Notes under the pieces: model-generated
What the model was told of the DNA's origin: nothing
What the model saw: only the letters and a program-made list of their open reading frames with translations
The model's database searches: none
DNA from: Desulfosudis oleivorans
GTDB taxonomy: Bacteria > Desulfobacterota > Desulfobacteria > Desulfobacterales > SURF-7
Direction of reading: 5' to 3'
DNA length: 64,000 bases
Assembly (NCBI GenBank): GCA_020723325.1
Contig: DYJD01000001.1
Location: forward strand, 1-64,000
Position numbers and translations under genes: made by a program
In this document: positions 1 to 64,000 of the stretch, in pieces
Position numbering within the stretch: the first letter of the stretch is position 1
How the letters are laid out: every line of letters begins with the position of its first letter

Positions 1-16
1 TCGTTTGGGTGTTTGC

Positions 17-44
17 TTGACATACTTTCACGTATTTTGATAAG
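17..44 (+). promoter_or_regulatory. Candidate sigma-70 promoter for lepA
   Basis: A perfect TTGACA at 17-22 is followed after 16 bases by GATAAG at 39-44, a weak -10. A separate TATAAT lies at 73-78 but has only a poor -35 match. Either could drive lepA and the cluster behind it. This rests on motif reading only. Confidence 0.4.
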
Positions 45-154
45 GAAGCGCTTTCATTTTTAAAAATATTGTTATAATAATGTTTTGATAACAGAGTGTC
101 AACTTCCTTTTGCCGGTTTCAGTGTCGGCGGAGGTTTTTGATTGGGGAAAAAAA

Positions 155-1948
155 GTGAAACATATTCGTAATTTCAGCATTATTGCCCACATCGATCACG
201 GCAAGTCCACCCTTTCCGACCGCTTGATTCAGGCCACGGGGATCGTGCCGGATCGTGAATTCATGGATCAGATTCTGGATACCATGGACATTGAACGGGA
301 ACGCGGGATCACCATCAAGAGCAACACCATTTGCCTGCCTTACAAGGCCAAGGACGGAAAGACCTATTCCTTGAATCTCATTGATACACCGGGCCATGTG
401 GATTTTACCTACGAGGTGTCCAGGGCCCTGGCTTCCTGTGAAGGGGCTTTTTTATTGATTGATGCCAGTCAAGGCGTGGAGGCCCAGACCCTGGCCAATT
501 TATATTTGGCCCTGGAGCATAATCTTGAAATTATTCCGGTCATCAACAAAATCGACCTGCCCTCGGCCGATGTGGAATGGGTCAAGACCCAATTAAAGGA
601 AGACCTGGGGCTCGACCCCCAGACCGCCATTTGCACCTCGGCCAAGGAAGGCATCGGTATCCAGGAAGTATTGGAAAGTGCGGTCAAGCTTCTGCCGGCC
701 CCCAAAGGTGATCCGGAAGCGCCTTTACAGGCCCTCATTTTCGATTCCCATTATGATGCCTACCGTGGCACCGTTGTCCATACCCGTATTTTCCAGGGCC
801 GCCTCCAGGCCGGCGACACCATCATGTTCATGTCCAACAAGGCGGTTTACAAGGTGGAAGAAGTGGGGGTTTTTCAGATCCGGCGGGTGCCGCGCAATGA
901 ACTGACTGCCGGCGAGGTGGGCTATGTGATTGCCGGCATCAAAACCGTCAGCGACACCCGTTGCGGCGATACCGTCACCATCAAGAACAAATCCTGCGCC
1001 GCGCCCCTGCCGGGTTTCAAGGAAGCCAAGCCCGTGGTTTTTTCTTCGATCTATCCCGTGGCCGCCGATGACTATCAGGAGCTCACCGAAGCCATTGAAA
1101 AATTAAAACTGAACGATGCCGCCCTGATTTATGAAAAAGACAGCTCCGCCGCCTTGGGCTTCGGCTTCCGCTGCGGTTTTCTGGGGCTGTTGCATCTGGA
1201 GGTAGTCCAGGAGCGCCTGGAACGGGAATATGATCTTTCCCTGATCATCACGGCCCCGTCGGTGCGCTATGAACTGCTGCTGTTCGACGGCGCTACCGTG
1301 ATGATCGACAACCCGGCATTATATCCGGACCCGACCTTGATCAAAGCTGCCAAGGAGCCTTTTATCCGCGCCACCATCATAACACCGGATCGTTATATGG
1401 GGGCCATCATGAAGTTGTGCATGGACCGTCGCGGTGTGAATTCCAATTATCAATATTTGACCAGTAATCGTCTGGAAATGAAATTCGAACTGCCCCTGGC
1501 GGAAGTGGTCTATGATTTTTACGACAAACTGAAATCCATCACCCAGGGCTATGGCTCATTTGATTATGAGATTCTCGAATACCGTGAGACGGATCTGGTC
1601 AAGGTGGATATTCTGATCAACGGCGAAAAAGTGGATGCCCTGTCCCAGTTGATCCATCGCGACCGGGCCACGGAACGGGCGCGCCTGGCCTGTGAACGCC
1701 TGAAGGAGGAAATCCCGCGCCAGATGTTCAAGATCGCCATCCAGGGTGCCATCGGCGCCAAGATCATTTCCCGGGAGACCATTTCCCCCTTCCGCAAGGA
1801 TGTTACGGCCAAATGCTACGGCGGGGATATTTCCAGAAAGCGTAAATTGCTTGAAAAACAGAAGAAAGGCAAGAAACGCATGAAGATGGTGGGGCAGGTG
1901 ATGATCCCCCAGGCGGCCTTTCTGTCAGTGCTGAAAACAGAGGATTGA
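155..1948 (+). CDS. lepA: Elongation factor 4 (LepA), ribosomal back-translocase GTPase
   Basis: LepA is a ribosome-associated GTPase that acts on stalled or mis-translocated ribosomes, mainly under ionic or cold stress. The GTPase P-loop AHIDHGKST lies at residues 11-19, followed by DTPGH and NKID. The EF-G-like domains and the lysine-rich LepA-specific C-terminus (KRKLLEKQKKGKKRMK) are present. The GTG at 155 is preferred because the family begins with MKHIRNFSIIAHIDHG and GGGG lies 7 bases upstream; the reading frame extends back to a TTG at 110. That gives 597 residues, the usual family length. The next gene starts 3 bases after the stop, so lepA probably leads the cluster behind it. Confidence 0.97.
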   Translation: MKHIRNFSIIAHIDHGKSTLSDRLIQATGIVPDREFMDQILDTMDIERERGITIKSNTICLPYKAKDGKTYSLNLIDTPGHVDFTYEVSRALASCEGAFLLIDASQGVEAQTLANLYLALEHNLEIIPVINKIDLPSADVEWVKTQLKEDLGLDPQTAICTSAKEGIGIQEVLESAVKLLPAPKGDPEAPLQALIFDSHYDAYRGTVVHTRIFQGRLQAGDTIMFMSNKAVYKVEEVGVFQIRRVPRNELTAGEVGYVIAGIKTVSDTRCGDTVTIKNKSCAAPLPGFKEAKPVVFSSIYPVAADDYQELTEAIEKLKLNDAALIYEKDSSAALGFGFRCGFLGLLHLEVVQERLEREYDLSLIITAPSVRYELLLFDGATVMIDNPALYPDPTLIKAAKEPFIRATIITPDRYMGAIMKLCMDRRGVNSNYQYLTSNRLEMKFELPLAEVVYDFYDKLKSITQGYGSFDYEILEYRETDLVKVDILINGEKVDALSQLIHRDRATERARLACERLKEEIPRQMFKIAIQGAIGAKIISRETISPFRKDVTAKCYGGDISRKRKLLEKQKKGKKRMKMVGQVMIPQAAFLSVLKTED

Positions 1949-1950
1949 AC

Positions 1951-2847
1951 ATGCGTGGGGTATTGATTGTCTTCCTTGCGGCGTTTGGATGCTTGTGGCC
2001 CCCAGGACTGTCTGCGGCCGAGGGTATGCGCAAACCGGCCTGGGCCGGAAGCTTTTATCCGAACTCGGCCCTGGAGCTTCGCCGGGAGATCGGGCAGGCC
2101 ACCGACAAAGCCCGTGAGACCAGGCTGAGCCTGCCGGCCGGTAAAACCCTGCGGGCCTTGATCCTGCCCCATGCCGGGCATATCTATTCCGGTTTGACCG
2201 CGGCCCATGCCGGACTGGTGCTTAAGGAAAAACAATTTGAAAAAGTGATTCTGGTGGGACCGGATCATCATGTGGGCTTTTCCGGCGGTGCCGTCAGCGC
2301 GGTGACTGCCTATGAATCGCCCTTGGGCAGCGTGCCGCTGCATGCCGACGCGGCCGGGTTGCGAGCCCAAAACGCGCTATTTAAACCAATGCCCGAATCC
2401 GACCGGAAAGAACATTCCCTGGAAGTCATCCTGCCTTTTTTGCAAGTCTATCTCAAGGAATTCCAAATGGTGCCGGTGGTGGTGGGCGGCGGTGATCAGG
2501 ATGGAATCCGCCAGGCCCTGGAGGCGATTGCCGATGAAAAAACCCTGCTGGTGGCCAGTTCGGATTTGTCCCATTTTTTACCCTATGAGGCTGCCCGGCA
2601 AAAGGATGAGGAAACCATCCGCTTGATTATGGGGCTCAAGTCGGGAGAATTGCTGAGCCGGGAGAATGCGGCCTGCGGAGTTCGGCCGATTTCAATTGTT
2701 CTTGACATGGCCAAACACAAGGGCTGGCAGCCTGTGCTCCTGCATTATTGCAACAGCGGCGATACTGCCGGCAACCGCGCCCGGGTGGTCGGTTATGCCG
2801 CCATCGCATTTTATGGAGAATCGTTCAATGAAAAAAAAGCCAACTAA
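1951..2847 (+). CDS. amrB: AmmeMemoRadiSam system protein B (Memo-like), predicted exported
   Basis: This is a Memo-family protein related to extradiol-dioxygenase-like and LigB folds. The family has a conserved His/Cys site, but the reaction is unknown. Visible motifs are LPHAGHIYSG, VGPDHHVG and ASSDLSHF, which carry the conserved histidines. The first ~25 residues (MRGVLIVFLAAFGCLWPPGLSAAEG, written MRGVLIVFLAAFG then CLWPPGLSAAEG) form a Sec signal peptide, so the protein is probably periplasmic, unlike cytoplasmic Memo proteins. The ATG at 1951, just after lepA, was chosen over an upstream TTG at 1945. It overlaps the AMMECR1 gene by 20 bases, so the two are probably translationally coupled. 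The family assignment is firm and the function is not. Confidence 0.9.
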   Translation: MRGVLIVFLAAFGCLWPPGLSAAEGMRKPAWAGSFYPNSALELRREIGQATDKARETRLSLPAGKTLRALILPHAGHIYSGLTAAHAGLVLKEKQFEKVILVGPDHHVGFSGGAVSAVTAYESPLGSVPLHADAAGLRAQNALFKPMPESDRKEHSLEVILPFLQVYLKEFQMVPVVVGGGDQDGIRQALEAIADEKTLLVASSDLSHFLPYEAARQKDEETIRLIMGLKSGELLSRENAACGVRPISIVLDMAKHKGWQPVLLHYCNSGDTAGNRARVVGYAAIAFYGESFNEKKAN

Positions 2848-3436
2848 TTCAGTCCAGAAATTCAATCAAAAACAAGGCCAGGCATTGATTGCGCTGGCGC
2901 GCCGAACACTGCTGGAACGGTTCGGCCGGAAAATGAAGGAAGCTGAAGTGGAGGAAACGGAAAAACAGTTCCAAGACCGTAAATTCTCAGAAAACCTCGG
3001 CAATTTTATAACCATTAAGAAAGAAGGCCAATTGCGGGGCTGCATCGGCAGCCTGACCGGGACCGAGCCCCTGGTGGACGGCGTGCGTCGCAATGCCCTG
3101 AATGCCGCGTTCAACGACCATCGTTTTCAACCCTTGACTGAGGAAGAACTGGACAAGGTTGAATTGGAAGTCAGCATCCTCACCGACCCGCAACCCCTCG
3201 AGTATGAGAATGGGGAAGATTTGAAAGCCAAACTGCGACCCAATGTGGACGGTGTCATTATCCGTAAAGGCGCGGCCAGAGCCACTTTTTTGCCGCAAGT
3301 CTGGGAACAGCTTCCGCAGCCGGAGGATTTCCTCAACCATTTGTGCATGAAAGCCGGTCTTTCCGGTGATGCCTGGCAGTCCACGAAACTGGAAGTCTTG
3401 ATTTACCAGGTTCAATACTTTGAAGAAAATAGATGA
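2828..3436 (+). CDS. amrA: AMMECR1 domain protein (AmmeMemoRadiSam system protein A)
   Basis: The 202-residue protein carries the AMMECR1 signature LRGCIGSLTG, followed by VRRNALNAAFNDHRF and LEVSILTDPQPLEY. AMMECR1 is a small conserved domain of unknown activity, often found next to Memo and a dedicated radical SAM protein. No signal peptide is visible, so it should be cytoplasmic, on the opposite side of the membrane from its two partners here. The ATG at 2828 is supported by GGAG about 10 bases upstream and by the domain start; the frame extends further upstream but runs inside the Memo gene. It overlaps both the preceding and the following gene, which indicates one operon. Confidence 0.92.
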   Translation: MKKKPTNSVQKFNQKQGQALIALARRTLLERFGRKMKEAEVEETEKQFQDRKFSENLGNFITIKKEGQLRGCIGSLTGTEPLVDGVRRNALNAAFNDHRFQPLTEEELDKVELEVSILTDPQPLEYENGEDLKAKLRPNVDGVIIRKGAARATFLPQVWEQLPQPEDFLNHLCMKAGLSGDAWQSTKLEVLIYQVQYFEENR

Positions 3437-5516
3437 ACATGCCGTGATCCGGGTGGTCATCGCCACCGGCATATCTTCGGTGGTGACCCAGTTGCTGGTC
3501 ATCCGGGAATATCTCGCGCAATTCAAGGGCAATGAATTCGTCATTGCCCTTATTCTTTTCAGTTGGCTGCTTCTGGGTGGTTTGGGTACCATGGCGGCCA
3601 ATTTGCTGGCGGCAAGGGGCTTTAAGGCCGCCCCCCGGCGCTTGGGTGGATTGTCCATTGTACTGGCAGCCATCACCGCGCCTGAGCTGATTTTAATCCG
3701 TGGTGCCCGGGATCTTGTTTTTATTCACGGCAGTTCCGTGGGATTTTATCCGACCTTTTTTTTTATTTTCATTACCCTGGCGCCTTACGGCCTGCTGGTG
3801 GGATTCCTATTACCCTATAGTTTGTTTGTTTTGCGGACCACCCGCGGGGATTATCCGGCCGGCAACATATATATCATGGATAATCTGGGGGACATCCTGG
3901 GGGGCGGCTTGTTCACATTCCTGCTGGTGTATCTCCTAACCCCGCTGCAAGCCGCGGCCATGGCGGCGACGGCCCTGGTGATTGCGGCCCTGCCTTTATA
4001 CAGGGGTGCCGGCCGGGCCGCCTTCTGGGCCTGGGCAGGCACTCTTGGGGCGGCCATGTTGTCGTTTTTTTGTGTCATCCATGAGCACGGGTCCCTGGCC
4101 CCACCCGAAGGCGAGTTGATTTATTATCAAGAATCCCGCTACGGCCGGATTGCCGTGCACAAGGATCAGGAGCAGGTCACGCTTTTTTCCGACGGCATGC
4201 CCTTATTCAGCAATCAGAATTTGGTGACGGCCGAGGAAGTGATCCATTACCCGCTTGTCCAGCTCGATCATCCCCGCAACCTGCTTTTAATTTCATCCGA
4301 GGGCGGCATGATGGCTGAGCTCGCCAAATATCATCCCCATACCATCGATTTAATTGAACTGGATCCGGAAATTGCCAAGGTTCTGTTTCAATTCAACCTG
4401 GTTGAGACCATACCCGGTCTGCGGGTGATTCATCAAGACGGCCGGGCCTATTTGCGCGATACGGAAAAACAATACGACGCCATCATCATCAACCTGCCGG
4501 AACCGGAAACCTTCCAGCTTAACCGCTTTTATACAGAAGAATTTTTCCGGATCGCCAAACGCCGCCTGGTGCCGGGGGGGATTTTGAGCTTTGCCATGGA
4601 AGGCTATGATAATTATCTGTCGGAATTCCAACGCCGGAAATTATCCGCGCTTTTTCATACAGTCAAAACCCAGTTTCGGGAAGTGTTGTTGCTGCCTGGG
4701 CAGCAGATTTTTTTTCTTTGCCGGGATGGGGCGGTCCGCTCCGACATTCCAGACTTTTTGGCTGAAAAATCAATCCCCACCGAGTACATCAGCCGCTATT
4801 TCAGCGGCAACCTGACCCCGGGCCGTATTGCCGAACTGAATGGGCTGATTGAAGCGCAAATTCCCAAAAACCAGGATGCCTCGCCGAGTTTGATGCAACT
4901 GATGTTCTCTCAGTGGTTTGCCCAGTACGGCTCCTCCCCTGCGGCCTTTTTTGCCGTGCTTTCCATTGTGCTGCTGTTCTATTTGCGACGATTGCATGCC
5001 GAGGAATTCGTGCTGTTCTCCAGCGGTTTTATGAGCATGGGGTTCGAAGTCTTGGTGATTTTCGCCTTTCAAATCTATTTTGGCTTTATTTACCACCGCA
5101 TCGGCTTGATCGTGACGGTTTTTTTGGCCGGTTTATTGCCCGGTGCCTGGCTGGGTATCCGCTTTCAAAACCACGGGCGCCGGCTGCTTGTTTTTACCGA
5201 TAGTGTGCTTATCATCATGGCAGGCCTCTACATTGTGTTAATTACCAGCGGCTGGGAGCACTTGCCGGAAGCCCTGTTTCTGTTTCTCGGATTCACGGTA
5301 TCCCTGACCTGCGGCTGCCAGTTTCCGGTGGTGCTGCATTTGCGGGGGGGGGATAATCCGGCGGCGGCCCGGTCGTTTTCCGCCGACCTGGTGGGTGCAG
5401 CCTGCGGCACACTGATTACCAGTGTGGTGATGATCCCTTATGCCGGGATCGTATGGGCTGCGTGGGGGCTGATTGGCTTAAAAAGCCTTAGCCTGGTTTT
5501 GGGGTTTAAGCGATAG
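3420..5516 (+). CDS. Polytopic membrane protein with a spermidine-synthase-like methyltransferase-fold domain
   Basis: This 698-residue protein has hydrophobic helices over about residues 10-215, a soluble Rossmann-fold segment at about 220-450, and a second helix block from about 495 to the end. The soluble part shows a nucleotide-binding strand (NLLLISSEGGMMAEL), an acidic turn (IDLIELDPEIAKVL) and NLPEPETFQLNRFYTEEFF, typical of the membrane-fused spermidine synthase-like family. These proteins are usually named spermidine synthase but most lack proof of polyamine synthesis. The TTG start at 3420 overlaps the AMMECR1 stop. Its position between AMMECR1 and the radical SAM gene suggests a role in the same system. 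The actual reaction is unknown. Confidence 0.85.
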   Translation: MKKIDEHAVIRVVIATGISSVVTQLLVIREYLAQFKGNEFVIALILFSWLLLGGLGTMAANLLAARGFKAAPRRLGGLSIVLAAITAPELILIRGARDLVFIHGSSVGFYPTFFFIFITLAPYGLLVGFLLPYSLFVLRTTRGDYPAGNIYIMDNLGDILGGGLFTFLLVYLLTPLQAAAMAATALVIAALPLYRGAGRAAFWAWAGTLGAAMLSFFCVIHEHGSLAPPEGELIYYQESRYGRIAVHKDQEQVTLFSDGMPLFSNQNLVTAEEVIHYPLVQLDHPRNLLLISSEGGMMAELAKYHPHTIDLIELDPEIAKVLFQFNLVETIPGLRVIHQDGRAYLRDTEKQYDAIIINLPEPETFQLNRFYTEEFFRIAKRRLVPGGILSFAMEGYDNYLSEFQRRKLSALFHTVKTQFREVLLLPGQQIFFLCRDGAVRSDIPDFLAEKSIPTEYISRYFSGNLTPGRIAELNGLIEAQIPKNQDASPSLMQLMFSQWFAQYGSSPAAFFAVLSIVLLFYLRRLHAEEFVLFSSGFMSMGFEVLVIFAFQIYFGFIYHRIGLIVTVFLAGLLPGAWLGIRFQNHGRRLLVFTDSVLIIMAGLYIVLITSGWEHLPEALFLFLGFTVSLTCGCQFPVVLHLRGGDNPAAARSFSADLVGAACGTLITSVVMIPYAGIVWAAWGLIGLKSLSLVLGFKR

Positions 5517-5518
5517 CT

Positions 5519-5556
5519 CATTAATTATTAGCAATTAACTAATTGTTAATGAATAT
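5519..5556. repeat. AT-rich TTAAT/TTAGCAATT repeat copy
   Basis: Short imperfect direct and inverted units of ATTAATTATTAGCAATTAA type fill the gap before the radical SAM gene. Similar tracts occur at 6830-6936 and 23898-24008, so this is a dispersed intergenic repeat rather than chance AT content. Confidence 0.5.
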
Positions 5557-5582
5557 GATGAAGGCGGTCAAGGGAGACGGCC

Positions 5583-6791
5583 ATGAAAAAGATCACCAGA
5601 AGACGATTTTTGTGCCTGGGGGCAGCCGCCTTCTGCTGTTCGGCTGTACCGGCCCAAGCCTTTTGGCCGTTCGACAAACGCGGTGAGGGGCCGAGTGGAA
5701 GCGCGGATGTAACCGGGATCGTATTTAAGGGCGACGGACCCAAAACCCTGCCCAAATGGCATCATGAGGCTGCTGCCTACACCAAGATGTTTGACCGCAA
5801 GGTGGTTTGCGGTATCTGTCCCCATAAATGCGTACTGGCACCGGGAGATCGGAGCCTATGTCGTTCCCGGGTCAATCTAGACGGCGTGCTGTACAGCCTT
5901 TCCTATGGAAATCCATGCTCCATCAATGTTGACCCCATTGAGAAAAAACCCTTGTTCCATTTCCGGCCGCGCACCACGGCCTTTTCCATTGCCGCGGCCG
6001 GCTGCAATTTCCGCTGCCTGAATTGCCAGAACTGGGAAATTTCCCAAGCCAAGCCCCATGAGGTGCGCACTACAGAGCTTTTGCCGGAAGAGGTGGTGGC
6101 TGCGGCCAAGCGGGCCAAGGCCGATTCCATAGCCTATACCTATTCGGAACCCATCACCTTTTATGAATATACCCTGGCAACCTCCCGAGCGGCAAAAGCT
6201 GCGGGACTCTACAATGTCTTGGTGTCGGCCGGCTATATCAATGAAGAACCGCTCATGGAACTCTGCCGCTTCATAGACGCAGCCAACATCAACCTAAAAT
6301 CCTTCAGCGACGAGATTTACCGCAAACTGAACGGCGGCAGACTTGAACCGGTGTTGAACACCTTCAAGACCCTGCATGCTCAAAAGGTCCATTTTGAGAT
6401 GACCAACCTGGTGGTCCCCGGCTATACGGATAATCCGGAAATGGTGAAACGCATGTGCGCCTGGATCATGGAAAACCTGGGACCGGATCATCCCCTGCAT
6501 TTCTTGCGTTTTTTCCCCAAGTACAAACTGGACCGTTTGCCGCCCACCCCGGTTTCCACCCTGACCCAATTTCGCGAGTTGGCCATGCAGGCCGGCATAC
6601 ACTACGTCTATGTGGGCAATGTGCCCAGCCATGATGGTGTGCACACCTATTGCCACAATTGCAGGAAAATGCTGATTCAGCGCCAGGGCTACTTGATTCC
6701 GGAATTCAATCTGGAAGGGAATCAGTGCAAATTCTGTCATGCGACGATTCCCGGGGTGTGGATAAGTACAGGGGCCGGGGCGGTGTCTTGA
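5583..6791 (+). CDS. amrS: AmmeMemoRadiSam system radical SAM protein with Tat signal
   Basis: This 402-residue radical SAM protein has the cluster motif CNFRCLNC (C141, C145, C148). An N-terminal CGICPHKC with a further Cys at 93, and a C-terminal pair of CxxC motifs (CHNC and CKFC), are typical of the AmmeMemoRadiSam member. The N-terminus TRRRFLCLG followed by a hydrophobic stretch and AQA is a twin-arginine signal with a cleavage site, implying export of a folded Fe-S protein. The ATG at 5583 follows GGGAGACGGCC. It sits 66 bases after the membrane protein gene with a repeat in the gap. Substrate unknown; the family was defined by gene neighbourhood and domain analysis. Confidence 0.92.
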   Translation: MKKITRRRFLCLGAAAFCCSAVPAQAFWPFDKRGEGPSGSADVTGIVFKGDGPKTLPKWHHEAAAYTKMFDRKVVCGICPHKCVLAPGDRSLCRSRVNLDGVLYSLSYGNPCSINVDPIEKKPLFHFRPRTTAFSIAAAGCNFRCLNCQNWEISQAKPHEVRTTELLPEEVVAAAKRAKADSIAYTYSEPITFYEYTLATSRAAKAAGLYNVLVSAGYINEEPLMELCRFIDAANINLKSFSDEIYRKLNGGRLEPVLNTFKTLHAQKVHFEMTNLVVPGYTDNPEMVKRMCAWIMENLGPDHPLHFLRFFPKYKLDRLPPTPVSTLTQFRELAMQAGIHYVYVGNVPSHDGVHTYCHNCRKMLIQRQGYLIPEFNLEGNQCKFCHATIPGVWISTGAGAVS

Positions 6792-6829
6792 GATGTGGGA
6801 TGTGAGATGTGGGGTGAAGGATGGCCTTC

Positions 6830-6936
6830 ATTAGTCATTAGCAATTAGCAATTAGCAATTGATTATTAGTTATTAGATGTTTTTGTTGCATTTTTAATGG
6901 TTAATAATCAATTGTTAACGGTTAATGGTTAATGAA
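6830..6936. repeat. AT-rich TTAGCAATT/GGTTAATAATC repeat cluster
   Basis: Three or four near-tandem TTAGCAA units are followed by TTATTAGTTATTAG, then by TTAATGGTTAATAATC and a similar TTAACGGTTAATGGTTAA. It resembles the tracts at 5519-5556 and 23898-24008. Confidence 0.55.
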
Positions 6937-6965
6937 AAAGCAGACGTATTTATCCGATTAGCATT

Positions 6966-7076
6966 TCGATCCCGACCCCGATAACCAAATGTGATTGCCC
7001 TGCCCGTACTACCAGGGCAATCGCATGTAGTTTTTTTCGGGGTCGGGGTCGGGGTCGGTATCGGGATCGGTATCGA
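6966..7076. repeat. Hexamer tracts (CGATCC/CGACCC and reverse complement) flanking a hairpin
   Basis: A short CGATCCCGACCCCGATA tract at 6966-6983 faces a longer reverse-complement tract of GGTCGG/GGTATCG hexamers at 7037-7076. Between them lies an inverted repeat built on GATTGCCCTG and CAGGGCAATC. The units vary between CGATAC, CGATTC and CGACCC but keep hexamer phase. Confidence 0.65.
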
Positions 7077-7158
7077 AAAAATAATTTGGGAGACCCCGCC
7101 CCCGAAAAACCAGGGCTTTTTCCATGCTGACCCCAAGACCCAACACAATGGCCTTGCC

Positions 7159-7186
7159 GTAAGGGCGGTTCGCGAACCGCCCCTAC
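7159..7186. repeat. REP-like palindrome, copy 1
   Basis: Core arms GGGCGGTTCG and CGAACCGCCC are perfectly complementary with no loop, and are flanked by GTA and TAC. Related copies lie at 8472-8499 and 22510-22537. Confidence 0.7.
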
Positions 7187-7248
7187 ATATCGGCAGGGCA
7201 CACCGTTCCGTCCCGTTGGCGAATTGCCTTTGGGGGAAAAGAAAAAAC

Positions 7249-7282
7249 TCGATACCGATTCCGATACCGACCCCGACCCCGA
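7249..7282. repeat. Hexamer tract (CGATAC/CGATTC/CGACCC)
   Basis: Five to six hexamers in phase, opposite in orientation to 7037-7076 and very similar to the tract at 12234-12267. Confidence 0.65.
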
Positions 7283-7580
7283 GAGGTTGGATGGCAGAGA
7301 CAAAACCCAAACACTCACGAATCGCTTTATCTTGGCGAGCAATAGTATTCGCTGGGTGAAATATTGGCAATTAATGGCTGCACATTCCGCGCCAAGTTTA
7401 CATGCGATTCCCCTGCCCGTACTACAAAACCCCCTTGACTTGACAAGCAACGCATGTTACGCAACGTCCGTTATTTAACATGGTTCAGTGGGTGTGATAA
7501 ACGTTACGCCCGGACAACGGATGTTTCTTTATCAGGCCCTTGACTGTCCGCCAACCGTTACACAAATAAGGAGAAAATCC

Positions 7581-8468
7581 ATGCATGTTCTGTATCGGGT
7601 GAGAAGCCTTCGACTCCTGGTAGTCCTGCCGCTTTTCTTGCTTTTCAGTTGCGCCTCCTTGCGGACCAATATGATGCTTGCCAATATCAAACCGCTGCGG
7701 GAAAAAACCAAGATTGCCGTGAATAAGAGCACGGATCTCAGTCTGGTGCGTGACGCCCTGCCGGCAAGCCTGCTGCAGATGGACGGCCTGATTGAGATGG
7801 CGCCGGACAACAAGGAATTGCTGGTGGCCGCCGCCGAATCCTACAGCGGCTATGCCTTTGCCTTTGTGGAGGATACGGATCGTCCACGCGCTTCCAAGCT
7901 GAACCTCAAGGCCCGGGAATACGCCTTGCGCGCCTTGGCGGATAATGAAGCTTTCATCCAGGCCTTGGACAAACCCTTGGATGCCTTCACGCCGACCCTT
8001 GCCGGATTTGAAAAAGACCATGTCCCGGCCATGTTTTTTGCGGCCAATACCTGGCTGAAATATATCTCCTTTAATTTGGACAATCCTGAAGTTCTCATGG
8101 ATGTTCCCAAGGTGGAAGCCATGATGTTTCGCATTGAGGAATTGGATGATCAGTTCATGTACGGCAGCATCCATGCCATGTTGGGCGCCTATTATGCCGG
8201 ACGTTCCAAAACCCTGGGGGGCCGGCCGGATTTATCCCAGACCCATTTCAGCAAAGCCTTTGCCATTTCCCAAAACAAGTATCTGGTTTTCCATCTGCTC
8301 TACGCCCGTTTCTACGCTGTTCAGATTCAGGACCAGGCGCTGTTTGAAAAAACCTTGCAGGGCATTATTGATGCTCCGCAAAATCTGCTGCCGGAAAGAA
8401 ACCTGGCCAATGAGGTTGCCCGGGAAAAAGCCAAGGTTTTGATTACCAAGACCGATGAATTTTTTTAA
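7581..8468 (+). CDS. TRAP transporter TatT-family lipoprotein
   Basis: The 295-residue protein has a lipoprotein signal (VVLPLFLLFSCAS) and an all-helical body with TPR-like periodicity, matching the TatT component of T-type TRAP transporters. TatT forms periplasmic rings that bind the substrate-binding P subunit. The ATG at 7581 follows AAGGAG by 8 bases; the frame extends further up without a ribosome site. It is followed, across a palindromic repeat, by the two permease genes. A DctP-type binding protein would be expected beside it and is not present in this window, so its partner must be encoded elsewhere or has been lost. Confidence 0.8.
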   Translation: MHVLYRVRSLRLLVVLPLFLLFSCASLRTNMMLANIKPLREKTKIAVNKSTDLSLVRDALPASLLQMDGLIEMAPDNKELLVAAAESYSGYAFAFVEDTDRPRASKLNLKAREYALRALADNEAFIQALDKPLDAFTPTLAGFEKDHVPAMFFAANTWLKYISFNLDNPEVLMDVPKVEAMMFRIEELDDQFMYGSIHAMLGAYYAGRSKTLGGRPDLSQTHFSKAFAISQNKYLVFHLLYARFYAVQIQDQALFEKTLQGIIDAPQNLLPERNLANEVAREKAKVLITKTDEFF

Positions 8469-8471
8469 TCT

Positions 8472-8499
8472 GTAAGGGCAGATCGCGATCCGCCCCTAC
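8472..8499. repeat. REP-like palindrome, copy 2
   Basis: Arms GGGCAGATCG and CGATCCGCCC pair except for one A-C mismatch. Relative to copy 1 one inner base pair is changed on both arms, so pairing is kept. It starts 3 bases after the TatT stop codon, between that gene and the small permease. Confidence 0.7.
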
Positions 8500-8519
8500 C
8501 AAAGGAAAATCAACCGCCC

Positions 8520-9050
8520 ATGAATAATTTGGAAGCACTGCAAACAGGGGAAAATAGAGACAAAAGCCCGGCGGAAAAAATTTTCGACAAAATCGCCGCA
8601 TTTGAAAAAGGCCTGGTGGCCGTATGTCTGGCGTTTATGGTAATCTTGGTATTGGCCCAGATCGCCCTGCGGAATTTGTTCAATAGCGGGATTCCAGGCG
8701 GCGATTCCATGGTTAAACACATGGTGTTGTGGGTGGGCTTTCTAGGCGCCGGGCTCGCCACCCGTGACGGCAACCATGTGCGTATTGATGTGGCATCGAA
8801 AATCCTGCCGCGGATGATCAAACCCTTTGCCCAGATCATGGCGGATGTTTTTTCCTTGGGAATTTGCATCCTGCTCTTTATTGCCGCCTACCAATTTGTA
8901 GTTGGAGAATACCACACCGGCGCGGCCCTGCCTTTTATGGAAATTCCGGTGTGGCTTATGGAAGTCATCATTCCCATTGGTTTTCTGACCATCACAGTGC
9001 GTTTTACCTTCCAGGCTGGGGCGAATCTGAAAAAAATATGGAAAGGATAG
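8520..9050 (+). CDS. TRAP transporter small permease (DctQ-like)
   Basis: This 176-residue integral membrane protein has four predicted helices, with the DctQ-family feature of a conserved WVGFLGAGLATRDGNHVRID segment between helices 2 and 3. It pairs with the large permease as the membrane part of a TRAP transporter, a Na+-coupled, binding-protein-dependent importer of organic acids or related solutes. The ATG at 8520 follows AAAGGA about 13 bases upstream. The gap to the large permease gene is 4 bases, so the two are cotranscribed. The substrate cannot be told from sequence. Confidence 0.88.
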   Translation: MNNLEALQTGENRDKSPAEKIFDKIAAFEKGLVAVCLAFMVILVLAQIALRNLFNSGIPGGDSMVKHMVLWVGFLGAGLATRDGNHVRIDVASKILPRMIKPFAQIMADVFSLGICILLFIAAYQFVVGEYHTGAALPFMEIPVWLMEVIIPIGFLTITVRFTFQAGANLKKIWKG

Positions 9051-9054
9051 CGTC

Positions 9055-10332
9055 TTGACTGCATTGATCGTTGCATTCATTATTTTAATGGCGCTTTTAG
9101 GCGCACCGGTTTTCGTCTTTCTTTCCGCATTCGCCTTGCTGGGCTTCACCTTGGCGGAGATCCCCACCACGGCCATCATCGTGGAGATTTACAGCCAGTT
9201 TGCCAACACCCCCTTGCTGTATACCATTCCGCTTTTTACTTTTGCAGGTTATATTCTGGCGGAAAGCAAGACCTCCGTCCGCATAGTCAATTTCTCCAAA
9301 GCCATCCTGGGTTGGCTGCCCGGCGGGCTGGCCATTGTTTCCCTATGTGCCTGCGCCTTTTTTACAGCCTTCACCGGTGCTTCGGGCGTAACCATCATTG
9401 CTTTGGGCGGGCTGCTCTTCCCGGCCTTGATCAAGGAAAAATATCCAGAGAATTTCTCCCTGGGGCTTTTGACATCTTCAGGCAGTCTCGGACTGCTTTT
9501 CCCGCCTAGCCTGCCGGTCATTTTGTTCGGCGTGGTCTCCCAGGCCAGCATCAACAAGCTTTTTGCCGCCGGCATGGTGCCGGGAGTGTTGCTGATAGTG
9601 CTCTTGTCTTTATATAGTATTTTTTCCGCCCGGCGGGCAAAAACTGCAAGAAGCGCCTTGTCTTTCAAAGAAGTAATCCGGGCGACCAATCAGGCCAAAT
9701 GGGAGCTCTTTATTCCGGTGTTGATCGGTGTCGGAATCTACGGCGGCTTTGTCACCCTGGGAGAAATCGCCACCATCACCATTGTCTATGCTTTGTTCAT
9801 TGAAGTCTTTATTTATCGCGATTTGACCCTTTCCCAGATTCCGTCCATCATGGTGAAAAGCATGGTGCTGGTGGGCGGCATTCTTATTATTTTGGGCTCG
9901 GCCGTGGGATTGACCAATTACATGATCGATGCCGAAGTTCCCATGAAGATTTTTGAAGTCATCCAGCAATTCATTTCCTCCAAATTCGTCTTTCTGATTC
10001 TGTTGAATATTTTTCTTCTGATCGTGGGGTGTCTGCTGGACATTTATTCCGCCATTCTCGTGGTTGTCCCTCTGATTCTGCCCATAGCCGTCAACTACGG
10101 CATTGATCCGGTGCATCTCGGCATCATCTTCCTCACCAATCTGGAGATCGGATACTCCACGCCGCCGGTGGGCATGAATCTTTTCATCGGCGCATTCCGC
10201 TTCAATCGTTCCGTAGTGAAGCTCTTCCGCGCCAGTATTCCGTTCCTGATCATCCTGCTCATCAGCCTGATGATCATTACTTATGTGCCGGAATTAAGCC
10301 TGGGATTGATCGAACGTTTGGGAATTAAATAG
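9055..10332 (+). CDS. TRAP transporter large permease (DctM-like)
   Basis: The 425-residue protein has about 12 hydrophobic segments. Conserved DctM motifs are visible: TGASGVTIIALGG, the GSLGLLFPPSLPVILFG hairpin region and LEIGYSTPPVGMNLF near the C-terminus. It is the ion-coupled transport subunit of a TRAP importer. The start is a TTG at 9055 with AAAGGA upstream, 4 bases after the small permease stop. The DmeF-like gene begins 6 bases after its stop, so that gene may be on the same transcript. Full length for the family. Confidence 0.92.
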   Translation: MTALIVAFIILMALLGAPVFVFLSAFALLGFTLAEIPTTAIIVEIYSQFANTPLLYTIPLFTFAGYILAESKTSVRIVNFSKAILGWLPGGLAIVSLCACAFFTAFTGASGVTIIALGGLLFPALIKEKYPENFSLGLLTSSGSLGLLFPPSLPVILFGVVSQASINKLFAAGMVPGVLLIVLLSLYSIFSARRAKTARSALSFKEVIRATNQAKWELFIPVLIGVGIYGGFVTLGEIATITIVYALFIEVFIYRDLTLSQIPSIMVKSMVLVGGILIILGSAVGLTNYMIDAEVPMKIFEVIQQFISSKFVFLILLNIFLLIVGCLLDIYSAILVVVPLILPIAVNYGIDPVHLGIIFLTNLEIGYSTPPVGMNLFIGAFRFNRSVVKLFRASIPFLIILLISLMIITYVPELSLGLIERLGIK

Positions 10333-10338
10333 CAAAAA

Positions 10339-11307
10339 ATGCATGTCCACACCCTTGAGAAATGGCGGCACAATCATGATTTTTCCCTAATTCATACCAA
10401 AGGTGAAAAGCGCATCCGACAGGTTCTACTCCTCACCGGGATCACCATGGTGGCTGAAATCGTTGCCGGAAATCTTTGGGGCTCTATGGCGCTTTTGGCC
10501 GACGGCTGGCACATGGGCACCCACGTGGCGGCTTTTGCCATCTCCATTTTCGCCTATCGATACGCGCGCAAGCATACGAGTGATCCCAAATTCAGCTTCG
10601 GAACAGGTAAGGTAGCTGTTTTGGGAGGATTTGCCAGCGCGGTGGCATTGGCAGTGGTGGCCTTGCTTATGGCCTTGGAGTCCATAAACCGTCTGGTGGA
10701 CCCGCGGCCGATCCATTTTAACGAGGCCATTATAATTGCCGTAATCGGCCTTGGGGTCAATCTGGCCAGCGCCTTCTTGTTGCAGGAACACCATGGTCAT
10801 AATCATGATCATGACCATGGTGCCGGTGAAGAAGAGCATCATCATGATCACAACTTGCGGGCAGCCTACTTCCATGTTCTGGCGGATGCTTTGACTTCGG
10901 TGCTTGCCATAATTGCTTTGCTTGCAGGCAAGTATTTCGGTTGGTTATGGCTGGACGCGGTCATGGGCCTTGTCGGCGCCCTGGTCATAACACGCTGGTC
11001 CATGGGCCTGGTGCAAGACACCAGCCCGATTCTGCTGGATCAAAGCATGGACGCGGAACAGGTGGCGGCAATCAAGGCTGCCATCGAAGCGGATGCGGAT
11101 AATCGTATCTGCGATCTGCATATCTGGCGGGTGGGCCCAAGCCATTATGCCGCGGACATATCCCTTGTTACACATTTTCCCAAATCCAGCGAGCACTATA
11201 AGCGGCTATTGGCTGAATTCTCGGACCTGGCGCATGTCACGATTGAAGTGAATCACTGCGATTCGGAAGCCTGCCTTAGAAACGATTTCAATACCGGCCA
11301 GTTTTAG
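10339..11307 (+). CDS. dmeF: Cation diffusion facilitator, Co/Ni efflux (DmeF-like)
   Basis: This 322-residue CDF exporter has an N-terminal WRHNHDF motif, then ADGWHMGTHVAAF on helix 2 (HxxxH/D metal site), and a His-rich cytoplasmic loop (HHGHNHDHDHG ... HHHDHN). Helix 5 has HVLADALTSV. The N-terminal His motif and ADGWHM.TH are typical of the DmeF branch, known for Co(II) and Ni(II) efflux driven by proton antiport. It follows the TRAP permease by 6 bases. Its stop codon overlaps the stop of a convergent gene for a His-rich secreted protein. Metal specificity is inferred from subfamily resemblance. Confidence 0.85.
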   Translation: MHVHTLEKWRHNHDFSLIHTKGEKRIRQVLLLTGITMVAEIVAGNLWGSMALLADGWHMGTHVAAFAISIFAYRYARKHTSDPKFSFGTGKVAVLGGFASAVALAVVALLMALESINRLVDPRPIHFNEAIIIAVIGLGVNLASAFLLQEHHGHNHDHDHGAGEEEHHHDHNLRAAYFHVLADALTSVLAIIALLAGKYFGWLWLDAVMGLVGALVITRWSMGLVQDTSPILLDQSMDAEQVAAIKAAIEADADNRICDLHIWRVGPSHYAADISLVTHFPKSSEHYKRLLAEFSDLAHVTIEVNHCDSEACLRNDFNTGQF

Positions 11308-12041
11308 TGCGTGCGGCCGTGCTTGTCGTGTTTTGCACCTTTACCATGGTGCCGGTCCTTGCCGCCATGATCATGCTTGTATTCTCTTTCATCATGGGAA
11401 ACTTCGATTACACGCCCGCCTATTTCCGCGCGCGGTCTGTATTTTTCCACTTTAAAATCCTGATCGATTTCCCGGAAATGCCTGCCTTCGGAACGATAGC
11501 GGATGACTTTTTCCGGCGCACAACGGTAGTGGTCGGATATGAATTTTAAATTGACCTGATTGACAATGTCGCGGTCCTCTAAACGAATTTTTTTCCAATG
11601 GTGGTGTTTGTGGTGTTTCTTATAATAACCATAGGCATGACCGTGGGGATGATGTTCTTCCACCACCGTCACCGGCACATAGTAGATATCGGGGCTCAGC
11701 CCGTAATGCAAGGTGACGTCCATCCAGCTCAGGCCCCGGAGGCGCAGGTCGACAACCGCACTCGGCGACACCCTGGCCCTCCTGGAAATATAATACACCA
11801 CCGGCAGCTCTTCATCCTCAATTCCGCGCTCGTGGATTACCACTACTTCTTTTTTGGGGGCTTTGTAGTAATCACCCACGGAAATATGAAAACCATCGAT
11901 ACCTTTTGGTCCTCCGGATATGTCCACATTCCACTCCGGCTGGCCGCTGGCGGAACCGGTAAAAAGCATACAACTGAAAATGATACCCAGGAAATTAGTC
12001 CGCAGCATACGACCGAATGAGTTTTTATATTGATTGATCAT
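11304..12041 (-). CDS. Secreted His-rich protein of unknown function
   Basis: The ATG at 12041 (MINQYKNSFG) follows AAGGAGATATGCAAA, giving 245 residues; the frame extends upstream without a ribosome site. A signal peptide (FLGIIFSCMLFTGSASG) is followed by two similar segments of about 45 residues (around SPSAVVDLRLRGLSWMDVTL and QVNLKFISDHYRCAPEKVI) separated by a His-rich stretch (EEHHPHGHAYGYYKKHHKHHH). The C-terminus is another His/Lys/Asp-rich tail. I do not recognise a named family. The histidine clusters and the adjoining DmeF exporter suggest periplasmic metal binding, which is an inference. It is convergent with dmeF and shares stop-codon bases with it. Confidence 0.75.
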   Translation of the reverse strand: MINQYKNSFGRMLRTNFLGIIFSCMLFTGSASGQPEWNVDISGGPKGIDGFHISVGDYYKAPKKEVVVIHERGIEDEELPVVYYISRRARVSPSAVVDLRLRGLSWMDVTLHYGLSPDIYYVPVTVVEEHHPHGHAYGYYKKHHKHHHWKKIRLEDRDIVNQVNLKFISDHYRCAPEKVIRYRSEGRHFREIDQDFKVEKYRPRAEIGGRVIEVSHDEREYKHDHGGKDRHHGKGAKHDKHGRTH

Positions 12042-12233
12042 TTTGCATATCTCCTTGGCAAATGTCTTTTTATGTTTTTCCAAGCCTGGAGCCTGGAAAC
12101 AGGTCATTTTTATCACCAAGGGTTTGATTGTCAAGATTCATGCGCGGAAATGACAGGGGAAATATAATCGCAGCTCGAAGCCGCGCCCACGATGGAGGAT
12201 GACCGAAACGATGATCAAGGTAAAAAAAATCAT

Positions 12234-12267
12234 TCGATACCGATTCCGATACCGATACCGACCCCGA
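12234..12267. repeat. Hexamer tract (CGATAC/CGATTC/CGACCC)
   Basis: Same in-phase hexamer composition and A-tract flank as 7249-7282, about 5 kb away, showing that the unit is dispersed. Confidence 0.65.
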
Positions 12268-12336
12268 AAAAAATACATACGATTGCCCTAAATGCGGGCA
12301 AGTGCCAAGAATTTTAGTTATACATTTTATGATTGA

Positions 12337-12366
12337 AATGTATACATTCTGTGTAGAATTAATTCT
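12337..12366. promoter_or_regulatory. Two adjacent perfect 12-base palindromes (candidate operators)
   Basis: AATGTATACATT at 12337-12348 and AGAATTAATTCT at 12355-12366 are both perfect palindromes, with centres 18 bases apart. They lie about 165-190 bases upstream of the YiaA-like gene in an AT-rich promoter-like region. Binding by a dimeric regulator is a guess. Confidence 0.35.
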
Positions 12367-12528
12367 ATATTCTTGATAAAAAATCTTCTAGATAAATCAT
12401 TACAACTATTTAAAATAGAATGAGTATTTTTGTACTGCAATAAGGGATGGCACGGCTGTTGCTGTAATCTGCTGTTAAAATATCTTGGAATGTTAAAATT
12501 CGATCATATTACAATCAAGGAGAAAAGC

Positions 12529-12807
12529 ATGGAAGATTACGGTATACAAAGAGACTCGGCTGCCTGGTTGTTTTTTGTAAAAATCACCTTTATCATTGCC
12601 CTCGCAGCCATGGGTCTTGGTATTGCTTTTATGCCCTGTGATCTATGGATCAAAGGGTATCTGGGTATGGGGACGCTGTTCATCGTGGGCGCCTCCATTA
12701 CACTATCCAAAACCTTGCGGGATGAACATGAGGCCAAAAAGATCATCAATCGCATCACCAATGTCAAAACCGAAAAAATCCTGAAGGAATACAATACTGA
12801 AATCTGA
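12529..12807 (+). CDS. YiaA/YiaB-like two-helix inner membrane protein
   Basis: This 92-residue protein has two transmembrane helices. The conserved LWIKGYLGMGTLFIVGASITLSKTLRDEHEA stretch (seen as LWIKGYLGMGTLF, then ITLSKTLRD) matches the YiaAB two-helix domain. The family has no known activity; E. coli members sit in the inner membrane. The ATG at 12529 follows AAGGAG by 7 bases; an upstream extension of the frame has no ribosome site. It has its own AT-rich upstream region and is followed 76 bases later by a lipoprotein gene in the same direction. Confidence 0.8.
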   Translation: MEDYGIQRDSAAWLFFVKITFIIALAAMGLGIAFMPCDLWIKGYLGMGTLFIVGASITLSKTLRDEHEAKKIINRITNVKTEKILKEYNTEI

Positions 12808-12883
12808 TATGGTCGGTCTTGATCATCGTTTCGGCTACGGCCCTTAATAGAGGTAAACGAGCAAGTAAGGTTGATTTTGGAAA

Positions 12884-13453
12884 ATGAAATTTAAATGTGT
12901 GTATGGGTTGTTTTTGTTCCTGTTTCTATGCCTGTGGAGCTGCAGTGCCACCGGGATTTACTACCCTAAAGCAGGTGAAAAACCGGCTGATCCGATTCAG
13001 GAGCAAATCTATCAAGAAAAAGTTCAGCGTCTGACAAAGGAATTGACGGCGCTGAAAGCGGATGTAAGCAGAATTGAGGCAGCCCTGGTAGCCGAGACAG
13101 TCATGCGCGATTCGGCTGTTCTGGCCCGGGAGTATGAACTGGTGCGACCGGCCATCCTGCACAATCTATTGATCCAATTCGGCTTCAAAGAGCGCGGACT
13201 CTGTTACCAATGGGCCCAGGATTTGATGAAGAGCCTGAAAGCCCTGCATTTGCAAACCCTGGAGCTGAACTGGGGCGTGGCTCACCGCGGCAGTGACTTG
13301 TTCGAGCACAATTGCGTCGTGCTCACCGCCCGGGGAGCGGATTTCAACCAGGGCATTGTTCTCGACCCCTGGCGCAATTCCGGCGTGCTTTACTGGGCTG
13401 AGGTGGCGAAAGACAGCTATCCCTGGAAACAACTACCACCTTCTGAGTGGTAG
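12884..13453 (+). CDS. Putative lipoprotein with a possible Cys-His-Asp site
   Basis: This 189-residue protein has a lipobox (LWSC at residues 17-20) and a short coiled coil at about 38-75. The globular C-terminus contains GLCYQWAQDL (C107), FEHNCVVLTA (H142) and VLDPWRNSG (D161). The order and spacing of Cys, His and Asp resemble papain-like or transglutaminase-like folds, but I cannot assign a family. It would sit on a membrane facing the periplasm. The mid-protein sequence looks conserved rather than random, and the gene follows ordinary codon use. The hydrolase idea is inference. Confidence 0.65.
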   Translation: MKFKCVYGLFLFLFLCLWSCSATGIYYPKAGEKPADPIQEQIYQEKVQRLTKELTALKADVSRIEAALVAETVMRDSAVLAREYELVRPAILHNLLIQFGFKERGLCYQWAQDLMKSLKALHLQTLELNWGVAHRGSDLFEHNCVVLTARGADFNQGIVLDPWRNSGVLYWAEVAKDSYPWKQLPPSEW

Positions 13454-13471
13454 GGAAATCGAGCAACAATT

Positions 13472-13651
13472 TCATGCCACAGCCGTCGCTAAATGGATTT
13501 CCTCGGCAGCAACCAACGCAATCGCATAGCGCATGCAGGCATGGATATCATCAGCGGTTAATTCCGGATAAAAATCCCTTATGATTTCATCATCTGAAAC
13601 AGCAATATCAAACGCATTTTCAGGATGGGCAAAAGGAAGGCTGTTTGTCAT
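13472..13651 (-). pseudogene. Remnant of a DUF433 (antitoxin-like) gene
   Basis: The 59-residue frame ends with VSDDEIIRDFYPELTADDIHACMRYAIALVAAEE, read here as DEIIRDFYPELTADDIHACM and RYAIALVAAEE, which matches the C-terminal half of DUF433 proteins. These are small helical proteins often paired with PIN-like toxins. The N-terminal half, which normally reads like a DNA-binding domain, is missing. Its place is taken by sequence of the dispersed CCGCAGAT repeat. No partner toxin lies beside it. It could still be a short functional protein starting at 13651, but truncation is more likely. Confidence 0.5.
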
Positions 13652-13695
13652 CTGCGGAATCTGTGGATAAAAAATAAAAAAAACGATCCGCAGAT
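13650..13695. repeat. Inverted repeat ATCTGCGG ... CCGCAGAT
   Basis: Perfect 8-base arms at 13650-13657 and 13688-13695 flank an A-rich loop. Further related bits (GGACGCAGATGAATG) follow to about 13720. The left arm coincides with the truncated start of the DUF433 remnant. Confidence 0.5.
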
Positions 13696-13839
13696 AACGC
13701 CGATGGACGCAGATGAATGCTCCTATGAATATGGGAACCGAATTACCGTTTTTACGATCTTTTTTATTTAGGCGGAATGTGATAGGGAAAAACGAAATAT
13801 AAACAAGTATATTGATAGGCTCAGGCCACAGGATGGAAT

Positions 13840-15762
13840 ATGGCGCCCAAGAGTAAAAACAGTACGACGAAAGCGGCGAACAGTTACCGGCATCCCACCG
13901 CATCCGCTCTGATGCGGCCGGAGGTGGGTACCCAGGCCCAGTTTCGCAAGCGGATGGAACCGGCCAAGTACCGGTACGATTCCTCCCTTGATCCCTCCCT
14001 GTCCTGGGACGAGGGTCAGGCCGGCCGTGAGGAGGGGGAGCGCTTGATCCGGGAAATCATGGAGGCCGATACCCTTGAGGGCGCCAAGGCCGCGGCTGCC
14101 AAACTGAAAGCCATGTCCGCGCCTTTTTTGAACTGGTCCGGCAAGGCCGAGCGGACCGAATTCGACGTGCCGACGTTGCCCCTCTTTATTCATGAGCGCC
14201 TGAGTACCCAGGCCATCATCGCGACCCTGGGCGGCCATAAAAAAGGCATGGAACAGCTCGAACTGTTTGCCGACCCGCGCCATTCCATCACCGACCAGGT
14301 GCTCAAGGCCTACGAACACCGGGACAAATGGGTCAACCGCATGATCCTGGGGGATTCCCTGGTGGTGATGAATTCCCTGTTGCATTACGAAGGCATGGGC
14401 GGCCAGGTGCAGATGATTTACATGGACCCGCCTTACGGCGTTAAATTCGGCTCCAATTTTCAGCCCTTTGTGCGCAAGCGGGATGTCAAGCACAACGACG
14501 ACGACCATATGACCTACGAGCCGGAGATGGTGCAGGCTTATCGGGATACGTGGGAGTTGGGGTTGCATTCTTATCTAACTTATATGCGGGATCGGTTGCG
14601 ACTATGTAAGGAATTACTGTCGCCGAGTGGAAGCATATTCGTGCAGATTAGTGATGAAAATCTACATCATTTTAAGGAGTTAATGGATGAAATTATTGGA
14701 AAAGATAACTTTGCGGGTTTGATCAGTTTTCAAAAAACAGGTGGGATAGAGGGGAAGTTGTTGCCACCAGCAGTGGATTATTTACTTTGGTATGGGCGAA
14801 ATAAAGACCAGATGAAGTATCGTCAGCTTTTTATAAATAGGAGCATTGGTGATACATCGCTTGATAGATATGACATGCTATTGCTTAAAAATAAAAGCAG
14901 CCGAAGACTATCGAAGGAAGAAATAAGCACTGGGATAATCCCAGAAGGAGCAAGACGGTATCAGTTGGCTCCACTTTACTCAGAGGGGGCTTCATTAAAG
15001 CTATCTGAATTTACATACGAGGGGAAAAAGTATAAACCAAGAGCAGATACACATTGGAAGACAACATTGGAAGGACTACAACGCCTCGCTGATTTGAATC
15101 GAATAGAGGTTATGGGATCCGTCCTAAGGTACAGGAGATTTATAGATGATTTCCCAGTGATACCAATAAATGATAGATGGGAGTCTACACAAACTGGAAC
15201 TCAGAGAATTTATGCTGTTCAAACTTCACCTACAGTAATTCAACGCTGCCTCCTAATGACCACCGACCCCGGCGATTTGGTCCTTGACCCCACTTGCGGC
15301 TCCGGCACCACGGCTTATGTGGCTGAACAATGGGGTCGTCGCTGGATCACCACCGACGTCAGCCGGGTGCCTTTGGCCTTGGCTCGTCAGCGGCTTTTGA
15401 CCGCCACTTTCGACTACTATGATTTGAAAGACGAAAAGGCCGGACCCTCCGGCGGATTCGTTTACAAGCGCAAGCAGAATAAAAAGGGCGAGGAAATCGG
15501 CGGGATCGTGCCCCACATCACCTTGAAGAGCATCGCCAACAACGAGCCGCCGGCCGAGGAAGAGCTGGTGGACCGGCCGGAAAAGACCAACAGCATCACC
15601 CGCGTGACCGGGCCGTTTGTGTTTGAAGCCACCATTCCCACGCCCATGGACTGGGAGGCGCCTGCGGAAAAAGGCGATTCCGGTCGCATCGCGGTCAAGG
15701 TCATCGACGACCGCGGTAATGAGCTGCTGGTGGTCAAGGATCTCAAGGAGGCGGTGCCATGA
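13840..15762 (+). CDS. Type III-like DNA methyltransferase (Mod), beta class, shortened C-terminus
   Basis: This SAM-dependent adenine or cytosine-N4 methylase belongs to a restriction-modification cassette. The catalytic DPPYG is at residues 196-200 and the SAM-binding DPTCGSG at 483-489, the motif order of beta-class (type III Mod) enzymes. The segment between them, where the target-recognition domain lies, is strikingly AT-rich from about 14550 to 15245, while both flanks are GC-rich. The C-terminal part after ITLKSIANN looks much shorter than in relatives I know, with the usual IAVKVIDDRGNELLVVK end retained. The ATG at 13840 follows GGATGGA. Its stop overlaps the start of the ATPase gene (ATGA). 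Confidence 0.88.
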   Translation: MAPKSKNSTTKAANSYRHPTASALMRPEVGTQAQFRKRMEPAKYRYDSSLDPSLSWDEGQAGREEGERLIREIMEADTLEGAKAAAAKLKAMSAPFLNWSGKAERTEFDVPTLPLFIHERLSTQAIIATLGGHKKGMEQLELFADPRHSITDQVLKAYEHRDKWVNRMILGDSLVVMNSLLHYEGMGGQVQMIYMDPPYGVKFGSNFQPFVRKRDVKHNDDDHMTYEPEMVQAYRDTWELGLHSYLTYMRDRLRLCKELLSPSGSIFVQISDENLHHFKELMDEIIGKDNFAGLISFQKTGGIEGKLLPPAVDYLLWYGRNKDQMKYRQLFINRSIGDTSLDRYDMLLLKNKSSRRLSKEEISTGIIPEGARRYQLAPLYSEGASLKLSEFTYEGKKYKPRADTHWKTTLEGLQRLADLNRIEVMGSVLRYRRFIDDFPVIPINDRWESTQTGTQRIYAVQTSPTVIQRCLLMTTDPGDLVLDPTCGSGTTAYVAEQWGRRWITTDVSRVPLALARQRLLTATFDYYDLKDEKAGPSGGFVYKRKQNKKGEEIGGIVPHITLKSIANNEPPAEEELVDRPEKTNSITRVTGPFVFEATIPTPMDWEAPAEKGDSGRIAVKVIDDRGNELLVVKDLKEAVP

Positions 15763-17408
15763 TTCGTTCGGTATTGATCCGCCGGTTTAAACGCTTCCGG
15801 GAACTCCGCTTCGAGTTGAACGGCCGTCATGTGGTGCTGGCCGGACCCAACAATATGGGCAAGACCACCATTCTGCAGGCCATTGCCGCCTGGTCCCTGG
15901 CCTTTGCGCGCTGGAGGGGACTGAACGATTTCCAGCGTCGCGGCGGATACTATACCAAGGCGCCCATTGCCAGACAGGCGTTTTCCGCCGTGCCCCTGAG
16001 GCGTTTTGATCTGATGTGGGCCGAGCGGGATTATCGCGGCAACCTGGAAATCGAGATCGCCTCCACGGAAGGCTGGTCCGTCAACATGGAGCTGATCGCC
16101 GACAGCACCGAACAGATTTTCGTGCGTCCGAGTCGCAATACCGATCCGGGAATGTTGCGCGATGTGGGATTGGAGTCGGTATTTGTGCCGGCCATGAGTG
16201 GCTTGAGCAAGGAGGAGCCCTTGTATGCCCGGCCGGAAACCGTGGCTGATCTGTTGGGGCAGGCCAAACCCGGAGATGTGCTGCGCAATCTTCTGTATCA
16301 GACCCATCTGTCCCAAACCGCCTGGGAGTCCCTGACCGAAGCGATCCAACGCTTGTTCGGATATGGTCTGCTGCCGCCGGATGCCTCCGGCGCCTATATC
16401 ATTGCCGAATATCAGGCCGGCAAGGAAGGAACCCGCTTCGATATTTCCAGCGCCGGCAGCGGTTTTCAGCAAGTGCTCATGCTGCTGACTTTTTTGAATA
16501 TCCGTCCGGCAACGGTTTTGCTGCTGGATGAACCGGACGCTCATTTGCATGTCATTCTGCAGGATTCCATCTACAGCGAATTGCGCAAGGTGGCGGAAAG
16601 GCAACAGTCGCAATTGGTCATCGCCACGCACTCGGAGGTGATCATCAATTCCGTCGAACCCCGGGAACTTTGGGTCATCATGCAGTCGGCCCGTCCCATG
16701 GCGGAAAGCAGCGAAAAAAGCCGATTGATCACTTCCCTGCGGGTGCTTTCCAATACGGATATCATGCTGGCCATGGAGGCCGAGGGTGTTTTATATGTCG
16801 AAGGATACACGGATCTCGAAATCCTGCGGGCTTGGGCGGAGATCTTGGGACATGGCGCTTCCGCGCTGCTAAAAGGCGTTTTCTGGAAGCCGACGGTTTG
16901 GGAGCCGCGCCTGGGATCGGACGGCATCCGGGCCAGGGATCATTATGAAGCCCTGCAATTGGTTCGAAAGGATTTGCCCGGTCTGGTGCTGGTGGACGGG
17001 GACGCCAAACCGGAGCTTCAGTCCACGGAGATCACCGGCAAGGGCTTGCAGCGCCTGCGCTGGCGGCGATATGAAATCGAGAACTATCTGGTACATCCTG
17101 AAGCTATTTTTCGTTTTGTGGCCCAAAAAGTCGGGGTTGAGGCTGCCGGACCTCATATCGAGGATATAAAGCGCCATTTCCAGGAAACATATCCGCCGGT
17201 CTTTTTAAAAGATCCCCTGGCCGATATCCCCTTTTTGAAGAACACCAAGGCGCGCACCCAATTATTACCGCCGGCATTGGACGCCGCCGGGTTGCCGGGA
17301 TTTCCCTATACACGTTATCATGAAATCGCGGCGGTCATGAAACCGGAAGAGATTCATCCGGAGGTTGCTGAAAAATTGGATCAACTGATGGAGGCATTCG
17401 GGCGATGA
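15759..17408 (+). CDS. AAA ATPase with TOPRIM-like C-terminus (OLD-like) in the restriction cassette
   Basis: This 549-residue protein begins with an ABC/SMC-type P-loop (GPNNMGKT, residues 29-36). The signature SAGSGFQQ, Walker B LLLDEPDAH (D257, E258) and a switch histidine in ATHSE (H291) follow. Beyond residue 340 it has VEGYTDLEIL (E348) and LVDGDAKPE (D413, D415), the acidic pattern of a TOPRIM nuclease or ligase fold, then RRYEIENYLV. This architecture is that of OLD-family anti-phage ATPases. It overlaps Mod upstream and Res downstream by ATGA junctions, so all three are translationally coupled. It appears intact. Its role in restriction or as a separate defence is unknown. Confidence 0.85.
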   Translation: MIRSVLIRRFKRFRELRFELNGRHVVLAGPNNMGKTTILQAIAAWSLAFARWRGLNDFQRRGGYYTKAPIARQAFSAVPLRRFDLMWAERDYRGNLEIEIASTEGWSVNMELIADSTEQIFVRPSRNTDPGMLRDVGLESVFVPAMSGLSKEEPLYARPETVADLLGQAKPGDVLRNLLYQTHLSQTAWESLTEAIQRLFGYGLLPPDASGAYIIAEYQAGKEGTRFDISSAGSGFQQVLMLLTFLNIRPATVLLLDEPDAHLHVILQDSIYSELRKVAERQQSQLVIATHSEVIINSVEPRELWVIMQSARPMAESSEKSRLITSLRVLSNTDIMLAMEAEGVLYVEGYTDLEILRAWAEILGHGASALLKGVFWKPTVWEPRLGSDGIRARDHYEALQLVRKDLPGLVLVDGDAKPELQSTEITGKGLQRLRWRRYEIENYLVHPEAIFRFVAQKVGVEAAGPHIEDIKRHFQETYPPVFLKDPLADIPFLKNTKARTQLLPPALDAAGLPGFPYTRYHEIAAVMKPEEIHPEVAEKLDQLMEAFGR

Positions 17409-20301
17409 CCGGCTTTGAAGTTCAAGATCCCATACTCAATTCACCCTTTGAGGAACCTTCGGCCTACTGGCTGATTGAGGAGGGGAAACAACCGGAAAAG
17501 CTTCCCGGCCGACGTCCGGCCCGGTATTTCTACCGTCCGCCCGGTCCTGCAACCGAAGGCGGGCGAATGGGGACGGCCATTGAGCTGAAACTGGTGAATC
17601 GCACAAAATGGCCACCGGTACGGGGAAAACCACGGTGATGGCCATGGTGGCCGCCTGGTCGATTTTGAATAAAGTCAACAACCGCAGCGATGGGCGCTTT
17701 AGCGATGCCGTGGTGGTGGTATGCCCGAATGTAACCATTCGCGGGCGGCTGCGGGAGCTGGACCCCAACGAGGGCGAAGCCAGCGTTTATCGCACCCGCG
17801 ATCTTATACCGCCGCATCTGATGCCGACCCTGACCCAAGGGCGGGTGATGGTGACCAATTGGCACATTTTCGAGCGTCAAACCATTCAAGTGGGCGGAAC
17901 TCCGGCGCGGGTCAGCAAAGTCGGCGTGCCCTTACGAACCACCGAAACCATTACCATCGGCCCCAAAACCACTACCGCGCGCGGTACGCGTTATTTGACC
18001 GAATCCGTTCTGCAGCGTCAGATCGACCTTGGTTTGGTAAGGATCGTCAGTGAGGAGCGTGATAAAAAGAACGGTTTGAGGAAAGTGAAAGTCGAAGCTT
18101 TTCGATATGTGGAAAGCGATACCAAATGGCTTGAACGGGTGCTAGGAAAGGAGATCGGAGCCAAACAAAATCTTATCATAATGAACGATGAGGCCCATCA
18201 TGCCTACCGCATCAAGGCCCAGGAGATAGAAGAGCAGCAGGGTCTGTTTGATGACGCGGAAGAGTTGGAGGAGGAGGCGGAATTCGCGCGGGAAGCCACG
18301 GTTTGGGTGGAAGGGCTGGATCGCATCCATCGCTTGCGGAATGTCAATTTCTGCGTCGATTTATCCGCCACGCCTTTTTATCTGGCGGCCTCGGGCAACG
18401 AGGCCAATAGGCCGTTTCCATGGGTGGTCAGTGAGTTCGGCTTGACGGACGCCATTGAATCCGGCCTGACGAAAATACCGCAATTGGCGGTGCGGGATAC
18501 CAGCGGCGGGGAGATACCCGGTTTTTTCAATATCTGGCAGTGGATTATTCCCAAATTGACACCTGCGGAACGTGGCGGGCGCAAAGGCACACCCAAGCCG
18601 GAGTCTGTTTTAAAATACGCGCACCATCCCATTGCCATGCTGGGAGGGCTATGGGAGGAAACACTGGCGGAATGGCAAAAGGAAACCAATGATCCACGGC
18701 CGCCGGTTTTTATTTTGGTATGCAAGAACACCCAGATCGCCAAGGTCGTTTTTGACTGGCTTGCCTTTGATCAACGGCCGGCGGGAATTCCGCCGGCCAA
18801 TCTGACCGGTTTTCGAAATACGGAAAAGGAGACCCATACCATCCGGGTGGACACCAAGGTGATTCAAGAAACGGATTCGCCGGGCGCCAAAGCGGACGAA
18901 ATGCTGTGGATGCGCTTTACACTGGATACGGTGGGAAAGCTGCAATGGCCCGCGGATCGCCAGGGAAGACCGCTTTTCCCGGAGAATTTCGAGCTGCTTG
19001 CCCAAAAGCTGGGCCGGCCTCTGCATCCGCCCGGCCGGGATGTGCGTTGCATCGTCAGCGTCGGTATGCTGACGGAAGGGTGGGACTGCAATACGGTAAA
19101 GTACATTATCGGTTTGCGACCCTTCATGTCTCAACTACTCTGTGAACAAGTGGTCGGTCGCGGACTTCGCCGGGCAAGTTATCAACCGGACCCGGAGACC
19201 GGTAAATTCTCCGAGGAAGTCGCCAAAATTTTCGGGGTCCCTTTTGAGGTGATACCGTTCAAGGCCAATACCGGCGGCGGACCACGGCCGGAAACAAAAC
19301 GATATCATGTCCATGCCATCCCGGCAAAAGAAGCCTGCCGCATTATTTTCCCGCGGGTGGAAGGTTATATCCAGACCATTCAAAGCCGGGTGACCATTGA
19401 TTGGGAAAAGGAGTCTGTCTTGACATTGGACCCCATCAATATCCCGCCCCAGGTTCAGATGAAGGCGTCCTTACCTGCCAATTCTGGCCGGCCCACTCTT
19501 TCCGGACCTGGAAGACTTGAGGATATATCCCTGAACCCGTTTCGAGAGAAAAGAAGGAAGCAGGAACTGATTTTTGAATTGGCTGCGACCTTGACGCGTG
19601 AATATATCGGACAAGGAAAAAGCGAGCTTTCGCCCCATGTGCTTTTTCCCCAGTTGGTCCATATCGTCGGACGGTATCTGGAAGAAAAAGTAAAAGCCGA
19701 CCCTCCGGCGGATATGATGGATGTTTTCCTATCACCCTACTATGGCTGGGTCATAGAAAATTTAATTCATGCCATTCGACCGGATACTGCCCAAGGCGAG
19801 GCTCCTGAAGTGCCGAAATATGAGCGGCATCGCAAGCCCGGATCAACCGAAGAAGTCGATTTCTGGACCAGTCGCCCGGTACGTGAAGTCGTCAACAGTC
19901 ATTTGAATTATATTGTCGCGGATACGAAAAAATGGGAGCAGTCGGCTGCCTTTTTCATTGATACCCATCCATGGACGGCTGCATTTGTAAAGAATTCAGG
20001 ACTCGGTTTTGCCATCCCGTATTTCCATAACGGCCAGTCTCATGACTATGTTCCTGATTTTATTATTCGCCTTAAATCGAATTCCGCAATAGACCAATAC
20101 CTAATATTGGAAACCAAAGGATATGATCCCCTGGCAGATGTCAAAAAAGCGGCTGCCGAGCGATGGGTAAAAGCGGTGAATGCAGATGGGCAGTATGGGC
20201 ACTGGCAGTATGCAATAGTGCGTAGTCCGGAAAAAGTAGTGGAAGCCATCGGGAAGGCGTTTCAACAACCAGAAATCGCATCATCCAGACTCCGCCATTA
20301 G
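17405..20301 (+). pseudogene. Restriction subunit (type III Res-like helicase-nuclease), broken by internal deletion and frameshift
   Basis: The first ~65 codons from ATG 17405 (DPILNSPFEEPSAYWLIEEG, then GRRPARYFYRPPG and IELKLVNR) are the N-terminus of a BPTD_3080-type restriction protein. At about 17604 the frame is lost. From 17608 another frame continues with the Walker A region MATGTGKTTV, then NDEAHHAY (helicase DEAH, 194-197 of this frame), SATP (253-256), VGRGLRR (516-522) and a PD-ExK nuclease site D817, E835, K837. Relatives carry roughly a hundred residues between LVNR and the Walker motif, absent here. So a deletion also shifted the frame. The 897-residue fragment could start at 17608 but would lack the N-terminal domain; inactivity is likely, not proven. 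Confidence 0.8.
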
Positions 20302-20346
20302 CGGCATAAACGCAGTAAGGTGCCTATTTATTTCTGAATGAAAAAA

Positions 20347-21582
20347 TCAAGTTTGTTTTAAGTATTTTATGATCCCTTGCCCTGCCGCAAATCCGCTGGA
20401 CCAGGCCCATTGGAGATTGGTGCCGCCGATGGGGCCGTCCACGTCCAGGACTTCGCCGGCGAAGAAAAGACCTGGGACCATGGTTGATTCAAGGGTTTTG
20501 GGGTTCACTTCCGCAAGATCCACTCCACCTGATGTGACTTCCGCCTTTTGATAACCCATGGCGGCCTTGACCGGCAAGGGGCAGGCACAAATCTGCCGGA
20601 TCAACGCTTCGCGCTGTTGTTTCGGCAGTCGGGCCAAGGTCGGATTTTCATCCAAGCCGGCCTTATGCAGAATGGCTTCACCAAGGCGCATGGGCAAGCG
20701 CTCACTCAGCCAGGTTTTGAGGGTTTTTCTAGGGTGTTCCGCGGTTGCCTGAAGGATTTCGGCGGTGAGGGAAGTATTGTTTTTTCCCGGCAGAAAATTA
20801 GCATGGATGGTTTTATCCTGATGATTAATCCAGTGGCGGCTGATATTCAATACGCATGGGCCGCTGAAGCCGGCATGGGTGAATAAAAAAGGTCCTTCAA
20901 AACGGATTTCCCTGCCGGAATCAGTTGAAAGGGATAGGGCGCAGGGGAGGGTAATGCCAGCCAGCTTTTTCCAGTCCGGATCTTGGGTGATGAGGGGTGT
21001 CAGGGCCGGATGGATGGCGGTGACGGCATGCCCCTGGCCCTTTGCCAACAGGAATCCGGAGCCGTCGCTCCCGGTTTGGGGATACGATCTGCCGCCCGGG
21101 CACAAAAGTACCGCCTTGGATAAATATCGGCTGCGGTCACTGCAAACCTGAAAGAATCCTTGCTCCCGCAGGATTGCGTCTACCTTGCGATCCGTGTGTA
21201 ATTCCACCGTGTCCGGCAGATGTCTAAGTAATGCCTCTAGAACTTCCTTGGCAGACTGGCTGACCGGGAACAGATTACCGTCCGGTTCCTGAATCAGGAG
21301 AACACCGATTTTTTTAAAGAAGGCCGCGGTTTTTAGGGGAGAAAAAGCCGCCAGCACATTTTTCACCGTGCGGGGGTGCGGGCAATTGTAGTCTGTATAC
21401 CGAATGTTGACATTGCTGATGTTGCACCTTCCGCCGCCGGTGGTTAGCAATTTTCGTCCGGGCTTTCCCTTACCTTCCAACAGAAGAACCCGAAGATCCG
21501 CTGCTCCGCATACCCCTGCGGCAATTAAACCGGCCGCCCCCGCACCGATGATGCCGACATCATATTCTCTTCTAACATACAT
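20347..21582 (-). CDS. HI0933/YhiN-family FAD-dependent oxidoreductase
   Basis: This 411-residue flavoprotein has the dinucleotide-binding motif IIGAGAAGLIAA at the N-terminus, then the family signature GRKLLTTGGGRCNISN. Near the end, GLFFAGEVLDVDGPIGGTNLQWAWSSGFAAG is seen as FAGEVLDVDGPIGG and NLQWAWSSG, the second FAD-contacting motif. The HI0933/YhiN family is widespread with no settled physiological reaction. It is convergent with the broken restriction gene, with 45 bases between. The start at 21582 gives the expected length. No operon partner is evident. Confidence 0.9.
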   Translation of the reverse strand: MYVRREYDVGIIGAGAAGLIAAGVCGAADLRVLLLEGKGKPGRKLLTTGGGRCNISNVNIRYTDYNCPHPRTVKNVLAAFSPLKTAAFFKKIGVLLIQEPDGNLFPVSQSAKEVLEALLRHLPDTVELHTDRKVDAILREQGFFQVCSDRSRYLSKAVLLCPGGRSYPQTGSDGSGFLLAKGQGHAVTAIHPALTPLITQDPDWKKLAGITLPCALSLSTDSGREIRFEGPFLFTHAGFSGPCVLNISRHWINHQDKTIHANFLPGKNNTSLTAEILQATAEHPRKTLKTWLSERLPMRLGEAILHKAGLDENPTLARLPKQQREALIRQICACPLPVKAAMGYQKAEVTSGGVDLAEVNPKTLESTMVPGLFFAGEVLDVDGPIGGTNLQWAWSSGFAAGQGIIKYLKQT

Positions 21583-21632
21583 ATCCAGACAGCACGAACC
21601 ATACCTGGTAAAACTTTTATTCCAACTGGTAT

Positions 21633-22403
21633 TTATTTACCATAGCCGCGAAATATTTCAGACACTTTTCCTTCTTTTACAAGATCATCAAAGGCTTTTT
21701 GAAAGGCAGCGATTACAGCGTCGGATGTTTCCTTGTGAAAGGCGTAGTACATGCTTTTTTTATCCAAAACAAAGACCGGCTCAAAATCATCCGGGTTGAG
21801 CCCGGCTTCCTTGCAAGTATTTATTGTGGTATCCTTGGTTTGGGCAGCCAGATCGATTCTTCCAATAGAAAGTTTTTTGGTGTTCTGTATGTTTGTACCT
21901 ACTTGATCAAAATCGCTGAGTTGCATTCCTGCATTTTTAACCAACAGGTCTTCCACAACATCACCTCGCAGGGTTCCGATCTTATACTTGCGCACATCCT
22001 CAAATGAATTTATTTTGATGTTCTTGCTTTTTAAGGCATACAAATTAAATTCAAGCTCAAAAATCGGCCCCACCCATTTAAACAGATTCTCTCTTTCTGC
22101 GGTTCTTGTGGTAGTAAAGAGTATTGTATTGGGTATTTCCTGAATCGTTTTGTAGGCGCGGGCCCAAGGCAGGATTTTTATATCCTTGCGTCCCTGGGTT
22201 GACCCGAGTCTTTCCAACATGAGCACGAGAATATCGGTGGATATGCCTTTGGTATTATCATCTTTGCTGAAATTATATGGTTCCCAATCTTCCGTCATGA
22301 TTGTAAATTGGGGGAGGGGTTCGGCATGGATTGCAATTACGGAAGAAAACACGCAAACAGCAACAAACAATAGGGAAAATGATGTTGTTTTGTGCAAATT
22401 CAT
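21633..22403 (-). CDS. Family 3 extracellular solute-binding protein, orphan
   Basis: This 256-residue protein has a Sec signal (MNLHKTTSFSLLFVAVCVFS through IHA) followed by a PBPb/SBP_bac_3 fold. EDWEPYNFS, PWARAYKTIQE and GTLRGDVVEDLL are typical of the periplasmic amino-acid-like binding proteins that often stand alone. No ABC permease or ATPase is adjacent, so it may feed a remote transporter or act as a ligand sensor. The start at 22403 has AAGGAGG just upstream. It is preceded by a spacer with a REP-like palindrome, so it is probably transcribed alone. Confidence 0.85.
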   Translation of the reverse strand: MNLHKTTSFSLLFVAVCVFSSVIAIHAEPLPQFTIMTEDWEPYNFSKDDNTKGISTDILVLMLERLGSTQGRKDIKILPWARAYKTIQEIPNTILFTTTRTAERENLFKWVGPIFELEFNLYALKSKNIKINSFEDVRKYKIGTLRGDVVEDLLVKNAGMQLSDFDQVGTNIQNTKKLSIGRIDLAAQTKDTTINTCKEAGLNPDDFEPVFVLDKKSMYYAFHKETSDAVIAAFQKAFDDLVKEGKVSEIFRGYGK

Positions 22404-22509
22404 AAGAACCTCCTTGCGCTATCGGTTGATTATGGATCTGGCAAACATCAATATCAATGGAATATTTTCGTTGGAGCGGTTCGCTAATTATCAGTGCGGT
22501 TCATGAATT

Positions 22510-22537
22510 ATAAGGGCGGTTTGCGAACCGTCCCTAC
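22510..22537. repeat. REP-like palindrome, copy 3
   Basis: Arms GGGCGGTTTG and CGAACCGTCC pair through two G-U type wobbles. The repeat overlaps the last codon of the phosphofructokinase gene and supplies its TAG stop (22534-22536). Half-site-like fragments (GCGGTTC) lie just upstream at 22476-22493. Confidence 0.65.
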
Positions 22538-23865
22538 TCGTTTTTCAACGAACCCTGGCCGGTAGATTCGATCACCGTGCGCCACAGCTTGCCGTTGGGG
22601 TTCACATGTTTGCGCTTGCCGGCCGAGGATTCCATGGGCACGTGGACAAAATGGTTGTTCCAGTTTCCGATGAGTAGTTTGGTTTTACCGGCCATGCCGG
22701 CATGCACCGCGTCCCGGCCCAGGAAGCCGCAGAAGACACTGTCGTTGGCGTTGGCCGGCAGGCTGCGGATCATGTAACTGGGATCAATGTATTTCAAGGC
22801 GATTTCCATTTTACGGGCATGGAAATAGTCGCTGATTTTTTCCTTTAGAAAAACGCCGATATCCTTGAGTTTGATGTTGCCGGAAGCATCCCGTTCGGCG
22901 CTGGCGCCTTCAAAGAATTTTTGCCCGGCGCCTTCAGCCACCACGATCACGGCATGCTTGCGGCTCTCCAGGCGTTTTTTCAATTTGGTGAGAAAGCCGC
23001 TGGGGCCTTCCAGGTCGAAATCCACTTCCGGGATCAGCACGAAATTGACTTCCTGCTTGGCCAGGGTGGCGGTGGTGGCGATGAAACCGGAATGGCGGCC
23101 CATGAGCTTGATGAGGCCGATGCCGTTGGGATATCCCTCGGCTTCGTTGTGGGCGCCTTCAATGGCCTGGGTGGCCACATCCACGGCGGTTTCAAAGCCG
23201 AAGGAGCGCGCCACCAGAAAAATATCGTTGTCAATGGTTTTGGGAATGCCCACCACGCTGATTTTCAGCCCGCGCTCCAGGATGGTGTCGGTGATGCGAT
23301 TGGCGGCCATGAGGGTGCCGTCGCCGCCGATCATGAAAAGAATGCCGATGTTCATACGTTCCAGGCAGTCCACGATATCGTCGATATCCTGAGGGCCCCG
23401 GGATGAGCCCAGGATGGAGCCGCCCATGTCCAGTATGTTCTCCACATTGCGGGGGGACAGTTCCATGACGTCATGGCCGAAAGACGGGATAAAACCCTGC
23501 AGGCCGTAACGGATGCCGTAAATATTGCGCACGCCGTAGCGATAATACAATTCCAGTACGATGGCCCGGATGATGTCGTTGAGGCCCGGGCAAAGACCGC
23601 CGCAGGTCACCAGGGCGCAGCGCATCTTGCTGGGATCAAAATAGATCTGACTGCGGGGGCCGGCCAGTTCAAAAGAAGGAATCGGCTGGCCTTTAGCAAC
23701 AAAGCTCAGTACTTTTTTTTCATCAACGAACAGCAGCACCCGGTCCTGGTCGGCAACAAAATGTTCCGTTATCGTATCGGTTTCTTTGTGAAGGGGGGAA
23801 GGAATTTTAGGGGTACCGAGGCTGAGGATTTCCGTGTTGATGGTGTCGATTTCCATGATATCCAT
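22534..23865 (-). CDS. ATP-dependent 6-phosphofructokinase
   Basis: This 443-residue PFK phosphorylates fructose 6-phosphate in glycolysis. Visible motifs are TCGGLCPGLND, GGSILGSSRG, GGDGTL and PKTIDNDI. The glycine after GGD favours ATP over pyrophosphate as donor, while the Lys in PKTIDND is the variant seen in the long PFK clade. The N-terminal extension of about 75 residues is usual for that clade. The ATG at 23865 follows GGAGC. The stop codon lies inside the REP-like palindrome, so the native C-terminus may have been altered there. It lies downstream of the KdsD gene in the same direction, with an AT-rich repeat between. Confidence 0.93.
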   Translation of the reverse strand: MDIMEIDTINTEILSLGTPKIPSPLHKETDTITEHFVADQDRVLLFVDEKKVLSFVAKGQPIPSFELAGPRSQIYFDPSKMRCALVTCGGLCPGLNDIIRAIVLELYYRYGVRNIYGIRYGLQGFIPSFGHDVMELSPRNVENILDMGGSILGSSRGPQDIDDIVDCLERMNIGILFMIGGDGTLMAANRITDTILERGLKISVVGIPKTIDNDIFLVARSFGFETAVDVATQAIEGAHNEAEGYPNGIGLIKLMGRHSGFIATTATLAKQEVNFVLIPEVDFDLEGPSGFLTKLKKRLESRKHAVIVVAEGAGQKFFEGASAERDASGNIKLKDIGVFLKEKISDYFHARKMEIALKYIDPSYMIRSLPANANDSVFCGFLGRDAVHAGMAGKTKLLIGNWNNHFVHVPMESSAGKRKHVNPNGKLWRTVIESTGQGSLKNE

Positions 23866-23897
23866 AATCGCTGCTCCATCTATGGTTGCGGTAGTAA

Positions 23898-24008
23898 ATC
23901 GTTAATCATTAAACATTAACAATTGATTATTAATTATTATTCCAAATTTATTCCTGCCGGCCCAATATATAATAATTAATAATTAATTGCTAATAATTAA
24001 TTATTAAT
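23898..24008. repeat. AT-rich TTAAT repeat cluster between PFK and KdsD genes
   Basis: Many overlapping units such as AATTGATTATTAATTATTA and ATAATTAATAATTAATTGC occur in direct and inverted orientation. It matches the character of the tracts at 5519 and 6830. Confidence 0.55.
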
Positions 24009-24015
24009 AGTAGCG

Positions 24016-24990
24016 CTAGCTACCGTTGAATTTGAAAGCGCCCTTGCCGAGGATATCGTGCAGATGTAGAATTCCTTGAACTTGTTTGGCTTCATCTGTT
24101 ACCGGCAAAACAGTGATCTGATATTCTTCCATGAGGTTGAGGGCATCATAGACCGGTGTCTCCGGCCCGACAGTGAGCGGAGTGGGAGTCATCACCGCTT
24201 CGACTGGCAGACTGCGGATTTCTTTTTGCTGGGCCACACAGCGGCGGATATCGCCGTCGGTGATGATGCCGGTCAGGCGGCCGGCCGGGGTGACGATGAG
24301 GGCCACTCCCAGCTTGAGCTGATTGATGATGGCCAAGGCCGCCGGCATGCTGCTGCCGGCCGCAACTGTGGGCACATCCCCGCCGGTGAGCATGATGTCG
24401 GCCACATTCAGTGACAGGCGCTGGCCCAGGGCACCGCCGGGATGGAATTTTTTGAAATCGCTGAGCTTGAATTCGCGTTTGTTGATCAGGGTCACGGCCA
24501 GGGCGTCGCCCATGGCCAGCGCCGCGGTGGTGCTGGCAGTGGGAGCCATGCCCAGGGGGCAGGCCTCTTTTTCCACCCCCACATCAATGAATAGATCGCT
24601 CAATTTGGCCAGAGTGGAATTGGGTTTGCCTGTGAAAGCGATTACCCGGCAACCGATTTGCCGGATGTTGGGGATCAGGACATTCAGCTCTTCGGTTTCA
24701 CCGCTGTTGGAAATGGCCAGGAAAATATCCCCTTTGGACACATTGCCCAAATCGCCGTGCATGGCCTCCACCGGATGCAGAAACAGGGCGCGGGTGCCGG
24801 TGCTGTTCAGGGTGGCGACGATTTTTTGGGCAATCAGCCCGGATTTGCCGATGCCGGCGATGATCACCCGGCCTTTGGTGCTGTAAATCCATTCCACCAT
24901 TTGGCTGAAGCTGTCGGTGATCTTATCCACCAGATTGAGGATCCCTTCAGCTTCAATTTTCAAAACTTCTTTGGCTTGCTCGATGATCAT
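24016..24990 (-). CDS. kdsD: Arabinose-5-phosphate isomerase (KdsD/KpsF family)
   Basis: This 324-residue enzyme converts ribulose 5-phosphate to arabinose 5-phosphate, the first step of Kdo synthesis for lipopolysaccharide. An N-terminal SIS domain (GIGKSGLIAQKIVATLNSTG, then HGDLGNV and ISNSGETEEL) is followed by two CBS domains from about residue 200 (ADIMLTGGDVPTV and VMTPTPLTV). The presence of this gene supports a Gram-negative outer membrane. Start at 24990. It has a divergent neighbour at 25162 and shares a promoter-bearing spacer with it. Confidence 0.93.
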   Translation of the reverse strand: MIIEQAKEVLKIEAEGILNLVDKITDSFSQMVEWIYSTKGRVIIAGIGKSGLIAQKIVATLNSTGTRALFLHPVEAMHGDLGNVSKGDIFLAISNSGETEELNVLIPNIRQIGCRVIAFTGKPNSTLAKLSDLFIDVGVEKEACPLGMAPTASTTAALAMGDALAVTLINKREFKLSDFKKFHPGGALGQRLSLNVADIMLTGGDVPTVAAGSSMPAALAIINQLKLGVALIVTPAGRLTGIITDGDIRRCVAQQKEIRSLPVEAVMTPTPLTVGPETPVYDALNLMEEYQITVLPVTDEAKQVQGILHLHDILGKGAFKFNGS

Positions 24991-25032
24991 GGCTGCAATC
25001 CTTCCTGCATATCAAAAACTATAAAAATACTA

Positions 25033-25061
25033 TTGACAATCGAAAAGTCAATATTTATTAT
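25033..25061 (+). promoter_or_regulatory. Sigma-70 promoter for the small Cys-rich protein
   Basis: Perfect TTGACA at 25033-25038, a 17-base spacer, then TATTAT at 25056-25061. The -35 is also part of a TTGAC...GTCAA inverted repeat. Transcription would begin near 25068, about 95 bases before the gene. Confidence 0.65.
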
Positions 25062-25161
25062 CACAAGACTTGATGTGGGGCATGGTTTTCAATCATGGAA
25101 TCATGGCTCTGAAATCAAGTGACTATCATCCACATCAAATAACCGTTAAGGAAGATGAAAA

Positions 25162-25368
25162 ATGGGAAACATTATTGATAAATGCCAAGGTTGTGAAAAA
25201 ATCGACCCTTCCAACAACTGTATGATTTATGCCAATCCGGCGCGCCAGATGCGTTGGGTGGAGGGCGGTTCCAGTCTGGGTTGCGCGTTCAACCGCAAAA
25301 CCCATGTGGTGGAAAAAGCCCCCCAGACTAAGACCCGCGTGGGTCAACAGAAACAGAAAAAGAAATAG
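25162..25368 (+). CDS. Small cysteine-rich protein (PxxKW-like)
   Basis: This 68-residue protein has four cysteines (CQGC at the N-terminus, NNC and GC later), a PARQMRW segment and a Lys/Gln-rich basic tail. It resembles small Cys-rich PxxKW-type proteins that I associate with sulfate-reducing Desulfobacterota; that link is from memory. The Cys pattern suggests a bound metal. AAGGAAGATGAAAA precedes the ATG. It has a strong promoter upstream and a terminator downstream, so it is probably a monocistronic, well-expressed gene. Confidence 0.7.
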   Translation: MGNIIDKCQGCEKIDPSNNCMIYANPARQMRWVEGGSSLGCAFNRKTHVVEKAPQTKTRVGQQKQKKK

Positions 25369-25421
25369 GTCGGTTTTACTTTTTGCCGGATTTCCAAGGC
25401 GTTTGCCTTTATTTCAAATAC

Positions 25422-25457
25422 AAAAAAACCCTGCCTGGAAAAGGCAGGGTTTTTTTA
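25422..25457 (+). terminator. Intrinsic terminator
   Basis: ACCCTGCC and GGCAGGGT form a perfect stem with a 7-base loop, followed by a run of T. An A-run on the other side means it could work in both directions. It ends only about 22 bases before the aminotransferase ATG. Confidence 0.85.
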
Positions 25458-25478
25458 TTAAAAGACAAGGAAGAGCAC

Positions 25479-26786
25479 ATGAATCCCATTGCCCAGGAAC
25501 TGAATCAACATATTGAAAAGAATCAACCGATCATCATGGAAATGCTGTCTGAAATGGGCCGGAATCTGTTTTTTCCCAAAGGCATTCTCAGTCAGAGCGC
25601 CGAGGCCAAGCAAAAGGCCCATAAGCTGAATGCCACCATCGGCATTGCCACGGAAGCCGGGGGGATCATGCATTTCCCTTCCATCATGGGGGCAATGGGC
25701 GGGCTCAAACCGGAAGAGGCCCTGACCTATGCCCCATCCTTTGGCATCCCGGCCCTGCGCAAAGCCTGGCAACAGGCCATCTTTGAAAAAAATCCTTCCC
25801 TGGCGGGCCGGACCATCAGTCTGCCGGTGGTAACCTGCGGCATCACCCATGCCCTCAGCATTTTCGGCGATGTGTGGGTCAACCCCGGTGACGTGATCAT
25901 TCTGCCGGAAATGATGTGGGGCAATTACAACATGATTTTCGGCGTGCGCAAAGGCGCCCGGGTGAAAACCTATGAATTGTTTTATCCTGCCGGCGGATTT
26001 AATCTTTCGGCTTTTGAGGAATGCGTACGCCGGGAAGCAGCCGCGAACAAGAAAATAATCGTTCTGCTGAATTTTCCGCATAATCCCAGCGGCTATACGG
26101 TTTCTGCCGAGGAAGGCGCCCGCATCGCGGACATTCTTACGGATGTGGCGGCCAAAGGGACTAAAGTTATTGCCGTGACCGACGATGCCTATTTCGGCTT
26201 GTTCTACGAGAAGGAAACCATGAAGGAGTCCCTGTTTACTTCCCTGTGCGACCGTCAGGAGAATTTGCTGGCAGTGAAGCTGGATGGGGCCACCAAGGAG
26301 AATTATGTCTGGGGCCTGCGGGTGGGTTTCATTACTTACGGCGCCAAGCTCAGAGGCGAAGCAGCACCGGTCTACGACGCCCTGGAGCGTAAGACCGCCG
26401 GGGCCATCCGGGGCAGCATTTCCAATGCTTCCCACATGGGGCAGACCCTCATCCTCAAATCCATGCAGAGTGCCGAATATCAGCAGGAGAAGGCCGAGAA
26501 GTTCGCCATTCTGAAAAGCCGTGCCAACCGCGTGAAAGCAGTGTTGGCCGACCCCAAATATCAGGAAGCCTGGGATGTCTACCCCTTTAATTCCGGTTAT
26601 TTCATGTGTATCCGACTCAAGACCGTGAAAGCCGAAGCCCTGCGTTGCCATTTGCTGGACCGCTATGGTGTGGGACTCATCGCCCTGGGCGAAGGCAACC
26701 TGCGCGTGGCCTTTTCCTGCCTGGAGGAGAAGGAAATACCCGAGTTGTTTGATATCGTGCTGCAGGGGGTGAAGGATCTGAGCTGA
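25479..26786 (+). CDS. PLP-dependent aminotransferase class I/II
   Basis: This 435-residue fold-type I aminotransferase shows NFPHNPSGYTVS (substrate and PLP contact), TDDAYFGLFY, and GATKENYVWGLRVGF with the likely Schiff-base lysine K273. The arginine in GLRVGF is also conserved. The amino donor and acceptor cannot be told from sequence. The ATG at 25479 follows AAGGAAGAGC. A terminator hairpin lies directly upstream with no room for a promoter between, so transcription must read through it or start before it. The frame runs on upstream through the terminator but is not coding there. Confidence 0.88.
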   Translation: MNPIAQELNQHIEKNQPIIMEMLSEMGRNLFFPKGILSQSAEAKQKAHKLNATIGIATEAGGIMHFPSIMGAMGGLKPEEALTYAPSFGIPALRKAWQQAIFEKNPSLAGRTISLPVVTCGITHALSIFGDVWVNPGDVIILPEMMWGNYNMIFGVRKGARVKTYELFYPAGGFNLSAFEECVRREAAANKKIIVLLNFPHNPSGYTVSAEEGARIADILTDVAAKGTKVIAVTDDAYFGLFYEKETMKESLFTSLCDRQENLLAVKLDGATKENYVWGLRVGFITYGAKLRGEAAPVYDALERKTAGAIRGSISNASHMGQTLILKSMQSAEYQQEKAEKFAILKSRANRVKAVLADPKYQEAWDVYPFNSGYFMCIRLKTVKAEALRCHLLDRYGVGLIALGEGNLRVAFSCLEEKEIPELFDIVLQGVKDLS

Positions 26787-26798
26787 ACAACAGGATAA

Positions 26799-26833
26799 GC
26801 GAATATCGAATAGCGAACAAGGAACCGCAGAAT
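26799..26833. repeat. 35-base dispersed repeat, copy 1
   Basis: It begins GCGAATATCGAATAGCGAAC and ends GGAACCGCAGAAT. An inverted copy with a single mismatch lies at 61033-61067, more than 34 kb away. Confidence 0.75.
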
Positions 26834-26854
26834 GAGGAAGGGCTGCAAAAAAAC

Positions 26855-29800
26855 TCAGGGATGTTGGGGCGGATTCTGATTCAGAGCGTCCCGGACAGCC
26901 TTGGCCAGCTCGGCCAGGCGGATGGGCTTATTCAGGACAAGGGCGCGGGCTTTTTCTTCCATACCGGCGCCGGCCTGTTTTCTGTCAAAACCGGTGCAAA
27001 CGATGGCTGGAAAAGCCGGCCGGCTTTTCCGGATTTCCAGGATGAGGGTTTCACCGGTCATGTGGGGCATGGTCAAATCCGTGATGACCAAGTCAAAGTG
27101 ATCCGGTCGGGATTGGAAGGCGTTAAGGGCCGCCAGCGGGTCGGTGTATGTTTCCACATCATATCCCAGGCTTTGCAACATGTCCCGGCCGATATCCACT
27201 AGAAAATGTTCATCGTCCACAAACAAGACCTTGCCCTTGCCTGTGGGAACGTCTTCCTGGATCTGTTCCTGGTCATTTAATTGGGCTTCGATTACCGGGA
27301 AGTAAATTTCAAACAAGGAGCCTTCACCGACTTTACTGGACACCCGGATCATTCCGCCGTGGGCCTTGACGATCCCATGTACCATGGCCAGGCCCATGCC
27401 GGTGCCGTCGCCCACGTCCTTGGTGGTGAAATAGGGTTCAAAGATGCGTTCCAGGGTGGCGCTGTCCATGCCGGTACCTGTGTCGCGCACGGATAGTTTC
27501 AGATAGCGCCCGGCTTTTTCCATTTCAGGGTCTTGCTCATGACCGGCTTCCATCACGGCAACAACCAAGGCAACTTCCAAAATTCCGCCGTTCTTGCTCA
27601 TGGCATGGGCCGCATTGGTGCACAGGTTCATCAAGACCTGATGAATTTGGGTTTGATCCGCCACTACGATTCCCAGATTGGAGCCGATATTTTGATGAAT
27701 TTCAATGGTGGCTGGCAGGGAGGCGCGCAACAATTTCAGTGCCTCTTTGATGATGATACTGATGTCGCAGGGGATTTTTTGGCTTTTTTCCTGACGGCTG
27801 AAAAGCAGGATCTGCTGGACCAGGCTTTTGGCCCGTTGGCTGGCGGCATGAATATGATCCAGGTATTTTGATATTTTGTCGTTTTCAAGGCTGTAGCGCT
27901 GGGCCAACTGGGTATAGCCGAAAATTGCACTGAGAATATTATTGAAATCATGGGCAATGCCGCCGGCCAGGGTGCCGATGGCTTCCATTTTTTGCGCCTG
28001 GCGCAGTTCGCCCTCGAGCTTTTCTTTTTCCTCTTTCATGCGCAGCCGATCGGTAATATCCCGGGCAATACCCTGGGTGCCGATGAAGATTTCTGCGCCG
28101 GTGGGGTCGCTGTGATAGATTCCTTCGGCAGTGACGGCGAACCTGGGACAGACCGGATTGTCTTCCTTGGACAGCAGGCGGATTTCCAGGTGCTTTGTCT
28201 TGCGGTTGCCGGTCCGGCGTTCGTTTACCCGTGTGTCGGCCATGGCGCGATCGTCCGGATGGACTAGGTCCATGATGTTCCGGCCGATCCAGTCCGCCGG
28301 AGCATGGCTGTATGCTGAGAGGGCTTCACTGATGAAGACGATGCGGCCCTGGCTGTCCAGGCGATAGACGATATCCGGAATGGACCCGAGAATGGTGTTC
28401 AGCTCTTCCTTGGATTCCCGCAGTTCCCGTTCCGCTTGTTTCTGGTCGGTGATATCGGGAAAAACAACAATGCCGGCCACAATCTTGCCCACGGAGTTGA
28501 GTATGGGGGCTGCATTGACCAGCACCCAGCGCCTTGATCCGTCCGGCCGCTGAAGGATGATCTCCAGGTTGCGTACAGTTATTCCATGGAGGACAGCCTG
28601 GGGCAAAGGCAGTTCTTCGGGTTTGTACAAAGTGCCGTCGGGATGAAAGACCTGCCAATGCATGGGGTGCATTTCCGCCGGGATATCGGTGAGGGCCCGG
28701 GGCAATCCATCACGGATGCCCAAAGCCGCTGAATTGGCGATGCGTATTTTTACATCCGGGGCGTCGGCCACAATGATGCCGGCCGGCGAATGCCCGATGG
28801 CAATGAGCAACAAGGATTGAATTTTAGCCAGTTCCTCTTCCACTTTTTTGCGGGCGCTGATGTCCCGAACAGCGGCCAGAACGCATTCCCGGTCGCCGAT
28901 TTTGGATTTGATCAGAGAAACCTCGCTCCAAAACAATTCGCCGTTTTTGCGCTTGGACAACCATTCAAAAAGTTGGGGTCCTTCCATGACCGCCTTGTTC
29001 AGCCAGCGGAAGGCATCGGCCTTTTCATAAGGAGCCTTGCCGTAGCTCAGCGCATCGGCCTTCAACTGAAGGGCTTCTTGATAATGATATCCGAACATGA
29101 GCAGCATGGAGCGGTTGACATCAATGATCCGGCCGTTTGTTATATCGCAAATGAAGATGGCGTCATTGGAGCCGTTGAAGATTTCCCGGTAGTTTTGTTC
29201 CGAAGTTTTAAGGGCCTTGGCGGCCTCCTTCCGTTCCACGATTTCCTGCTCAAGACGGGTGTTGACCTCAGTGAGATTTTTTTCACGATTCGCCACTTCC
29301 CGGGCCATTTCATTAAAGGCGGCGATGATGGTCTGAAGTTCCAGTTGCCGTACTGGTTTGGTTTCAAACTGATAATCACCGGTGCGGATGCGATCGATGT
29401 GCTTGAGCAGTTGATCAAGGGGATTGCGTAGAAAGACCCGTAACAGTAAACTGGTGGCAGTGACCATGACCAGCAGGATGACGCAAATGGAGATAATGCT
29501 GATCCCGATCAGTCGGTTGTTTTGCTGCACATAGGCCTTTCTGGACAAACCGATTAGAACATCACCGATGTGCATCTGGTTGTAGAAGATTTGTTCCTTT
29601 CTTTTAATGGCCGTGGGTTCCAGGTTTTTTCTCTCTTGGAAAAAAATCATGCCTTGGGGGGCGGTGATCCGCAATTCGGTGACCAGTTCATTTTCCAGCA
29701 GGGTATTGCAGATTTTGCTGATACTGTTTTCGTCCAGATTCCAAATGGGCAGCTCCAGGCTGTTTTGCAGGTAGGCCACCAACTCGCCGGTCTTCTGCTG

Positions 29801-29932
29801 CCAGTTCTTTTCCGAACTATATGTCAGGAAATAAAAATTCAGGGCAATTATTACAATGGACACCAGGGTGATGACAATCACCAGACTGATGGCCAGATCG
29901 CCGGATATGGTTGTTTTGGCGTGCTTGCTCAT
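26855..29932 (-). CDS. Membrane hybrid sensor histidine kinase (HAMP, three PAS, HisKA, HATPase, REC)
   Basis: This 1025-residue sensor has helices near residues 13-33 and 135-165 enclosing a periplasmic sensor segment, then HAMP, a coiled coil and three PAS/PAC units (about 245-370, 375-500 and 515-640). The phosphoacceptor is H661 in AGGIAHDFNN. The HATPase has a glycine-rich DTGTGMD and GMGLAMVHGIV. A C-terminal receiver carries D952 in VITDLTMPHMTG. The class (HDFNN H-box) is common in deltaproteobacteria. No adjacent response regulator is present, so the output is unknown. Start chosen at 29932, giving the transmembrane helix near the N-terminus. Confidence 0.92.
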   Translation of the reverse strand: MSKHAKTTISGDLAISLVIVITLVSIVIIALNFYFLTYSSEKNWQQKTGELVAYLQNSLELPIWNLDENSISKICNTLLENELVTELRITAPQGMIFFQERKNLEPTAIKRKEQIFYNQMHIGDVLIGLSRKAYVQQNNRLIGISIISICVILLVMVTATSLLLRVFLRNPLDQLLKHIDRIRTGDYQFETKPVRQLELQTIIAAFNEMAREVANREKNLTEVNTRLEQEIVERKEAAKALKTSEQNYREIFNGSNDAIFICDITNGRIIDVNRSMLLMFGYHYQEALQLKADALSYGKAPYEKADAFRWLNKAVMEGPQLFEWLSKRKNGELFWSEVSLIKSKIGDRECVLAAVRDISARKKVEEELAKIQSLLLIAIGHSPAGIIVADAPDVKIRIANSAALGIRDGLPRALTDIPAEMHPMHWQVFHPDGTLYKPEELPLPQAVLHGITVRNLEIILQRPDGSRRWVLVNAAPILNSVGKIVAGIVVFPDITDQKQAERELRESKEELNTILGSIPDIVYRLDSQGRIVFISEALSAYSHAPADWIGRNIMDLVHPDDRAMADTRVNERRTGNRKTKHLEIRLLSKEDNPVCPRFAVTAEGIYHSDPTGAEIFIGTQGIARDITDRLRMKEEKEKLEGELRQAQKMEAIGTLAGGIAHDFNNILSAIFGYTQLAQRYSLENDKISKYLDHIHAASQRAKSLVQQILLFSRQEKSQKIPCDISIIIKEALKLLRASLPATIEIHQNIGSNLGIVVADQTQIHQVLMNLCTNAAHAMSKNGGILEVALVVAVMEAGHEQDPEMEKAGRYLKLSVRDTGTGMDSATLERIFEPYFTTKDVGDGTGMGLAMVHGIVKAHGGMIRVSSKVGEGSLFEIYFPVIEAQLNDQEQIQEDVPTGKGKVLFVDDEHFLVDIGRDMLQSLGYDVETYTDPLAALNAFQSRPDHFDLVITDLTMPHMTGETLILEIRKSRPAFPAIVCTGFDRKQAGAGMEEKARALVLNKPIRLAELAKAVRDALNQNPPQHP

Positions 29933-30024
29933 GGAATCGGATGGAATCGATTGTTGTTGTCGGGTTGTGCTTCAAACCAAAAGCATTATAGTTCAAATTG
30001 TTTTATGGTGTCAAACAACCTTCT

Positions 30025-31884
30025 TCATTTGTACAGGTCTTCCAGTTCCAGCTTTGTCTCGATAGCCCGCTCTTCCCGCTCCAGCCTGAGGGTATAACGA
30101 GTGCCGGCCTTTTCCCGTAAAAGACGATATACCGGCACCAGGCCGGAAAAATAGGCAAGGTCGATGCCATTGATTGCCACCAGGGTGTCGCCGGGCCGGA
30201 TGCCGGCCTTTTGCGCCGGGGATCCGGGGGCCACCAGGATGACCCTGGGATAACCGGTATCCATCCAGCCGATGAATATGCCGCTTTTATCCATTTCCGG
30301 GGCCTGGTTGAAACCCGCGCCTTTTTCAAGGATGATCTGCTGGCGGCTGTAATCCAGGTAGAGGATGAAATGGCGCAACAAGGAATTGCCGATATTGCCG
30401 ATGGTTTCAGCCCGGACCCCGGCGCCGGTGTCGGAGGCAAGCGGTACATTGATATAGGGCCCATCAATGGTGAGGCCGCCCAGATCAAAAGTGCGGAAGC
30501 GCACTGTTCGTTCCCGAAATTCCCCGGCCATGCCCCGGCTGATGCGCTCAACCCCCTCCCGTTGCATTAGATTGTTGCTTTGCGCAAAGGGGAAATTAAA
30601 GGAGGAACTGAAGGCCCCCAGGTCGATGGTCCATTGGCCTTGGTATTTTCCATCCACAGCGGCGGGTAGGCAAAAGGTTTTGTATTTCAGCGGGGCCTCC
30701 AAGCGCACCCCCTTGCCGTTATATTGGAAAGTTTCCGGGGTAAAAAAAGAGATGAAGTTCTTGTCATAGTCAATGCGGGTGACAAAACGCGACAGGAAGT
30801 CAAAGCCCAGGATGCCCACGGCCGCCGGTTCATGAAAACCGGCAGCCAAGCCTTCATAGGCAAAAATTTTTTGGGAGTTCATTTGGATGCAGCCCACTTG
30901 ATAGGCCGGCAGGTCAACAAACCCAAGATCGAAATTGTTGCCGTAGCCGTGGCCGCGGATGCGGCCTTGGGACCGGGCGCCGATTTCCTCTGCAAAGGCG
31001 GCATCCACCACCGACATGGAGGCGCCGCTGTCCAGCAGCCACAAGCGGATTTCGCAATTGATTTTCACCGGCAGATAGATGTTGTTTTCAATCAACTGGA
31101 TGGGGATATCTTCACAGCGGTCGCCCTTACTGAAGCGCATATCCGGCTTGTCGTCGGCGGGTGTTTCGAAAATCGCCTGCGCCGGCCGGGGATTGGGGAT
31201 GAAACGCTCCATACTGATGATGATTTCCCGTTCCAGGGGATGAATGCGGGTCACTTCGAAAAAAGGGTGAAGCAGGCCTTCCACTTCACGAAAATCGGAA
31301 AAGCGGGTTTCGATTTCCATGTCCGGTTGCTTGAGCACCTGGCGGAGCTGATGATAATTCTTTGCATCGAAATACGAACGGCAGATGTCTTTGTTCAGCC
31401 GGTTGGTGGTGCGGACCACATGACAAGGCCGGTCATCCACAATCTGAAGACCTTCATAGGTCAGATTGAAAAAATCCGAACCAGGATCAAGATGCTCGAA
31501 ATTTTCAAGACGGATCTGGACTTCACGGCGCCGGATGGTATCCGGATCACGCTGGATCAGCACCTTGCCGTTGACATCCTTGACCCAGGCCTGGTTGCCG
31601 TCATCACCGGAAGCCTGATGAAAAACCGGATATTCTTCATCCAGGCGGAAAAAAATCGGATGGGCTTCCCATTGCTTGAAAGTTCCGGTGAGGCCGTCGT
31701 AGACAATGCGGCCTTCCGAATATCCGCTTTGGAGGGCTTTTAGTCGTTCCAGGCCGCCCACGGCTTCGTAATGCCGCTTGAAAATTTCACGCGGATCAGG
31801 CTCCTCTGCCCGGGCCGGCGAGCATGCGACCAGGAGCGGCAGCAGACAGCCGATTAAAAACAAGAAACGGGGCAGGTGCGGCAT
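30025..31884 (-). CDS. Exported retropepsin-like aspartyl protease with C-terminal PDZ domain
   Basis: The ATG at 31884 gives 619 residues with a signal sequence (FLFLIGCLLPLLVACSPARA) that also fits a lipobox. The middle of the protein has LWLLDSGASMSVVD with the DSGAS motif at 285-289, typical of single-domain aspartyl proteases. A second region, GQWTIDLGAFSSS, resembles the paired half with the Asp-Thr/Ser-Gly replaced by DLG. The last ~85 residues form a PDZ domain (VAPGSPAQKAGIRPGDTLVAI). Such proteins are common in deltaproteobacteria with no known substrate. It follows the adenosine-specific kinase gene by 34 bases on the same strand. Confidence 0.82.
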   Translation of the reverse strand: MPHLPRFLFLIGCLLPLLVACSPARAEEPDPREIFKRHYEAVGGLERLKALQSGYSEGRIVYDGLTGTFKQWEAHPIFFRLDEEYPVFHQASGDDGNQAWVKDVNGKVLIQRDPDTIRRREVQIRLENFEHLDPGSDFFNLTYEGLQIVDDRPCHVVRTTNRLNKDICRSYFDAKNYHQLRQVLKQPDMEIETRFSDFREVEGLLHPFFEVTRIHPLEREIIISMERFIPNPRPAQAIFETPADDKPDMRFSKGDRCEDIPIQLIENNIYLPVKINCEIRLWLLDSGASMSVVDAAFAEEIGARSQGRIRGHGYGNNFDLGFVDLPAYQVGCIQMNSQKIFAYEGLAAGFHEPAAVGILGFDFLSRFVTRIDYDKNFISFFTPETFQYNGKGVRLEAPLKYKTFCLPAAVDGKYQGQWTIDLGAFSSSFNFPFAQSNNLMQREGVERISRGMAGEFRERTVRFRTFDLGGLTIDGPYINVPLASDTGAGVRAETIGNIGNSLLRHFILYLDYSRQQIILEKGAGFNQAPEMDKSGIFIGWMDTGYPRVILVAPGSPAQKAGIRPGDTLVAINGIDLAYFSGLVPVYRLLREKAGTRYTLRLEREERAIETKLELEDLYK

Positions 31885-31918
31885 GGGTGGCTTTGCAACA
31901 GTCAAAAGACCGAAAGTT

Positions 31919-32401
31919 TTATTGTTTATAGCCGAAACGGCGCAGCAGTTGGCGCCGGGCGGCGATGTCTTCCGGGCTTTCCACGCCCTTGGAGGCAAAG
32001 CCGTCGATGACGCCGAGAATGCCCCGGCCTTGCCGGGTTTCAGCGATCACTACCTCAACCGGGTTGGCGGTGGCGCAGTAAATGCGGCAGACTTCCGGCA
32101 CATTCTTAATGGCATTCAAAACATTGATGGGGAAAATGTCCTTCATGAATAGAATGAAACAGTGTCCGGCCGAAAGCAGCAACGCATTTTTCCGGGCCAG
32201 CTCGGTCAAGGCCTCATCCGTACCGGTATGGCGGATCAGGCATTTGTCGGAAGCCTCGCAAAAGGCCACGCCGAATTTGGCCATAGGCACGCTGTTCACC
32301 ATGGCCTCATAAATGTCTTCAACGGTTTTGATGAAATGGGACTGGCCCAGGATCAGGTTCAGGTGGTCGGGGTTCTCGATGGCAACAGTCTTTAATTCCA
32401 T
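31919..32401 (-). CDS. Adenosine-specific kinase family protein
   Basis: This 160-residue protein belongs to the adenosine-specific kinase family (PF04008), small proteins first studied from hyperthermophiles, with adenosine and ATP binding reported. The N-terminal [20 protein letters not shown] and [28 protein letters not shown]-type segments (here [20 protein letters not shown] and RGILGVIDG) are strongly conserved. The ATG at 32401 follows AAAGGAGG by 5 bases, so it was preferred over an upstream start. Cellular role uncertain. It sits in a minus-strand run with the PDZ protein downstream. Confidence 0.88.
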   Translation of the reverse strand: [160 protein letters not shown]

Positions 32402-32487
32402 GGGGTCCTCCTTTGAATGGCAAGTGGTTTGAATGAAGTTGTGATGATAGCCTGTTTCCATAAAAAATGGAAGACATGGCCAGGAAA

Positions 32488-32574
32488 TCAGTGTTCTTCA
32501 TCTTCTGTCGCAATGCCGATGACTTCCTGAAGCTCGGACAAGGGCAGGCTTTTTATGTATACGTCTTTTCTCAA
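32488..32574 (-). CDS. Possible 28-residue peptide after the nitronate monooxygenase-like gene
   Basis: A TTG at 32574 with GAGG 6 bases upstream opens a short frame ending with SLPLSELQEVIGIATEDEEH. It begins 9 bases after the preceding stop, so coupling is conceivable. The sequence is not obviously random but I recognise no family. Treat as speculative. Confidence 0.2.
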   Translation of the reverse strand: MRKDVYIKSLPLSELQEVIGIATEDEEH

Positions 32575-32582
32575 TAGTCGCC

Positions 32583-33587
32583 TCAGTTCGCCTTGGTCCG
32601 GGCCAGGGCTTTTTGCAAGGCCGCCTCGGCCTCCCGGACCATGCGGGGAATCAGTTCGGCCACCGAGGGAATATCCTGGATCCGCCCCACGGACTGCCCG
32701 ATGGTGAGCATGGCTTCTTCAATATTGCCGTTTTGCCAGACCTTGCGGGCGCGTTCGCCGGAAATTAGGGGTAATAGTTCGGCAAGATCACCGTCCACTG
32801 CTTCGATGGCCTCGATCCGGCGCATGATGTCGTTGCGCAGGGCCCGCACCTGCAGGCCGAAGCCCTGAAGCAGCTTTTGCAGTTGCAGGGCCGTGTCGGT
32901 TTCGTTTTTTTCCAAAAGGGTTTGATAGATATTGGAATGCACCCCGCTTTCCTTGGTGGCCAAAAAGCGCGTGGCCATCATGATGCCGTCGGCTCCTAGA
33001 GCCAGGGCCGCTGCCAGACTTTTGCCGTCCGCCATGCCGCCGGCGGCCAGCACCGGGATGTTTACGGCTTCCACTACCTTAGGCACCAGAATGATGGTGG
33101 AGACATTGTCCTTGTGGGGGAAGCCGCCTTCCTCAAACCCGGCCACGGTGACAGCGTCGTAGCCCACTTTTTCCGCATGGAGGGCATGCTTGACCGTGCC
33201 GACCTTGTGCAGGACCTTGACCCCGGCCTGCTTGGCCATGGGCAGAAATTCCGCTCCCAGAAAAGTATCCACCGGTGCGCCGGCGATTTCTATGGCTTTC
33301 ACCTGCTTTTCGCAGCACACCCGGAAAAAATTCTGAAGCAAGGCAAGGGGCAGGCGAATGGAAGGCATGGTGGTGATATTGACAATGAAGGGGTGCGGGG
33401 TCAGGTCCCGGGTGCGGTCGATGGCCGCTCGCAGTTCGTCGGCGGAATTGTAATTGCCGGAAGTGAGGTTGCCCATGGCGCCGGTGTTGCTGATGGCCGC
33501 GGCCAGTTCCGGTGTTGCCAGCCACAACATGCCGCCGCACTGAATGGGGTAGCGAATGCCGAAAAGTTCGGTGATTCTGGTTTTCAT
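32583..33587 (-). CDS. Nitronate monooxygenase / 2-nitropropane dioxygenase-like flavoprotein
   Basis: This 334-residue TIM-barrel FMN protein begins TRITELFGIRYPIQCGGML and has AGGMADGKSLAAALALGADG and MATRFLATKESGVH, the FMN phosphate-binding and gate segments of the NMO family. The family includes nitronate monooxygenases and the related FabK-like enoyl reductases, and the catalytic His residue is not easily placed here. The ATG at 33587 follows AAGGATTGAGC; the frame extends 2 codons upstream. It is 36 bases after the C69 gene on the same strand. Confidence 0.85.
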   Translation of the reverse strand: MKTRITELFGIRYPIQCGGMLWLATPELAAAISNTGAMGNLTSGNYNSADELRAAIDRTRDLTPHPFIVNITTMPSIRLPLALLQNFFRVCCEKQVKAIEIAGAPVDTFLGAEFLPMAKQAGVKVLHKVGTVKHALHAEKVGYDAVTVAGFEEGGFPHKDNVSTIILVPKVVEAVNIPVLAAGGMADGKSLAAALALGADGIMMATRFLATKESGVHSNIYQTLLEKNETDTALQLQKLLQGFGLQVRALRNDIMRRIEAIEAVDGDLAELLPLISGERARKVWQNGNIEEAMLTIGQSVGRIQDIPSVAELIPRMVREAEAALQKALARTKAN

Positions 33588-33623
33588 GCTCAATCCTTTC
33601 TTTGCGATGGTGGAGGTATCTTT

Positions 33624-34955
33624 TTAGTAAGTCTTTTCTGGCATCGCGGCCTCGCGGTTCTGTTTTTTCCAGTAGTGCCGGAAACCCAAGCCATTGGGCC
33701 GCTGAATTGGATTGGACCGGATCTCTTCCAGCCATTTGGCAGTGGCGGCATCGGCGCGCTCAAAGGCCGTCCTGCTGAAATCAAAAAAAGCCTCCGGAGC
33801 CAATGTAGATGTCTCTGTGATGAAGCGTTTTTCCATTTGATCACGCTCCTGGTCAAAAATTTTCAGGCGGGTTTCCAGATCATGTAAAATCTGCCGGTGA
33901 AAATTTTCATGGCGCCACCACAGACTGCTCTCATCATACAACCGGCCCGGAGTGGGGCCTAAATCCGGCAGGCATTTTCCGGACAGGTGTATCGGCTTAA
34001 AGATGCCGGTGCACGGCGCGGCCGTGCCCGTGGCCCAGAAGATGCGGCGGTCCTTGTGCAATTGGGCCGCAAGGGAGGCGGTGGAACCAGAGTTGCGCGT
34101 GAGGCCGTTGCCGGCATGGGCGCAGATGTGGCTGGTCAGGAAGTGACGGTCGGGGCGGTAGGCTTGACCACCGTGATCACGCAACAGGGCAAAGGCGTCG
34201 GCCATGCCCAGGCCGCGGGTTGCATGCTTTTCTATCAATTCAAGGGCGCGGCTGCGGCGCTTACGGCAGGCGGAAAAGGTGGTAAAGAGCCGGTCCGAAT
34301 AGCATGCGGCGAAATTGAAGGTCCGGCCTTGCTTGAGCCGGCCCATCTTTTGGGCGGTGGTTACGGCATCCGGATGCAGGCGCTCATAATTTTCGCCGAT
34401 GGTAAGACCGTTGCTGATGGCATAGGCTTTTTGCACTTTTAGTGCGGCCCATAACCGGCCGGCGGTTTCCAGGACCCAGGCGCCGTTGGGGTCGGCGATG
34501 ATATAGCTGTTGTGATAAATCAGCCGCTGATCCTTATAGCCGCAGACGCCGCCCTGGCCATAGTCCGCCAGGAGCCGGATGATGGTTTCAAGGGCCTCTT
34601 CGGCCGTGCCGGCGCGTTCCAGGGCCAGCCGCAACAAATCCATGCCGGTGAGCCCTTTTTGACGCTCATAGGGCATCCTTGTAAAAACCGCTTCATTGCC
34701 GATGACCACGTCTTTTTCATTGGCACCCATTTCCGCCCCCCACATCCAGAAGGGGCGGGAAAGGAGCACGGCCTTGGTTGCCCTTGCCTGGGGAATGGTC
34801 ATATAGGTGCAGCGAAGCTCTGTCCCGGCCGGGAACAGGTTGGGGGGATGGAATTCCAGGGCCTGGGCTTCGTTGGGTTCCCGGTCGCTGTTTTTGCCGA
34901 AGATGACGGAACCGTCGGCAGTGACAGGCGCAAGGGCGATGAAGGTGTCACACAT
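33624..34955 (-). CDS. C69-family dipeptidase / secernin-like Ntn hydrolase
   Basis: This 443-residue protein starts MCDTFIALAPVTADGSVIFGKNSDREPNEAQ, shown here as MCDTFIALAP and FGKNSDREPNEAQ. Cys2 would be the nucleophile exposed after Met removal, and GKNSDR is the C69/secernin signature. WGAEMGANEKDVVIGNEAVF and YHNSYIIADPNGAWVLET are further family blocks. It should hydrolyse dipeptides or amide bonds in the cytoplasm, since no signal peptide is seen. GAGGGGAG precedes the ATG by 7 bases, and the gene starts 13 bases after the thioredoxin-HEAT gene. Confidence 0.9.
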   Translation of the reverse strand: MCDTFIALAPVTADGSVIFGKNSDREPNEAQALEFHPPNLFPAGTELRCTYMTIPQARATKAVLLSRPFWMWGAEMGANEKDVVIGNEAVFTRMPYERQKGLTGMDLLRLALERAGTAEEALETIIRLLADYGQGGVCGYKDQRLIYHNSYIIADPNGAWVLETAGRLWAALKVQKAYAISNGLTIGENYERLHPDAVTTAQKMGRLKQGRTFNFAACYSDRLFTTFSACRKRRSRALELIEKHATRGLGMADAFALLRDHGGQAYRPDRHFLTSHICAHAGNGLTRNSGSTASLAAQLHKDRRIFWATGTAAPCTGIFKPIHLSGKCLPDLGPTPGRLYDESSLWWRHENFHRQILHDLETRLKIFDQERDQMEKRFITETSTLAPEAFFDFSRTAFERADAATAKWLEEIRSNPIQRPNGLGFRHYWKKQNREAAMPEKTY

Positions 34956-34968
34956 GGTTCTACTCCCC

Positions 34969-35958
34969 TCATTTCAGCTTGTGTTGGATGGTATGGAGGG
35001 CCTCTTCAATTGCCGTGGCCAGTTCCAGGTTTTCCGTGCGGGTCAGGGCGTCTTCCAGCAGGGGCAGTACTTCCGGGTTGCCGATTTCGCCGAGAAGGTA
35101 AACCATATCCCCTTTGACCGAATCATCCCAGGTGTGAAAGCCGGCCTGCAACGGCTGAATCGCCCGGCTTGCCAGGGCAATGTCGGTTTCGATCAGTTCT
35201 TCCATCACCACCATGGCCCCCAGCCGAACGGTCCATTTGGGATCCGTGAGCAGTTCAAGAAAGGCCGGGAGTATTTTTCCCGACTTGCGCATCATCATAG
35301 CCACTTCTGTTGCACCACCACCCTGCAGAATGCTTTTAATCGTTTCCACGCCCAGATCAGCCGGATCACGGTGGAGCATGAAGCGGACAATCTCATGAAC
35401 AGGAAGCGCGCCGGTCCAGCGGAAGCGATCCATGAGCAAGGTTGGTGCGGATTGGATGCGCTGCTGTTCGGCAAGGTCTGGAAACAATATGCCGTCGATG
35501 ATGGTCAGGCGGATCAGGTCACTCGCTGCAGCAAGGTTAAGTGTCTGCCGGACCGCTGTGGGGCAAAAAGGACAGTGAGGGGCGATGAACAAGTTTAGGA
35601 GCACCGAAAGGTTCAGTTCGTAAAGGCTGGGAAGGTCAGCCTTTGGAGTAATTTGGACCGGCTCGTTTCCAAGCCATAGGGCCTCGAGAAAAGGCAGCAG
35701 CTCAGGCCCCAGAGGTACGGCATGGTAGGTAATCCTTTGGCCGATCTTGATGCCCGGGGCAACCGCATCCTCATCCTTTTCGGTTGCAAGGGTGATGGCA
35801 GGGGCCAGGCGGACAAGCTCGGTGCAGAAACCCACAAAAAATTCATCTTGGTTGCGGCCGGTGGTCGTCAACCGGATTCGGAACTCGCCGGTTTGCCCGG
35901 CCTGCCATTGCCGGATTTGCTGCTCATCCCGGCTGTCGATTATCAGGGATAGTTCCAT
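34969..35958 (-). CDS. Thioredoxin-fold protein (CPFC) fused to HEAT repeats
   Basis: The ATG at 35958 follows AAGGAG and gives 329 residues; the frame extends upstream without support. Residues 1-100 look like a first thioredoxin-type fold without a CxxC, as in AhpF N-terminal and protein-disulfide-oxidoreductase-like pairs. Residues 115-180 carry IAPHCPFCPTAV with the redox pair C129/C132 and QSAPTLLMD with the cis-proline region. Residues 215-329 are HEAT/PBS-like repeats (LTDPKWTVRLGAMVVMEELI, DMVYLLGEIGNPEVLPLLED). The combination suggests a disulfide reductase with a docking arm. The partner is unknown. Confidence 0.8.
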   Translation of the reverse strand: MELSLIIDSRDEQQIRQWQAGQTGEFRIRLTTTGRNQDEFFVGFCTELVRLAPAITLATEKDEDAVAPGIKIGQRITYHAVPLGPELLPFLEALWLGNEPVQITPKADLPSLYELNLSVLLNLFIAPHCPFCPTAVRQTLNLAAASDLIRLTIIDGILFPDLAEQQRIQSAPTLLMDRFRWTGALPVHEIVRFMLHRDPADLGVETIKSILQGGGATEVAMMMRKSGKILPAFLELLTDPKWTVRLGAMVVMEELIETDIALASRAIQPLQAGFHTWDDSVKGDMVYLLGEIGNPEVLPLLEDALTRTENLELATAIEEALHTIQHKLK

Positions 35959-36119
35959 AGTACTCCTTGTCTGCTGTTTGCCTTGCGAGGGAGAATGCCT
36001 TTTTTGGACAAATACATCAAGATGAAAAAGCAGGCCGGCTTGCCATGGGGCCGGGATTTGCATTTTGTTTCGCAAATTATTTTTAGGGGTTTGCGGGGAG
36101 CATATTTGATAATTGTTAC

Positions 36120-36148
36120 TTGAATATCCCTTTGTTCCAAGGTAGTAT
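36120..36148 (+). promoter_or_regulatory. Sigma-70 promoter for the NlpC gene
   Basis: TTGAAT at 36120-36125, a 17-base spacer and TAGTAT at 36143-36148. Transcription would start near 36155, 34 bases before the ATG. Confidence 0.5.
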
Positions 36149-36188
36149 ACACCAACGCTCGAACCTTTCTCCAGATGGAGCGGCCTGA

Positions 36189-36986
36189 ATGTTTTCACGA
36201 TCCGCCACACCAATTCCGGCCTATAAATTGAAAGCGCTGATCCTGATCGGCTTCCTGATCGGGCTTGCGGCCTGCGCTGCGCCGCCTGCGCAGCCGCCCA
36301 AAGTGCGCATGCCGCCGCCGGTGAAGGAACCCTTTCAAACCGGTCTACCCTTTATCCAATTCACCATTCAGGTGGGTGCCTTTTCAACCGTTGAACGGGC
36401 CGCGCGCTATGCCGACAAGCTGCAGGCGGCCGGCCTGGATGCCTATTATTTTGTGGACGCCGACAAGCTTTGTAAAGTCCGTTTCGGCAAATACGAATCC
36501 CGGGAAGAGGCCCAGGCAATTGCAACGGATCTGCGAGCCCGGAAACTGATCCAGGATTTCTATATCGTTCAACCGGCACCGGCCACCCTGACCATAGAAC
36601 AGCGCGCCACCTTGCGCAAAAACATCGTGGACACGGCCCAGCGTTTCATTGGAACGCCTTATTGCTGGGGCGGAACCTCCCTGGAAACCGGTTTTGATTG
36701 CAGCGGATTGACCATGACGGTTTACCGCTTGAACGGCCTGCAACTGCCGCGGGTGGCGCTTTCCCAATACCAGACTGGCACCCCCGTGGCCCGGGAAGCC
36801 CTGTTGAGCGGTGATTTGCTTTTTTTCGCCACCGAACCAGGGGTGGAAATTTCCCATGTGGGCATTTACACGGGCCAAGACCAATTCATCCATGCCCCCA
36901 GCCGCGGCAAACAGATCTGCATGGCCTCTTTGTCCGACAATTATTTCCGGTCACGCTACAAAGGCGCCCGACGCTATTTTAATTGA
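36189..36986 (+). CDS. SPOR-NlpC/P60 lipoprotein, peptidoglycan hydrolase
   Basis: This 265-residue protein has a lipobox (IGLAACAA), a proline-rich linker, a SPOR domain at about 57-130 (FTIQVGAFSTVERAARYADK) that binds denuded glycan, and an NlpC/P60 domain from about 135. The catalytic Cys is C171 in FDCSGLTM and the His is H223 in SHVGIY. It should cut cell-wall peptide bonds from the outer membrane, probably near division sites where SPOR proteins gather. The ATG at 36189 is preceded by GGAGCGG and a promoter. Transcribed divergently from the thioredoxin-HEAT gene. Confidence 0.92.
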   Translation: MFSRSATPIPAYKLKALILIGFLIGLAACAAPPAQPPKVRMPPPVKEPFQTGLPFIQFTIQVGAFSTVERAARYADKLQAAGLDAYYFVDADKLCKVRFGKYESREEAQAIATDLRARKLIQDFYIVQPAPATLTIEQRATLRKNIVDTAQRFIGTPYCWGGTSLETGFDCSGLTMTVYRLNGLQLPRVALSQYQTGTPVAREALLSGDLLFFATEPGVEISHVGIYTGQDQFIHAPSRGKQICMASLSDNYFRSRYKGARRYFN

Positions 36987-37099
36987 GATGGCAATTAAAA
37001 AATGTTATGAAACCAATAATAATCATAGTAAATAGTTTCTGAACCACTGTTGTCGGACCGGGAAAGAGCAGCCTCACCCCTATCTGGAAGGAAGCCTGC

Positions 37100-38530
37100 A
37101 TGAAAATAATGCGCGGCAAACAGGTACTATTTGCTCTTATCTTTTTTGTCGGCTTGCCTTTTTCCGTGTTTGCCACCATGCCGGCCTTCGGTGAACAGGT
37201 TTTGGTTGCTGAAAAAACGCCGGACAGGGATCCTGGAAATCTAACCCATATCAACTGGCGGCAGCAGGATGGTCGGACCATCCGGGTGCTCTTAAGCGGT
37301 CATCCCATTCAGAGCGCCATTATGGGGCTCTTGCCGGAATTCACGGCCTTGACCGGGATTAAAGTCCAAGTGGACGTTCTGCCGGAAGAGGAATTCTTTC
37401 AAAAATTGAACACTGATTTGGAAAAAGGCCGGGGCAGCGTGGATGTTTTCATGACTTCACCCTTGTATCATTGGCGCTATGCCCAAAAGGGCTGGATTGA
37501 AGGCTTGAACCAGTACCTGGACAATCCGGCCATCACCGATCGGGCCTGGTATGGGCCCGCGGATTTTTTTCCGGTTTTATTCAAAACTTGCATGTGGAAT
37601 AAGGAAATCGGCAAAGGGCTGGGCCTGGGGGAACTGTATTCCGTCCCGGTATGGTGGGAGGGCAGTGCCCTCATGTACCGCAAGGATCTTGCCCGGCAAT
37701 ATCATTTTACCGAGCCCACCGGTTGGGATGACCTGATGCGGCAGATGACCGGCATTCCTCCGCTTTCCGGGCGCAAGATGTACGGCTTTATCGGCCGCGG
37801 CATCCGCAGTTGGTCGCAAATCCACACCTATCATCTCACCATGATGGCTTCCCAGGGCCTCGTAGACTTGAACCCCCAAACCGGCAAGGCGGCTTTTAAC
37901 ACACCCATGGGAATCGCCGTAGGTGAATACTGGGTGGATATGATGCAAAAAGCCGGATCACCCAATTGGTCCCAATACAACTGGTATGAAGTGGCCGCCG
38001 AATTCCAGGCCGGTAAATGCTTTGCTATAATGGATGCCAATCCCTTTGCCATCATGCTGGAAGCCCAGGATTCCCCCATCCGGGGCAAGGTGGGCTATTT
38101 GTTGCCGCCGCCGGGTATAAACGGCCGGCAGTCCTTTTTATGGATCTGGTCCCTGGGCATCAGTTCCCACTCCAGGTATAAGGAAGCCGGTTGGCTGTTT
38201 ATTCAGTGGGCCACCGGCAGGACCATCCTGAAAAAAGCCGTGGCCTACGGCAATTGGATGGCGCCGCGCCAGTCGGTCTGGTTTGATCCGGAGGTCAAGA
38301 TCCTCTTAAAATCCATTGACAACGGCCGCTGGTATGACAACTCCACCAGACTTGTCACCGAGTTGGCGCAGATGCGCTGGAGTCCCCATCCGTTGGCCGC
38401 CACCCTTGGGGATCTGTGGGCCGGCGGGATTCAGGATGCATGGAAGAAAAAATGTACGGTCAAGGCCGGCTTGAATAAAGCCGCGGCTGAATTTGATCAA
38501 CAAGTGAAAGCCGCCGGTTTGGGCAAATAA
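37100..38530 (+). CDS. Extracellular solute-binding protein family 1, no transporter partners
   Basis: This 476-residue protein has a Sec signal ([14 protein letters not shown]) followed by a maltose-binding-type fold: [22 protein letters not shown], seen here as [15 protein letters not shown] and [15 protein letters not shown], then [19 protein letters not shown] and the C-terminal [10 protein letters not shown]. This type binds sugars, polyols or similar solutes. No permease or ATPase gene follows. Instead a membrane hybrid kinase gene starts 29 bases later, which suggests the binding protein serves as a ligand sensor. AAGGAAGCCTGC precedes the ATG. Confidence 0.88.
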
Positions 38531-38532
38531 TA

Positions 38533-38550
38533 GCCCCATGGGTTTGGGGC
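38533..38550 (+). promoter_or_regulatory. Hairpin between binding-protein and kinase genes
   Basis: GCCCCA and TGGGGC form a 6-base-pair stem with a 6-base loop directly after the stop codon. No T-run follows, so it is more likely an mRNA-stabilising or processing hairpin than a terminator. Confidence 0.4.
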
Positions 38551-38559
38551 GCCATCACC

Positions 38560-41500
38560 ATGAAATTACATGGACCCATGTTCGCATCCCTCAAGAGCAA
38601 GCTGATTGTATCCTTTTCCGCCATTTCCATCCTGCCTTTATTGGCTGCGGCCTTGTTTTCCTTTTATCAGTCCCGGTCCGCCCTGCACAATCAGGCTGCC
38701 GATCAACTGGCGGCTGTCCGCAACCTGAAGGCCAGCCAGGTTGAAGCCTATCTGCACTCAATCCAGGAGGATATTCGGCTCATGGCCCGTCTGCCGAATG
38801 TGTGCGAGGCGGTTCAACGTCTGGAAATCGCCGTCAGCGGTGTCGGACTGGAACAAATCCGGCAGGCCGGATTTTTGGGCCGTCCGGACCTGATGTTCCT
38901 GCCCACCTACAATCCTTATTCCATTCATCATGCCCTGTATCATGCGTTTTTCAGCGAGCTCGTTCAAACCAAGCGATATGCCGATGTCTTTCTGGTGACG
39001 TCCAAGGGCGACCTGGTTTATTCCTATGCCAAACACGACGATTTTGCCGCCAATCTGTTGTCGGAGCCTTTCAGCAAGACCCCGGCCGCGGAGCTTTTCA
39101 AAGTGCTTGTGGCAGATGAAAGCCCGGACCGTTTCCATATGAGCGACTATGCGCCCTATGCACCGGCGGACAACGCCCTTCGAAGTTTCGCCGGCATACC
39201 CATTTTGGATAAAAATGAAGTGGTGGGTTTTCTCATTTACGAACTCGCCTTGAGCAATATAACCATTTTAATGGAACATAACACCGGCCTGGGTAAAACC
39301 GGCGAGATTTACCTGGTGGGCGGGGATCATCGGCTCAAAACCCAACCGCGCCTGAGTCGGGATTTAATTCCTGGGACCCGTATTCCGGAACATCCGGCAG
39401 TCCGGAAAGGAATTTCCGGACTGAGCGGTGTGGAGTCGGTTGCCAATTATCGCGGCGCCGACGTCTTATGCGCTTTTCAACCTATACAGTTCAGCGGGCT
39501 CAATTGGGTTTTGCTGGCGGAAATCGAAACCACCGAAGCTTATGCCTTATCCCGGAAATTTCGCAATGCAATCATCATTGCCAGCCTGGTCATAGCCCTT
39601 TTGGTAATCAGTGCCGGCTTGATTATCGGCCGCAACATCGCAAAACCAATTGAATATTTGGCTGATACAGCAGTACGGATTGCCGCCGGCAACCTGGATT
39701 TAACCGTGCAGACCGGCAATCGGGATGAAATCGGTCATCTGGCCCGGGCCTTTAACACCATGACCATTCGACTGAATCTGTTGATTGCCGACCTGCGGCG
39801 GGAAATCGGGGTACGCAAGCTGGCAGAAGAGGAATTGAAGCAACATCGGGATCATTTGGAAGTGCTGGTAAGGCGAAGGACAGTTGAGCTGGCCCAGGCC
39901 AAAGAGCAGGCTGAGGCCGCCACCCAGGCCAAGAGTGAATTCCTGGCCAATATGAGTCACGAGATCCGGACGCCCATGAATGCCATCATCGGTTTGGCCG
40001 GGCTTACCTTGCGCACCGAGCTGAGCCCCCGGCAAAAGGATTACCTGAAAAAATTGGAGAATTCGGCTTATGCGTTGCTGGATATTTTAAACGATATCCT
40101 GGATTATTCCAAAATTGAGGCCGGCAAACTCGATCTAGAGGAAATCCATTTCAACCTGGAGGAAGTGCTGGATAAATTCACCAATCTCATGGGATTCAAG
40201 GCCGATAAAAAAGGCCTGGAACTGCTGTTTGACATTGCAAAAGAAGTGCCCCTCAATCTGATCGGCGATCCCCTGCGCTTGAGCCAGGTACTGATCAACC
40301 TGGCTAATAATGCCATTAAATTCACCGAACAAGGTTATGTGCTCGTCAAGCTTGAACGCATCAATGGAGGCCATGAACCCCGGAATACTTCACAAGTCCC
40401 GGAGGATTCCGGCCCGGAGGAAATCTGGTTGCGTTTTTCCATCCAGGATACCGGCATCGGCATTCCCCCTGAGCACAAAGAGCATTTGTTCAAATCGTTT
40501 TCCCAGGCCGACACCTCCATTACCCGTAAATACGGCGGCACCGGATTGGGACTGAGCATTTCCAAACACCTGGTGGAGATGATGCATGGTCGCATCTGGG
40601 TGGACAGCCAACCGAACCAGGGCAGCACCTTTTATTTTACAGCCCGCTTTAAGGCGCCCCGGCAGGGTCGTGGGCCGGGGCGGCAATGTCCGCCGGATCT
40701 GCATCATTTAAAAGTGCTGGTGGTGGATGACCATCCTTTGGCCCGTTCCATTCTGGCGGAAATGCTGACCTCCTTTTCATTCCAGGTGGACCAGGCTGGT
40801 TCCGGCCTGGAGGCGATTCAACGCCTTGAACAGGCGCCGGGCGCCTATCAGCTCGTGCTGATGGATTGGAAAATGCCGGAGATGGACGGGATTGAGGCTG
40901 CCAAACGCATCAAAGCCATGCCGGAAACGGTCCAAACGCCCGCTGTATTGATGATCACGGCCTATGACCGCGAGGAAATCCGAACCCGCGCACAACAAGC
41001 CGGGATTGATATGTTTCTGACAAAACCCGTGACCCAATCCATGCTGCTGGATACCATCATGGCGGTTTTGGGCCGAAGCCTGGTGGGCAAGGCCCGTCTT
41101 GAATGGGAAAATTCAGAGCAGATCCGGGGGCTGGACCAGATCCGCGGGGCCCACATACTGTTGGTGGAAGACAACGAAATCAACCAGCAAGTGGCGGTGG
41201 AATTGCTGACAGGCGAAGGTTTGCGCGTGACCGTGGCCGGCAGCGGCGGGGCGGCCATGGATATCCTTGGTAGGGCCTTGCCGGATGATCCTTTTGATGC
41301 GGTTCTCATGGATATTCAAATGGCCGAGATGGATGGTTACGAGGCTGCCCGCAAAATTCGGGAAGAACTGCGCCTTACAGAGCTGCCGGTGGTGGCCATG
41401 ACCGCCCATGCCATGAAGGGCGAGAAAGAAAGATGCCTGGGGGCGGGCATGAATGCTTTCCTGGCCAAACCCTTTAATCCTGCCCAGTTGTTTCAAACCC

Positions 41501-41811
41501 TGGTTCAATGGATCAAACCCGGACAAAGAAATTATGATAAACCCAAACCCAGGCCGGGAAGGGTGCCGGCAAACAATCAGCACCGGGCAGAATCATCGGA
41601 TCCGGCCCCCCTGATTGCCAGACTGGCCCAACTGCTCAAGGACAATAATTCGGAGGCCAACCAGCGGGCCGAGGAATTACAGCAAGCCCTTTCCATGGAA
41701 AACCAAATGGATGCGGACCAAATTCTGGCGCTCACCAAGGACTGGGAGTATGAAGCGGCCTTGGCGCGGCTTGAACGTTTGGCCCAGAAACTGAATATTG
41801 CCATGGGATAA
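38560..41811 (+). CDS. Membrane hybrid histidine kinase (periplasmic sensor, HAMP, HisKA, HATPase, two REC)
   Basis: This 1083-residue sensor has a transmembrane helix near 15-35, a large periplasmic double-Cache-like domain (about 40-330), a second helix at 340-360 and HAMP. A coiled coil precedes the H-box [12 protein letters not shown] with phosphoacceptor H467. The HATPase shows [10 protein letters not shown] and GGTGLGLSI. Two receivers follow, with D769 in [11 protein letters not shown] and D918 in [15 protein letters not shown], then a C-terminal helical tail. The architecture resembles BarA/RpfC-type hybrids. It likely reads the ligand state of the neighbouring binding protein. The next gene begins 7 bases after its stop. 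Confidence 0.92.
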
Positions 41812-41818
41812 AACCACC

Positions 41819-42967
41819 ATGAGTGCCGAAACCAGAAAAAAAATTTTAATCGTGGATGATACCTCGGAAAACATCACCGTGCTGACCAGTGTATTAAATG
41901 AAGCCTACAGCACCTATTTTGCCAAGAACGGCCGGCGCGCCCTTGAGATTGCCCGGAACCAAAAGCCGGATCTGATCCTGCTTGATGTTGTCATGCCCGG
42001 CATGTCCGGTCATGAGGTTTGCCGACAATTGAAAGCCGATGAGACCACCAGGGACATCCCGGTCATTTTCATCAGCGCCAAGACCGGCATCGGTGATGTT
42101 GTCAAAGGCATTTCTTTCGGCGCGGTGGATTATATTGCCAAACCCTTTCATGCTGATGAAGTGCTGGCCCGGATTGAGATCCATCTGAATTTGCGCTCCC
42201 TGCAAATGCGGCTTCAGGAACGGACTGAGGAACTTTTGCGCGTGAACCGCTCCCTGGAGGCGGAGATTGCTTCCCGCAAACAGGCGGAGGCGGCTTTGCG
42301 CGAATCAGCTATTTGGCTGAAAAGCATGTTCGACTCCCTGACGGAGGCGGTCTTTATCACCACACCGGACCGCAAGCTGGTGGACCTCAATCCAGCCGCG
42401 GAAAAAATGTTCGGCTACACCCGGCTGGAATTTTTCGCGCTGCCGCCGGAAGCCCTGCATGCGGATTCCCAAGCCTATCTTGAATTTGAAAGGCGGGTGG
42501 CTGATGCTTTTCGAAAGGGAGAAACCGCCGTCTTTGAGTTTTGCGCCAGACGTAAAAACCATACGGTTTTCCCCACTGAACACAGCCTTGCATTGATCCT
42601 GAAAGATGACGGCACGCCCATGGGCGTGGTCAGCGTGGTGCGGGATCTTAGTGAAAAAAAACAGGCCGAGGAAGCTGAACACAAAAGCGAGCGCCTGCAA
42701 GGGGCCCTGGAGATGGCCGGGACGGTCTGCCATGAACTCAATCAGCCCTTGATGGCGATTTCCGGATACGCGGAATTGCTGTTGGCCCGAACTTCCCCCC
42801 AGGACCCCATGACGGTAAAATTGCACAAGATCAAGGAACAGGTGGATCGCATGGGAAATCTGACCAAAAACCTGATGGACATCACCCGCTACGAAACCAA
42901 GGCCTATGCCAAGACCCAAATTATCGACCTGGAAAAGGCCGTGGACGGCTTTCCCGTGAAAACATAG
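41819..42967 (+). CDS. REC-PAS-HisKA protein lacking an ATPase domain
   Basis: This 382-residue protein has a receiver domain at the N-terminus (KKILIVDDTSEN; D56 in LLDVVMPGMSG), a coiled coil, a PAS domain at about 160-280, and a HisKA dimerisation domain with H305 in VCHELNQPLMAISGY. It ends at VDGFPVKT, right after the HisKA helices, so the catalytic ATP-binding domain is absent. It may act as a phosphotransfer relay or a heterodimer partner for the kinase just upstream. The ATG at 41819 was chosen over a frame extension inside the upstream gene. Truncation by mutation is the alternative. Confidence 0.88.
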   Translation: MSAETRKKILIVDDTSENITVLTSVLNEAYSTYFAKNGRRALEIARNQKPDLILLDVVMPGMSGHEVCRQLKADETTRDIPVIFISAKTGIGDVVKGISFGAVDYIAKPFHADEVLARIEIHLNLRSLQMRLQERTEELLRVNRSLEAEIASRKQAEAALRESAIWLKSMFDSLTEAVFITTPDRKLVDLNPAAEKMFGYTRLEFFALPPEALHADSQAYLEFERRVADAFRKGETAVFEFCARRKNHTVFPTEHSLALILKDDGTPMGVVSVVRDLSEKKQAEEAEHKSERLQGALEMAGTVCHELNQPLMAISGYAELLLARTSPQDPMTVKLHKIKEQVDRMGNLTKNLMDITRYETKAYAKTQIIDLEKAVDGFPVKT

Positions 42968-42984
42968 GACCTAAAAGATCCAGC

Positions 42985-44475
42985 CTATTTCCCGGCATCC
43001 GGCGGCCGGCTTTCAGCAGGACCTGGATCACCCGCCGGAGCCGCCAGGGCCGATTGATAAGCGATGTAGTACTTGTATATGTTGCGGATATAGGTGGTTG
43101 TCTGGCGGCCCACTTCCCGGTTCATGATCATCTCCACATTATTAAACCAACGGTTCGGGTCCAGACCGTACCTGGGGGCCTTTGAACGCATTTTAACAAT
43201 CCGGTCCGGCCCGGTATTATAAGCGGCAATAGCAAAAAGGGTGCGGTTGATGCGATTAAAGGCGGCTTTTTGAAAGCAACTGCTGAGCAGATAGGCCAGG
43301 TATTTGGTACCGGCATGGATGTTGGCCTCCATTTGGTTGATATCGCCCACTTTCATGGCTTTACCGGTGGCCGGATGGAGCTGCATCACGCCGACATTGC
43401 CTGTTTTGCTGCGGGAATTCTGATTCAGACGGGATTCCTGGTAGCCCAGGGCCGCCAACAGAAGCGGATCAAAGCCGTATTTTTTTCCATATTTATTGAA
43501 TAATTTCAATGTCTGCTCAAAACGCTGCCAATCCTCCGCGGCAAAGGGATTATACACTTGCTGGCTGTTGCGGCTATCCCGGACAAAGCGTTGTGCGATT
43601 TCCTCCTTGTTTTTGGCGATGCTGCGAAAAAAAGACTCCAATTCATCTTTAAGCTTGGGGGTATTGAGGTTGATGGCCCAGCCGCTGCTTCCATCACTGC
43701 TGAGAACGGCGCCGGTGTTCACGATAATCCCGGGAAAAATCGGCGCCCACAAGCGGGCTTTCCACTCCTCGGCCACCATGGCTTCCAGCAGTCCGGCCTG
43801 GAGCATTTCCAGCAGATCTTCATCTTCCAGCAGTGCCGGCATCTCAGATAGAATCAAGGGTGGTTTGTTATCGCGTTTGAAGCGTACATTGAGCGCCGTG
43901 AGGCTTTTATAATGACTGGAGGCCTTGCGCACCGACACGATTTTGCCGGAAAGATCATCAATGGTCGCTAGGGGGCCGCAATTCGGTCCGGTCAGCACCA
44001 CTTCCATAACGGCATGACCGTACCACGGCACAACAAAATCCGCCAGTTTGCGGCGTTCATCGGTGATGTTCAGGTCGTCGGCAATAATGTCGGCCTTGCC
44101 TTTTGTAAGACCGGACATCAATTTATCCGGGCTGGTGGGGATGATGACGACTTTAACAGGCTGTTTACCTAACTTTTTCTTGTATTTCTGATTGAGATGT
44201 TTCTCAAAGGCCCGGGCCAATTCCACTGTCAGACCATATTCCCGGCCTTTTTGCTGAAAATAAAGCGTGCGGTTGTAAGACGAAAGCAGGCGGATGACCC
44301 GGCGTTCCAACATTGCCTCAAGATCATCGGCGCTGTGTTTGCTCTTTAAAACCGCTGTTTTTGTTTTTTTGTCCATGGCCGGGGCTGGGCGTGCTTGTGC
44401 TTTTCCAGCCGGTTTGGTTGCCAGGACCGGCGAAGCATAAAAACATATCACCAGGAATGCCGCGATGGATTTCAT
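42985..44475 (-). CDS. mltF: Membrane-bound lytic murein transglycosylase F-like
   Basis: This 496-residue protein has a signal peptide (SIAAFLVICFYASPVLA), an SBP_bac_3 domain at about 60-290 (ADIIADDLNITDERR, LTGPNCGPL) and a C-terminal SLT lytic transglycosylase domain. The catalytic Glu is in ALGYQESRLNQN, with NVGVMQLHPATG and AYNTGPDRI as further SLT motifs. MltF-type enzymes cut peptidoglycan glycan strands to 1,6-anhydro products, and the binding-protein-like part is regulatory. Convergent with the REC-PAS-HisKA gene, with 17 bases between. Confidence 0.92.
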   Translation of the reverse strand: MKSIAAFLVICFYASPVLATKPAGKAQARPAPAMDKKTKTAVLKSKHSADDLEAMLERRVIRLLSSYNRTLYFQQKGREYGLTVELARAFEKHLNQKYKKKLGKQPVKVVIIPTSPDKLMSGLTKGKADIIADDLNITDERRKLADFVVPWYGHAVMEVVLTGPNCGPLATIDDLSGKIVSVRKASSHYKSLTALNVRFKRDNKPPLILSEMPALLEDEDLLEMLQAGLLEAMVAEEWKARLWAPIFPGIIVNTGAVLSSDGSSGWAINLNTPKLKDELESFFRSIAKNKEEIAQRFVRDSRNSQQVYNPFAAEDWQRFEQTLKLFNKYGKKYGFDPLLLAALGYQESRLNQNSRSKTGNVGVMQLHPATGKAMKVGDINQMEANIHAGTKYLAYLLSSCFQKAAFNRINRTLFAIAAYNTGPDRIVKMRSKAPRYGLDPNRWFNNVEMIMNREVGRQTTTYIRNIYKYYIAYQSALAAPAGDPGPAESRPPDAGK

Positions 44476-44944
44476 GTGTGCCTAATTTTTTGCTTTGGGT
44501 TTGAATATTTCAGCCGATATAAATAATAGCAAGTTGCCATTGTAAGAACAATAGATCAGTTGATGAATATGATTGAACGTCGAAAACAAAACCGACCCTT
44601 TATCAAGATCAAGGATCGCAGAAAAACCCGCCTTACCTCCCATGGGATTGAAAGAATTTGGCACATGGTGGCGCAAGAACATGTGAATGGCCTTCAGATT
44701 CCTGCCAAGGAACAGTCTCCTGGTCATTTCCCCTTCCGTCGCCTGTAGTTGCTACAGATCCGCTTTGCTTCGGCCCGCCAGGACTTCTACAACACTTGGG
44801 TGTCAAGAATTTCCAAATGGAAGAAAGGAAATTCCTTGACAGGGTATTTTCACCGGTGTTAAATACTTAGGTTTTTTAGGCAAGTAGTATGTTTTTATCC
44901 TTGCTCTGAAGGGATTTCAGGGCTTTACATCCAAAAGGAGGCGT
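44476..44944. other. 469-base spacer upstream of rpsF
   Basis: It holds the MltF 5' side, a possible 61-residue frame from 44563 (MNMIERRKQNRPF) with no good ribosome site or family, a small hairpin (CTGTAG and CTACAG at 44741-44755) and a strong promoter for the ribosomal protein operon. Nothing else was recognised. Confidence 0.4.
44837..44865 (+). promoter_or_regulatory. Strong sigma-70 promoter for the rpsF operon
   Basis: Perfect TTGACA at 44837-44842, a 17-base spacer and TTAAAT at 44860-44865. Transcription would start near 44872, about 73 bases before rpsF. Confidence 0.7.
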
Positions 44945-45394
44945 ATGCGAAGATACGAAACCATTTTTATTGCCGACCCCGACATCGGGGAGCAGGAACG
45001 GGAGCAGATTTTCGGCAAGACCAAGGACATTGTGACTGGTTTTGCCGGATACATGGCGGCGTTCGATGTTTGGGGAACCCGCAAACTGGCCTATGACATC
45101 AAGAAAAAGAACCGTGGCTATTATGTGCGCATGGATTATTGCGGCCAAGGCGCCATGGTGGACGAAGTCGAGCGTTCATTCCGAATCGATGATCGTGTGT
45201 TGAAATACATGACCATCCAACTGGATCCGGATGTTGATCTTGAAAAATTGAAAGTGGAATTGGCCCAGAAGGAAGAAAAGGCCAAGGCCGCCGCTGCCGA
45301 AGGTATTGCCGAAAAGAAGGCAGGGGAAGGGGAATCCAGCGGCCGTGCAGTTGAAGACGACGAAACCGAAATCCAGGATGAAGACGACGAATAG
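44945..45394 (+). CDS. rpsF: 30S ribosomal protein S6
   Basis: The 149-residue S6 starts MRRYETIFIADPDIGEQE and has RKLAYDIKKKNRGYYVRMDY in the conserved core. It binds 16S rRNA together with S18 on the small-subunit platform. The core ends near residue 95, and a charged tail of about 50 residues, acidic at the end (VEDDETEIQDEDDE), extends beyond the usual length. AAAAGGAGG precedes the start. It is followed 9 bases later by rpsR, a very common pair. Confidence 0.97.
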   Translation: MRRYETIFIADPDIGEQEREQIFGKTKDIVTGFAGYMAAFDVWGTRKLAYDIKKKNRGYYVRMDYCGQGAMVDEVERSFRIDDRVLKYMTIQLDPDVDLEKLKVELAQKEEKAKAAAAEGIAEKKAGEGESSGRAVEDDETEIQDEDDE

Positions 45395-45403
45395 AGGATG
45401 ATC

Positions 45404-45670
45404 ATGATAAAAGAAGAAAAATTCGACAAACCACGCAAGAAAAAAAGTTTTTACCACCGCCGCAAAGTCTGCCGTTTCTGTGCCGACAGTAGTTTGGCCA
45501 TTGACTATAAAGATACCAAGACCTTGCGTTATTTTATCACCGAACGAGGCAAGATCATTCCGCGACGCATATCCGGCACCTGCGCCAGGCATCAACGCGC
45601 CCTGACGACTTCCATCAAGCGGGCCCGGACCATCGCATTGCTGCCCTATGTGGGCGCCTTTGATCTGTAA
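45404..45670 (+). CDS. rpsR: 30S ribosomal protein S18
   Basis: The 88-residue S18 has [30 protein letters not shown] and [14 protein letters not shown], the hallmark segments, with Cys residues in the zinc-type form. It partners S6 on the small subunit. AGAGG lies 6 bases before the ATG at 45404, which is why this ATG is preferred over the one at 45398. Part of the rpsF operon, with a membrane-protein gene 36 bases downstream. Confidence 0.97.
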
Positions 45671-45706
45671 AAATACAAGGCCATTGCCTGAGGAGAGAAA
45701 CACAGC

Positions 45707-46660
45707 GTGTCTCATGCGGCACTGGGACAGATCCCAAAGAGGACCATCGGCGGCATTGCCGTTACTTGCCTGATCATCGGGATATCAGCTTATGTGCCGG
45801 TTTTCGGTTTTTTCTGTGTGCTGCTATTGCCCTTGGCCTTGGTATTTTATCGTTTGAAACTCGGAAGGATCAATGCGGCCGTGGTGCTTACGGCAACAGC
45901 GGTGATCATGGGTGTGAATTTCGGGGAGATCAGCATGGATTTGCTTTTTTTCTGCGGATTGATGCTGATCGGATTTACCCTGGCCGAATGTCTGGAGCAG
46001 AATTTGTCTGTGGAAAAAACCATTCTGTATCCCTCGGCCACAGTGATCAGTGCCGGCATCCTGGGCCTGGCCGCATACAGTCATTCCCTGGAAACCGGGG
46101 TAGTGGCCCTGGTGTCGGAATACGTGGCCAAAAATTTGTCCATGACCTTGGCCCTGTATGAAAAAGTGGGCATGCCCAAGGAGGATCTGAAAATGATCAC
46201 CGATTCCCTGCAGCAGATCGAATTTGTGCTGGTGCGGATCCTCCCGGCAGGGCTGGTGGCCCTGACCCTTTTGATCACGTGGACGAGTCTGCTCTTGGCG
46301 CGATCGGTAATGAAGCGCAAGGAGCTGGCCGTGCCGGATTTCGGGGCCTTAAATCAATGGCGGTCACCGGAAATGCTGGTTTGGGCCGTTATCGCCTGCG
46401 CCCTGGGCATATTGTTGGTGGGAAAAACCATGGGGCTGCTGGCGGTGAACGGTTTGATCATTTTGATGATCATCTATTTTTTTCAAGGCATCGCCATTGT
46501 GTCGTTTTATTTTGAGAAAAAAAAACTGCCGCGCATGCTGAAAGTGTTTTTATACAGCATCATCGCCATCCAGCAGCTTTTTCTCTTGATGGTGGTGGGC
46601 CTTGGTTTTTTTGATGTCTGGCTGAATTTTCGGCGCCTGGGCAAGGAAAACGCCGGCTGA
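45707..46660 (+). CDS. DUF2232 (YybS-family) membrane protein
   Basis: This 317-residue polytopic protein has about eight hydrophobic helices, the DUF2232/YybS family that commonly sits between rpsR and rplI in deltaproteobacteria and between ribosomal and replication genes in Firmicutes. The C-terminal block FQGIAIVSFYFEKKKLPRML is the conserved part. Function unknown. The GTG at 45707 follows AGGAG by about 11 bases. Its position in the ribosomal protein operon implies co-expression with growth rate. Confidence 0.88.
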   Translation: MSHAALGQIPKRTIGGIAVTCLIIGISAYVPVFGFFCVLLLPLALVFYRLKLGRINAAVVLTATAVIMGVNFGEISMDLLFFCGLMLIGFTLAECLEQNLSVEKTILYPSATVISAGILGLAAYSHSLETGVVALVSEYVAKNLSMTLALYEKVGMPKEDLKMITDSLQQIEFVLVRILPAGLVALTLLITWTSLLLARSVMKRKELAVPDFGALNQWRSPEMLVWAVIACALGILLVGKTMGLLAVNGLIILMIIYFFQGIAIVSFYFEKKKLPRMLKVFLYSIIAIQQLFLLMVVGLGFFDVWLNFRRLGKENAG

Positions 46661-46746
46661 TGTGTCAGACGACATTGCCGGCCTGAATGCAAGTTAATCA
46701 ATCATTCGTTTCACAAGAAACGTTTTATACGCTTTGGAGGAGAGCT

Positions 46747-47190
46747 ATGAAAGTCATATTAAAAGAAACCATTGAATCCCTTGGAATCATCGGGTCCGAG
46801 GTGCAGGTGGCGGACGGGTATGCGCGCAACTATCTGTTGCCCCAAGGCAAGGCCGTGGTGGATACGCCCCAGAATCGCAAGATTTTTGAATTGGAACGGG
46901 CTAAGGTGGAGTTGCAGATCGCCAAAGAAAGGGAGATCGCCGAGCAAATGGCCAAACGGCTGGAAGGGATCACCTGCCAGTTGTCGGCCAAGGTCAGTGA
47001 AGAAGGCAAGTTGTACGGTTCCATAACAATACATGATGTCATGGAAGCCCTTGACAGCCAAGGCATCAAGGTTGAAAAAAGAATGATTTTGATGCCCGAG
47101 CCCATTAAAACCATCGGCAGCTTCAAGATTCCCATACGAGTCTACAAAGGCGTTAAGCCGGAAATCACCGTGACGGTGGTTGCCGAATAA
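46747..47190 (+). CDS. rplI: 50S ribosomal protein L9
   Basis: The 147-residue L9 starts MKVILKETIESLGIIGSEVQ, continues with VADGYARNYLLPQGKAV and a central helix rich in charged residues, then a C-terminal rRNA-binding domain (LYGSITIHDVMEAL). It binds 23S rRNA near the L1 stalk. The ATG at 46747 follows TTTGGAGGAGAGCT, a strong ribosome site; the frame extends upstream without one. Confidence 0.97.
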   Translation: MKVILKETIESLGIIGSEVQVADGYARNYLLPQGKAVVDTPQNRKIFELERAKVELQIAKEREIAEQMAKRLEGITCQLSAKVSEEGKLYGSITIHDVMEALDSQGIKVEKRMILMPEPIKTIGSFKIPIRVYKGVKPEITVTVVAE

Positions 47191-47200
47191 CACAGTTTGT

Positions 47201-47295
47201 TTCAGGAAGGGGCCGCCCTTTGACAGGGCAACTGATTGCAAGGGGATAAAGAATTGTAATCCACGGTAAATCTCGAGCCGGGCCTCCTTCCTGAA
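47201..47295. promoter_or_regulatory. Long-range inverted repeat between rplI and dnaB
   Basis: TTCAGGAAGGGGCC at 47201-47214 pairs with GGCCTCCTTCCTGAA at 47281-47295, differing by a one-base insertion. The loop is about 66 bases. It lies in the untranslated stretch before dnaB and could fold in the transcript. Confidence 0.4.
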
Positions 47296-47372
47296 TCTTC
47301 CAGAGGCTCCTGACTTTTTGGCCATCCGGATTTACGATGGTTTCATCCCGGGTGAGATGCAATACGAGCGGT

Positions 47373-48752
47373 ATGACCGATACTGGAAAGAACAGCGACC
47401 AAGATCCTGCCCTCCTCAGGCTGCCGCCCCAGAATATCGAGGCCGAGGCCTCCATCCTCAGCTCCATCCTGATTGATAACAGCACCCTCTTTGATATTCT
47501 GGAAATTTTAAAACCCGAAGATTTTTATCGCGGCGCCCACCAGAAGATATTTGCGGCGATTGAGGAATTGTTCAGCCGGGGCGAGCCGGTGGACCTGGTG
47601 ACCCTGGCCAACCGCTTGAAGGAAAACGGCCACCTTGAAAAAATCGGCGGTGGCGCCTACCTGGCCGGCTTGGTGGATTCCGTGCCTTCGGCCGAGAATC
47701 CCGTTCACTACGCCGGCATCATTCGCGACAAGTCCTCCTTGCGCCGCTTGATTGAAAAGGCCAATAAAATCATCCAGAATTGTTTTGAGGACCGGGGCAA
47801 TGTGGATGAAATCATCGATTATGCCGAGCAGGCTGTATTTGAGATTTCCGAGAAAAAGGCCAAGAAGGATTTCCATCCCCTGGGAGAACTTGTCCTGAGC
47901 AACATCGACGCCCTGGAGCAGCGCCAGGCGGACAAGTCCATGCTCACCGGCATTCCGTCCGGGTTCACGCGGCTGGATAACCTGACTTCCGGCTTTCAGA
48001 AATCCGATCTGATCATTCTGGCGGCCCGTCCGGCCATGGGCAAGACTTCCTTTGCATTAAACATCGCCCGCAATGCGGCTGTGGACCACCATGTGCCGGT
48101 GGCGATTTTCTCCCTGGAAATGTCCAAGGAACAGCTTTCCATGCGGTTATTGACCGCGGAAGCCAGAATCGACTCAGCCAGATTGCGCAGCGGTTTCTTC
48201 AACAAGGAGGACTGGACCCGCTTGACCGATGCCGCCAGCTTGTTCAGCCAGGCCCCGATTTTTATCGACGACTCCCCGGATATCACCACCATGGATATCC
48301 GGGCCAAAACGCGGCGCTTGAAAATGGAAAGGGGCCTGGGGCTGGTTGTTATCGACTATCTCCAATTGATGCGGGCGCGCAAGGCCGGTGAGCGCCGTGA
48401 CCTGGAAATCTCGGAAATCTCTCGTTCCCTGAAGAGCCTGGCCAAGGAAATGAATGTGCCGGTGATCGCCCTTTCCCAGCTCAACCGCATGCTGGAGCAG
48501 CGCAGTGACAAGCGCCCCATGCTGTCCGACCTGCGGGAATCCGGCGCCCTGGAACAGGACGCGGATGTGGTCGCCTTTATTTATCGGGATGAAGTCTACA
48601 ACAAGGAAGAAAATAATCCCAATCGCGGTAAGGCGGAAATCATTCTGGGCAAACAACGCAACGGGCCGGTGGGAACGGTTTCCCTGGCGTTTTTAAATGC
48701 CTATACCCGCTTTGAGAACCTGGCGCCGGGGGATTATGCCGGCCGGGGTTAA
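47373..48752 (+). CDS. dnaB: Replicative DNA helicase DnaB
   Basis: This 459-residue hexameric helicase has the N-terminal primase-interaction domain (PPQNIEAEASILSSILIDN) and the RecA-like domain with Walker A ARPAMGKTSFAL, Walker B VVIDYLQLM and GPVGTVSLAFL at the end. It unwinds DNA at the replication fork. The start at ATG 47373 (MTDTGKNS) is plausible but its ribosome site is weak; the frame extends 12 codons upstream. The rplI-dnaB order is typical of many bacteria. Confidence 0.96.
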   Translation: MTDTGKNSDQDPALLRLPPQNIEAEASILSSILIDNSTLFDILEILKPEDFYRGAHQKIFAAIEELFSRGEPVDLVTLANRLKENGHLEKIGGGAYLAGLVDSVPSAENPVHYAGIIRDKSSLRRLIEKANKIIQNCFEDRGNVDEIIDYAEQAVFEISEKKAKKDFHPLGELVLSNIDALEQRQADKSMLTGIPSGFTRLDNLTSGFQKSDLIILAARPAMGKTSFALNIARNAAVDHHVPVAIFSLEMSKEQLSMRLLTAEARIDSARLRSGFFNKEDWTRLTDAASLFSQAPIFIDDSPDITTMDIRAKTRRLKMERGLGLVVIDYLQLMRARKAGERRDLEISEISRSLKSLAKEMNVPVIALSQLNRMLEQRSDKRPMLSDLRESGALEQDADVVAFIYRDEVYNKEENNPNRGKAEIILGKQRNGPVGTVSLAFLNAYTRFENLAPGDYAGRG

Positions 48753-48782
48753 GAGCATCTTGATGAATATGCTGTCAATCAC

Positions 48783-50459
48783 ATGAAAAAGCCCTATGGA
48801 AATCTCACTGGATTAAAAGCCGATGAACTTCGCCGGCTGGAGAATTTGTATCGCCGCAAGACGCCGCCCGAGTTCATCATCTTTCCCGAGCTGGCCAGGG
48901 ATGTGGCCCGGCTCTCCCACGAAATCCAGCGTCAAATCGGCTTGCTGATGGAGCGCTCCGGCATCATCACCCATGTGATCGTGGGCGATCATCAGAAAAT
49001 CTTCATTCCGGATCTCAGTGATTATCGCTCGGCGCCGGGACGCTTGAAGGGCTTGCGTTGCGTGCATACCCACTTGAACAGGGAGCCACTGACCCAGGAT
49101 GACCTGACAGATCTGGCCTTGCTGCGTTTGGATCTGATGGCGGCGGTTTTAATCGACCAGGAAGGGAATCCCAGTGAAGTCTATTGGGCCCATATCCTGC
49201 CGGGCGGAGAGGGGCCGGCCGCCTACCGGCAACTGCCGCCCCTTTTGCCCCATCAATTGAACAACGATTGTTTGGAGCTTATCAAGGCCCTGGAAAATGA
49301 AATCGCCCATTCAGGGGCTTTGCTCGATGGGGATTTTGAGTCGGAAAGGGCCTTGCTGGTAAGTGTGACCACCGGGTCCAAACAGCAGGCTGCCGAGTCC
49401 CTGGCCGAACTGGAAGAGCTGGCCTGTTCCAGCGGCATCAAAGTGCTGGGTTGTGTGCGCCAGCAGCGCAAAAAAATCGATGCCCGGTTTTTGATCGGAC
49501 GCGGCAAGCTGGGGGAAATCACCATCATGGCCCTGCAGAAAGGGGTCACCCTGATCATCTTTGATCAGGAGTTGAATCCCTCCCAGATCCGTTCCATCAC
49601 GGACCAGATGGATTTAAAGGTGATCGACCGCACCCAGTTGATTTTGGATATTTTTGCCCAGCGGGCCCAGTCCCGGGAAGGCAAACTTCAGGTGGAACTG
49701 GCCCAGTTGAAATATCTGCTGCCCAGGCTGGTCACGAAAAATACAGCCATGTCACGGCTGACCGGCGGCATCGGCGGACGCGGGCCTGGTGAAACAAAAC
49801 TAGAGATCAACCGGCGGCGGGTGCGGGAGCGCATCACCCGTTTGGAAAAAGCCCTGGAAGCCGTGAAAATGCAGCGCCGTCAGCAAAAAGCGCGCCGCAG
49901 CAAAAAGGAGCTGCCGGTCATCTCCATTATCGGATATACTAATGCGGGAAAATCAACCCTGCTGAACACCTTGACCCACAGCGCGGTTTTAACCGAAGAC
50001 CGCTTATTTGCCACGCTGGATCCTTCCAGCCGCAGGCTGCGGTTTCCGCGGGACCTGGAAGTCATCGTTACCGATACAGTGGGTTTTATCCGGGAGCTGC
50101 CCAAGGAACTGGTGGTAGCTTTTCGGGCCACCCTGGAGGAGCTTGAAAAGGCCGACCTGCTGCTGCATGTGATTGATATCAGCAATCCCCGTTATGTGGA
50201 TCAAATCCATTCTGTGGAAAAGATCCTGGCCGAGCTGGGACTGCAGGGAAAACCATTGCTGCACATATTGAACAAACAAGACCTGGTGGCGCCGGAGCAT
50301 GTGCATAACCTGGTCAAGCGTTATGATGGGGTAAGTATTTCCGCCCTTGACCGCAGTTCCCTGTTGCCCCTGATCCGGCGCATGGAATCAATGGTGGCTG
50401 AGATAACCATGGCTGATCCAGCCCTGGTTTTCGATTCAAACCAAACTGACCATAGTTAG
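48783..50459 (+). CDS. hflX: GTPase HflX
   Basis: This 558-residue GTPase has a long N-terminal domain (about 1-190), the HflX core with RFLIGRGKLGEI and TGGIGGRGPGETKLE, and a G domain with GYTNAGKSTLL, DTVGFI and NKQD. HflX splits stalled ribosomes. The N-terminal extension before the core is longer than in E. coli and occurs in deltaproteobacterial forms. Start at 48783, 30 bases after the dnaB stop; the ribosome site is not obvious. Confidence 0.95.
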   Translation: MKKPYGNLTGLKADELRRLENLYRRKTPPEFIIFPELARDVARLSHEIQRQIGLLMERSGIITHVIVGDHQKIFIPDLSDYRSAPGRLKGLRCVHTHLNREPLTQDDLTDLALLRLDLMAAVLIDQEGNPSEVYWAHILPGGEGPAAYRQLPPLLPHQLNNDCLELIKALENEIAHSGALLDGDFESERALLVSVTTGSKQQAAESLAELEELACSSGIKVLGCVRQQRKKIDARFLIGRGKLGEITIMALQKGVTLIIFDQELNPSQIRSITDQMDLKVIDRTQLILDIFAQRAQSREGKLQVELAQLKYLLPRLVTKNTAMSRLTGGIGGRGPGETKLEINRRRVRERITRLEKALEAVKMQRRQQKARRSKKELPVISIIGYTNAGKSTLLNTLTHSAVLTEDRLFATLDPSSRRLRFPRDLEVIVTDTVGFIRELPKELVVAFRATLEELEKADLLLHVIDISNPRYVDQIHSVEKILAELGLQGKPLLHILNKQDLVAPEHVHNLVKRYDGVSISALDRSSLLPLIRRMESMVAEITMADPALVFDSNQTDHS

Positions 50460-50628
50460 GGAGATCGAAAAACGGCATATTTGGATTTCCCAAACCCCTT
50501 AAAGGCGAATGTCTGCAATTGACTACAAGATCGTGTGCCCTGAGCCCGTTCCCCATGCTTTATATTGATTTGAAACCATGATTTGGGTTGACATCCCCTG
50601 CAAAAGGATTATACAAAACAATGCAGAT

Positions 50629-51417
50629 ATGGATTTGGAGCATGTCAAAAGGATAGGCGTCCGCGCCGCGTTCAGAAGCGCCAAAGTGCTGCATGACCGC
50701 TTGGGGCAGGTTTTCCGGATTGCCAAAAAAGGTGCCATTGATCTGGTAACCGAAGCAGACATGGAATCTGAAAAGGTGATTCTGGAAACCATTGCCCAGG
50801 CCTTTCCGGAACATGCGATCCTGGCTGAGGAAAGCGGTTGTCAAAACGGTGCAAGTGACTGTCGCTGGATCATCGATCCCCTGGATGGAACCACCAATTT
50901 CGCCCATCAATTGGGATTGTTTGCCGTGTCCATTGCCTTTGAGCATCAAAGCGAGCCGGTTGTCGGAGTGGTCATCAATCCGGTAACCGGTGAATTGTTT
51001 ACAGCCATAAAAGGCAAGGGCGCGGAGTTGAACGGCGCTAAAATCCAGGTGAGCGCTACCCGGGCAGTGGCGGACAGTCTCCTGGTAACCGGTTTTCCGT
51101 ATAATTTGAAAATGATGCTTGCACCCTTGCTGGCCCGGTTTGAAAATTGCCTTGCAAGCGCAAGGGGGGTTCGGCGGCTGGGCTCGGCGGCCCTTGATCT
51201 CTGTTACGTGGCCTGCGGCCGCTTTGACGGGTTTTGGGAGCAAGAGCTGAAACCTTGGGATACGGCCGCCGGTATGGTTATTGCCGCCGAAGCCGGTGCG
51301 GTTGTGACCGATTTTACCAATAGGCCGTTTCAAGTGGACAGCCGGGAAATTTTGGCAACCAATGGTAAGATCCATCATGAGATGTTGTCCTTGTTGGAGT
51401 TGAAGAAAGAAAGATGA
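50629..51417 (+). CDS. suhB: Inositol monophosphatase family protein (SuhB-like)
   Basis: This 262-residue Mg2+-dependent phosphatase has EADMESEKVIL, ILAEESG, WIIDPLDGTTNFAH (the metal-binding block) and ELKPWDTAAGMVIAAEAG at the C-terminus. SuhB-type members hydrolyse inositol-1-phosphate and can also act in rRNA transcription complexes. The start at ATG 50629 matches the usual family N-terminus (MDLEHVKRIG); a frame extension from 50578 has no ribosome site. Its stop overlaps the next start (ATGA). Confidence 0.92.
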   Translation: MDLEHVKRIGVRAAFRSAKVLHDRLGQVFRIAKKGAIDLVTEADMESEKVILETIAQAFPEHAILAEESGCQNGASDCRWIIDPLDGTTNFAHQLGLFAVSIAFEHQSEPVVGVVINPVTGELFTAIKGKGAELNGAKIQVSATRAVADSLLVTGFPYNLKMMLAPLLARFENCLASARGVRRLGSAALDLCYVACGRFDGFWEQELKPWDTAAGMVIAAEAGAVVTDFTNRPFQVDSREILATNGKIHHEMLSLLELKKER

Positions 51418-51611
51418 TAAAAATTCTGCGCATTTCGGATCGTTCAGAAGATCATTTGGGTTGTTTCGGTAATTTCAATATCACCGATGCCGTGTGTAAG
51501 AAATATTGTGTGCTGCGCCTGCGCTGCGCAGTTGCCCAGGATCAGAGTTCGCGGATGGATGTGCTGGAGGATTTGCTTTTTCCAGAAGGACTGACGGAAA
51601 AGATTCAATAG
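51414..51611 (+). CDS. Small Cys-containing protein coupled to the inositol phosphatase gene
   Basis: This 65-residue protein starts on the ATGA overlap with the preceding gene. It contains HLGCFGNFNITDAVCKKYC and VLRLRCAVAQDQ, four cysteines in a compact region, then LEDLLFPEGL. The pattern looks like a conserved small metal-binding protein, but no named family is recognised. The coupling and the cysteine spacing argue against a random frame. Confidence 0.6.
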   Translation: MIKILRISDRSEDHLGCFGNFNITDAVCKKYCVLRLRCAVAQDQSSRMDVLEDLLFPEGLTEKIQ

Positions 51612-51627
51612 CCGCCCGGTATCGGGA

Positions 51628-53007
51628 TCAGGCAACGGGGAAGATCTTGCCGGGGTTGAGTAGACCTTTGGGATCAAAAACTGCTTTGATTTTTTTCATG
51701 AGGGCCAGCTCCACAACACCGATCTCTTTTTCAATATACGATGCTTTGGTGATCCCCACACCGTGCTCACCTGAAATCGTTCCTCCCAGGGCCAAGGTGT
51801 AATCAAAGAGGGCATGCACAGCCGCTTCTGCTTTTTCCAAGTCGCTTGATTTTTTCTTATCCAGGATGATGTTGACATGGATATTACCATCGCCGGCATG
51901 ACCGAAGCTGGCCATGGTCAGGCCGGTTTCCGCTTGTAATGCTGCGATTTTGCGGACCATGTCCGGGATTTTGCTTTTGGGTACCACAATATCTTCATTG
52001 ATCTTGTCCGGGCCATACTGGTACAAGGCCGGGGAGATCGCTTTACGGGCCTTCCACAGGGCGGCGCGATCTTCTTCGGTGCGGGCAAGGTGTACAGCAG
52101 CAGCCCCTAGGGATTCACACAGATCTTTCAGTTTGACGGCCGTACGGCTGGCTTCTTCTTCATCACCGTCCACTTCCAGCAACAGAATCGCCCCGGCGGA
52201 AATCGGCAGTCCGTTCTGAAGAAATTTTTCAACGCAACGGATGGAGGCATTGTCCATATATTCAATGGAACGGGGGATGATGCCGCGGCGCATGATTTCA
52301 GAAACGGCGCGGGCGGCTGTTTCCATGTGCTCAAAAACAGCGGTCATGGTTTTGATGGCGGCTGGCAGGGGCAGCAGGCGCAGGGTCATGCCCGTGATGA
52401 TACCCAGGGTGCCTTCCGAACCCACCAAAAGCCGGGTTAAATCATAGCCCACAACTCCCTTGGCGGTTTGGACCCCCACTTGTATGCATTCACCCGAGGG
52501 CAATACAGCCTCCAGGCCCAGCACATAATCCCGGGTAACACCGTATTTTACGGCTCTTGGGCCGCCGGCGCATTCGGCTAGATTTCCGCCCAGGGTGGAG
52601 AAGTCGGAGCTGGCCGGATCCGGCGGATAAAAAAGCCCCAAACGTTCAACCGCCTGGTGAAAATGGGCGGTGACCACCCCGGGTTCTACTTTGGCAATCA
52701 GGTTTTCACGATCAATGTCCAGGATGCGATTCAGTCGCTTTAATACCATGACAAGGCCGCCCTGGATGGGCAGACTGCCGCCGGTCATGCCGGAGCCGGC
52801 GCCCCGGGGGGTCACAAAAAAATGCTCCTGGTAAGCTAGCTGCATCAAGGCCGCGATTTCATCACGGCTGCTGGGAAAGGCAACCACTTCCGGCAGAAAA
52901 TGGCTGCCGGTGGCATCATAAGCATAACAAGCCAAATCTTCTTTTTGGCAGGAGCAGTTTTTTTCTCCGACAATTCTTTCAATTGCCCGAAAAGTCCGGT
53001 TGTTCAT
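51628..53007 (-). CDS. FAD-linked oxidase, glycolate/D-lactate dehydrogenase type (GlcD-like)
   Basis: This 459-residue flavoprotein has the VAO-type FAD domain (PRGAGSGMTGGSLPIQGG, then STLGGNLAECAGGPRAVKYG and GSEGTLGIIT) and the C-terminal FAD-oxidase domain with FGHAGDGNIHVNI and GEHGVGITKA. It should oxidise glycolate, D-lactate or a related 2-hydroxy acid. The Fe-S partner usually found next to it is absent. It is convergent with the small Cys protein gene and starts 14 bases after the dnaA stop on the same strand, so dnaA transcripts may run into it. Confidence 0.9.
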   Translation of the reverse strand: MNNRTFRAIERIVGEKNCSCQKEDLACYAYDATGSHFLPEVVAFPSSRDEIAALMQLAYQEHFFVTPRGAGSGMTGGSLPIQGGLVMVLKRLNRILDIDRENLIAKVEPGVVTAHFHQAVERLGLFYPPDPASSDFSTLGGNLAECAGGPRAVKYGVTRDYVLGLEAVLPSGECIQVGVQTAKGVVGYDLTRLLVGSEGTLGIITGMTLRLLPLPAAIKTMTAVFEHMETAARAVSEIMRRGIIPRSIEYMDNASIRCVEKFLQNGLPISAGAILLLEVDGDEEEASRTAVKLKDLCESLGAAAVHLARTEEDRAALWKARKAISPALYQYGPDKINEDIVVPKSKIPDMVRKIAALQAETGLTMASFGHAGDGNIHVNIILDKKKSSDLEKAEAAVHALFDYTLALGGTISGEHGVGITKASYIEKEIGVVELALMKKIKAVFDPKGLLNPGKIFPVA

Positions 53008-53020
53008 GGTGACCGAGGCC

Positions 53021-54406
53021 CTAATAGTTGCCGGTTTCCAATTTTTGACAAAGGAAATCCACCTGTTTTTTTACAGGCCCGTTGCCGTTTTTAATGGCGC
53101 TTTCCACAGCATTGATGGCGTGAATGGCGGTGGCGTGCTGCCGGTTGAAATATTTGCTGATCACTTGCAGGGGCTGATCCGTATAGCGCCGGGCCAAGAA
53201 TATGGCGATTTGCCTGGGCCGGACAAGCTGTTGTTTCCTGGATTTTGAAACAATATCTTTCGTGGAAATATTGAAATTTTTACACACGAGCATTTTAATC
53301 ACTTCAACAGTGATGGTCATTTTCTGTCGCACGATGTTTTTAATCACGCTTTCAGCCAGGTCCAGACTGTAGGGCGCCCCCAGCAAGGAGGATTTGGTGA
53401 TCACACCGAACAAACCGCTTTCCAATTGACGGACGTTTTCAGAAAGCTCGCCGGCCAGATATTCAATGATCTCCGAAGGAATCGTATGCCCGTTTTTCTT
53501 TGCTTTTGTGCGCAAAATGCGCACGCGGGTTGAAAAATTGGGCGGATCGATATTGGAGATCAGACTGCAAGACAATCGGGATCGCAACTGCTCACTTAAT
53601 TTGGGAATATCCCCAGGCAGATAACAACTGGTGAAGATGATCTTTTTATCTGCCTCCAGCAAATAATCAAGGGCCTGGGCCAGTTCGATCTGGGTGCGCT
53701 CTTTGCCGGTCAAAAAATGGATGTCTTCCAAAAGCAGGACGTCGCATTGGGTGCGGTATTTTTCCTTGAATTTATCAATGGTGTCGTTTCGAAAGGCATG
53801 GATCATCTCCATGGTGAAATCCTCGGCCGTTATATAGTAGACACGCTCAAAAGGTCGATCGGCTAGAATTTGGTGGCCGACGGCCTGGGAAAGGTGGCTC
53901 TTGCCCAAACCGGTATTGGAGATGAGAAAAAGGGATTTTTGACCAGTGCGTTTTTGGGTGGCCAGGGACAAAGAGGCGGTATAGGCAAAATCGTTATTGC
54001 CGCCCACAACAAAATTGTCAAAGGTGAAATCCTTACGCAACATGCGGCCGGAAAGGGGGCGGAAAGCCATATCCGGCAGGTCGTGTTGATGGTCGGCAAA
54101 GACTTCCGGCATTGACTGGCCGGTTTTTTTGCCCATATCCTTGCTTTTTGAATCAGCCCGCTGCTTTTTTTCCGCTATTTCAAACTGAAGCTGGCATTCC
54201 TTACCGGTTATAGCATTGATTTCATCTTCCAGAAGTCGGCTGAAATTTTCCTGAACACGTTTTTTTTGAAATAGGTTGGGACTGAATAAGGTAACCTGCC
54301 CCCCTTGGGACTGGGTGCATTCCAAAGGCTCAATCCACATGCGGTAACTATGTTCGGGGAGCTTGTTTTTCAATGTTGCTTTGACTTGTTGCCAGATCGC
54401 TTCCAT
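53021..54406 (-). CDS. dnaA: Chromosomal replication initiator DnaA with atypical DNA-binding signature
   Basis: This 461-residue protein has domain I (MEAIWQQVKATLKNKLPEHS), a linker, and an AAA+ domain with FDNFVVGGNNDFAY, a P-loop written NTGLGKSHL, and VLLLEDIHFLTGKE (Walker B). Domain IV carries ARRYTDQPLQVISKYF followed by NRQHATAIHAI. The canonical signature is GRDHTTVLHA, so the DNA-contacting Asp and first Thr are replaced by Gln and Ala while the His stays. The first Gly of the P-loop is also replaced by Ser (SNTGLGKS). ATG 54406 chosen over a GTG at 54412. It is divergent from pdxA across a 770-base spacer; dnaN is not adjacent. Confidence 0.9.
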   Translation of the reverse strand: MEAIWQQVKATLKNKLPEHSYRMWIEPLECTQSQGGQVTLFSPNLFQKKRVQENFSRLLEDEINAITGKECQLQFEIAEKKQRADSKSKDMGKKTGQSMPEVFADHQHDLPDMAFRPLSGRMLRKDFTFDNFVVGGNNDFAYTASLSLATQKRTGQKSLFLISNTGLGKSHLSQAVGHQILADRPFERVYYITAEDFTMEMIHAFRNDTIDKFKEKYRTQCDVLLLEDIHFLTGKERTQIELAQALDYLLEADKKIIFTSCYLPGDIPKLSEQLRSRLSCSLISNIDPPNFSTRVRILRTKAKKNGHTIPSEIIEYLAGELSENVRQLESGLFGVITKSSLLGAPYSLDLAESVIKNIVRQKMTITVEVIKMLVCKNFNISTKDIVSKSRKQQLVRPRQIAIFLARRYTDQPLQVISKYFNRQHATAIHAINAVESAIKNGNGPVKKQVDFLCQKLETGNY

Positions 54407-55180
54407 ACTCACTCTGTTCCCATACTGCAAAACAGTTCATCCTGCACAAAAGGAATACGCGGTTTTGAATGTAAAACGGTGTTGTCGAAGATTAGAATCA
54501 GCTTTTGCCGGGTCTTGCTCTTTGGATAAAGCCAAGGCCCGCCAAAAGCTGATGCCACTCAATATGGCATCAGGGGGTATTCGTCAAACCGAATAGAATG
54601 GGTTTTCCATGGACTTTCCAAGCCGCCCCCGGTGGAAAATAACCGCATGAAATGAGGATAAAAATGCAGGTATTAATAGTAAGCATTTAAAAATAAGGCA
54701 TTTTTTAAAAATGGGTTTATTGAAGCATTTTAATCATATGCAGGTGGATTCAAGAATTGGCAAAATGTCAGCGATCTTTGAAAATCTTCAAATATCTTTT
54801 AAAATCTACGAAAATCAAAATCAATGGGAGGGTTAAAGGCCATTTTCCGAACACTAATAAAAATCCAACATTTTCTTTGGGTTGAACATTGTAAAAAATA
54901 ATTGATTGAATTAATAAATAAAAAATCTAACACCGGACCCGTCCAAGAATTGATGGCTTGAAACTAGACCGGCAATTTTGTTTGAAATTTTGGGATTTAT
55001 GGTGTTATTGGGCAACCAATTTTCTTGATATTCGTCGATTATGGGCAATAAGCCGCATGGATTTTCGGTGACTACAGTTGCCTTTCCACGGTTTTCAACA
55101 AATTATTGACAATCGCGCAGAACTCCAATTTATAAGGATCAGGGAGCGTTATCAACACTCAGGAACCGAAAGGGGCACAG
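54407..55180. other. AT-rich structured spacer between dnaA and pdxA, candidate replication origin
   Basis: No gene was seen. It holds two inverted repeats (CAGCTTTTGCCGGG with CCCGCCAAAAGCTG at 54499-54551, and CTGATGCCA with TGGCATCAG at 54549-54573), AT-rich blocks at 54660-54735 and 54890-54930, and near-matches to the DnaA box TTATCCACA. The latter are GGTGGAAAA at 54631 (reverse), TTTTCAACA at 55092-55100 and TTATCAACA at 55149-55157. Position beside dnaA supports an origin, but no exact consensus box is present. Confidence 0.4.
55106..55134 (+). promoter_or_regulatory. Sigma-70 promoter for pdxA
   Basis: Perfect TTGACA at 55106-55111, a 17-base spacer and TTTATA at 55129-55134. Two DnaA-box-like nonamers flank it (55092-55100 and 55149-55157), so DnaA could affect pdxA transcription. 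Confidence 0.6.
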
Positions 55181-56203
55181 GTGAAAACAGAGAAACCGGT
55201 AATCGGAATTACCATGGGAGATCCGGTGGGCATCGGACCGGAAATAGTGGTTAAAGCCTTGCAAAATCAAGATCTTTTTAGGGTATGCCGACCGGTTGTA
55301 ATCGGTGATTTGCAGTGGCTGATGAAAATCGCCGCGGGCTTGGGCTGTCGGACAGTCCTGAAAGCCGTGGACCAGTCCCAGCTTGCCGAAGAACGAGCTG
55401 AAACCGGGGGGGTTATTGATTTATCCCGGTTGAATCCGGCGGAAACCAGGTGGGGGCAACCCACTGCAGCCACCGGCCGGGCCATGATCACATATATCAA
55501 TGCTGCCGCGGACCTGGCCATGGAAGGAAAAATCCAGGCAGTGGTCACAGGGCCGATTAATAAAAAAGCCATGCAGATGGCTGGCAGTGCTTTTGCCGGG
55601 CATACCGAGCTGCTGGCGGCCAGAACCGGCGCAGGGCGTTTTGCCATGATGATGACCGGAACGCGCTTGCGGGTTGTGCTTGCAACCATCCACATACCCC
55701 TGGCGGCCGTGCCAGGAGCCCTTTCCAGTCATCGCATTCTTGAAACCATTGAAATCACACAATCAGGCTTGGTGGAACGCTTCGGCCTTGAAAAACCGCG
55801 CATTGCCGTGGCCGCTCTGAATCCCCATGCCGGCGAGAGCGGTCTTTTCGGCCAGGAGGAAGACCTGATCATTGCACCAGCATGCCGAGTGGCGGTAGAA
55901 AAAGGAATAATGGTTCAGGGGCCGCTCCCTCCGGATACGGTCTTTTATCAGGCGGCCAACGGGCGTTATGATGCGGTGGTGTGCATGTACCACGACCAAG
56001 GCCTGATCCCTTTTAAAATGATCCATTTCACCGACGGTGTGAATACAACTTTAGGCCTTCCCATAATTCGAACCTCGGTGGATCACGGCACTGCTTACGA
56101 CATTGCCGGCCGGGGCCAGGCAGATCCCGGCAGTCTTATAGCCGCCATTCATTCGGCAGCGGCCCAGGCCTGCCAAAACCGGGAATTTACCGCGAGCATC
56201 TGA
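55181..56203 (+). CDS. pdxA: 4-hydroxythreonine-4-phosphate dehydrogenase PdxA
   Basis: This 340-residue enzyme oxidises 4-phosphohydroxy-L-threonine in the DXP-independent branch point of vitamin B6 synthesis. Motifs are [42 protein letters not shown] and [12 protein letters not shown], with metal-binding histidines in GHTE, NPHAG and YHDQ. The start is GTG at 55181 with AAAGGGG upstream. It is preceded by its own promoter in the spacer shared with dnaA and followed 84 bases later by uvrA. Confidence 0.95.
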
Positions 56204-56287
56204 AGACACGAAAATTCTGGAAGCGGCCAAAGGCAACCGGCCCTTTGCGCGGACATGGAAAGCCAATGATGGGAAGGATTGAACAGT

Positions 56288-59110
56288 ATGACAACAGCTA
56301 TAATCGTCATCCGGGGCGCCCGGCAGCATAATCTGAAAAACATCGATCTGGATCTACCCAGAAACAAGCTGGTGGTCATTACCGGCCTGTCCGGTTCCGG
56401 GAAATCATCCCTGGCCTTTGACACCCTATATGCAGAAGGACAGCGCCGTTATGTGGAATCCCTTTCCACTTATGCCCGGCAGTTTTTGGAACGCCTGGAA
56501 AAACCGGATGTGGACCTGATCGACGGGCTCTCCCCTGCGATTGCCATTGAACAGAAAACCGCCGGCCATAATCCCCGCTCCACAGTGGGCACTGTCACGG
56601 AAATCTATGACTATCTCCGCCTGCTGTTTGCCCGGGTGGGCCGGCCCCACTGCCACCAGTGCGGCCGCTTGATCGCCTCCCAAACCCTGGATCAAATCGT
56701 GGACCAGGTGTTGGCCTTACCGCCGAATACCAAGGTGATCATTTTGGCGCCGGTATCGACCACCGCTGCCGGAAGCCGTGAAAAATTGATCAACCGCCTG
56801 AAAAAAGACGGCTTTGCCAGGGTTCGCCTGGGCCAGGAGATCGTTGAAATCGAACAATTGGGGCGGGTTGCCCTGCAGGCCGGTAAGGCCCTGGAAGTGG
56901 TCATCGACCGACTGGTGGTAAAGGATTCCATCCGCAATCGTCTGGCCGACTCCCTGGAATTGGCCGCGGCCCAAGCAGATGGCACGGTGATTGTGGATGT
57001 GGTCGGCGGCGAGCCGATTCTTTTCAACGAGAAGAAAGTCTGTGTAACCTGTGGCATAGCCTATCCGGAATTGTCGCCGGCCGCTTTTTCCTTTAATTCA
57101 CCCCATGGGGCCTGTCCCAAATGTGATGGCCTGGGGGCGGTGACGGAAATCGATCCCAAGCTGGTGGTGCCTAACCCGCGTTTGTCCTTGCGGGAGGGAG
57201 CGATCAGCCCCTGGAGCGACCGCAACTCGGTTCAGTTCGCCGAATTCCTGGATGCCCTTACTTTGCAATACGGTGTGGATATCTATACCCCCTTTGCCGA
57301 ACTGCCGCCGGATTTTCAGGCGGTTCTTCTATACGGTTCGGGTGATAAAGAAATTCCCTTTTATTTTGAAAAAAACAACCGTCGCATAATTTATCGGAAA
57401 AAATTTGAAGGCGTGATTCCAAATCTGGCAAGGCGCTATAAAGAAACCGATTCCTTTCAAGTCCGGGAAGAGATCAAACAATACATCACCTTTCAGCCCT
57501 GCCCGGAATGCAAGGGCCAGCGCCTGAACCCGGCCAGTCGGGCCGTGACCTTGGGGGGCTTGAACATCGCGGCGGTTTGCGCCCTTTCCATTGCCGGAGC
57601 CCTTGATTTCTTCAGCGCATTAAGTCTTGCCGGCAAAAGCGCGATCATTGCTGAAAAAATTTTAAAAGAAATTATAGAACGTCTGGGCTTTCTGAAAAAT
57701 GTGGGCTTGTCGTATCTGACCTTGGAACGTTCTGCGGCCACCCTGTCCGGCGGCGAAAGTCAACGCATCCGGCTGGCCACCCAGATCGGCTCCAAACTCA
57801 CCGGTGTCTTGTATGTGCTGGATGAACCCAGCATCGGCATGCATCAGCGCGACAATCAGTTGTTGCTGGCCGCCCTGTTGAAAATGAGGGATATGGGCAA
57901 TTCCATTCTGGTGGTGGAGCATGATCCGGAAACCATCATGGCCGCCGACCATGTTGTGGAAATGGGGCCGGCTGCCGGCATGCAAGGGGGCAAGGTGGTG
58001 TTCTGCGGAACACCCCAAGCCATGCTGGCGGATGAACATTCCCTGACCGGGCAATATATTTCAGGCCGTAAAAAAATTGCCGTTCCGCTCCTGCGCCGCA
58101 GCACCAAAGGCGCCAAGATCGTCATCAAAGGCGCCTCGGAAAACAATTTAAAACAGATCGACGTGGAATTCCCTTTGGGATGTCTGGTCTGTGTTACCGG
58201 GGTTTCCGGGTCCGGCAAATCCTCCCTGGTGTTGAAGACATTATACCAGGCCTTGGCCCAAAGCTTATACCATGCCAAAGTACCGGCCGGCCGCTATCTT
58301 GAAATGAGCGGCCTTGCCCAGGTGGATAAGGTGATTCATATTGATCAAGCCTCCATTGGCAGAACCCCGCGTTCCAATCCCGGCACTTATACCGGTGTGT
58401 TTGGTTTTATCCGTGAGCTGTATGCCCGAACGCCGGAAGCGCGCATGCGCGGTTTCAAGTCCGGCCGCTTCAGCTTCAATGCCAAGGGCGGCCGCTGTGA
58501 AGCCTGCGGCGGGGACGGCACGATCAAGATCGAGATGCATTTCCTGCCGGATGTATATGTGACCTGCGATGTATGTCAGGGGACCCGCTACAATCGTGAG
58601 ACCCTTGAAATCAAATATAAGGGCAAGAACATTGCCGAAGCCCTGGACATGACGGTCAATCAGGGGCTGACCTTTTTCGGCAAGATCAGCACCATCCGCC
58701 CCAAGCTGGAAACCCTTGTGGATGTGGGGCTGGGCTATATCCACATCGGCCAATCAGCCACGACCCTTTCCGGCGGCGAGGCCCAGCGCGTCAAATTGGC
58801 CCGGGAACTCAGTAAAAAGGGCACTGGCCGCACGGTTTATATTCTGGATGAACCCACCACCGGGCTGCATCTGGACGATATCCAGCGATTGCTGATGGTA
58901 CTGGACCGGCTGGTGTCTGCCGGCAATACCGTCATTGTCATTGAGCACAACCTGGATGTGATAAAATCCGCCGACCATGTGATCGATCTTGGACCGGAAG
59001 GCGGGGATGACGGCGGCCGGGTATTGGCTGTGGGCACGCCTGAAGAGCTCGCCGGCGTATCAACTTCCTATACCGGCCGGTTTTTGCGCAAAGTACTGGA
59101 TGTGGTATGA
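56288..59110 (+). CDS. uvrA: Excinuclease ABC subunit A (UvrA)
   Basis: This 940-residue protein has two ABC ATPase halves: [21 protein letters not shown], seen as [19 protein letters not shown], and [11 protein letters not shown] for the Walker A motifs. [14 protein letters not shown] and [14 protein letters not shown] are the signatures. Zinc-finger cysteines are [18 protein letters not shown] with CPKCDG, and CEACGGDG with CDVC. It recognises bulky DNA damage with UvrB in nucleotide excision repair. ATG 56288 follows GGAAGGA; a TTG at 56279 is 3 codons upstream. Confidence 0.97.
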
Positions 59111-59130
59111 TGGATTTGGCAAGGCAATAA

Positions 59131-59164
59131 AAAAAAAGGCCGGAGGTTTTCCGGCCTTTTTTAT
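59131..59164. terminator. Bidirectional intrinsic terminator between uvrA and atpE
   Basis: AAAGGCCGG and CCGGCCTTT form a perfect stem with a short AGGTTTT-type loop, with an A-run before and a T-run after. It can end both the uvrA transcript and the convergent ATP synthase transcript. Confidence 0.9.
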
Positions 59165-59187
59165 TAAAACCTGATAAAGGTATACGG

Positions 59188-59469
59188 TTATTTGGACAAT
59201 AGTCCGGTAACCGTTGCCGTAAAGGGCGCGGCATAGATCAGGATCAGGGCCACGACCAGGGCGTAGATACAGAGGGATTCGATCATGGCCAGACCGATCA
59301 GCATGGTAACGGTAACTTTACCGGATGCTTCGGGGTTTCTGGCAATCCCTTCCACTGCGGATTTCAGACCAAGTCCCTGGGCAATACCGCAACCAAATGC
59401 TGCGATGGCGATCCCAAAACCGGCTGCCGTGACGCACGCGATAAAATACTTTAGGGCTTCAGCTTCCAT
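59188..59469 (-). CDS. atpE: F0F1 ATP synthase subunit c
   Basis: This 93-residue proteolipid has two transmembrane helices. Helix 1 has [10 protein letters not shown] and helix 2 has [16 protein letters not shown] with the ion-binding Glu followed by Ser. It forms the rotor ring of the F0 part. The Gln in helix 1 and Glu-Ser in helix 2 are residues found in Na+-type c subunits, but also in some H+-type ones, so the ion is not settled. ATG 59469 follows AAGGAGG by 7 bases. It is the last gene of an F0-only operon; F1 genes are not in this window. Confidence 0.95.
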
Positions 59470-59530
59470 TGACAAACCTCCTTAAATAAATTGTTTTTCT
59501 GGGCTTCTTCCATAAACCCGTATTATAATT

Positions 59531-59550
59531 AAGCAACAACCATGTTGCTT
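59531..59550 (-). promoter_or_regulatory. Hairpin in the atpB-atpE intergenic region
   Basis: AAGCAACA and TGTTGCTT form a perfect 8-base-pair stem with a 4-base loop. No T-run follows, so it is not a standard terminator. It may tune the higher synthesis that subunit c needs. Confidence 0.5.
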
Positions 59551-59580
59551 ATCCGCTTTTGATCTAAAATTCTCCTAAAA

Positions 59581-60270
59581 TCAATGGGCATGTTCCATTG
59601 AGCCGGTGAAGTAAATAATCGAGAGCAAAAAGAACACAAAGCCTTGCACAAAGGATACAAAAATGCCGAGGGCCATGATGGGCAGAGGTGCAAAGAAAAG
59701 GCCGGCCAAACTAAAGAGGATCGCCAGTACGATTTCATGTCCGGCCATATTGCCGAAAAGACGGAAGGAGAGGGACAGCACCCGCGCGCAATGCCCGATG
59801 ATTTCGATGATGAAAATCAGCGGGCTCAGCCACCAGACCGGCCCGAGAAAATGTTTGATGTAGCCCGGCCCGTGGTATTTAATGCCGATGAAATGGGTAA
59901 AAACAAAGACAACCACGGCACAAGAAACAGTGGTGTTGATGCTGGCCGTGGGCGGGAAAAAACCAGGTACAAGACCGATCAAGTTGCCTACGAAAACATA
60001 AATGAAAATGGTTGCGGCCAGGGGAAACAACCAGCGGCCTTCCTCACCGGTGGTCTCAACCATGAATTCTTCAATGCCGGAAATGACCACTTCAAAAAAA
60101 TTCTGCATTTTGGTCGGAATCATGCTGACCTTTTTGGCAGCTAAGGCGCCTGCAACAATCAGGATGGCCATCACAACCCAGGAGTAAATGACATGCGGAT
60201 AAGAATGGGCAAAATGATCAAAACCCAAGAGCTCAAACAACTTGACGAAAAAAAGATAGGGATGTTCCAC
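59581..60270 (-). CDS. atpB: F0F1 ATP synthase subunit a
   Basis: This 229-residue membrane protein has five or six helices. The LSLSFRLFGNMAGHE segment holds the essential stator arginine that faces the c-ring, and the C-terminal helix is ALGIFVSFVQGFVFFLLSIIYF, seen as ALGIFVSFVQGFVFFLLS. It forms the ion half-channels of F0. The ATG at 60270 follows AAGGTGGAAC and sits just after the subunit I stop. The gene is followed by the hairpin and atpE. Confidence 0.95.
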   Translation of the reverse strand: MEHPYLFFVKLFELLGFDHFAHSYPHVIYSWVVMAILIVAGALAAKKVSMIPTKMQNFFEVVISGIEEFMVETTGEEGRWLFPLAATIFIYVFVGNLIGLVPGFFPPTASINTTVSCAVVVFVFTHFIGIKYHGPGYIKHFLGPVWWLSPLIFIIEIIGHCARVLSLSFRLFGNMAGHEIVLAILFSLAGLFFAPLPIMALGIFVSFVQGFVFFLLSIIYFTGSMEHAH

Positions 60271-60271
60271 C

Positions 60272-60673
60272 TTAGACGGCCTCCTTGAAGATGATTTTGG
60301 TTAGCTCGCTGAGGGTTGCCAGCATGATGCTGGCAACAACTACCGACAGGCCGATAAACAAACCGATCGGGTTGACAACATGTTGGGAAATAAGAATAAA
60401 TAAAATAATACCGCTGATGACGAAGCGGATGTAGTACTTGGCCAAGACGGTTGTATGGGACGCAAGATAGGGCGGTGTCAGGGCCTTTCGCAAGGTTCTT
60501 GCCAAGATATGAAAATTGATCGTGACGATCAACCCGCCGAAAATGATGCCCCGGGAAAAATCAGGCGGAAAAACAAACAGGCCCAGAATACTGACGGCTG
60601 CAAATAGAAACCAGTTGGAACAGGTCACGAATTGTAGAATGCGTTGTTGAATGTTCACGGTGCCTTCACTCAA
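60272..60673 (-). CDS. atpI: ATP synthase subunit I-like membrane protein
   Basis: This 133-residue protein has four predicted helices and lies between atpZ and atpB, the place of ATP synthase subunit I, a factor that helps assemble the c-ring. The TTG start at 60673 overlaps the atpZ stop codon; a GTG 15 bases in (start of VNIQQRILQ) is an alternative. Sequence similarity in this family is low, so the call depends on context and topology. Confidence 0.75.
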   Translation of the reverse strand: MSEGTVNIQQRILQFVTCSNWFLFAAVSILGLFVFPPDFSRGIIFGGLIVTINFHILARTLRKALTPPYLASHTTVLAKYYIRFVISGIILFILISQHVVNPIGLFIGLSVVVASIMLATLSELTKIIFKEAV

Positions 60674-60888
60674 AGCTTGCGGCTTTTTTTTACAGCCATG
60701 GCAATGTTTTTAAAGCCTGCGGCAATTCCCAAGCCCAGTCCTATAAAGGTCAGTAGGGGGTGGGTACCCCAGCGACCATCCAAATATACCCCTGCAAACA
60801 GACCGATAAATATCGATAAGGCGATGGAGATTCCGAGGGTGCTGTAATAACCCAGCTCTCGGAGTGTGCGCCTTGTTTCTTTTTTCAT
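60670..60888 (-). CDS. atpZ: AtpZ-like small membrane protein of the ATP synthase operon
   Basis: This 72-residue protein has two transmembrane helices with GVYLDGRWGTHPLLTFIGLGLG between them, which matches the AtpZ/AtpI family signature (LDxxxGTxP). In some bacteria AtpZ with AtpI aids Mg2+ or Ca2+ uptake or synthase assembly. AAGGAATCGATTGC precedes the ATG. It is the first gene of the four-gene F0 operon and overlaps atpI by 4 bases. Confidence 0.85.
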   Translation of the reverse strand: MKKETRRTLRELGYYSTLGISIALSIFIGLFAGVYLDGRWGTHPLLTFIGLGLGIAAGFKNIAMAVKKSRKL

Positions 60889-60949
60889 GCAATCGATTCC
60901 TTGTTGGGGTAATATGGCCCAACAGTCTCGATTAAAATCAAAATAGGGC

Positions 60950-60977
60950 TACTAACATAGTCATGGGGGCAAGTCAA
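60950..60977 (-). promoter_or_regulatory. Candidate promoter of the F0 operon
   Basis: On the minus strand TTGACT (60972-60977) is followed after 16 bases by TTAGTA (60950-60955). Downstream in the leader a TGTTGGG and CCCAACA inverted repeat (60902-60924) lies close to the atpZ ribosome site and could fold in the transcript. Confidence 0.5.
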
Positions 60978-61032
60978 TGTAAAAAGTGGCCTCGCAGCAG
61001 TTCTAATTTTGAGATATAATCCTTTCTTCATT

Positions 61033-61127
61033 ATTCTGCGGTTCCTTGTTCGATATTCGATATTCGCTTTTTTCCGCCAAACGAACCGCAGAATATCAAA
61101 CAAGGAATAGCGAACATCGAAGGATGG
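61033..61127. repeat. 35-base dispersed repeat, inverted copy 2, plus a partial copy 3
   Basis: Positions 61033-61067 are the reverse complement of 26799-26833 with one mismatch. A related segment at 61083-61127 (GAACCGCAGAAT, then AACAAGGAATAGCGAACATC) lies in the opposite orientation, so the two face each other. It fills the gap between the F0 operon and pyrK. Confidence 0.7.
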
Positions 61128-61205
61128 TATCACTTCGTTCTTTCAGTTGTGGTTGAAACGCTGGTCAAGGTCGAAAAAGCAGAGACAATTCGGAATGAAT
61201 CCGGG

Positions 61206-62000
61206 TCAGTTGTCAAATTTCAACGTGGCGGCATCAAATACAGGTCCGTCAATACACACATGTCTATATTTATCAGTGATCACTTGGTCATCAAGGGCGC
61301 AGCCAAGACAGACCCCCATGCCGCAGGCCATGATGGTTTCAATGGAGACCTGACAGGGAACCGCATGGGATCGGGCCAGGCCGGCAACCGCTGCCAGCAT
61401 GGGCATGGGGCCGCAGGCATAGATTCCATGTGCTTTGGTCTCTGTCAGGTGTTTTTTCAAGAGGTCGGTTACAAGTCCTTGATGGCCTGTGCTGCCGTCA
61501 TCGGTGGAAAGTTCAAGCCTCAGCCCCAAATCAAGAAAAGCCTTTTGGCAAAGCAGGTCCGTTTGGGTGCGTCCGCCTAGAAATATTGTTATTTCAGATG
61601 GATGACTTTTTTGTCGGAGGGTTTCGGCAAGAAAAACCATGGGGGCCACACCGATGCCCCCGGCCACGAGAAATATCCGGCCGGAATCCGGGAGGGAGAA
61701 CCCATTGCCCAAGGGACCCAGGATGTTAACTTTTTCTCCTGGGGCCAGGGTGGACAAATAGCGGGTGCAGTCCCCGGCTGTTCGATAAAGAATTTCAATT
61801 CCCTGGACGCGATTGTCGGCCTGGATCAAACGATGAATGGAGAAAGGCCGGCGCAATAGCGGGCTTTGCTGTCTTTGGGCGCGCAGGGTGATGAATTGAC
61901 CGGGGACAGCCTGCTCAAAACCTCTAAGACTCAGTCCCAGGTGAAAATACATTGGACCGAGTTTGCGGTTCCATAAAATGTCGGCGTCGCTTTGGATCAT
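61206..62000 (-). CDS. pyrK: Dihydroorotate dehydrogenase electron transfer subunit (PyrK-like)
   Basis: This 264-residue ferredoxin-reductase-type protein has an FAD domain (RRPFSIHRL), an NAD domain (FLVAGGIGVAPMVFL and YACGPMPMLAAV) and a C-terminal [2Fe-2S] cluster motif CGMGVCLGC with a later Cys in HVCIDG. PyrK passes electrons from the PyrD flavoprotein to NAD+ in pyrimidine synthesis. The PyrD gene is not beside it in this window. ATG 62000 (MIQSDADILW) fits the domain start; the frame continues upstream into the pgeF end without support. Confidence 0.88.
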   Translation of the reverse strand: MIQSDADILWNRKLGPMYFHLGLSLRGFEQAVPGQFITLRAQRQQSPLLRRPFSIHRLIQADNRVQGIEILYRTAGDCTRYLSTLAPGEKVNILGPLGNGFSLPDSGRIFLVAGGIGVAPMVFLAETLRQKSHPSEITIFLGGRTQTDLLCQKAFLDLGLRLELSTDDGSTGHQGLVTDLLKKHLTETKAHGIYACGPMPMLAAVAGLARSHAVPCQVSIETIMACGMGVCLGCALDDQVITDKYRHVCIDGPVFDAATLKFDN

Positions 62001-62052
62001 CAGGGCCGACCATATCGAAAAAATGCAAAAGAGGGAAGAGCTAAAAAATGTT

Positions 62053-62832
62053 TCATGGATTTGCCCCAAGGCCGCGCAGGCCGATAACCGCTGCGCACCG
62101 GCCGGTGACGACGTGACGACGGTAAGAAAAAAACAGATCCGGGCGGCAGCGGGTGCAGAGCCCGCTGATGTGAATATTCCTTGAAAGCACACCGGCGGCC
62201 GTCAATTGGTTTGCGCTGAGAGCCCAAAAGTTGAAATGATCCCGGGCATCTTTGTAGCCCCAGAACTGCTCCGGAATTTCATTTTGATAATGGATGAACT
62301 CTGCGCAACATGGTCCCAGGGAAGGGCCTACTCCTGCCAGCAAATGATGGGGGCGGCAGGCAAAATTATCCACCATGTTTTGGATGGTTTTTTGAATAAT
62401 ATTCAAAATGCTGCCCTTCCAGCCGGAATGGATATTGGCGATGACCTGTCTAACCGGATCATACAAGAGTATGGGCTGGCAATCCGCTGTTTGAATCAGC
62501 AAGAGCTTTCCGGTTATATTGGTGATCACGGCATCCCCTTGAAACAAATCAGCGGTATTGCCCACCGCCCCAGGATGAATGCTGAGAACATGAGTGCCGT
62601 GGACTTGATGGATTTCAACCAGCTCCCAACCCCCCAAACAATCAACAATGGCAGCTCTATTGCGCCGGACGGTTTCGGTTGCATCGCCCACATGCATGCC
62701 CACGTTAAGACTATCATAGGGAGGGTTGCTGTAGCCGTGGTTGCGAGTGAAGACAGCATGGACGAGCCCGGGATGTTCAGCCAGGTGGGGAAATTCAAAC
62801 CAGTCGAGACTGTTTTTTGTTTGTAATTGCAT
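62053..62832 (-). CDS. pgeF: Peptidoglycan editing factor PgeF (YfiH, laccase-domain)
   Basis: This laccase-domain protein has IHQVHGTHVL, TADCQPILLYDP and HSGWKGSILNI with the metal-binding His/Cys set, then PSLGPCCAEF and GLCTRCRPDLFFSYRRH. PgeF cleaves misincorporated serine from the peptidoglycan precursor, and related proteins act on purine nucleosides. The start is uncertain: ATG 62832 matches the domain start, while ATGs at 62898 and 62946 lie in frame upstream without clear ribosome sites. It is upstream of pyrK on the same strand. Confidence 0.88.
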   Translation of the reverse strand: MQLQTKNSLDWFEFPHLAEHPGLVHAVFTRNHGYSNPPYDSLNVGMHVGDATETVRRNRAAIVDCLGGWELVEIHQVHGTHVLSIHPGAVGNTADLFQGDAVITNITGKLLLIQTADCQPILLYDPVRQVIANIHSGWKGSILNIIQKTIQNMVDNFACRPHHLLAGVGPSLGPCCAEFIHYQNEIPEQFWGYKDARDHFNFWALSANQLTAAGVLSRNIHISGLCTRCRPDLFFSYRRHVVTGRCAAVIGLRGLGANP

Positions 62833-62982
62833 TTGTTTCAACCGTGTGATGACCGGTTCAGTTTGCGCAAGTCGTTGCAAAATAATTTTGGTGAACATAA
62901 AGGAGCTTACTTGAAAAAACAAGCCTGGATTAAAAATGATTCTCATGTTGATTCAGATACGGCTTGATGATAGAGATGGCCC

Positions 62983-64000
62983 ATGCTTGGAATGAAAAAA
63001 CAGAACATTTTAATCCTTTTAATCGGAATCAGCGTCCTGGCCGGTATCTTTTTCTGGCAGTATGAATGGGTTGTTCAAAAGGATGTCATTTATCTGCAAA
63101 AAGGGCCGACCATCATTGCCGATAAAGCCTGGACCGGCGGTCAGATCGTATACTACCAGAAGGATGGCGCCATATCCATGCTTGCCAAACAGGATGTGGC
63201 TCAGGTTGTGGAGGGGGAATACATTGAGAGGATCAACGGCGCTCAATTTCTCCATAATATTCTTAAACAAGTTATGCATGAGGATGATCCATGGGGGGGA
63301 TTGCTGGCATTGCTGAAATCCCATTGGCTGACAGCGATTTTATCATCGGCAATGGTCTTGGTGATAGTGTCGATCCTGCAGCGCATCTTTCAGGCAAAAA
63401 ATAAGCGCCGGCGGCAAGCAGCCAAGGCTGGTGAAAATCCAGCGGCACTGGATGCGGTCATTCCCAAGCACATGGGATCAACCGGCGATGGGGATGAAGA
63501 TCAGATCATCCGGTATTTTTTAAATCTGTTTCGGATCCAACTGGGCGCCCCGGAGACTGCTGTTGTTGAATATGAATTGATGGAAACCGTCATGGAGGCA
63601 AAAAACAAGGTATTTGAATTGCGCATTCGCCATGACGGCGAATGGGCCAAAAGACGGATGACCATCGGCCCCCTTGGCGAAGAAAGCGGCAGTAAAAGCA
63701 AATGCTACTATGTGATCTTTGATGTGCACATCGTCATTAAAATTCCGCCCAAGCCCATAACGGATTGCAGTGTCTATATCGACAATATCCGCAAAGAAGG
63801 CGAAATCGTCGCCCGACTCCTGCCCCGGGAATGCCTTATTCCTAGAGTCGCGGTCATCTTGCGGCGAATAAGACAATTCCATGATGAAGACAGCCTTTCA
63901 CCGGAAAAGATGGAAAGCCGCTACATCCGTTGGCTGACAAACAGCCCCGAAGCCCAGAATTATTTAAAAATCGGCTCGACTTTCGTCTTTTTTATGGATT
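62983..64000 (+). CDS. Membrane protein of unknown function, cut by the right window edge
   Basis: An open frame from ATG 62983 (or 62992, MKKQNILIL) runs 339 codons with no stop to the end of the window. It has an N-terminal helix (NILILLIGISVLAGIFFW), a second helix near 120-135, a basic stretch, and a long soluble part with VIFDVHIVIKIPPKPITDC, read as VIFDVHIVIKIPP and PITDC, then VAVILRRIRQFHDE. The internal sequence looks like real protein. I do not recognise the family. The rest lies beyond the window. Confidence 0.7.
   Translation, partial: MLGMKKQNILILLIGISVLAGIFFWQYEWVVQKDVIYLQKGPTIIADKAWTGGQIVYYQKDGAISMLAKQDVAQVVEGEYIERINGAQFLHNILKQVMHEDDPWGGLLALLKSHWLTAILSSAMVLVIVSILQRIFQAKNKRRRQAAKAGENPAALDAVIPKHMGSTGDGDEDQIIRYFLNLFRIQLGAPETAVVEYELMETVMEAKNKVFELRIRHDGEWAKRRMTIGPLGEESGSKSKCYYVIFDVHIVIKIPPKPITDCSVYIDNIRKEGEIVARLLPRECLIPRVAVILRRIRQFHDEDSLSPEKMESRYIRWLTNSPEAQNYLKIGSTFVFFMD

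What the first reader, a model, noticed from the sequence alone, without database searches (positions are those of the whole stretch)
17405..17640. Restriction subunit of the type III-like cassette carries an internal deletion and frameshift
The N-terminal frame (17405 to about 17604) and the helicase frame (from about 17608) belong to one protein, but relatives that I know have about a hundred residues between LVNR and the Walker motif. Here they are joined at AATCGCACAAAATGGCC and the frame changes. This suggests the endonuclease was lost while its methylase and ATPase remain intact, an orphan-methylase state.
Basis: partly seen in the sequence, partly recalled or inferred. Interest (0 to 1): 0.7.

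Follow-up and report, generated by a model that had tools for sequence, protein, structure and literature searches.

The report
Recently decayed type III-like restriction cassette
A DNA-defence gene set in this bacterium has been disabled by two separate deletions, one in the cutting enzyme (as suspected) and one, missed before, in its DNA-marking partner, so it is an ordinary but unusually clear case of a decaying restriction system.

Summary
The restriction (Res) gene of a type III-like cassette (BPTD_3080 family) lacks 262 nt relative to its closest relative, L023. One deletion of 3n+1 bases explains both the 88 missing residues and the frame change. The piece is present in one stretch in 41 of 48 related loci and was not found elsewhere in this genome. 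It carries the putative Q-motif region of the ATPase, so restriction is very probably dead, although the nuclease motif downstream is intact.

The interpretation needs correcting: the methylase is not intact. It has its own in-frame 744-nt deletion between short imperfect direct repeats. That removed 248 conserved C-terminal residues, kept in one stretch in 34 of 48 loci. In EcoP15I the Mod C-terminal domain contacts Res (PMC4490356, passages). Catalytic core and target-recognition region remain. The third gene, an OLD-type ATPase with TOPRIM-like motifs, is intact.

Retained parts show no extra stops or frameshifts and no excess change at invariant residues, so decay looks recent. Eleven testable window genes show no gaps, but reads could not be checked.

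Verdict: ordinary decay of a known kind; a modification-only state is possible, untested.

The parts
13840..15762 (+). mod: type III-like DNA methyltransferase, 640 aa, catalytic core (N6_N4_Mtase) and TRD present, C-terminal block deleted in frame
   Evidence: PF01555 E 2.5e-32; PADLOC MTase_III PDLC03632 E 1.4e-124 matching only positions 80-586 of 983; 17 of 21 relatives 905-1164 aa
14750..15210 (+). approximate target-recognition region of mod: no blastn match to L023, low G+C (0.41 against 0.56 for the rest of the gene)
   Evidence: this region is lower in G+C than the rest in 16 of 16 relatives too
15658..15676 (+). mod deletion junction: the single remaining copy of an imperfect ~19-nt direct repeat that flanks the 744-nt block in L023
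   Evidence: two blastn pieces overlap here; repeat 12 of 20 identical, reached by 2.3% of random pairs at the same distance
15759..17408 (+). intact OLD-type ABC ATPase gene with TOPRIM-like motifs (VEGYTD, DGD), overlapping mod by 4 nt and the Res start by 4 nt
   Evidence: full length against L023, L029, L031, L033, L055, L062; 3 of 173 invariant residues changed; TOPRIM motif assignment recalled
17405..17638 (+). res, N-terminal fragment (77 aa, stop at 17636-17638)
   Evidence: NF046055 model positions 2-49, E 4.6e-10; sequence
17596..17611 (+). res deletion junction: 262 nt missing relative to L023, frame changes
   Evidence: no direct repeat beyond chance
17608..20301 (+). res, helicase-nuclease fragment (897 aa) beginning at the Walker A methionine
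   Evidence: NF046055 positions 159-967/970, 872 bits
20053..20118 (+). PD-(D/E)XK-type nuclease motif (PDFII...ETKG), intact and conserved
   Evidence: alignment with L022, L024, L029, L062; P971, D972, E990, K992 of L022 invariant in 18 sequences; motif name recalled

Best explanation
This is a type III-like restriction-modification cassette (mod - OLD-type ATPase - res) that has recently lost its restriction function. Shown by comparison: two separate deletions, 262 nt out of frame in res and 744 nt in frame in mod. Inferred: the res product, whether re-started at 17608 or made as a frameshift fusion, lacks the putative Q-motif helices and the strand leading into the Walker A loop, so it cannot use ATP properly and restriction is off. 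Inferred: Mod keeps its catalytic core and target recognition but has lost most of its C-terminal domain, the part that contacts Res in EcoP15I, so no Mod-Res complex would form; Mod may still methylate alone. The OLD-type ATPase gene between them is intact and may act on its own. The most economical cause is loss of selection on restriction; the genome has 25 PF04851 (ResIII) matches at E <= 0.001 and 4 PF01555 matches, this mod included.
For: Res: one family model split over two frames, positions 50-158 unmatched. Segment kept in 41 of 48 related loci in one stretch; in the other 7 Res is matched only from residue 196 or later. 17 residues invariant in 18 sequences lie inside it, Gln109 among them. 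PF04851 matches L024 from model position 4 but the window only from 30. In EcoP15I motif Q Gln14 contacts the adenine (PMC4490356, passages). Mod: 744-nt gap between ~19-nt imperfect repeats; block kept in one stretch in 34 of 48 loci and in all 26 of 29 phylum loci not cut short, one with a frame change; 49 columns invariant in 16 relatives are gapped in the window; whole-model best structural match EcoP15I Mod, E 5.6e-12 but TM only 0.22/0.31. Neither lost piece was found elsewhere in the genome while 5 of 5 control genomes ring, one of them the query's own source. Recent: 3 of 170, 3 of 173 and 3 of 188 invariant residues changed in the kept parts of mod, ATPase and res, within the range of relatives; dN/dS 0.05 for res versus L023, the same as L022 versus L023; without selection a nonsense mutation in res would be expected, at 95%, by 0.028 substitutions per site. 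Not a generally poor assembly: 11 of 20 other ORFs tested match a model over its near-whole length without a gap; the other 9 had no full-length model.
Against: No reads were available, so an assembly or strain-mixture artefact is not excluded; two deletions in one 6.5-kb cassette is a little suspicious. No sister strain could be compared: none of the 95 other genomes is of the same genus. The retained ORFs are so well kept that continued selection on a shorter protein is not excluded; on the other hand two of the window's changes at invariant Res residues are adjacent (T498K, H499Y). The equivalence of the lost block with the EcoP15I Mod CTD is by position and a low-confidence model (mean pLDDT 56), not by sequence. 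The Res model was too poor to use (mean pLDDT 61, no PDB match at E <= 0.001).
Confidence: 0.8

Rival explanations
1. Orphan methylase under selection: restriction was lost and Mod, trimmed of its Res-docking domain, is kept as a solitary epigenetic methyltransferase.
For: The Mod deletion is in frame and keeps the 4-nt overlap with the next gene; core and TRD kept, 3 of 170 invariant residues changed; conserved solitary methyltransferases without a restriction partner are well known (PMC12707154, passages).
Against: An in-frame deletion has a 1 in 3 chance by luck; conservation of the core is equally expected if the deletion is recent; no data on methylation.
Confidence: 0.25
2. Assembly artefact: the two gaps are collapses or chimeric joins and the organism carries intact genes.
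For: Reads not seen; two gaps close together; the genome is in 113 contigs.
Against: 11 of 11 testable other window genes have no gap; the missing pieces were not found in the other contigs; the mod gap sits at a short repeat, a usual biological deletion site; no long repeat in the region.
Confidence: 0.12
3. A shorter but working variant: the res fragments act as two proteins, or as one made by a -1 slip at the A-run, with a short Mod.
For: The second ORF starts with ATG at 17608 and overlaps the first; a TGATG overlap lies at 17636-17640; the nuclease motif is intact.
Against: Every product lacks the segment with 17 invariant residues; none of the 33 relatives and none of the 41 loci has this form; no evident ribosome-binding site before 17608 (read by eye, not scored).
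Confidence: 0.05

Closest known systems
BPTD_3080 family restriction endonuclease (NCBIfam NF046055) with its upstream type III-like Mod
   Same: Both res fragments match the model in order; gene order mod then res; window Mod 50-66% identical to most close relatives over the matched part
   Different: Model positions 50-158 unmatched and the frame changed; Mod lacks 248 residues
EcoP15I (type III R-M, Mod2Res1)
   Same: Mod with TRD inside the MTase domain; SF2 helicase-like Res with a C-terminal nuclease; EcoP15I Mod is a sequence hit of a relative's Mod and the best PDB match of the Mod model
   Different: A relative's Res finds no EcoP15I Res by sequence search of the PDB at E <= 1; Mod of most relatives is 905 aa or more against 644; the window copy lacks most of the C-terminal block
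Solitary (orphan) methyltransferases without a restriction partner
   Same: Methyltransferase core kept, restriction gene broken
   Different: Here Mod itself is truncated; methylation not shown
OLD-type ATPase/TOPRIM backup effectors in BREX loci and PARIS (PMC12839542, passages)
   Same: An OLD-type ATPase gene with TOPRIM-like motifs sits inside a restriction-like operon
   Different: Here it lies between type III-like mod and res; function untested

Membership tests
BPTD_3080 restriction endonuclease (NF046055) | Whole-protein score over the curated cut-off | tested here: met
   second ORF alone 872 bits against 800
BPTD_3080 restriction endonuclease (NF046055) | One continuous frame over the model | tested here: not met
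   two frames, positions 50-158 unmatched
BPTD_3080 restriction endonuclease (NF046055) | C-terminal PD-(D/E)XK-type motif | tested here: met
   PDFII...ETKG conserved
Functional type III R-M system | Complete helicase motor in Res (Q motif, Walker A) | tested here: not met
   Walker A kept; the region before it, with the putative Q motif, deleted
Functional type III R-M system | Mod with catalytic core, TRD and C-terminal domain | tested here: not met
   core and TRD present, C-terminal block lost
Functional type III R-M system | Restriction of unmodified DNA | not testable with these tools
   needs experiment
Orphan methyltransferase | Methyltransferase catalytic core intact | tested here: met
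   PF01555 E 2.5e-32; 3 of 170 invariant residues changed
Orphan methyltransferase | No functional cognate restriction enzyme | tested here: inconclusive
   Res broken by sequence; activity not assayed
Orphan methyltransferase | Methylates the genome | not testable with these tools
   needs methylome data

The most novel reading that the evidence does not exclude
The two deletions are not random decay but a coupled step: loss of the Res-docking domain of Mod and of the Res motor turned the cassette into a modification-only unit whose intact OLD-type ATPase/TOPRIM-like protein, embedded between them, is now the only effector.
Probability: 0.07. Interest if true: 0.6.

Novelty: new member of a known kind. 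Interest (0 to 1): 0.22.

Why it matters
It is a clean snapshot of how a type III-like system dies: both partners hit, the rest not yet decayed. It also points to a large conserved C-terminal Mod block in this family that no Pfam model matched at E <= 1 and that could be tested as the Res-binding part. Taken alone it is ordinary.

Tried and rejected
Ribosomal frameshift or re-start as a rescue: possible on paper, but every product lacks the deleted segment. TRD swap as the cause of the decay: dropped, because this region has lower G+C than the rest of the gene in 16 of 16 relatives as well. Relocation of the lost pieces: none found in the genome; the first tries had no control, the repeats with 5 control genomes did. 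Repeat-mediated deletion in res: no repeat beyond chance, P 0.51. Structure of Res: model too poor. Papers: no paper in the held library contains 'BPTD_3080'; six further searches gave background; of these papers I saw passages of three (PMC4490356, PMC12707154, PMC12839542) and listings of the rest. A first invariant-column count was spoiled by two rows with internal stops and was redone. The Trp stop seen in two Res genes was looked for in 4 more phylum loci and 26 viral loci and not found again; one of the 4, L099, has a stop elsewhere.

Full report
What is there. Three genes on the + strand: a type III-like methyltransferase (mod, 13840-15762), an OLD-type ABC ATPase gene with TOPRIM-like motifs (15759-17408) and a restriction gene of the BPTD_3080 family (res, from 17405), joined by 4-nt overlaps. 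The res gene is in two frames: 17405-17638 and 17608-20301. Both match NCBIfam NF046055 in order, at model positions 2-49 and 159-967 of 970.

The res deletion. In 33 of 33 relatives read the helicase frame continues 148-283 codons upstream of the Walker methionine; here the open frame is only 8 codons longer than the ORF. Against L022 and L023, the closest relatives at 77% and 80%, the window joins the codons after LVN directly to those before MATG. The gap is 262 nt against L023: 3x87+1, so the same event changes the frame. Of 48 genome loci (L022-L069), 41 keep the segment in one stretch. In the other 7 Res is matched only from residue 196 or later: in L036, L049, L066, L067 and L068 the match starts within 135 bases of the edge of the held DNA; L056 and L058 have 2.8 and about 6 kb upstream and may be truncated copies. 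In the viral collection the tblastn piece spans the segment in 25 of 26 loci checked; L123 shows a frame change there. In the plasmid collection 38 records match and 26 cover at least 80% of the query; I did not read those genes.

What that segment is. It holds 17 residues invariant in 18 sequences, among them Gln109. The PF04851 helicase model matches L024 from model position 4, but the window only from 30. In EcoP15I the Q-motif glutamine contacts the adenine of the nucleotide (PMC4490356, passages). That the lost piece holds the Q motif is inferred from position and sequence; the structure model of Res was too poor to add anything. The C-terminal nuclease motif is intact, so 'the endonuclease was lost' is true of function, not of that domain.

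The window Mod has 640 aa (stop-to-stop frame 647). In one search, 17 of 21 relatives have stop-to-stop frames of 905-1164 aa; L031 and L039 begin at a contig edge, L032 and L063 are interrupted. PADLOC's best model matches only positions 80-586 of 983. Against L024, residues 562-810 are missing; against L023, 744 nt = 248 codons, in frame. The two blastn pieces overlap at 15658-15676, an imperfect repeat of L023's two flanks: 12 of 20 identical, reached by 2.3% of random pairs at the same distance. Of the 48 loci, 34 keep the block in one stretch; L037 has it in two pieces, L032 lacks its front, L061 shows it in part, and 11 show none, of which I did not separate contig ends from absence. A phylum-wide search found a Mod match in 36 of 395 genomes, the window's own among them, at 38 places; 30 became loci. 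Of the 29 loci other than the window, 26 are not cut short and all 26 keep the block, L165 with a frame change; 8 places without a locus were not checked.

Role of the lost block. AlphaFold2 on L023's Mod is poor overall (mean pLDDT 56). In residues 621-870, 19 of 25 ten-residue blocks have a mean pLDDT of 55 or more, with helices and strands, so the block probably folds. The stretch before it (520-637) is of low confidence, but it includes part of the methyltransferase domain, so the model does not fix the domain border. Foldseek's best match is EcoP15I Mod, with low TM-scores of 0.22 and 0.31. In EcoP15I the C-terminal domain of one Mod contacts Res. Taking the lost block as the docking domain is an inference.

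Real or artefact. Neither lost piece was found elsewhere in the genome, while each rings in 5 of 5 control genomes, one of which (G068) is the source of the query. Of 20 other window ORFs tested, 11 match a family model over nearly its whole length without a gap (one of them, GlcD, below its cut-off), 5 had only partial or broad models and 4 had none at E <= 1e-10. No long repeat was found in the region. Reads were not available, and none of the 95 other genomes is of the same genus.

How recent. Outside the deletions, the window departs at 3 of 170 (mod), 3 of 173 (ATPase) and 3 of 188 (res second ORF) residues invariant in relatives. The ranges for relatives are 1-8, 1-29 and 0-17. Two of the three in res are adjacent (T498K, H499Y). 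An earlier count with 15 close relatives gave 10 of 297, range 0-24 for the others, and 15 of 306 without the sister L022, the second highest of 15; L023, L026 and L037 were left out there. Synonymous sites are near saturation (dS about 2). dN/dS against L023 is 0.05 for res, 0.09 for the ATPase part and 0.10 for the kept part of mod; L022 against L023 gives 0.05 for both res and the ATPase part. So the ATPase is slightly less constrained on this side. Under no selection, absence of a nonsense change in res bounds the age at about 0.028 substitutions per site. The bound fails if the shortened protein is still selected.

Decay is not rare in the family. Among the 41 loci with the res segment, 8 show at least one interruption in mod or res: L026 and L037 (a stop in res), L048, L050, L051, L052 (frame changes in res), L032 (part of mod missing), L063 (frame change in mod). 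L050 and L051 look like the same lesion, and sequencing error is not excluded.

Conclusion. A type III-like cassette, recently decayed, with both partners hit. Restriction is very probably off; whether Mod still methylates is open.

Noticed in passing
L026 and L037, Res codon 240 (L022/L024 numbering), locus coordinates near 6253: Two Res genes from distant bacteria (Syntrophaceae, Phycisphaerae), otherwise open, each carry one stop (TGA, TAG) at the same conserved Trp codon (NWHVF). Both keep mod, L037 with an insertion. Not seen again in 4 phylum loci and 26 viral loci; may be coincidence or a recurrent off-switch.
   Followed up: partly
window 15759-17408; L022, L023, L029, L031, L033, L055, L062: An OLD-type ABC ATPase with TOPRIM-like motifs (best PADLOC hits NsnB, AriA, AriAB) is embedded in this cassette in 7 of 75 loci; it overlaps mod by 4 nt in 5 of the 6 where mod is in the locus. 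A possible restriction-linked backup effector.
   Followed up: partly
L024 mod residues about 560-840; L023 1918-2661: A conserved C-terminal Mod block of about 250 residues with no Pfam match at E <= 1, still detectable in relatives about 30% identical there.
   Followed up: partly
L027 and L030 mod: About 1 kb extra DNA between the two halves of mod near the target-recognition region, in the same frame on both sides.
   Followed up: no
L056, L058, L072: Res matched only in its later part despite several kb of upstream DNA: possible remnants.
   Followed up: no
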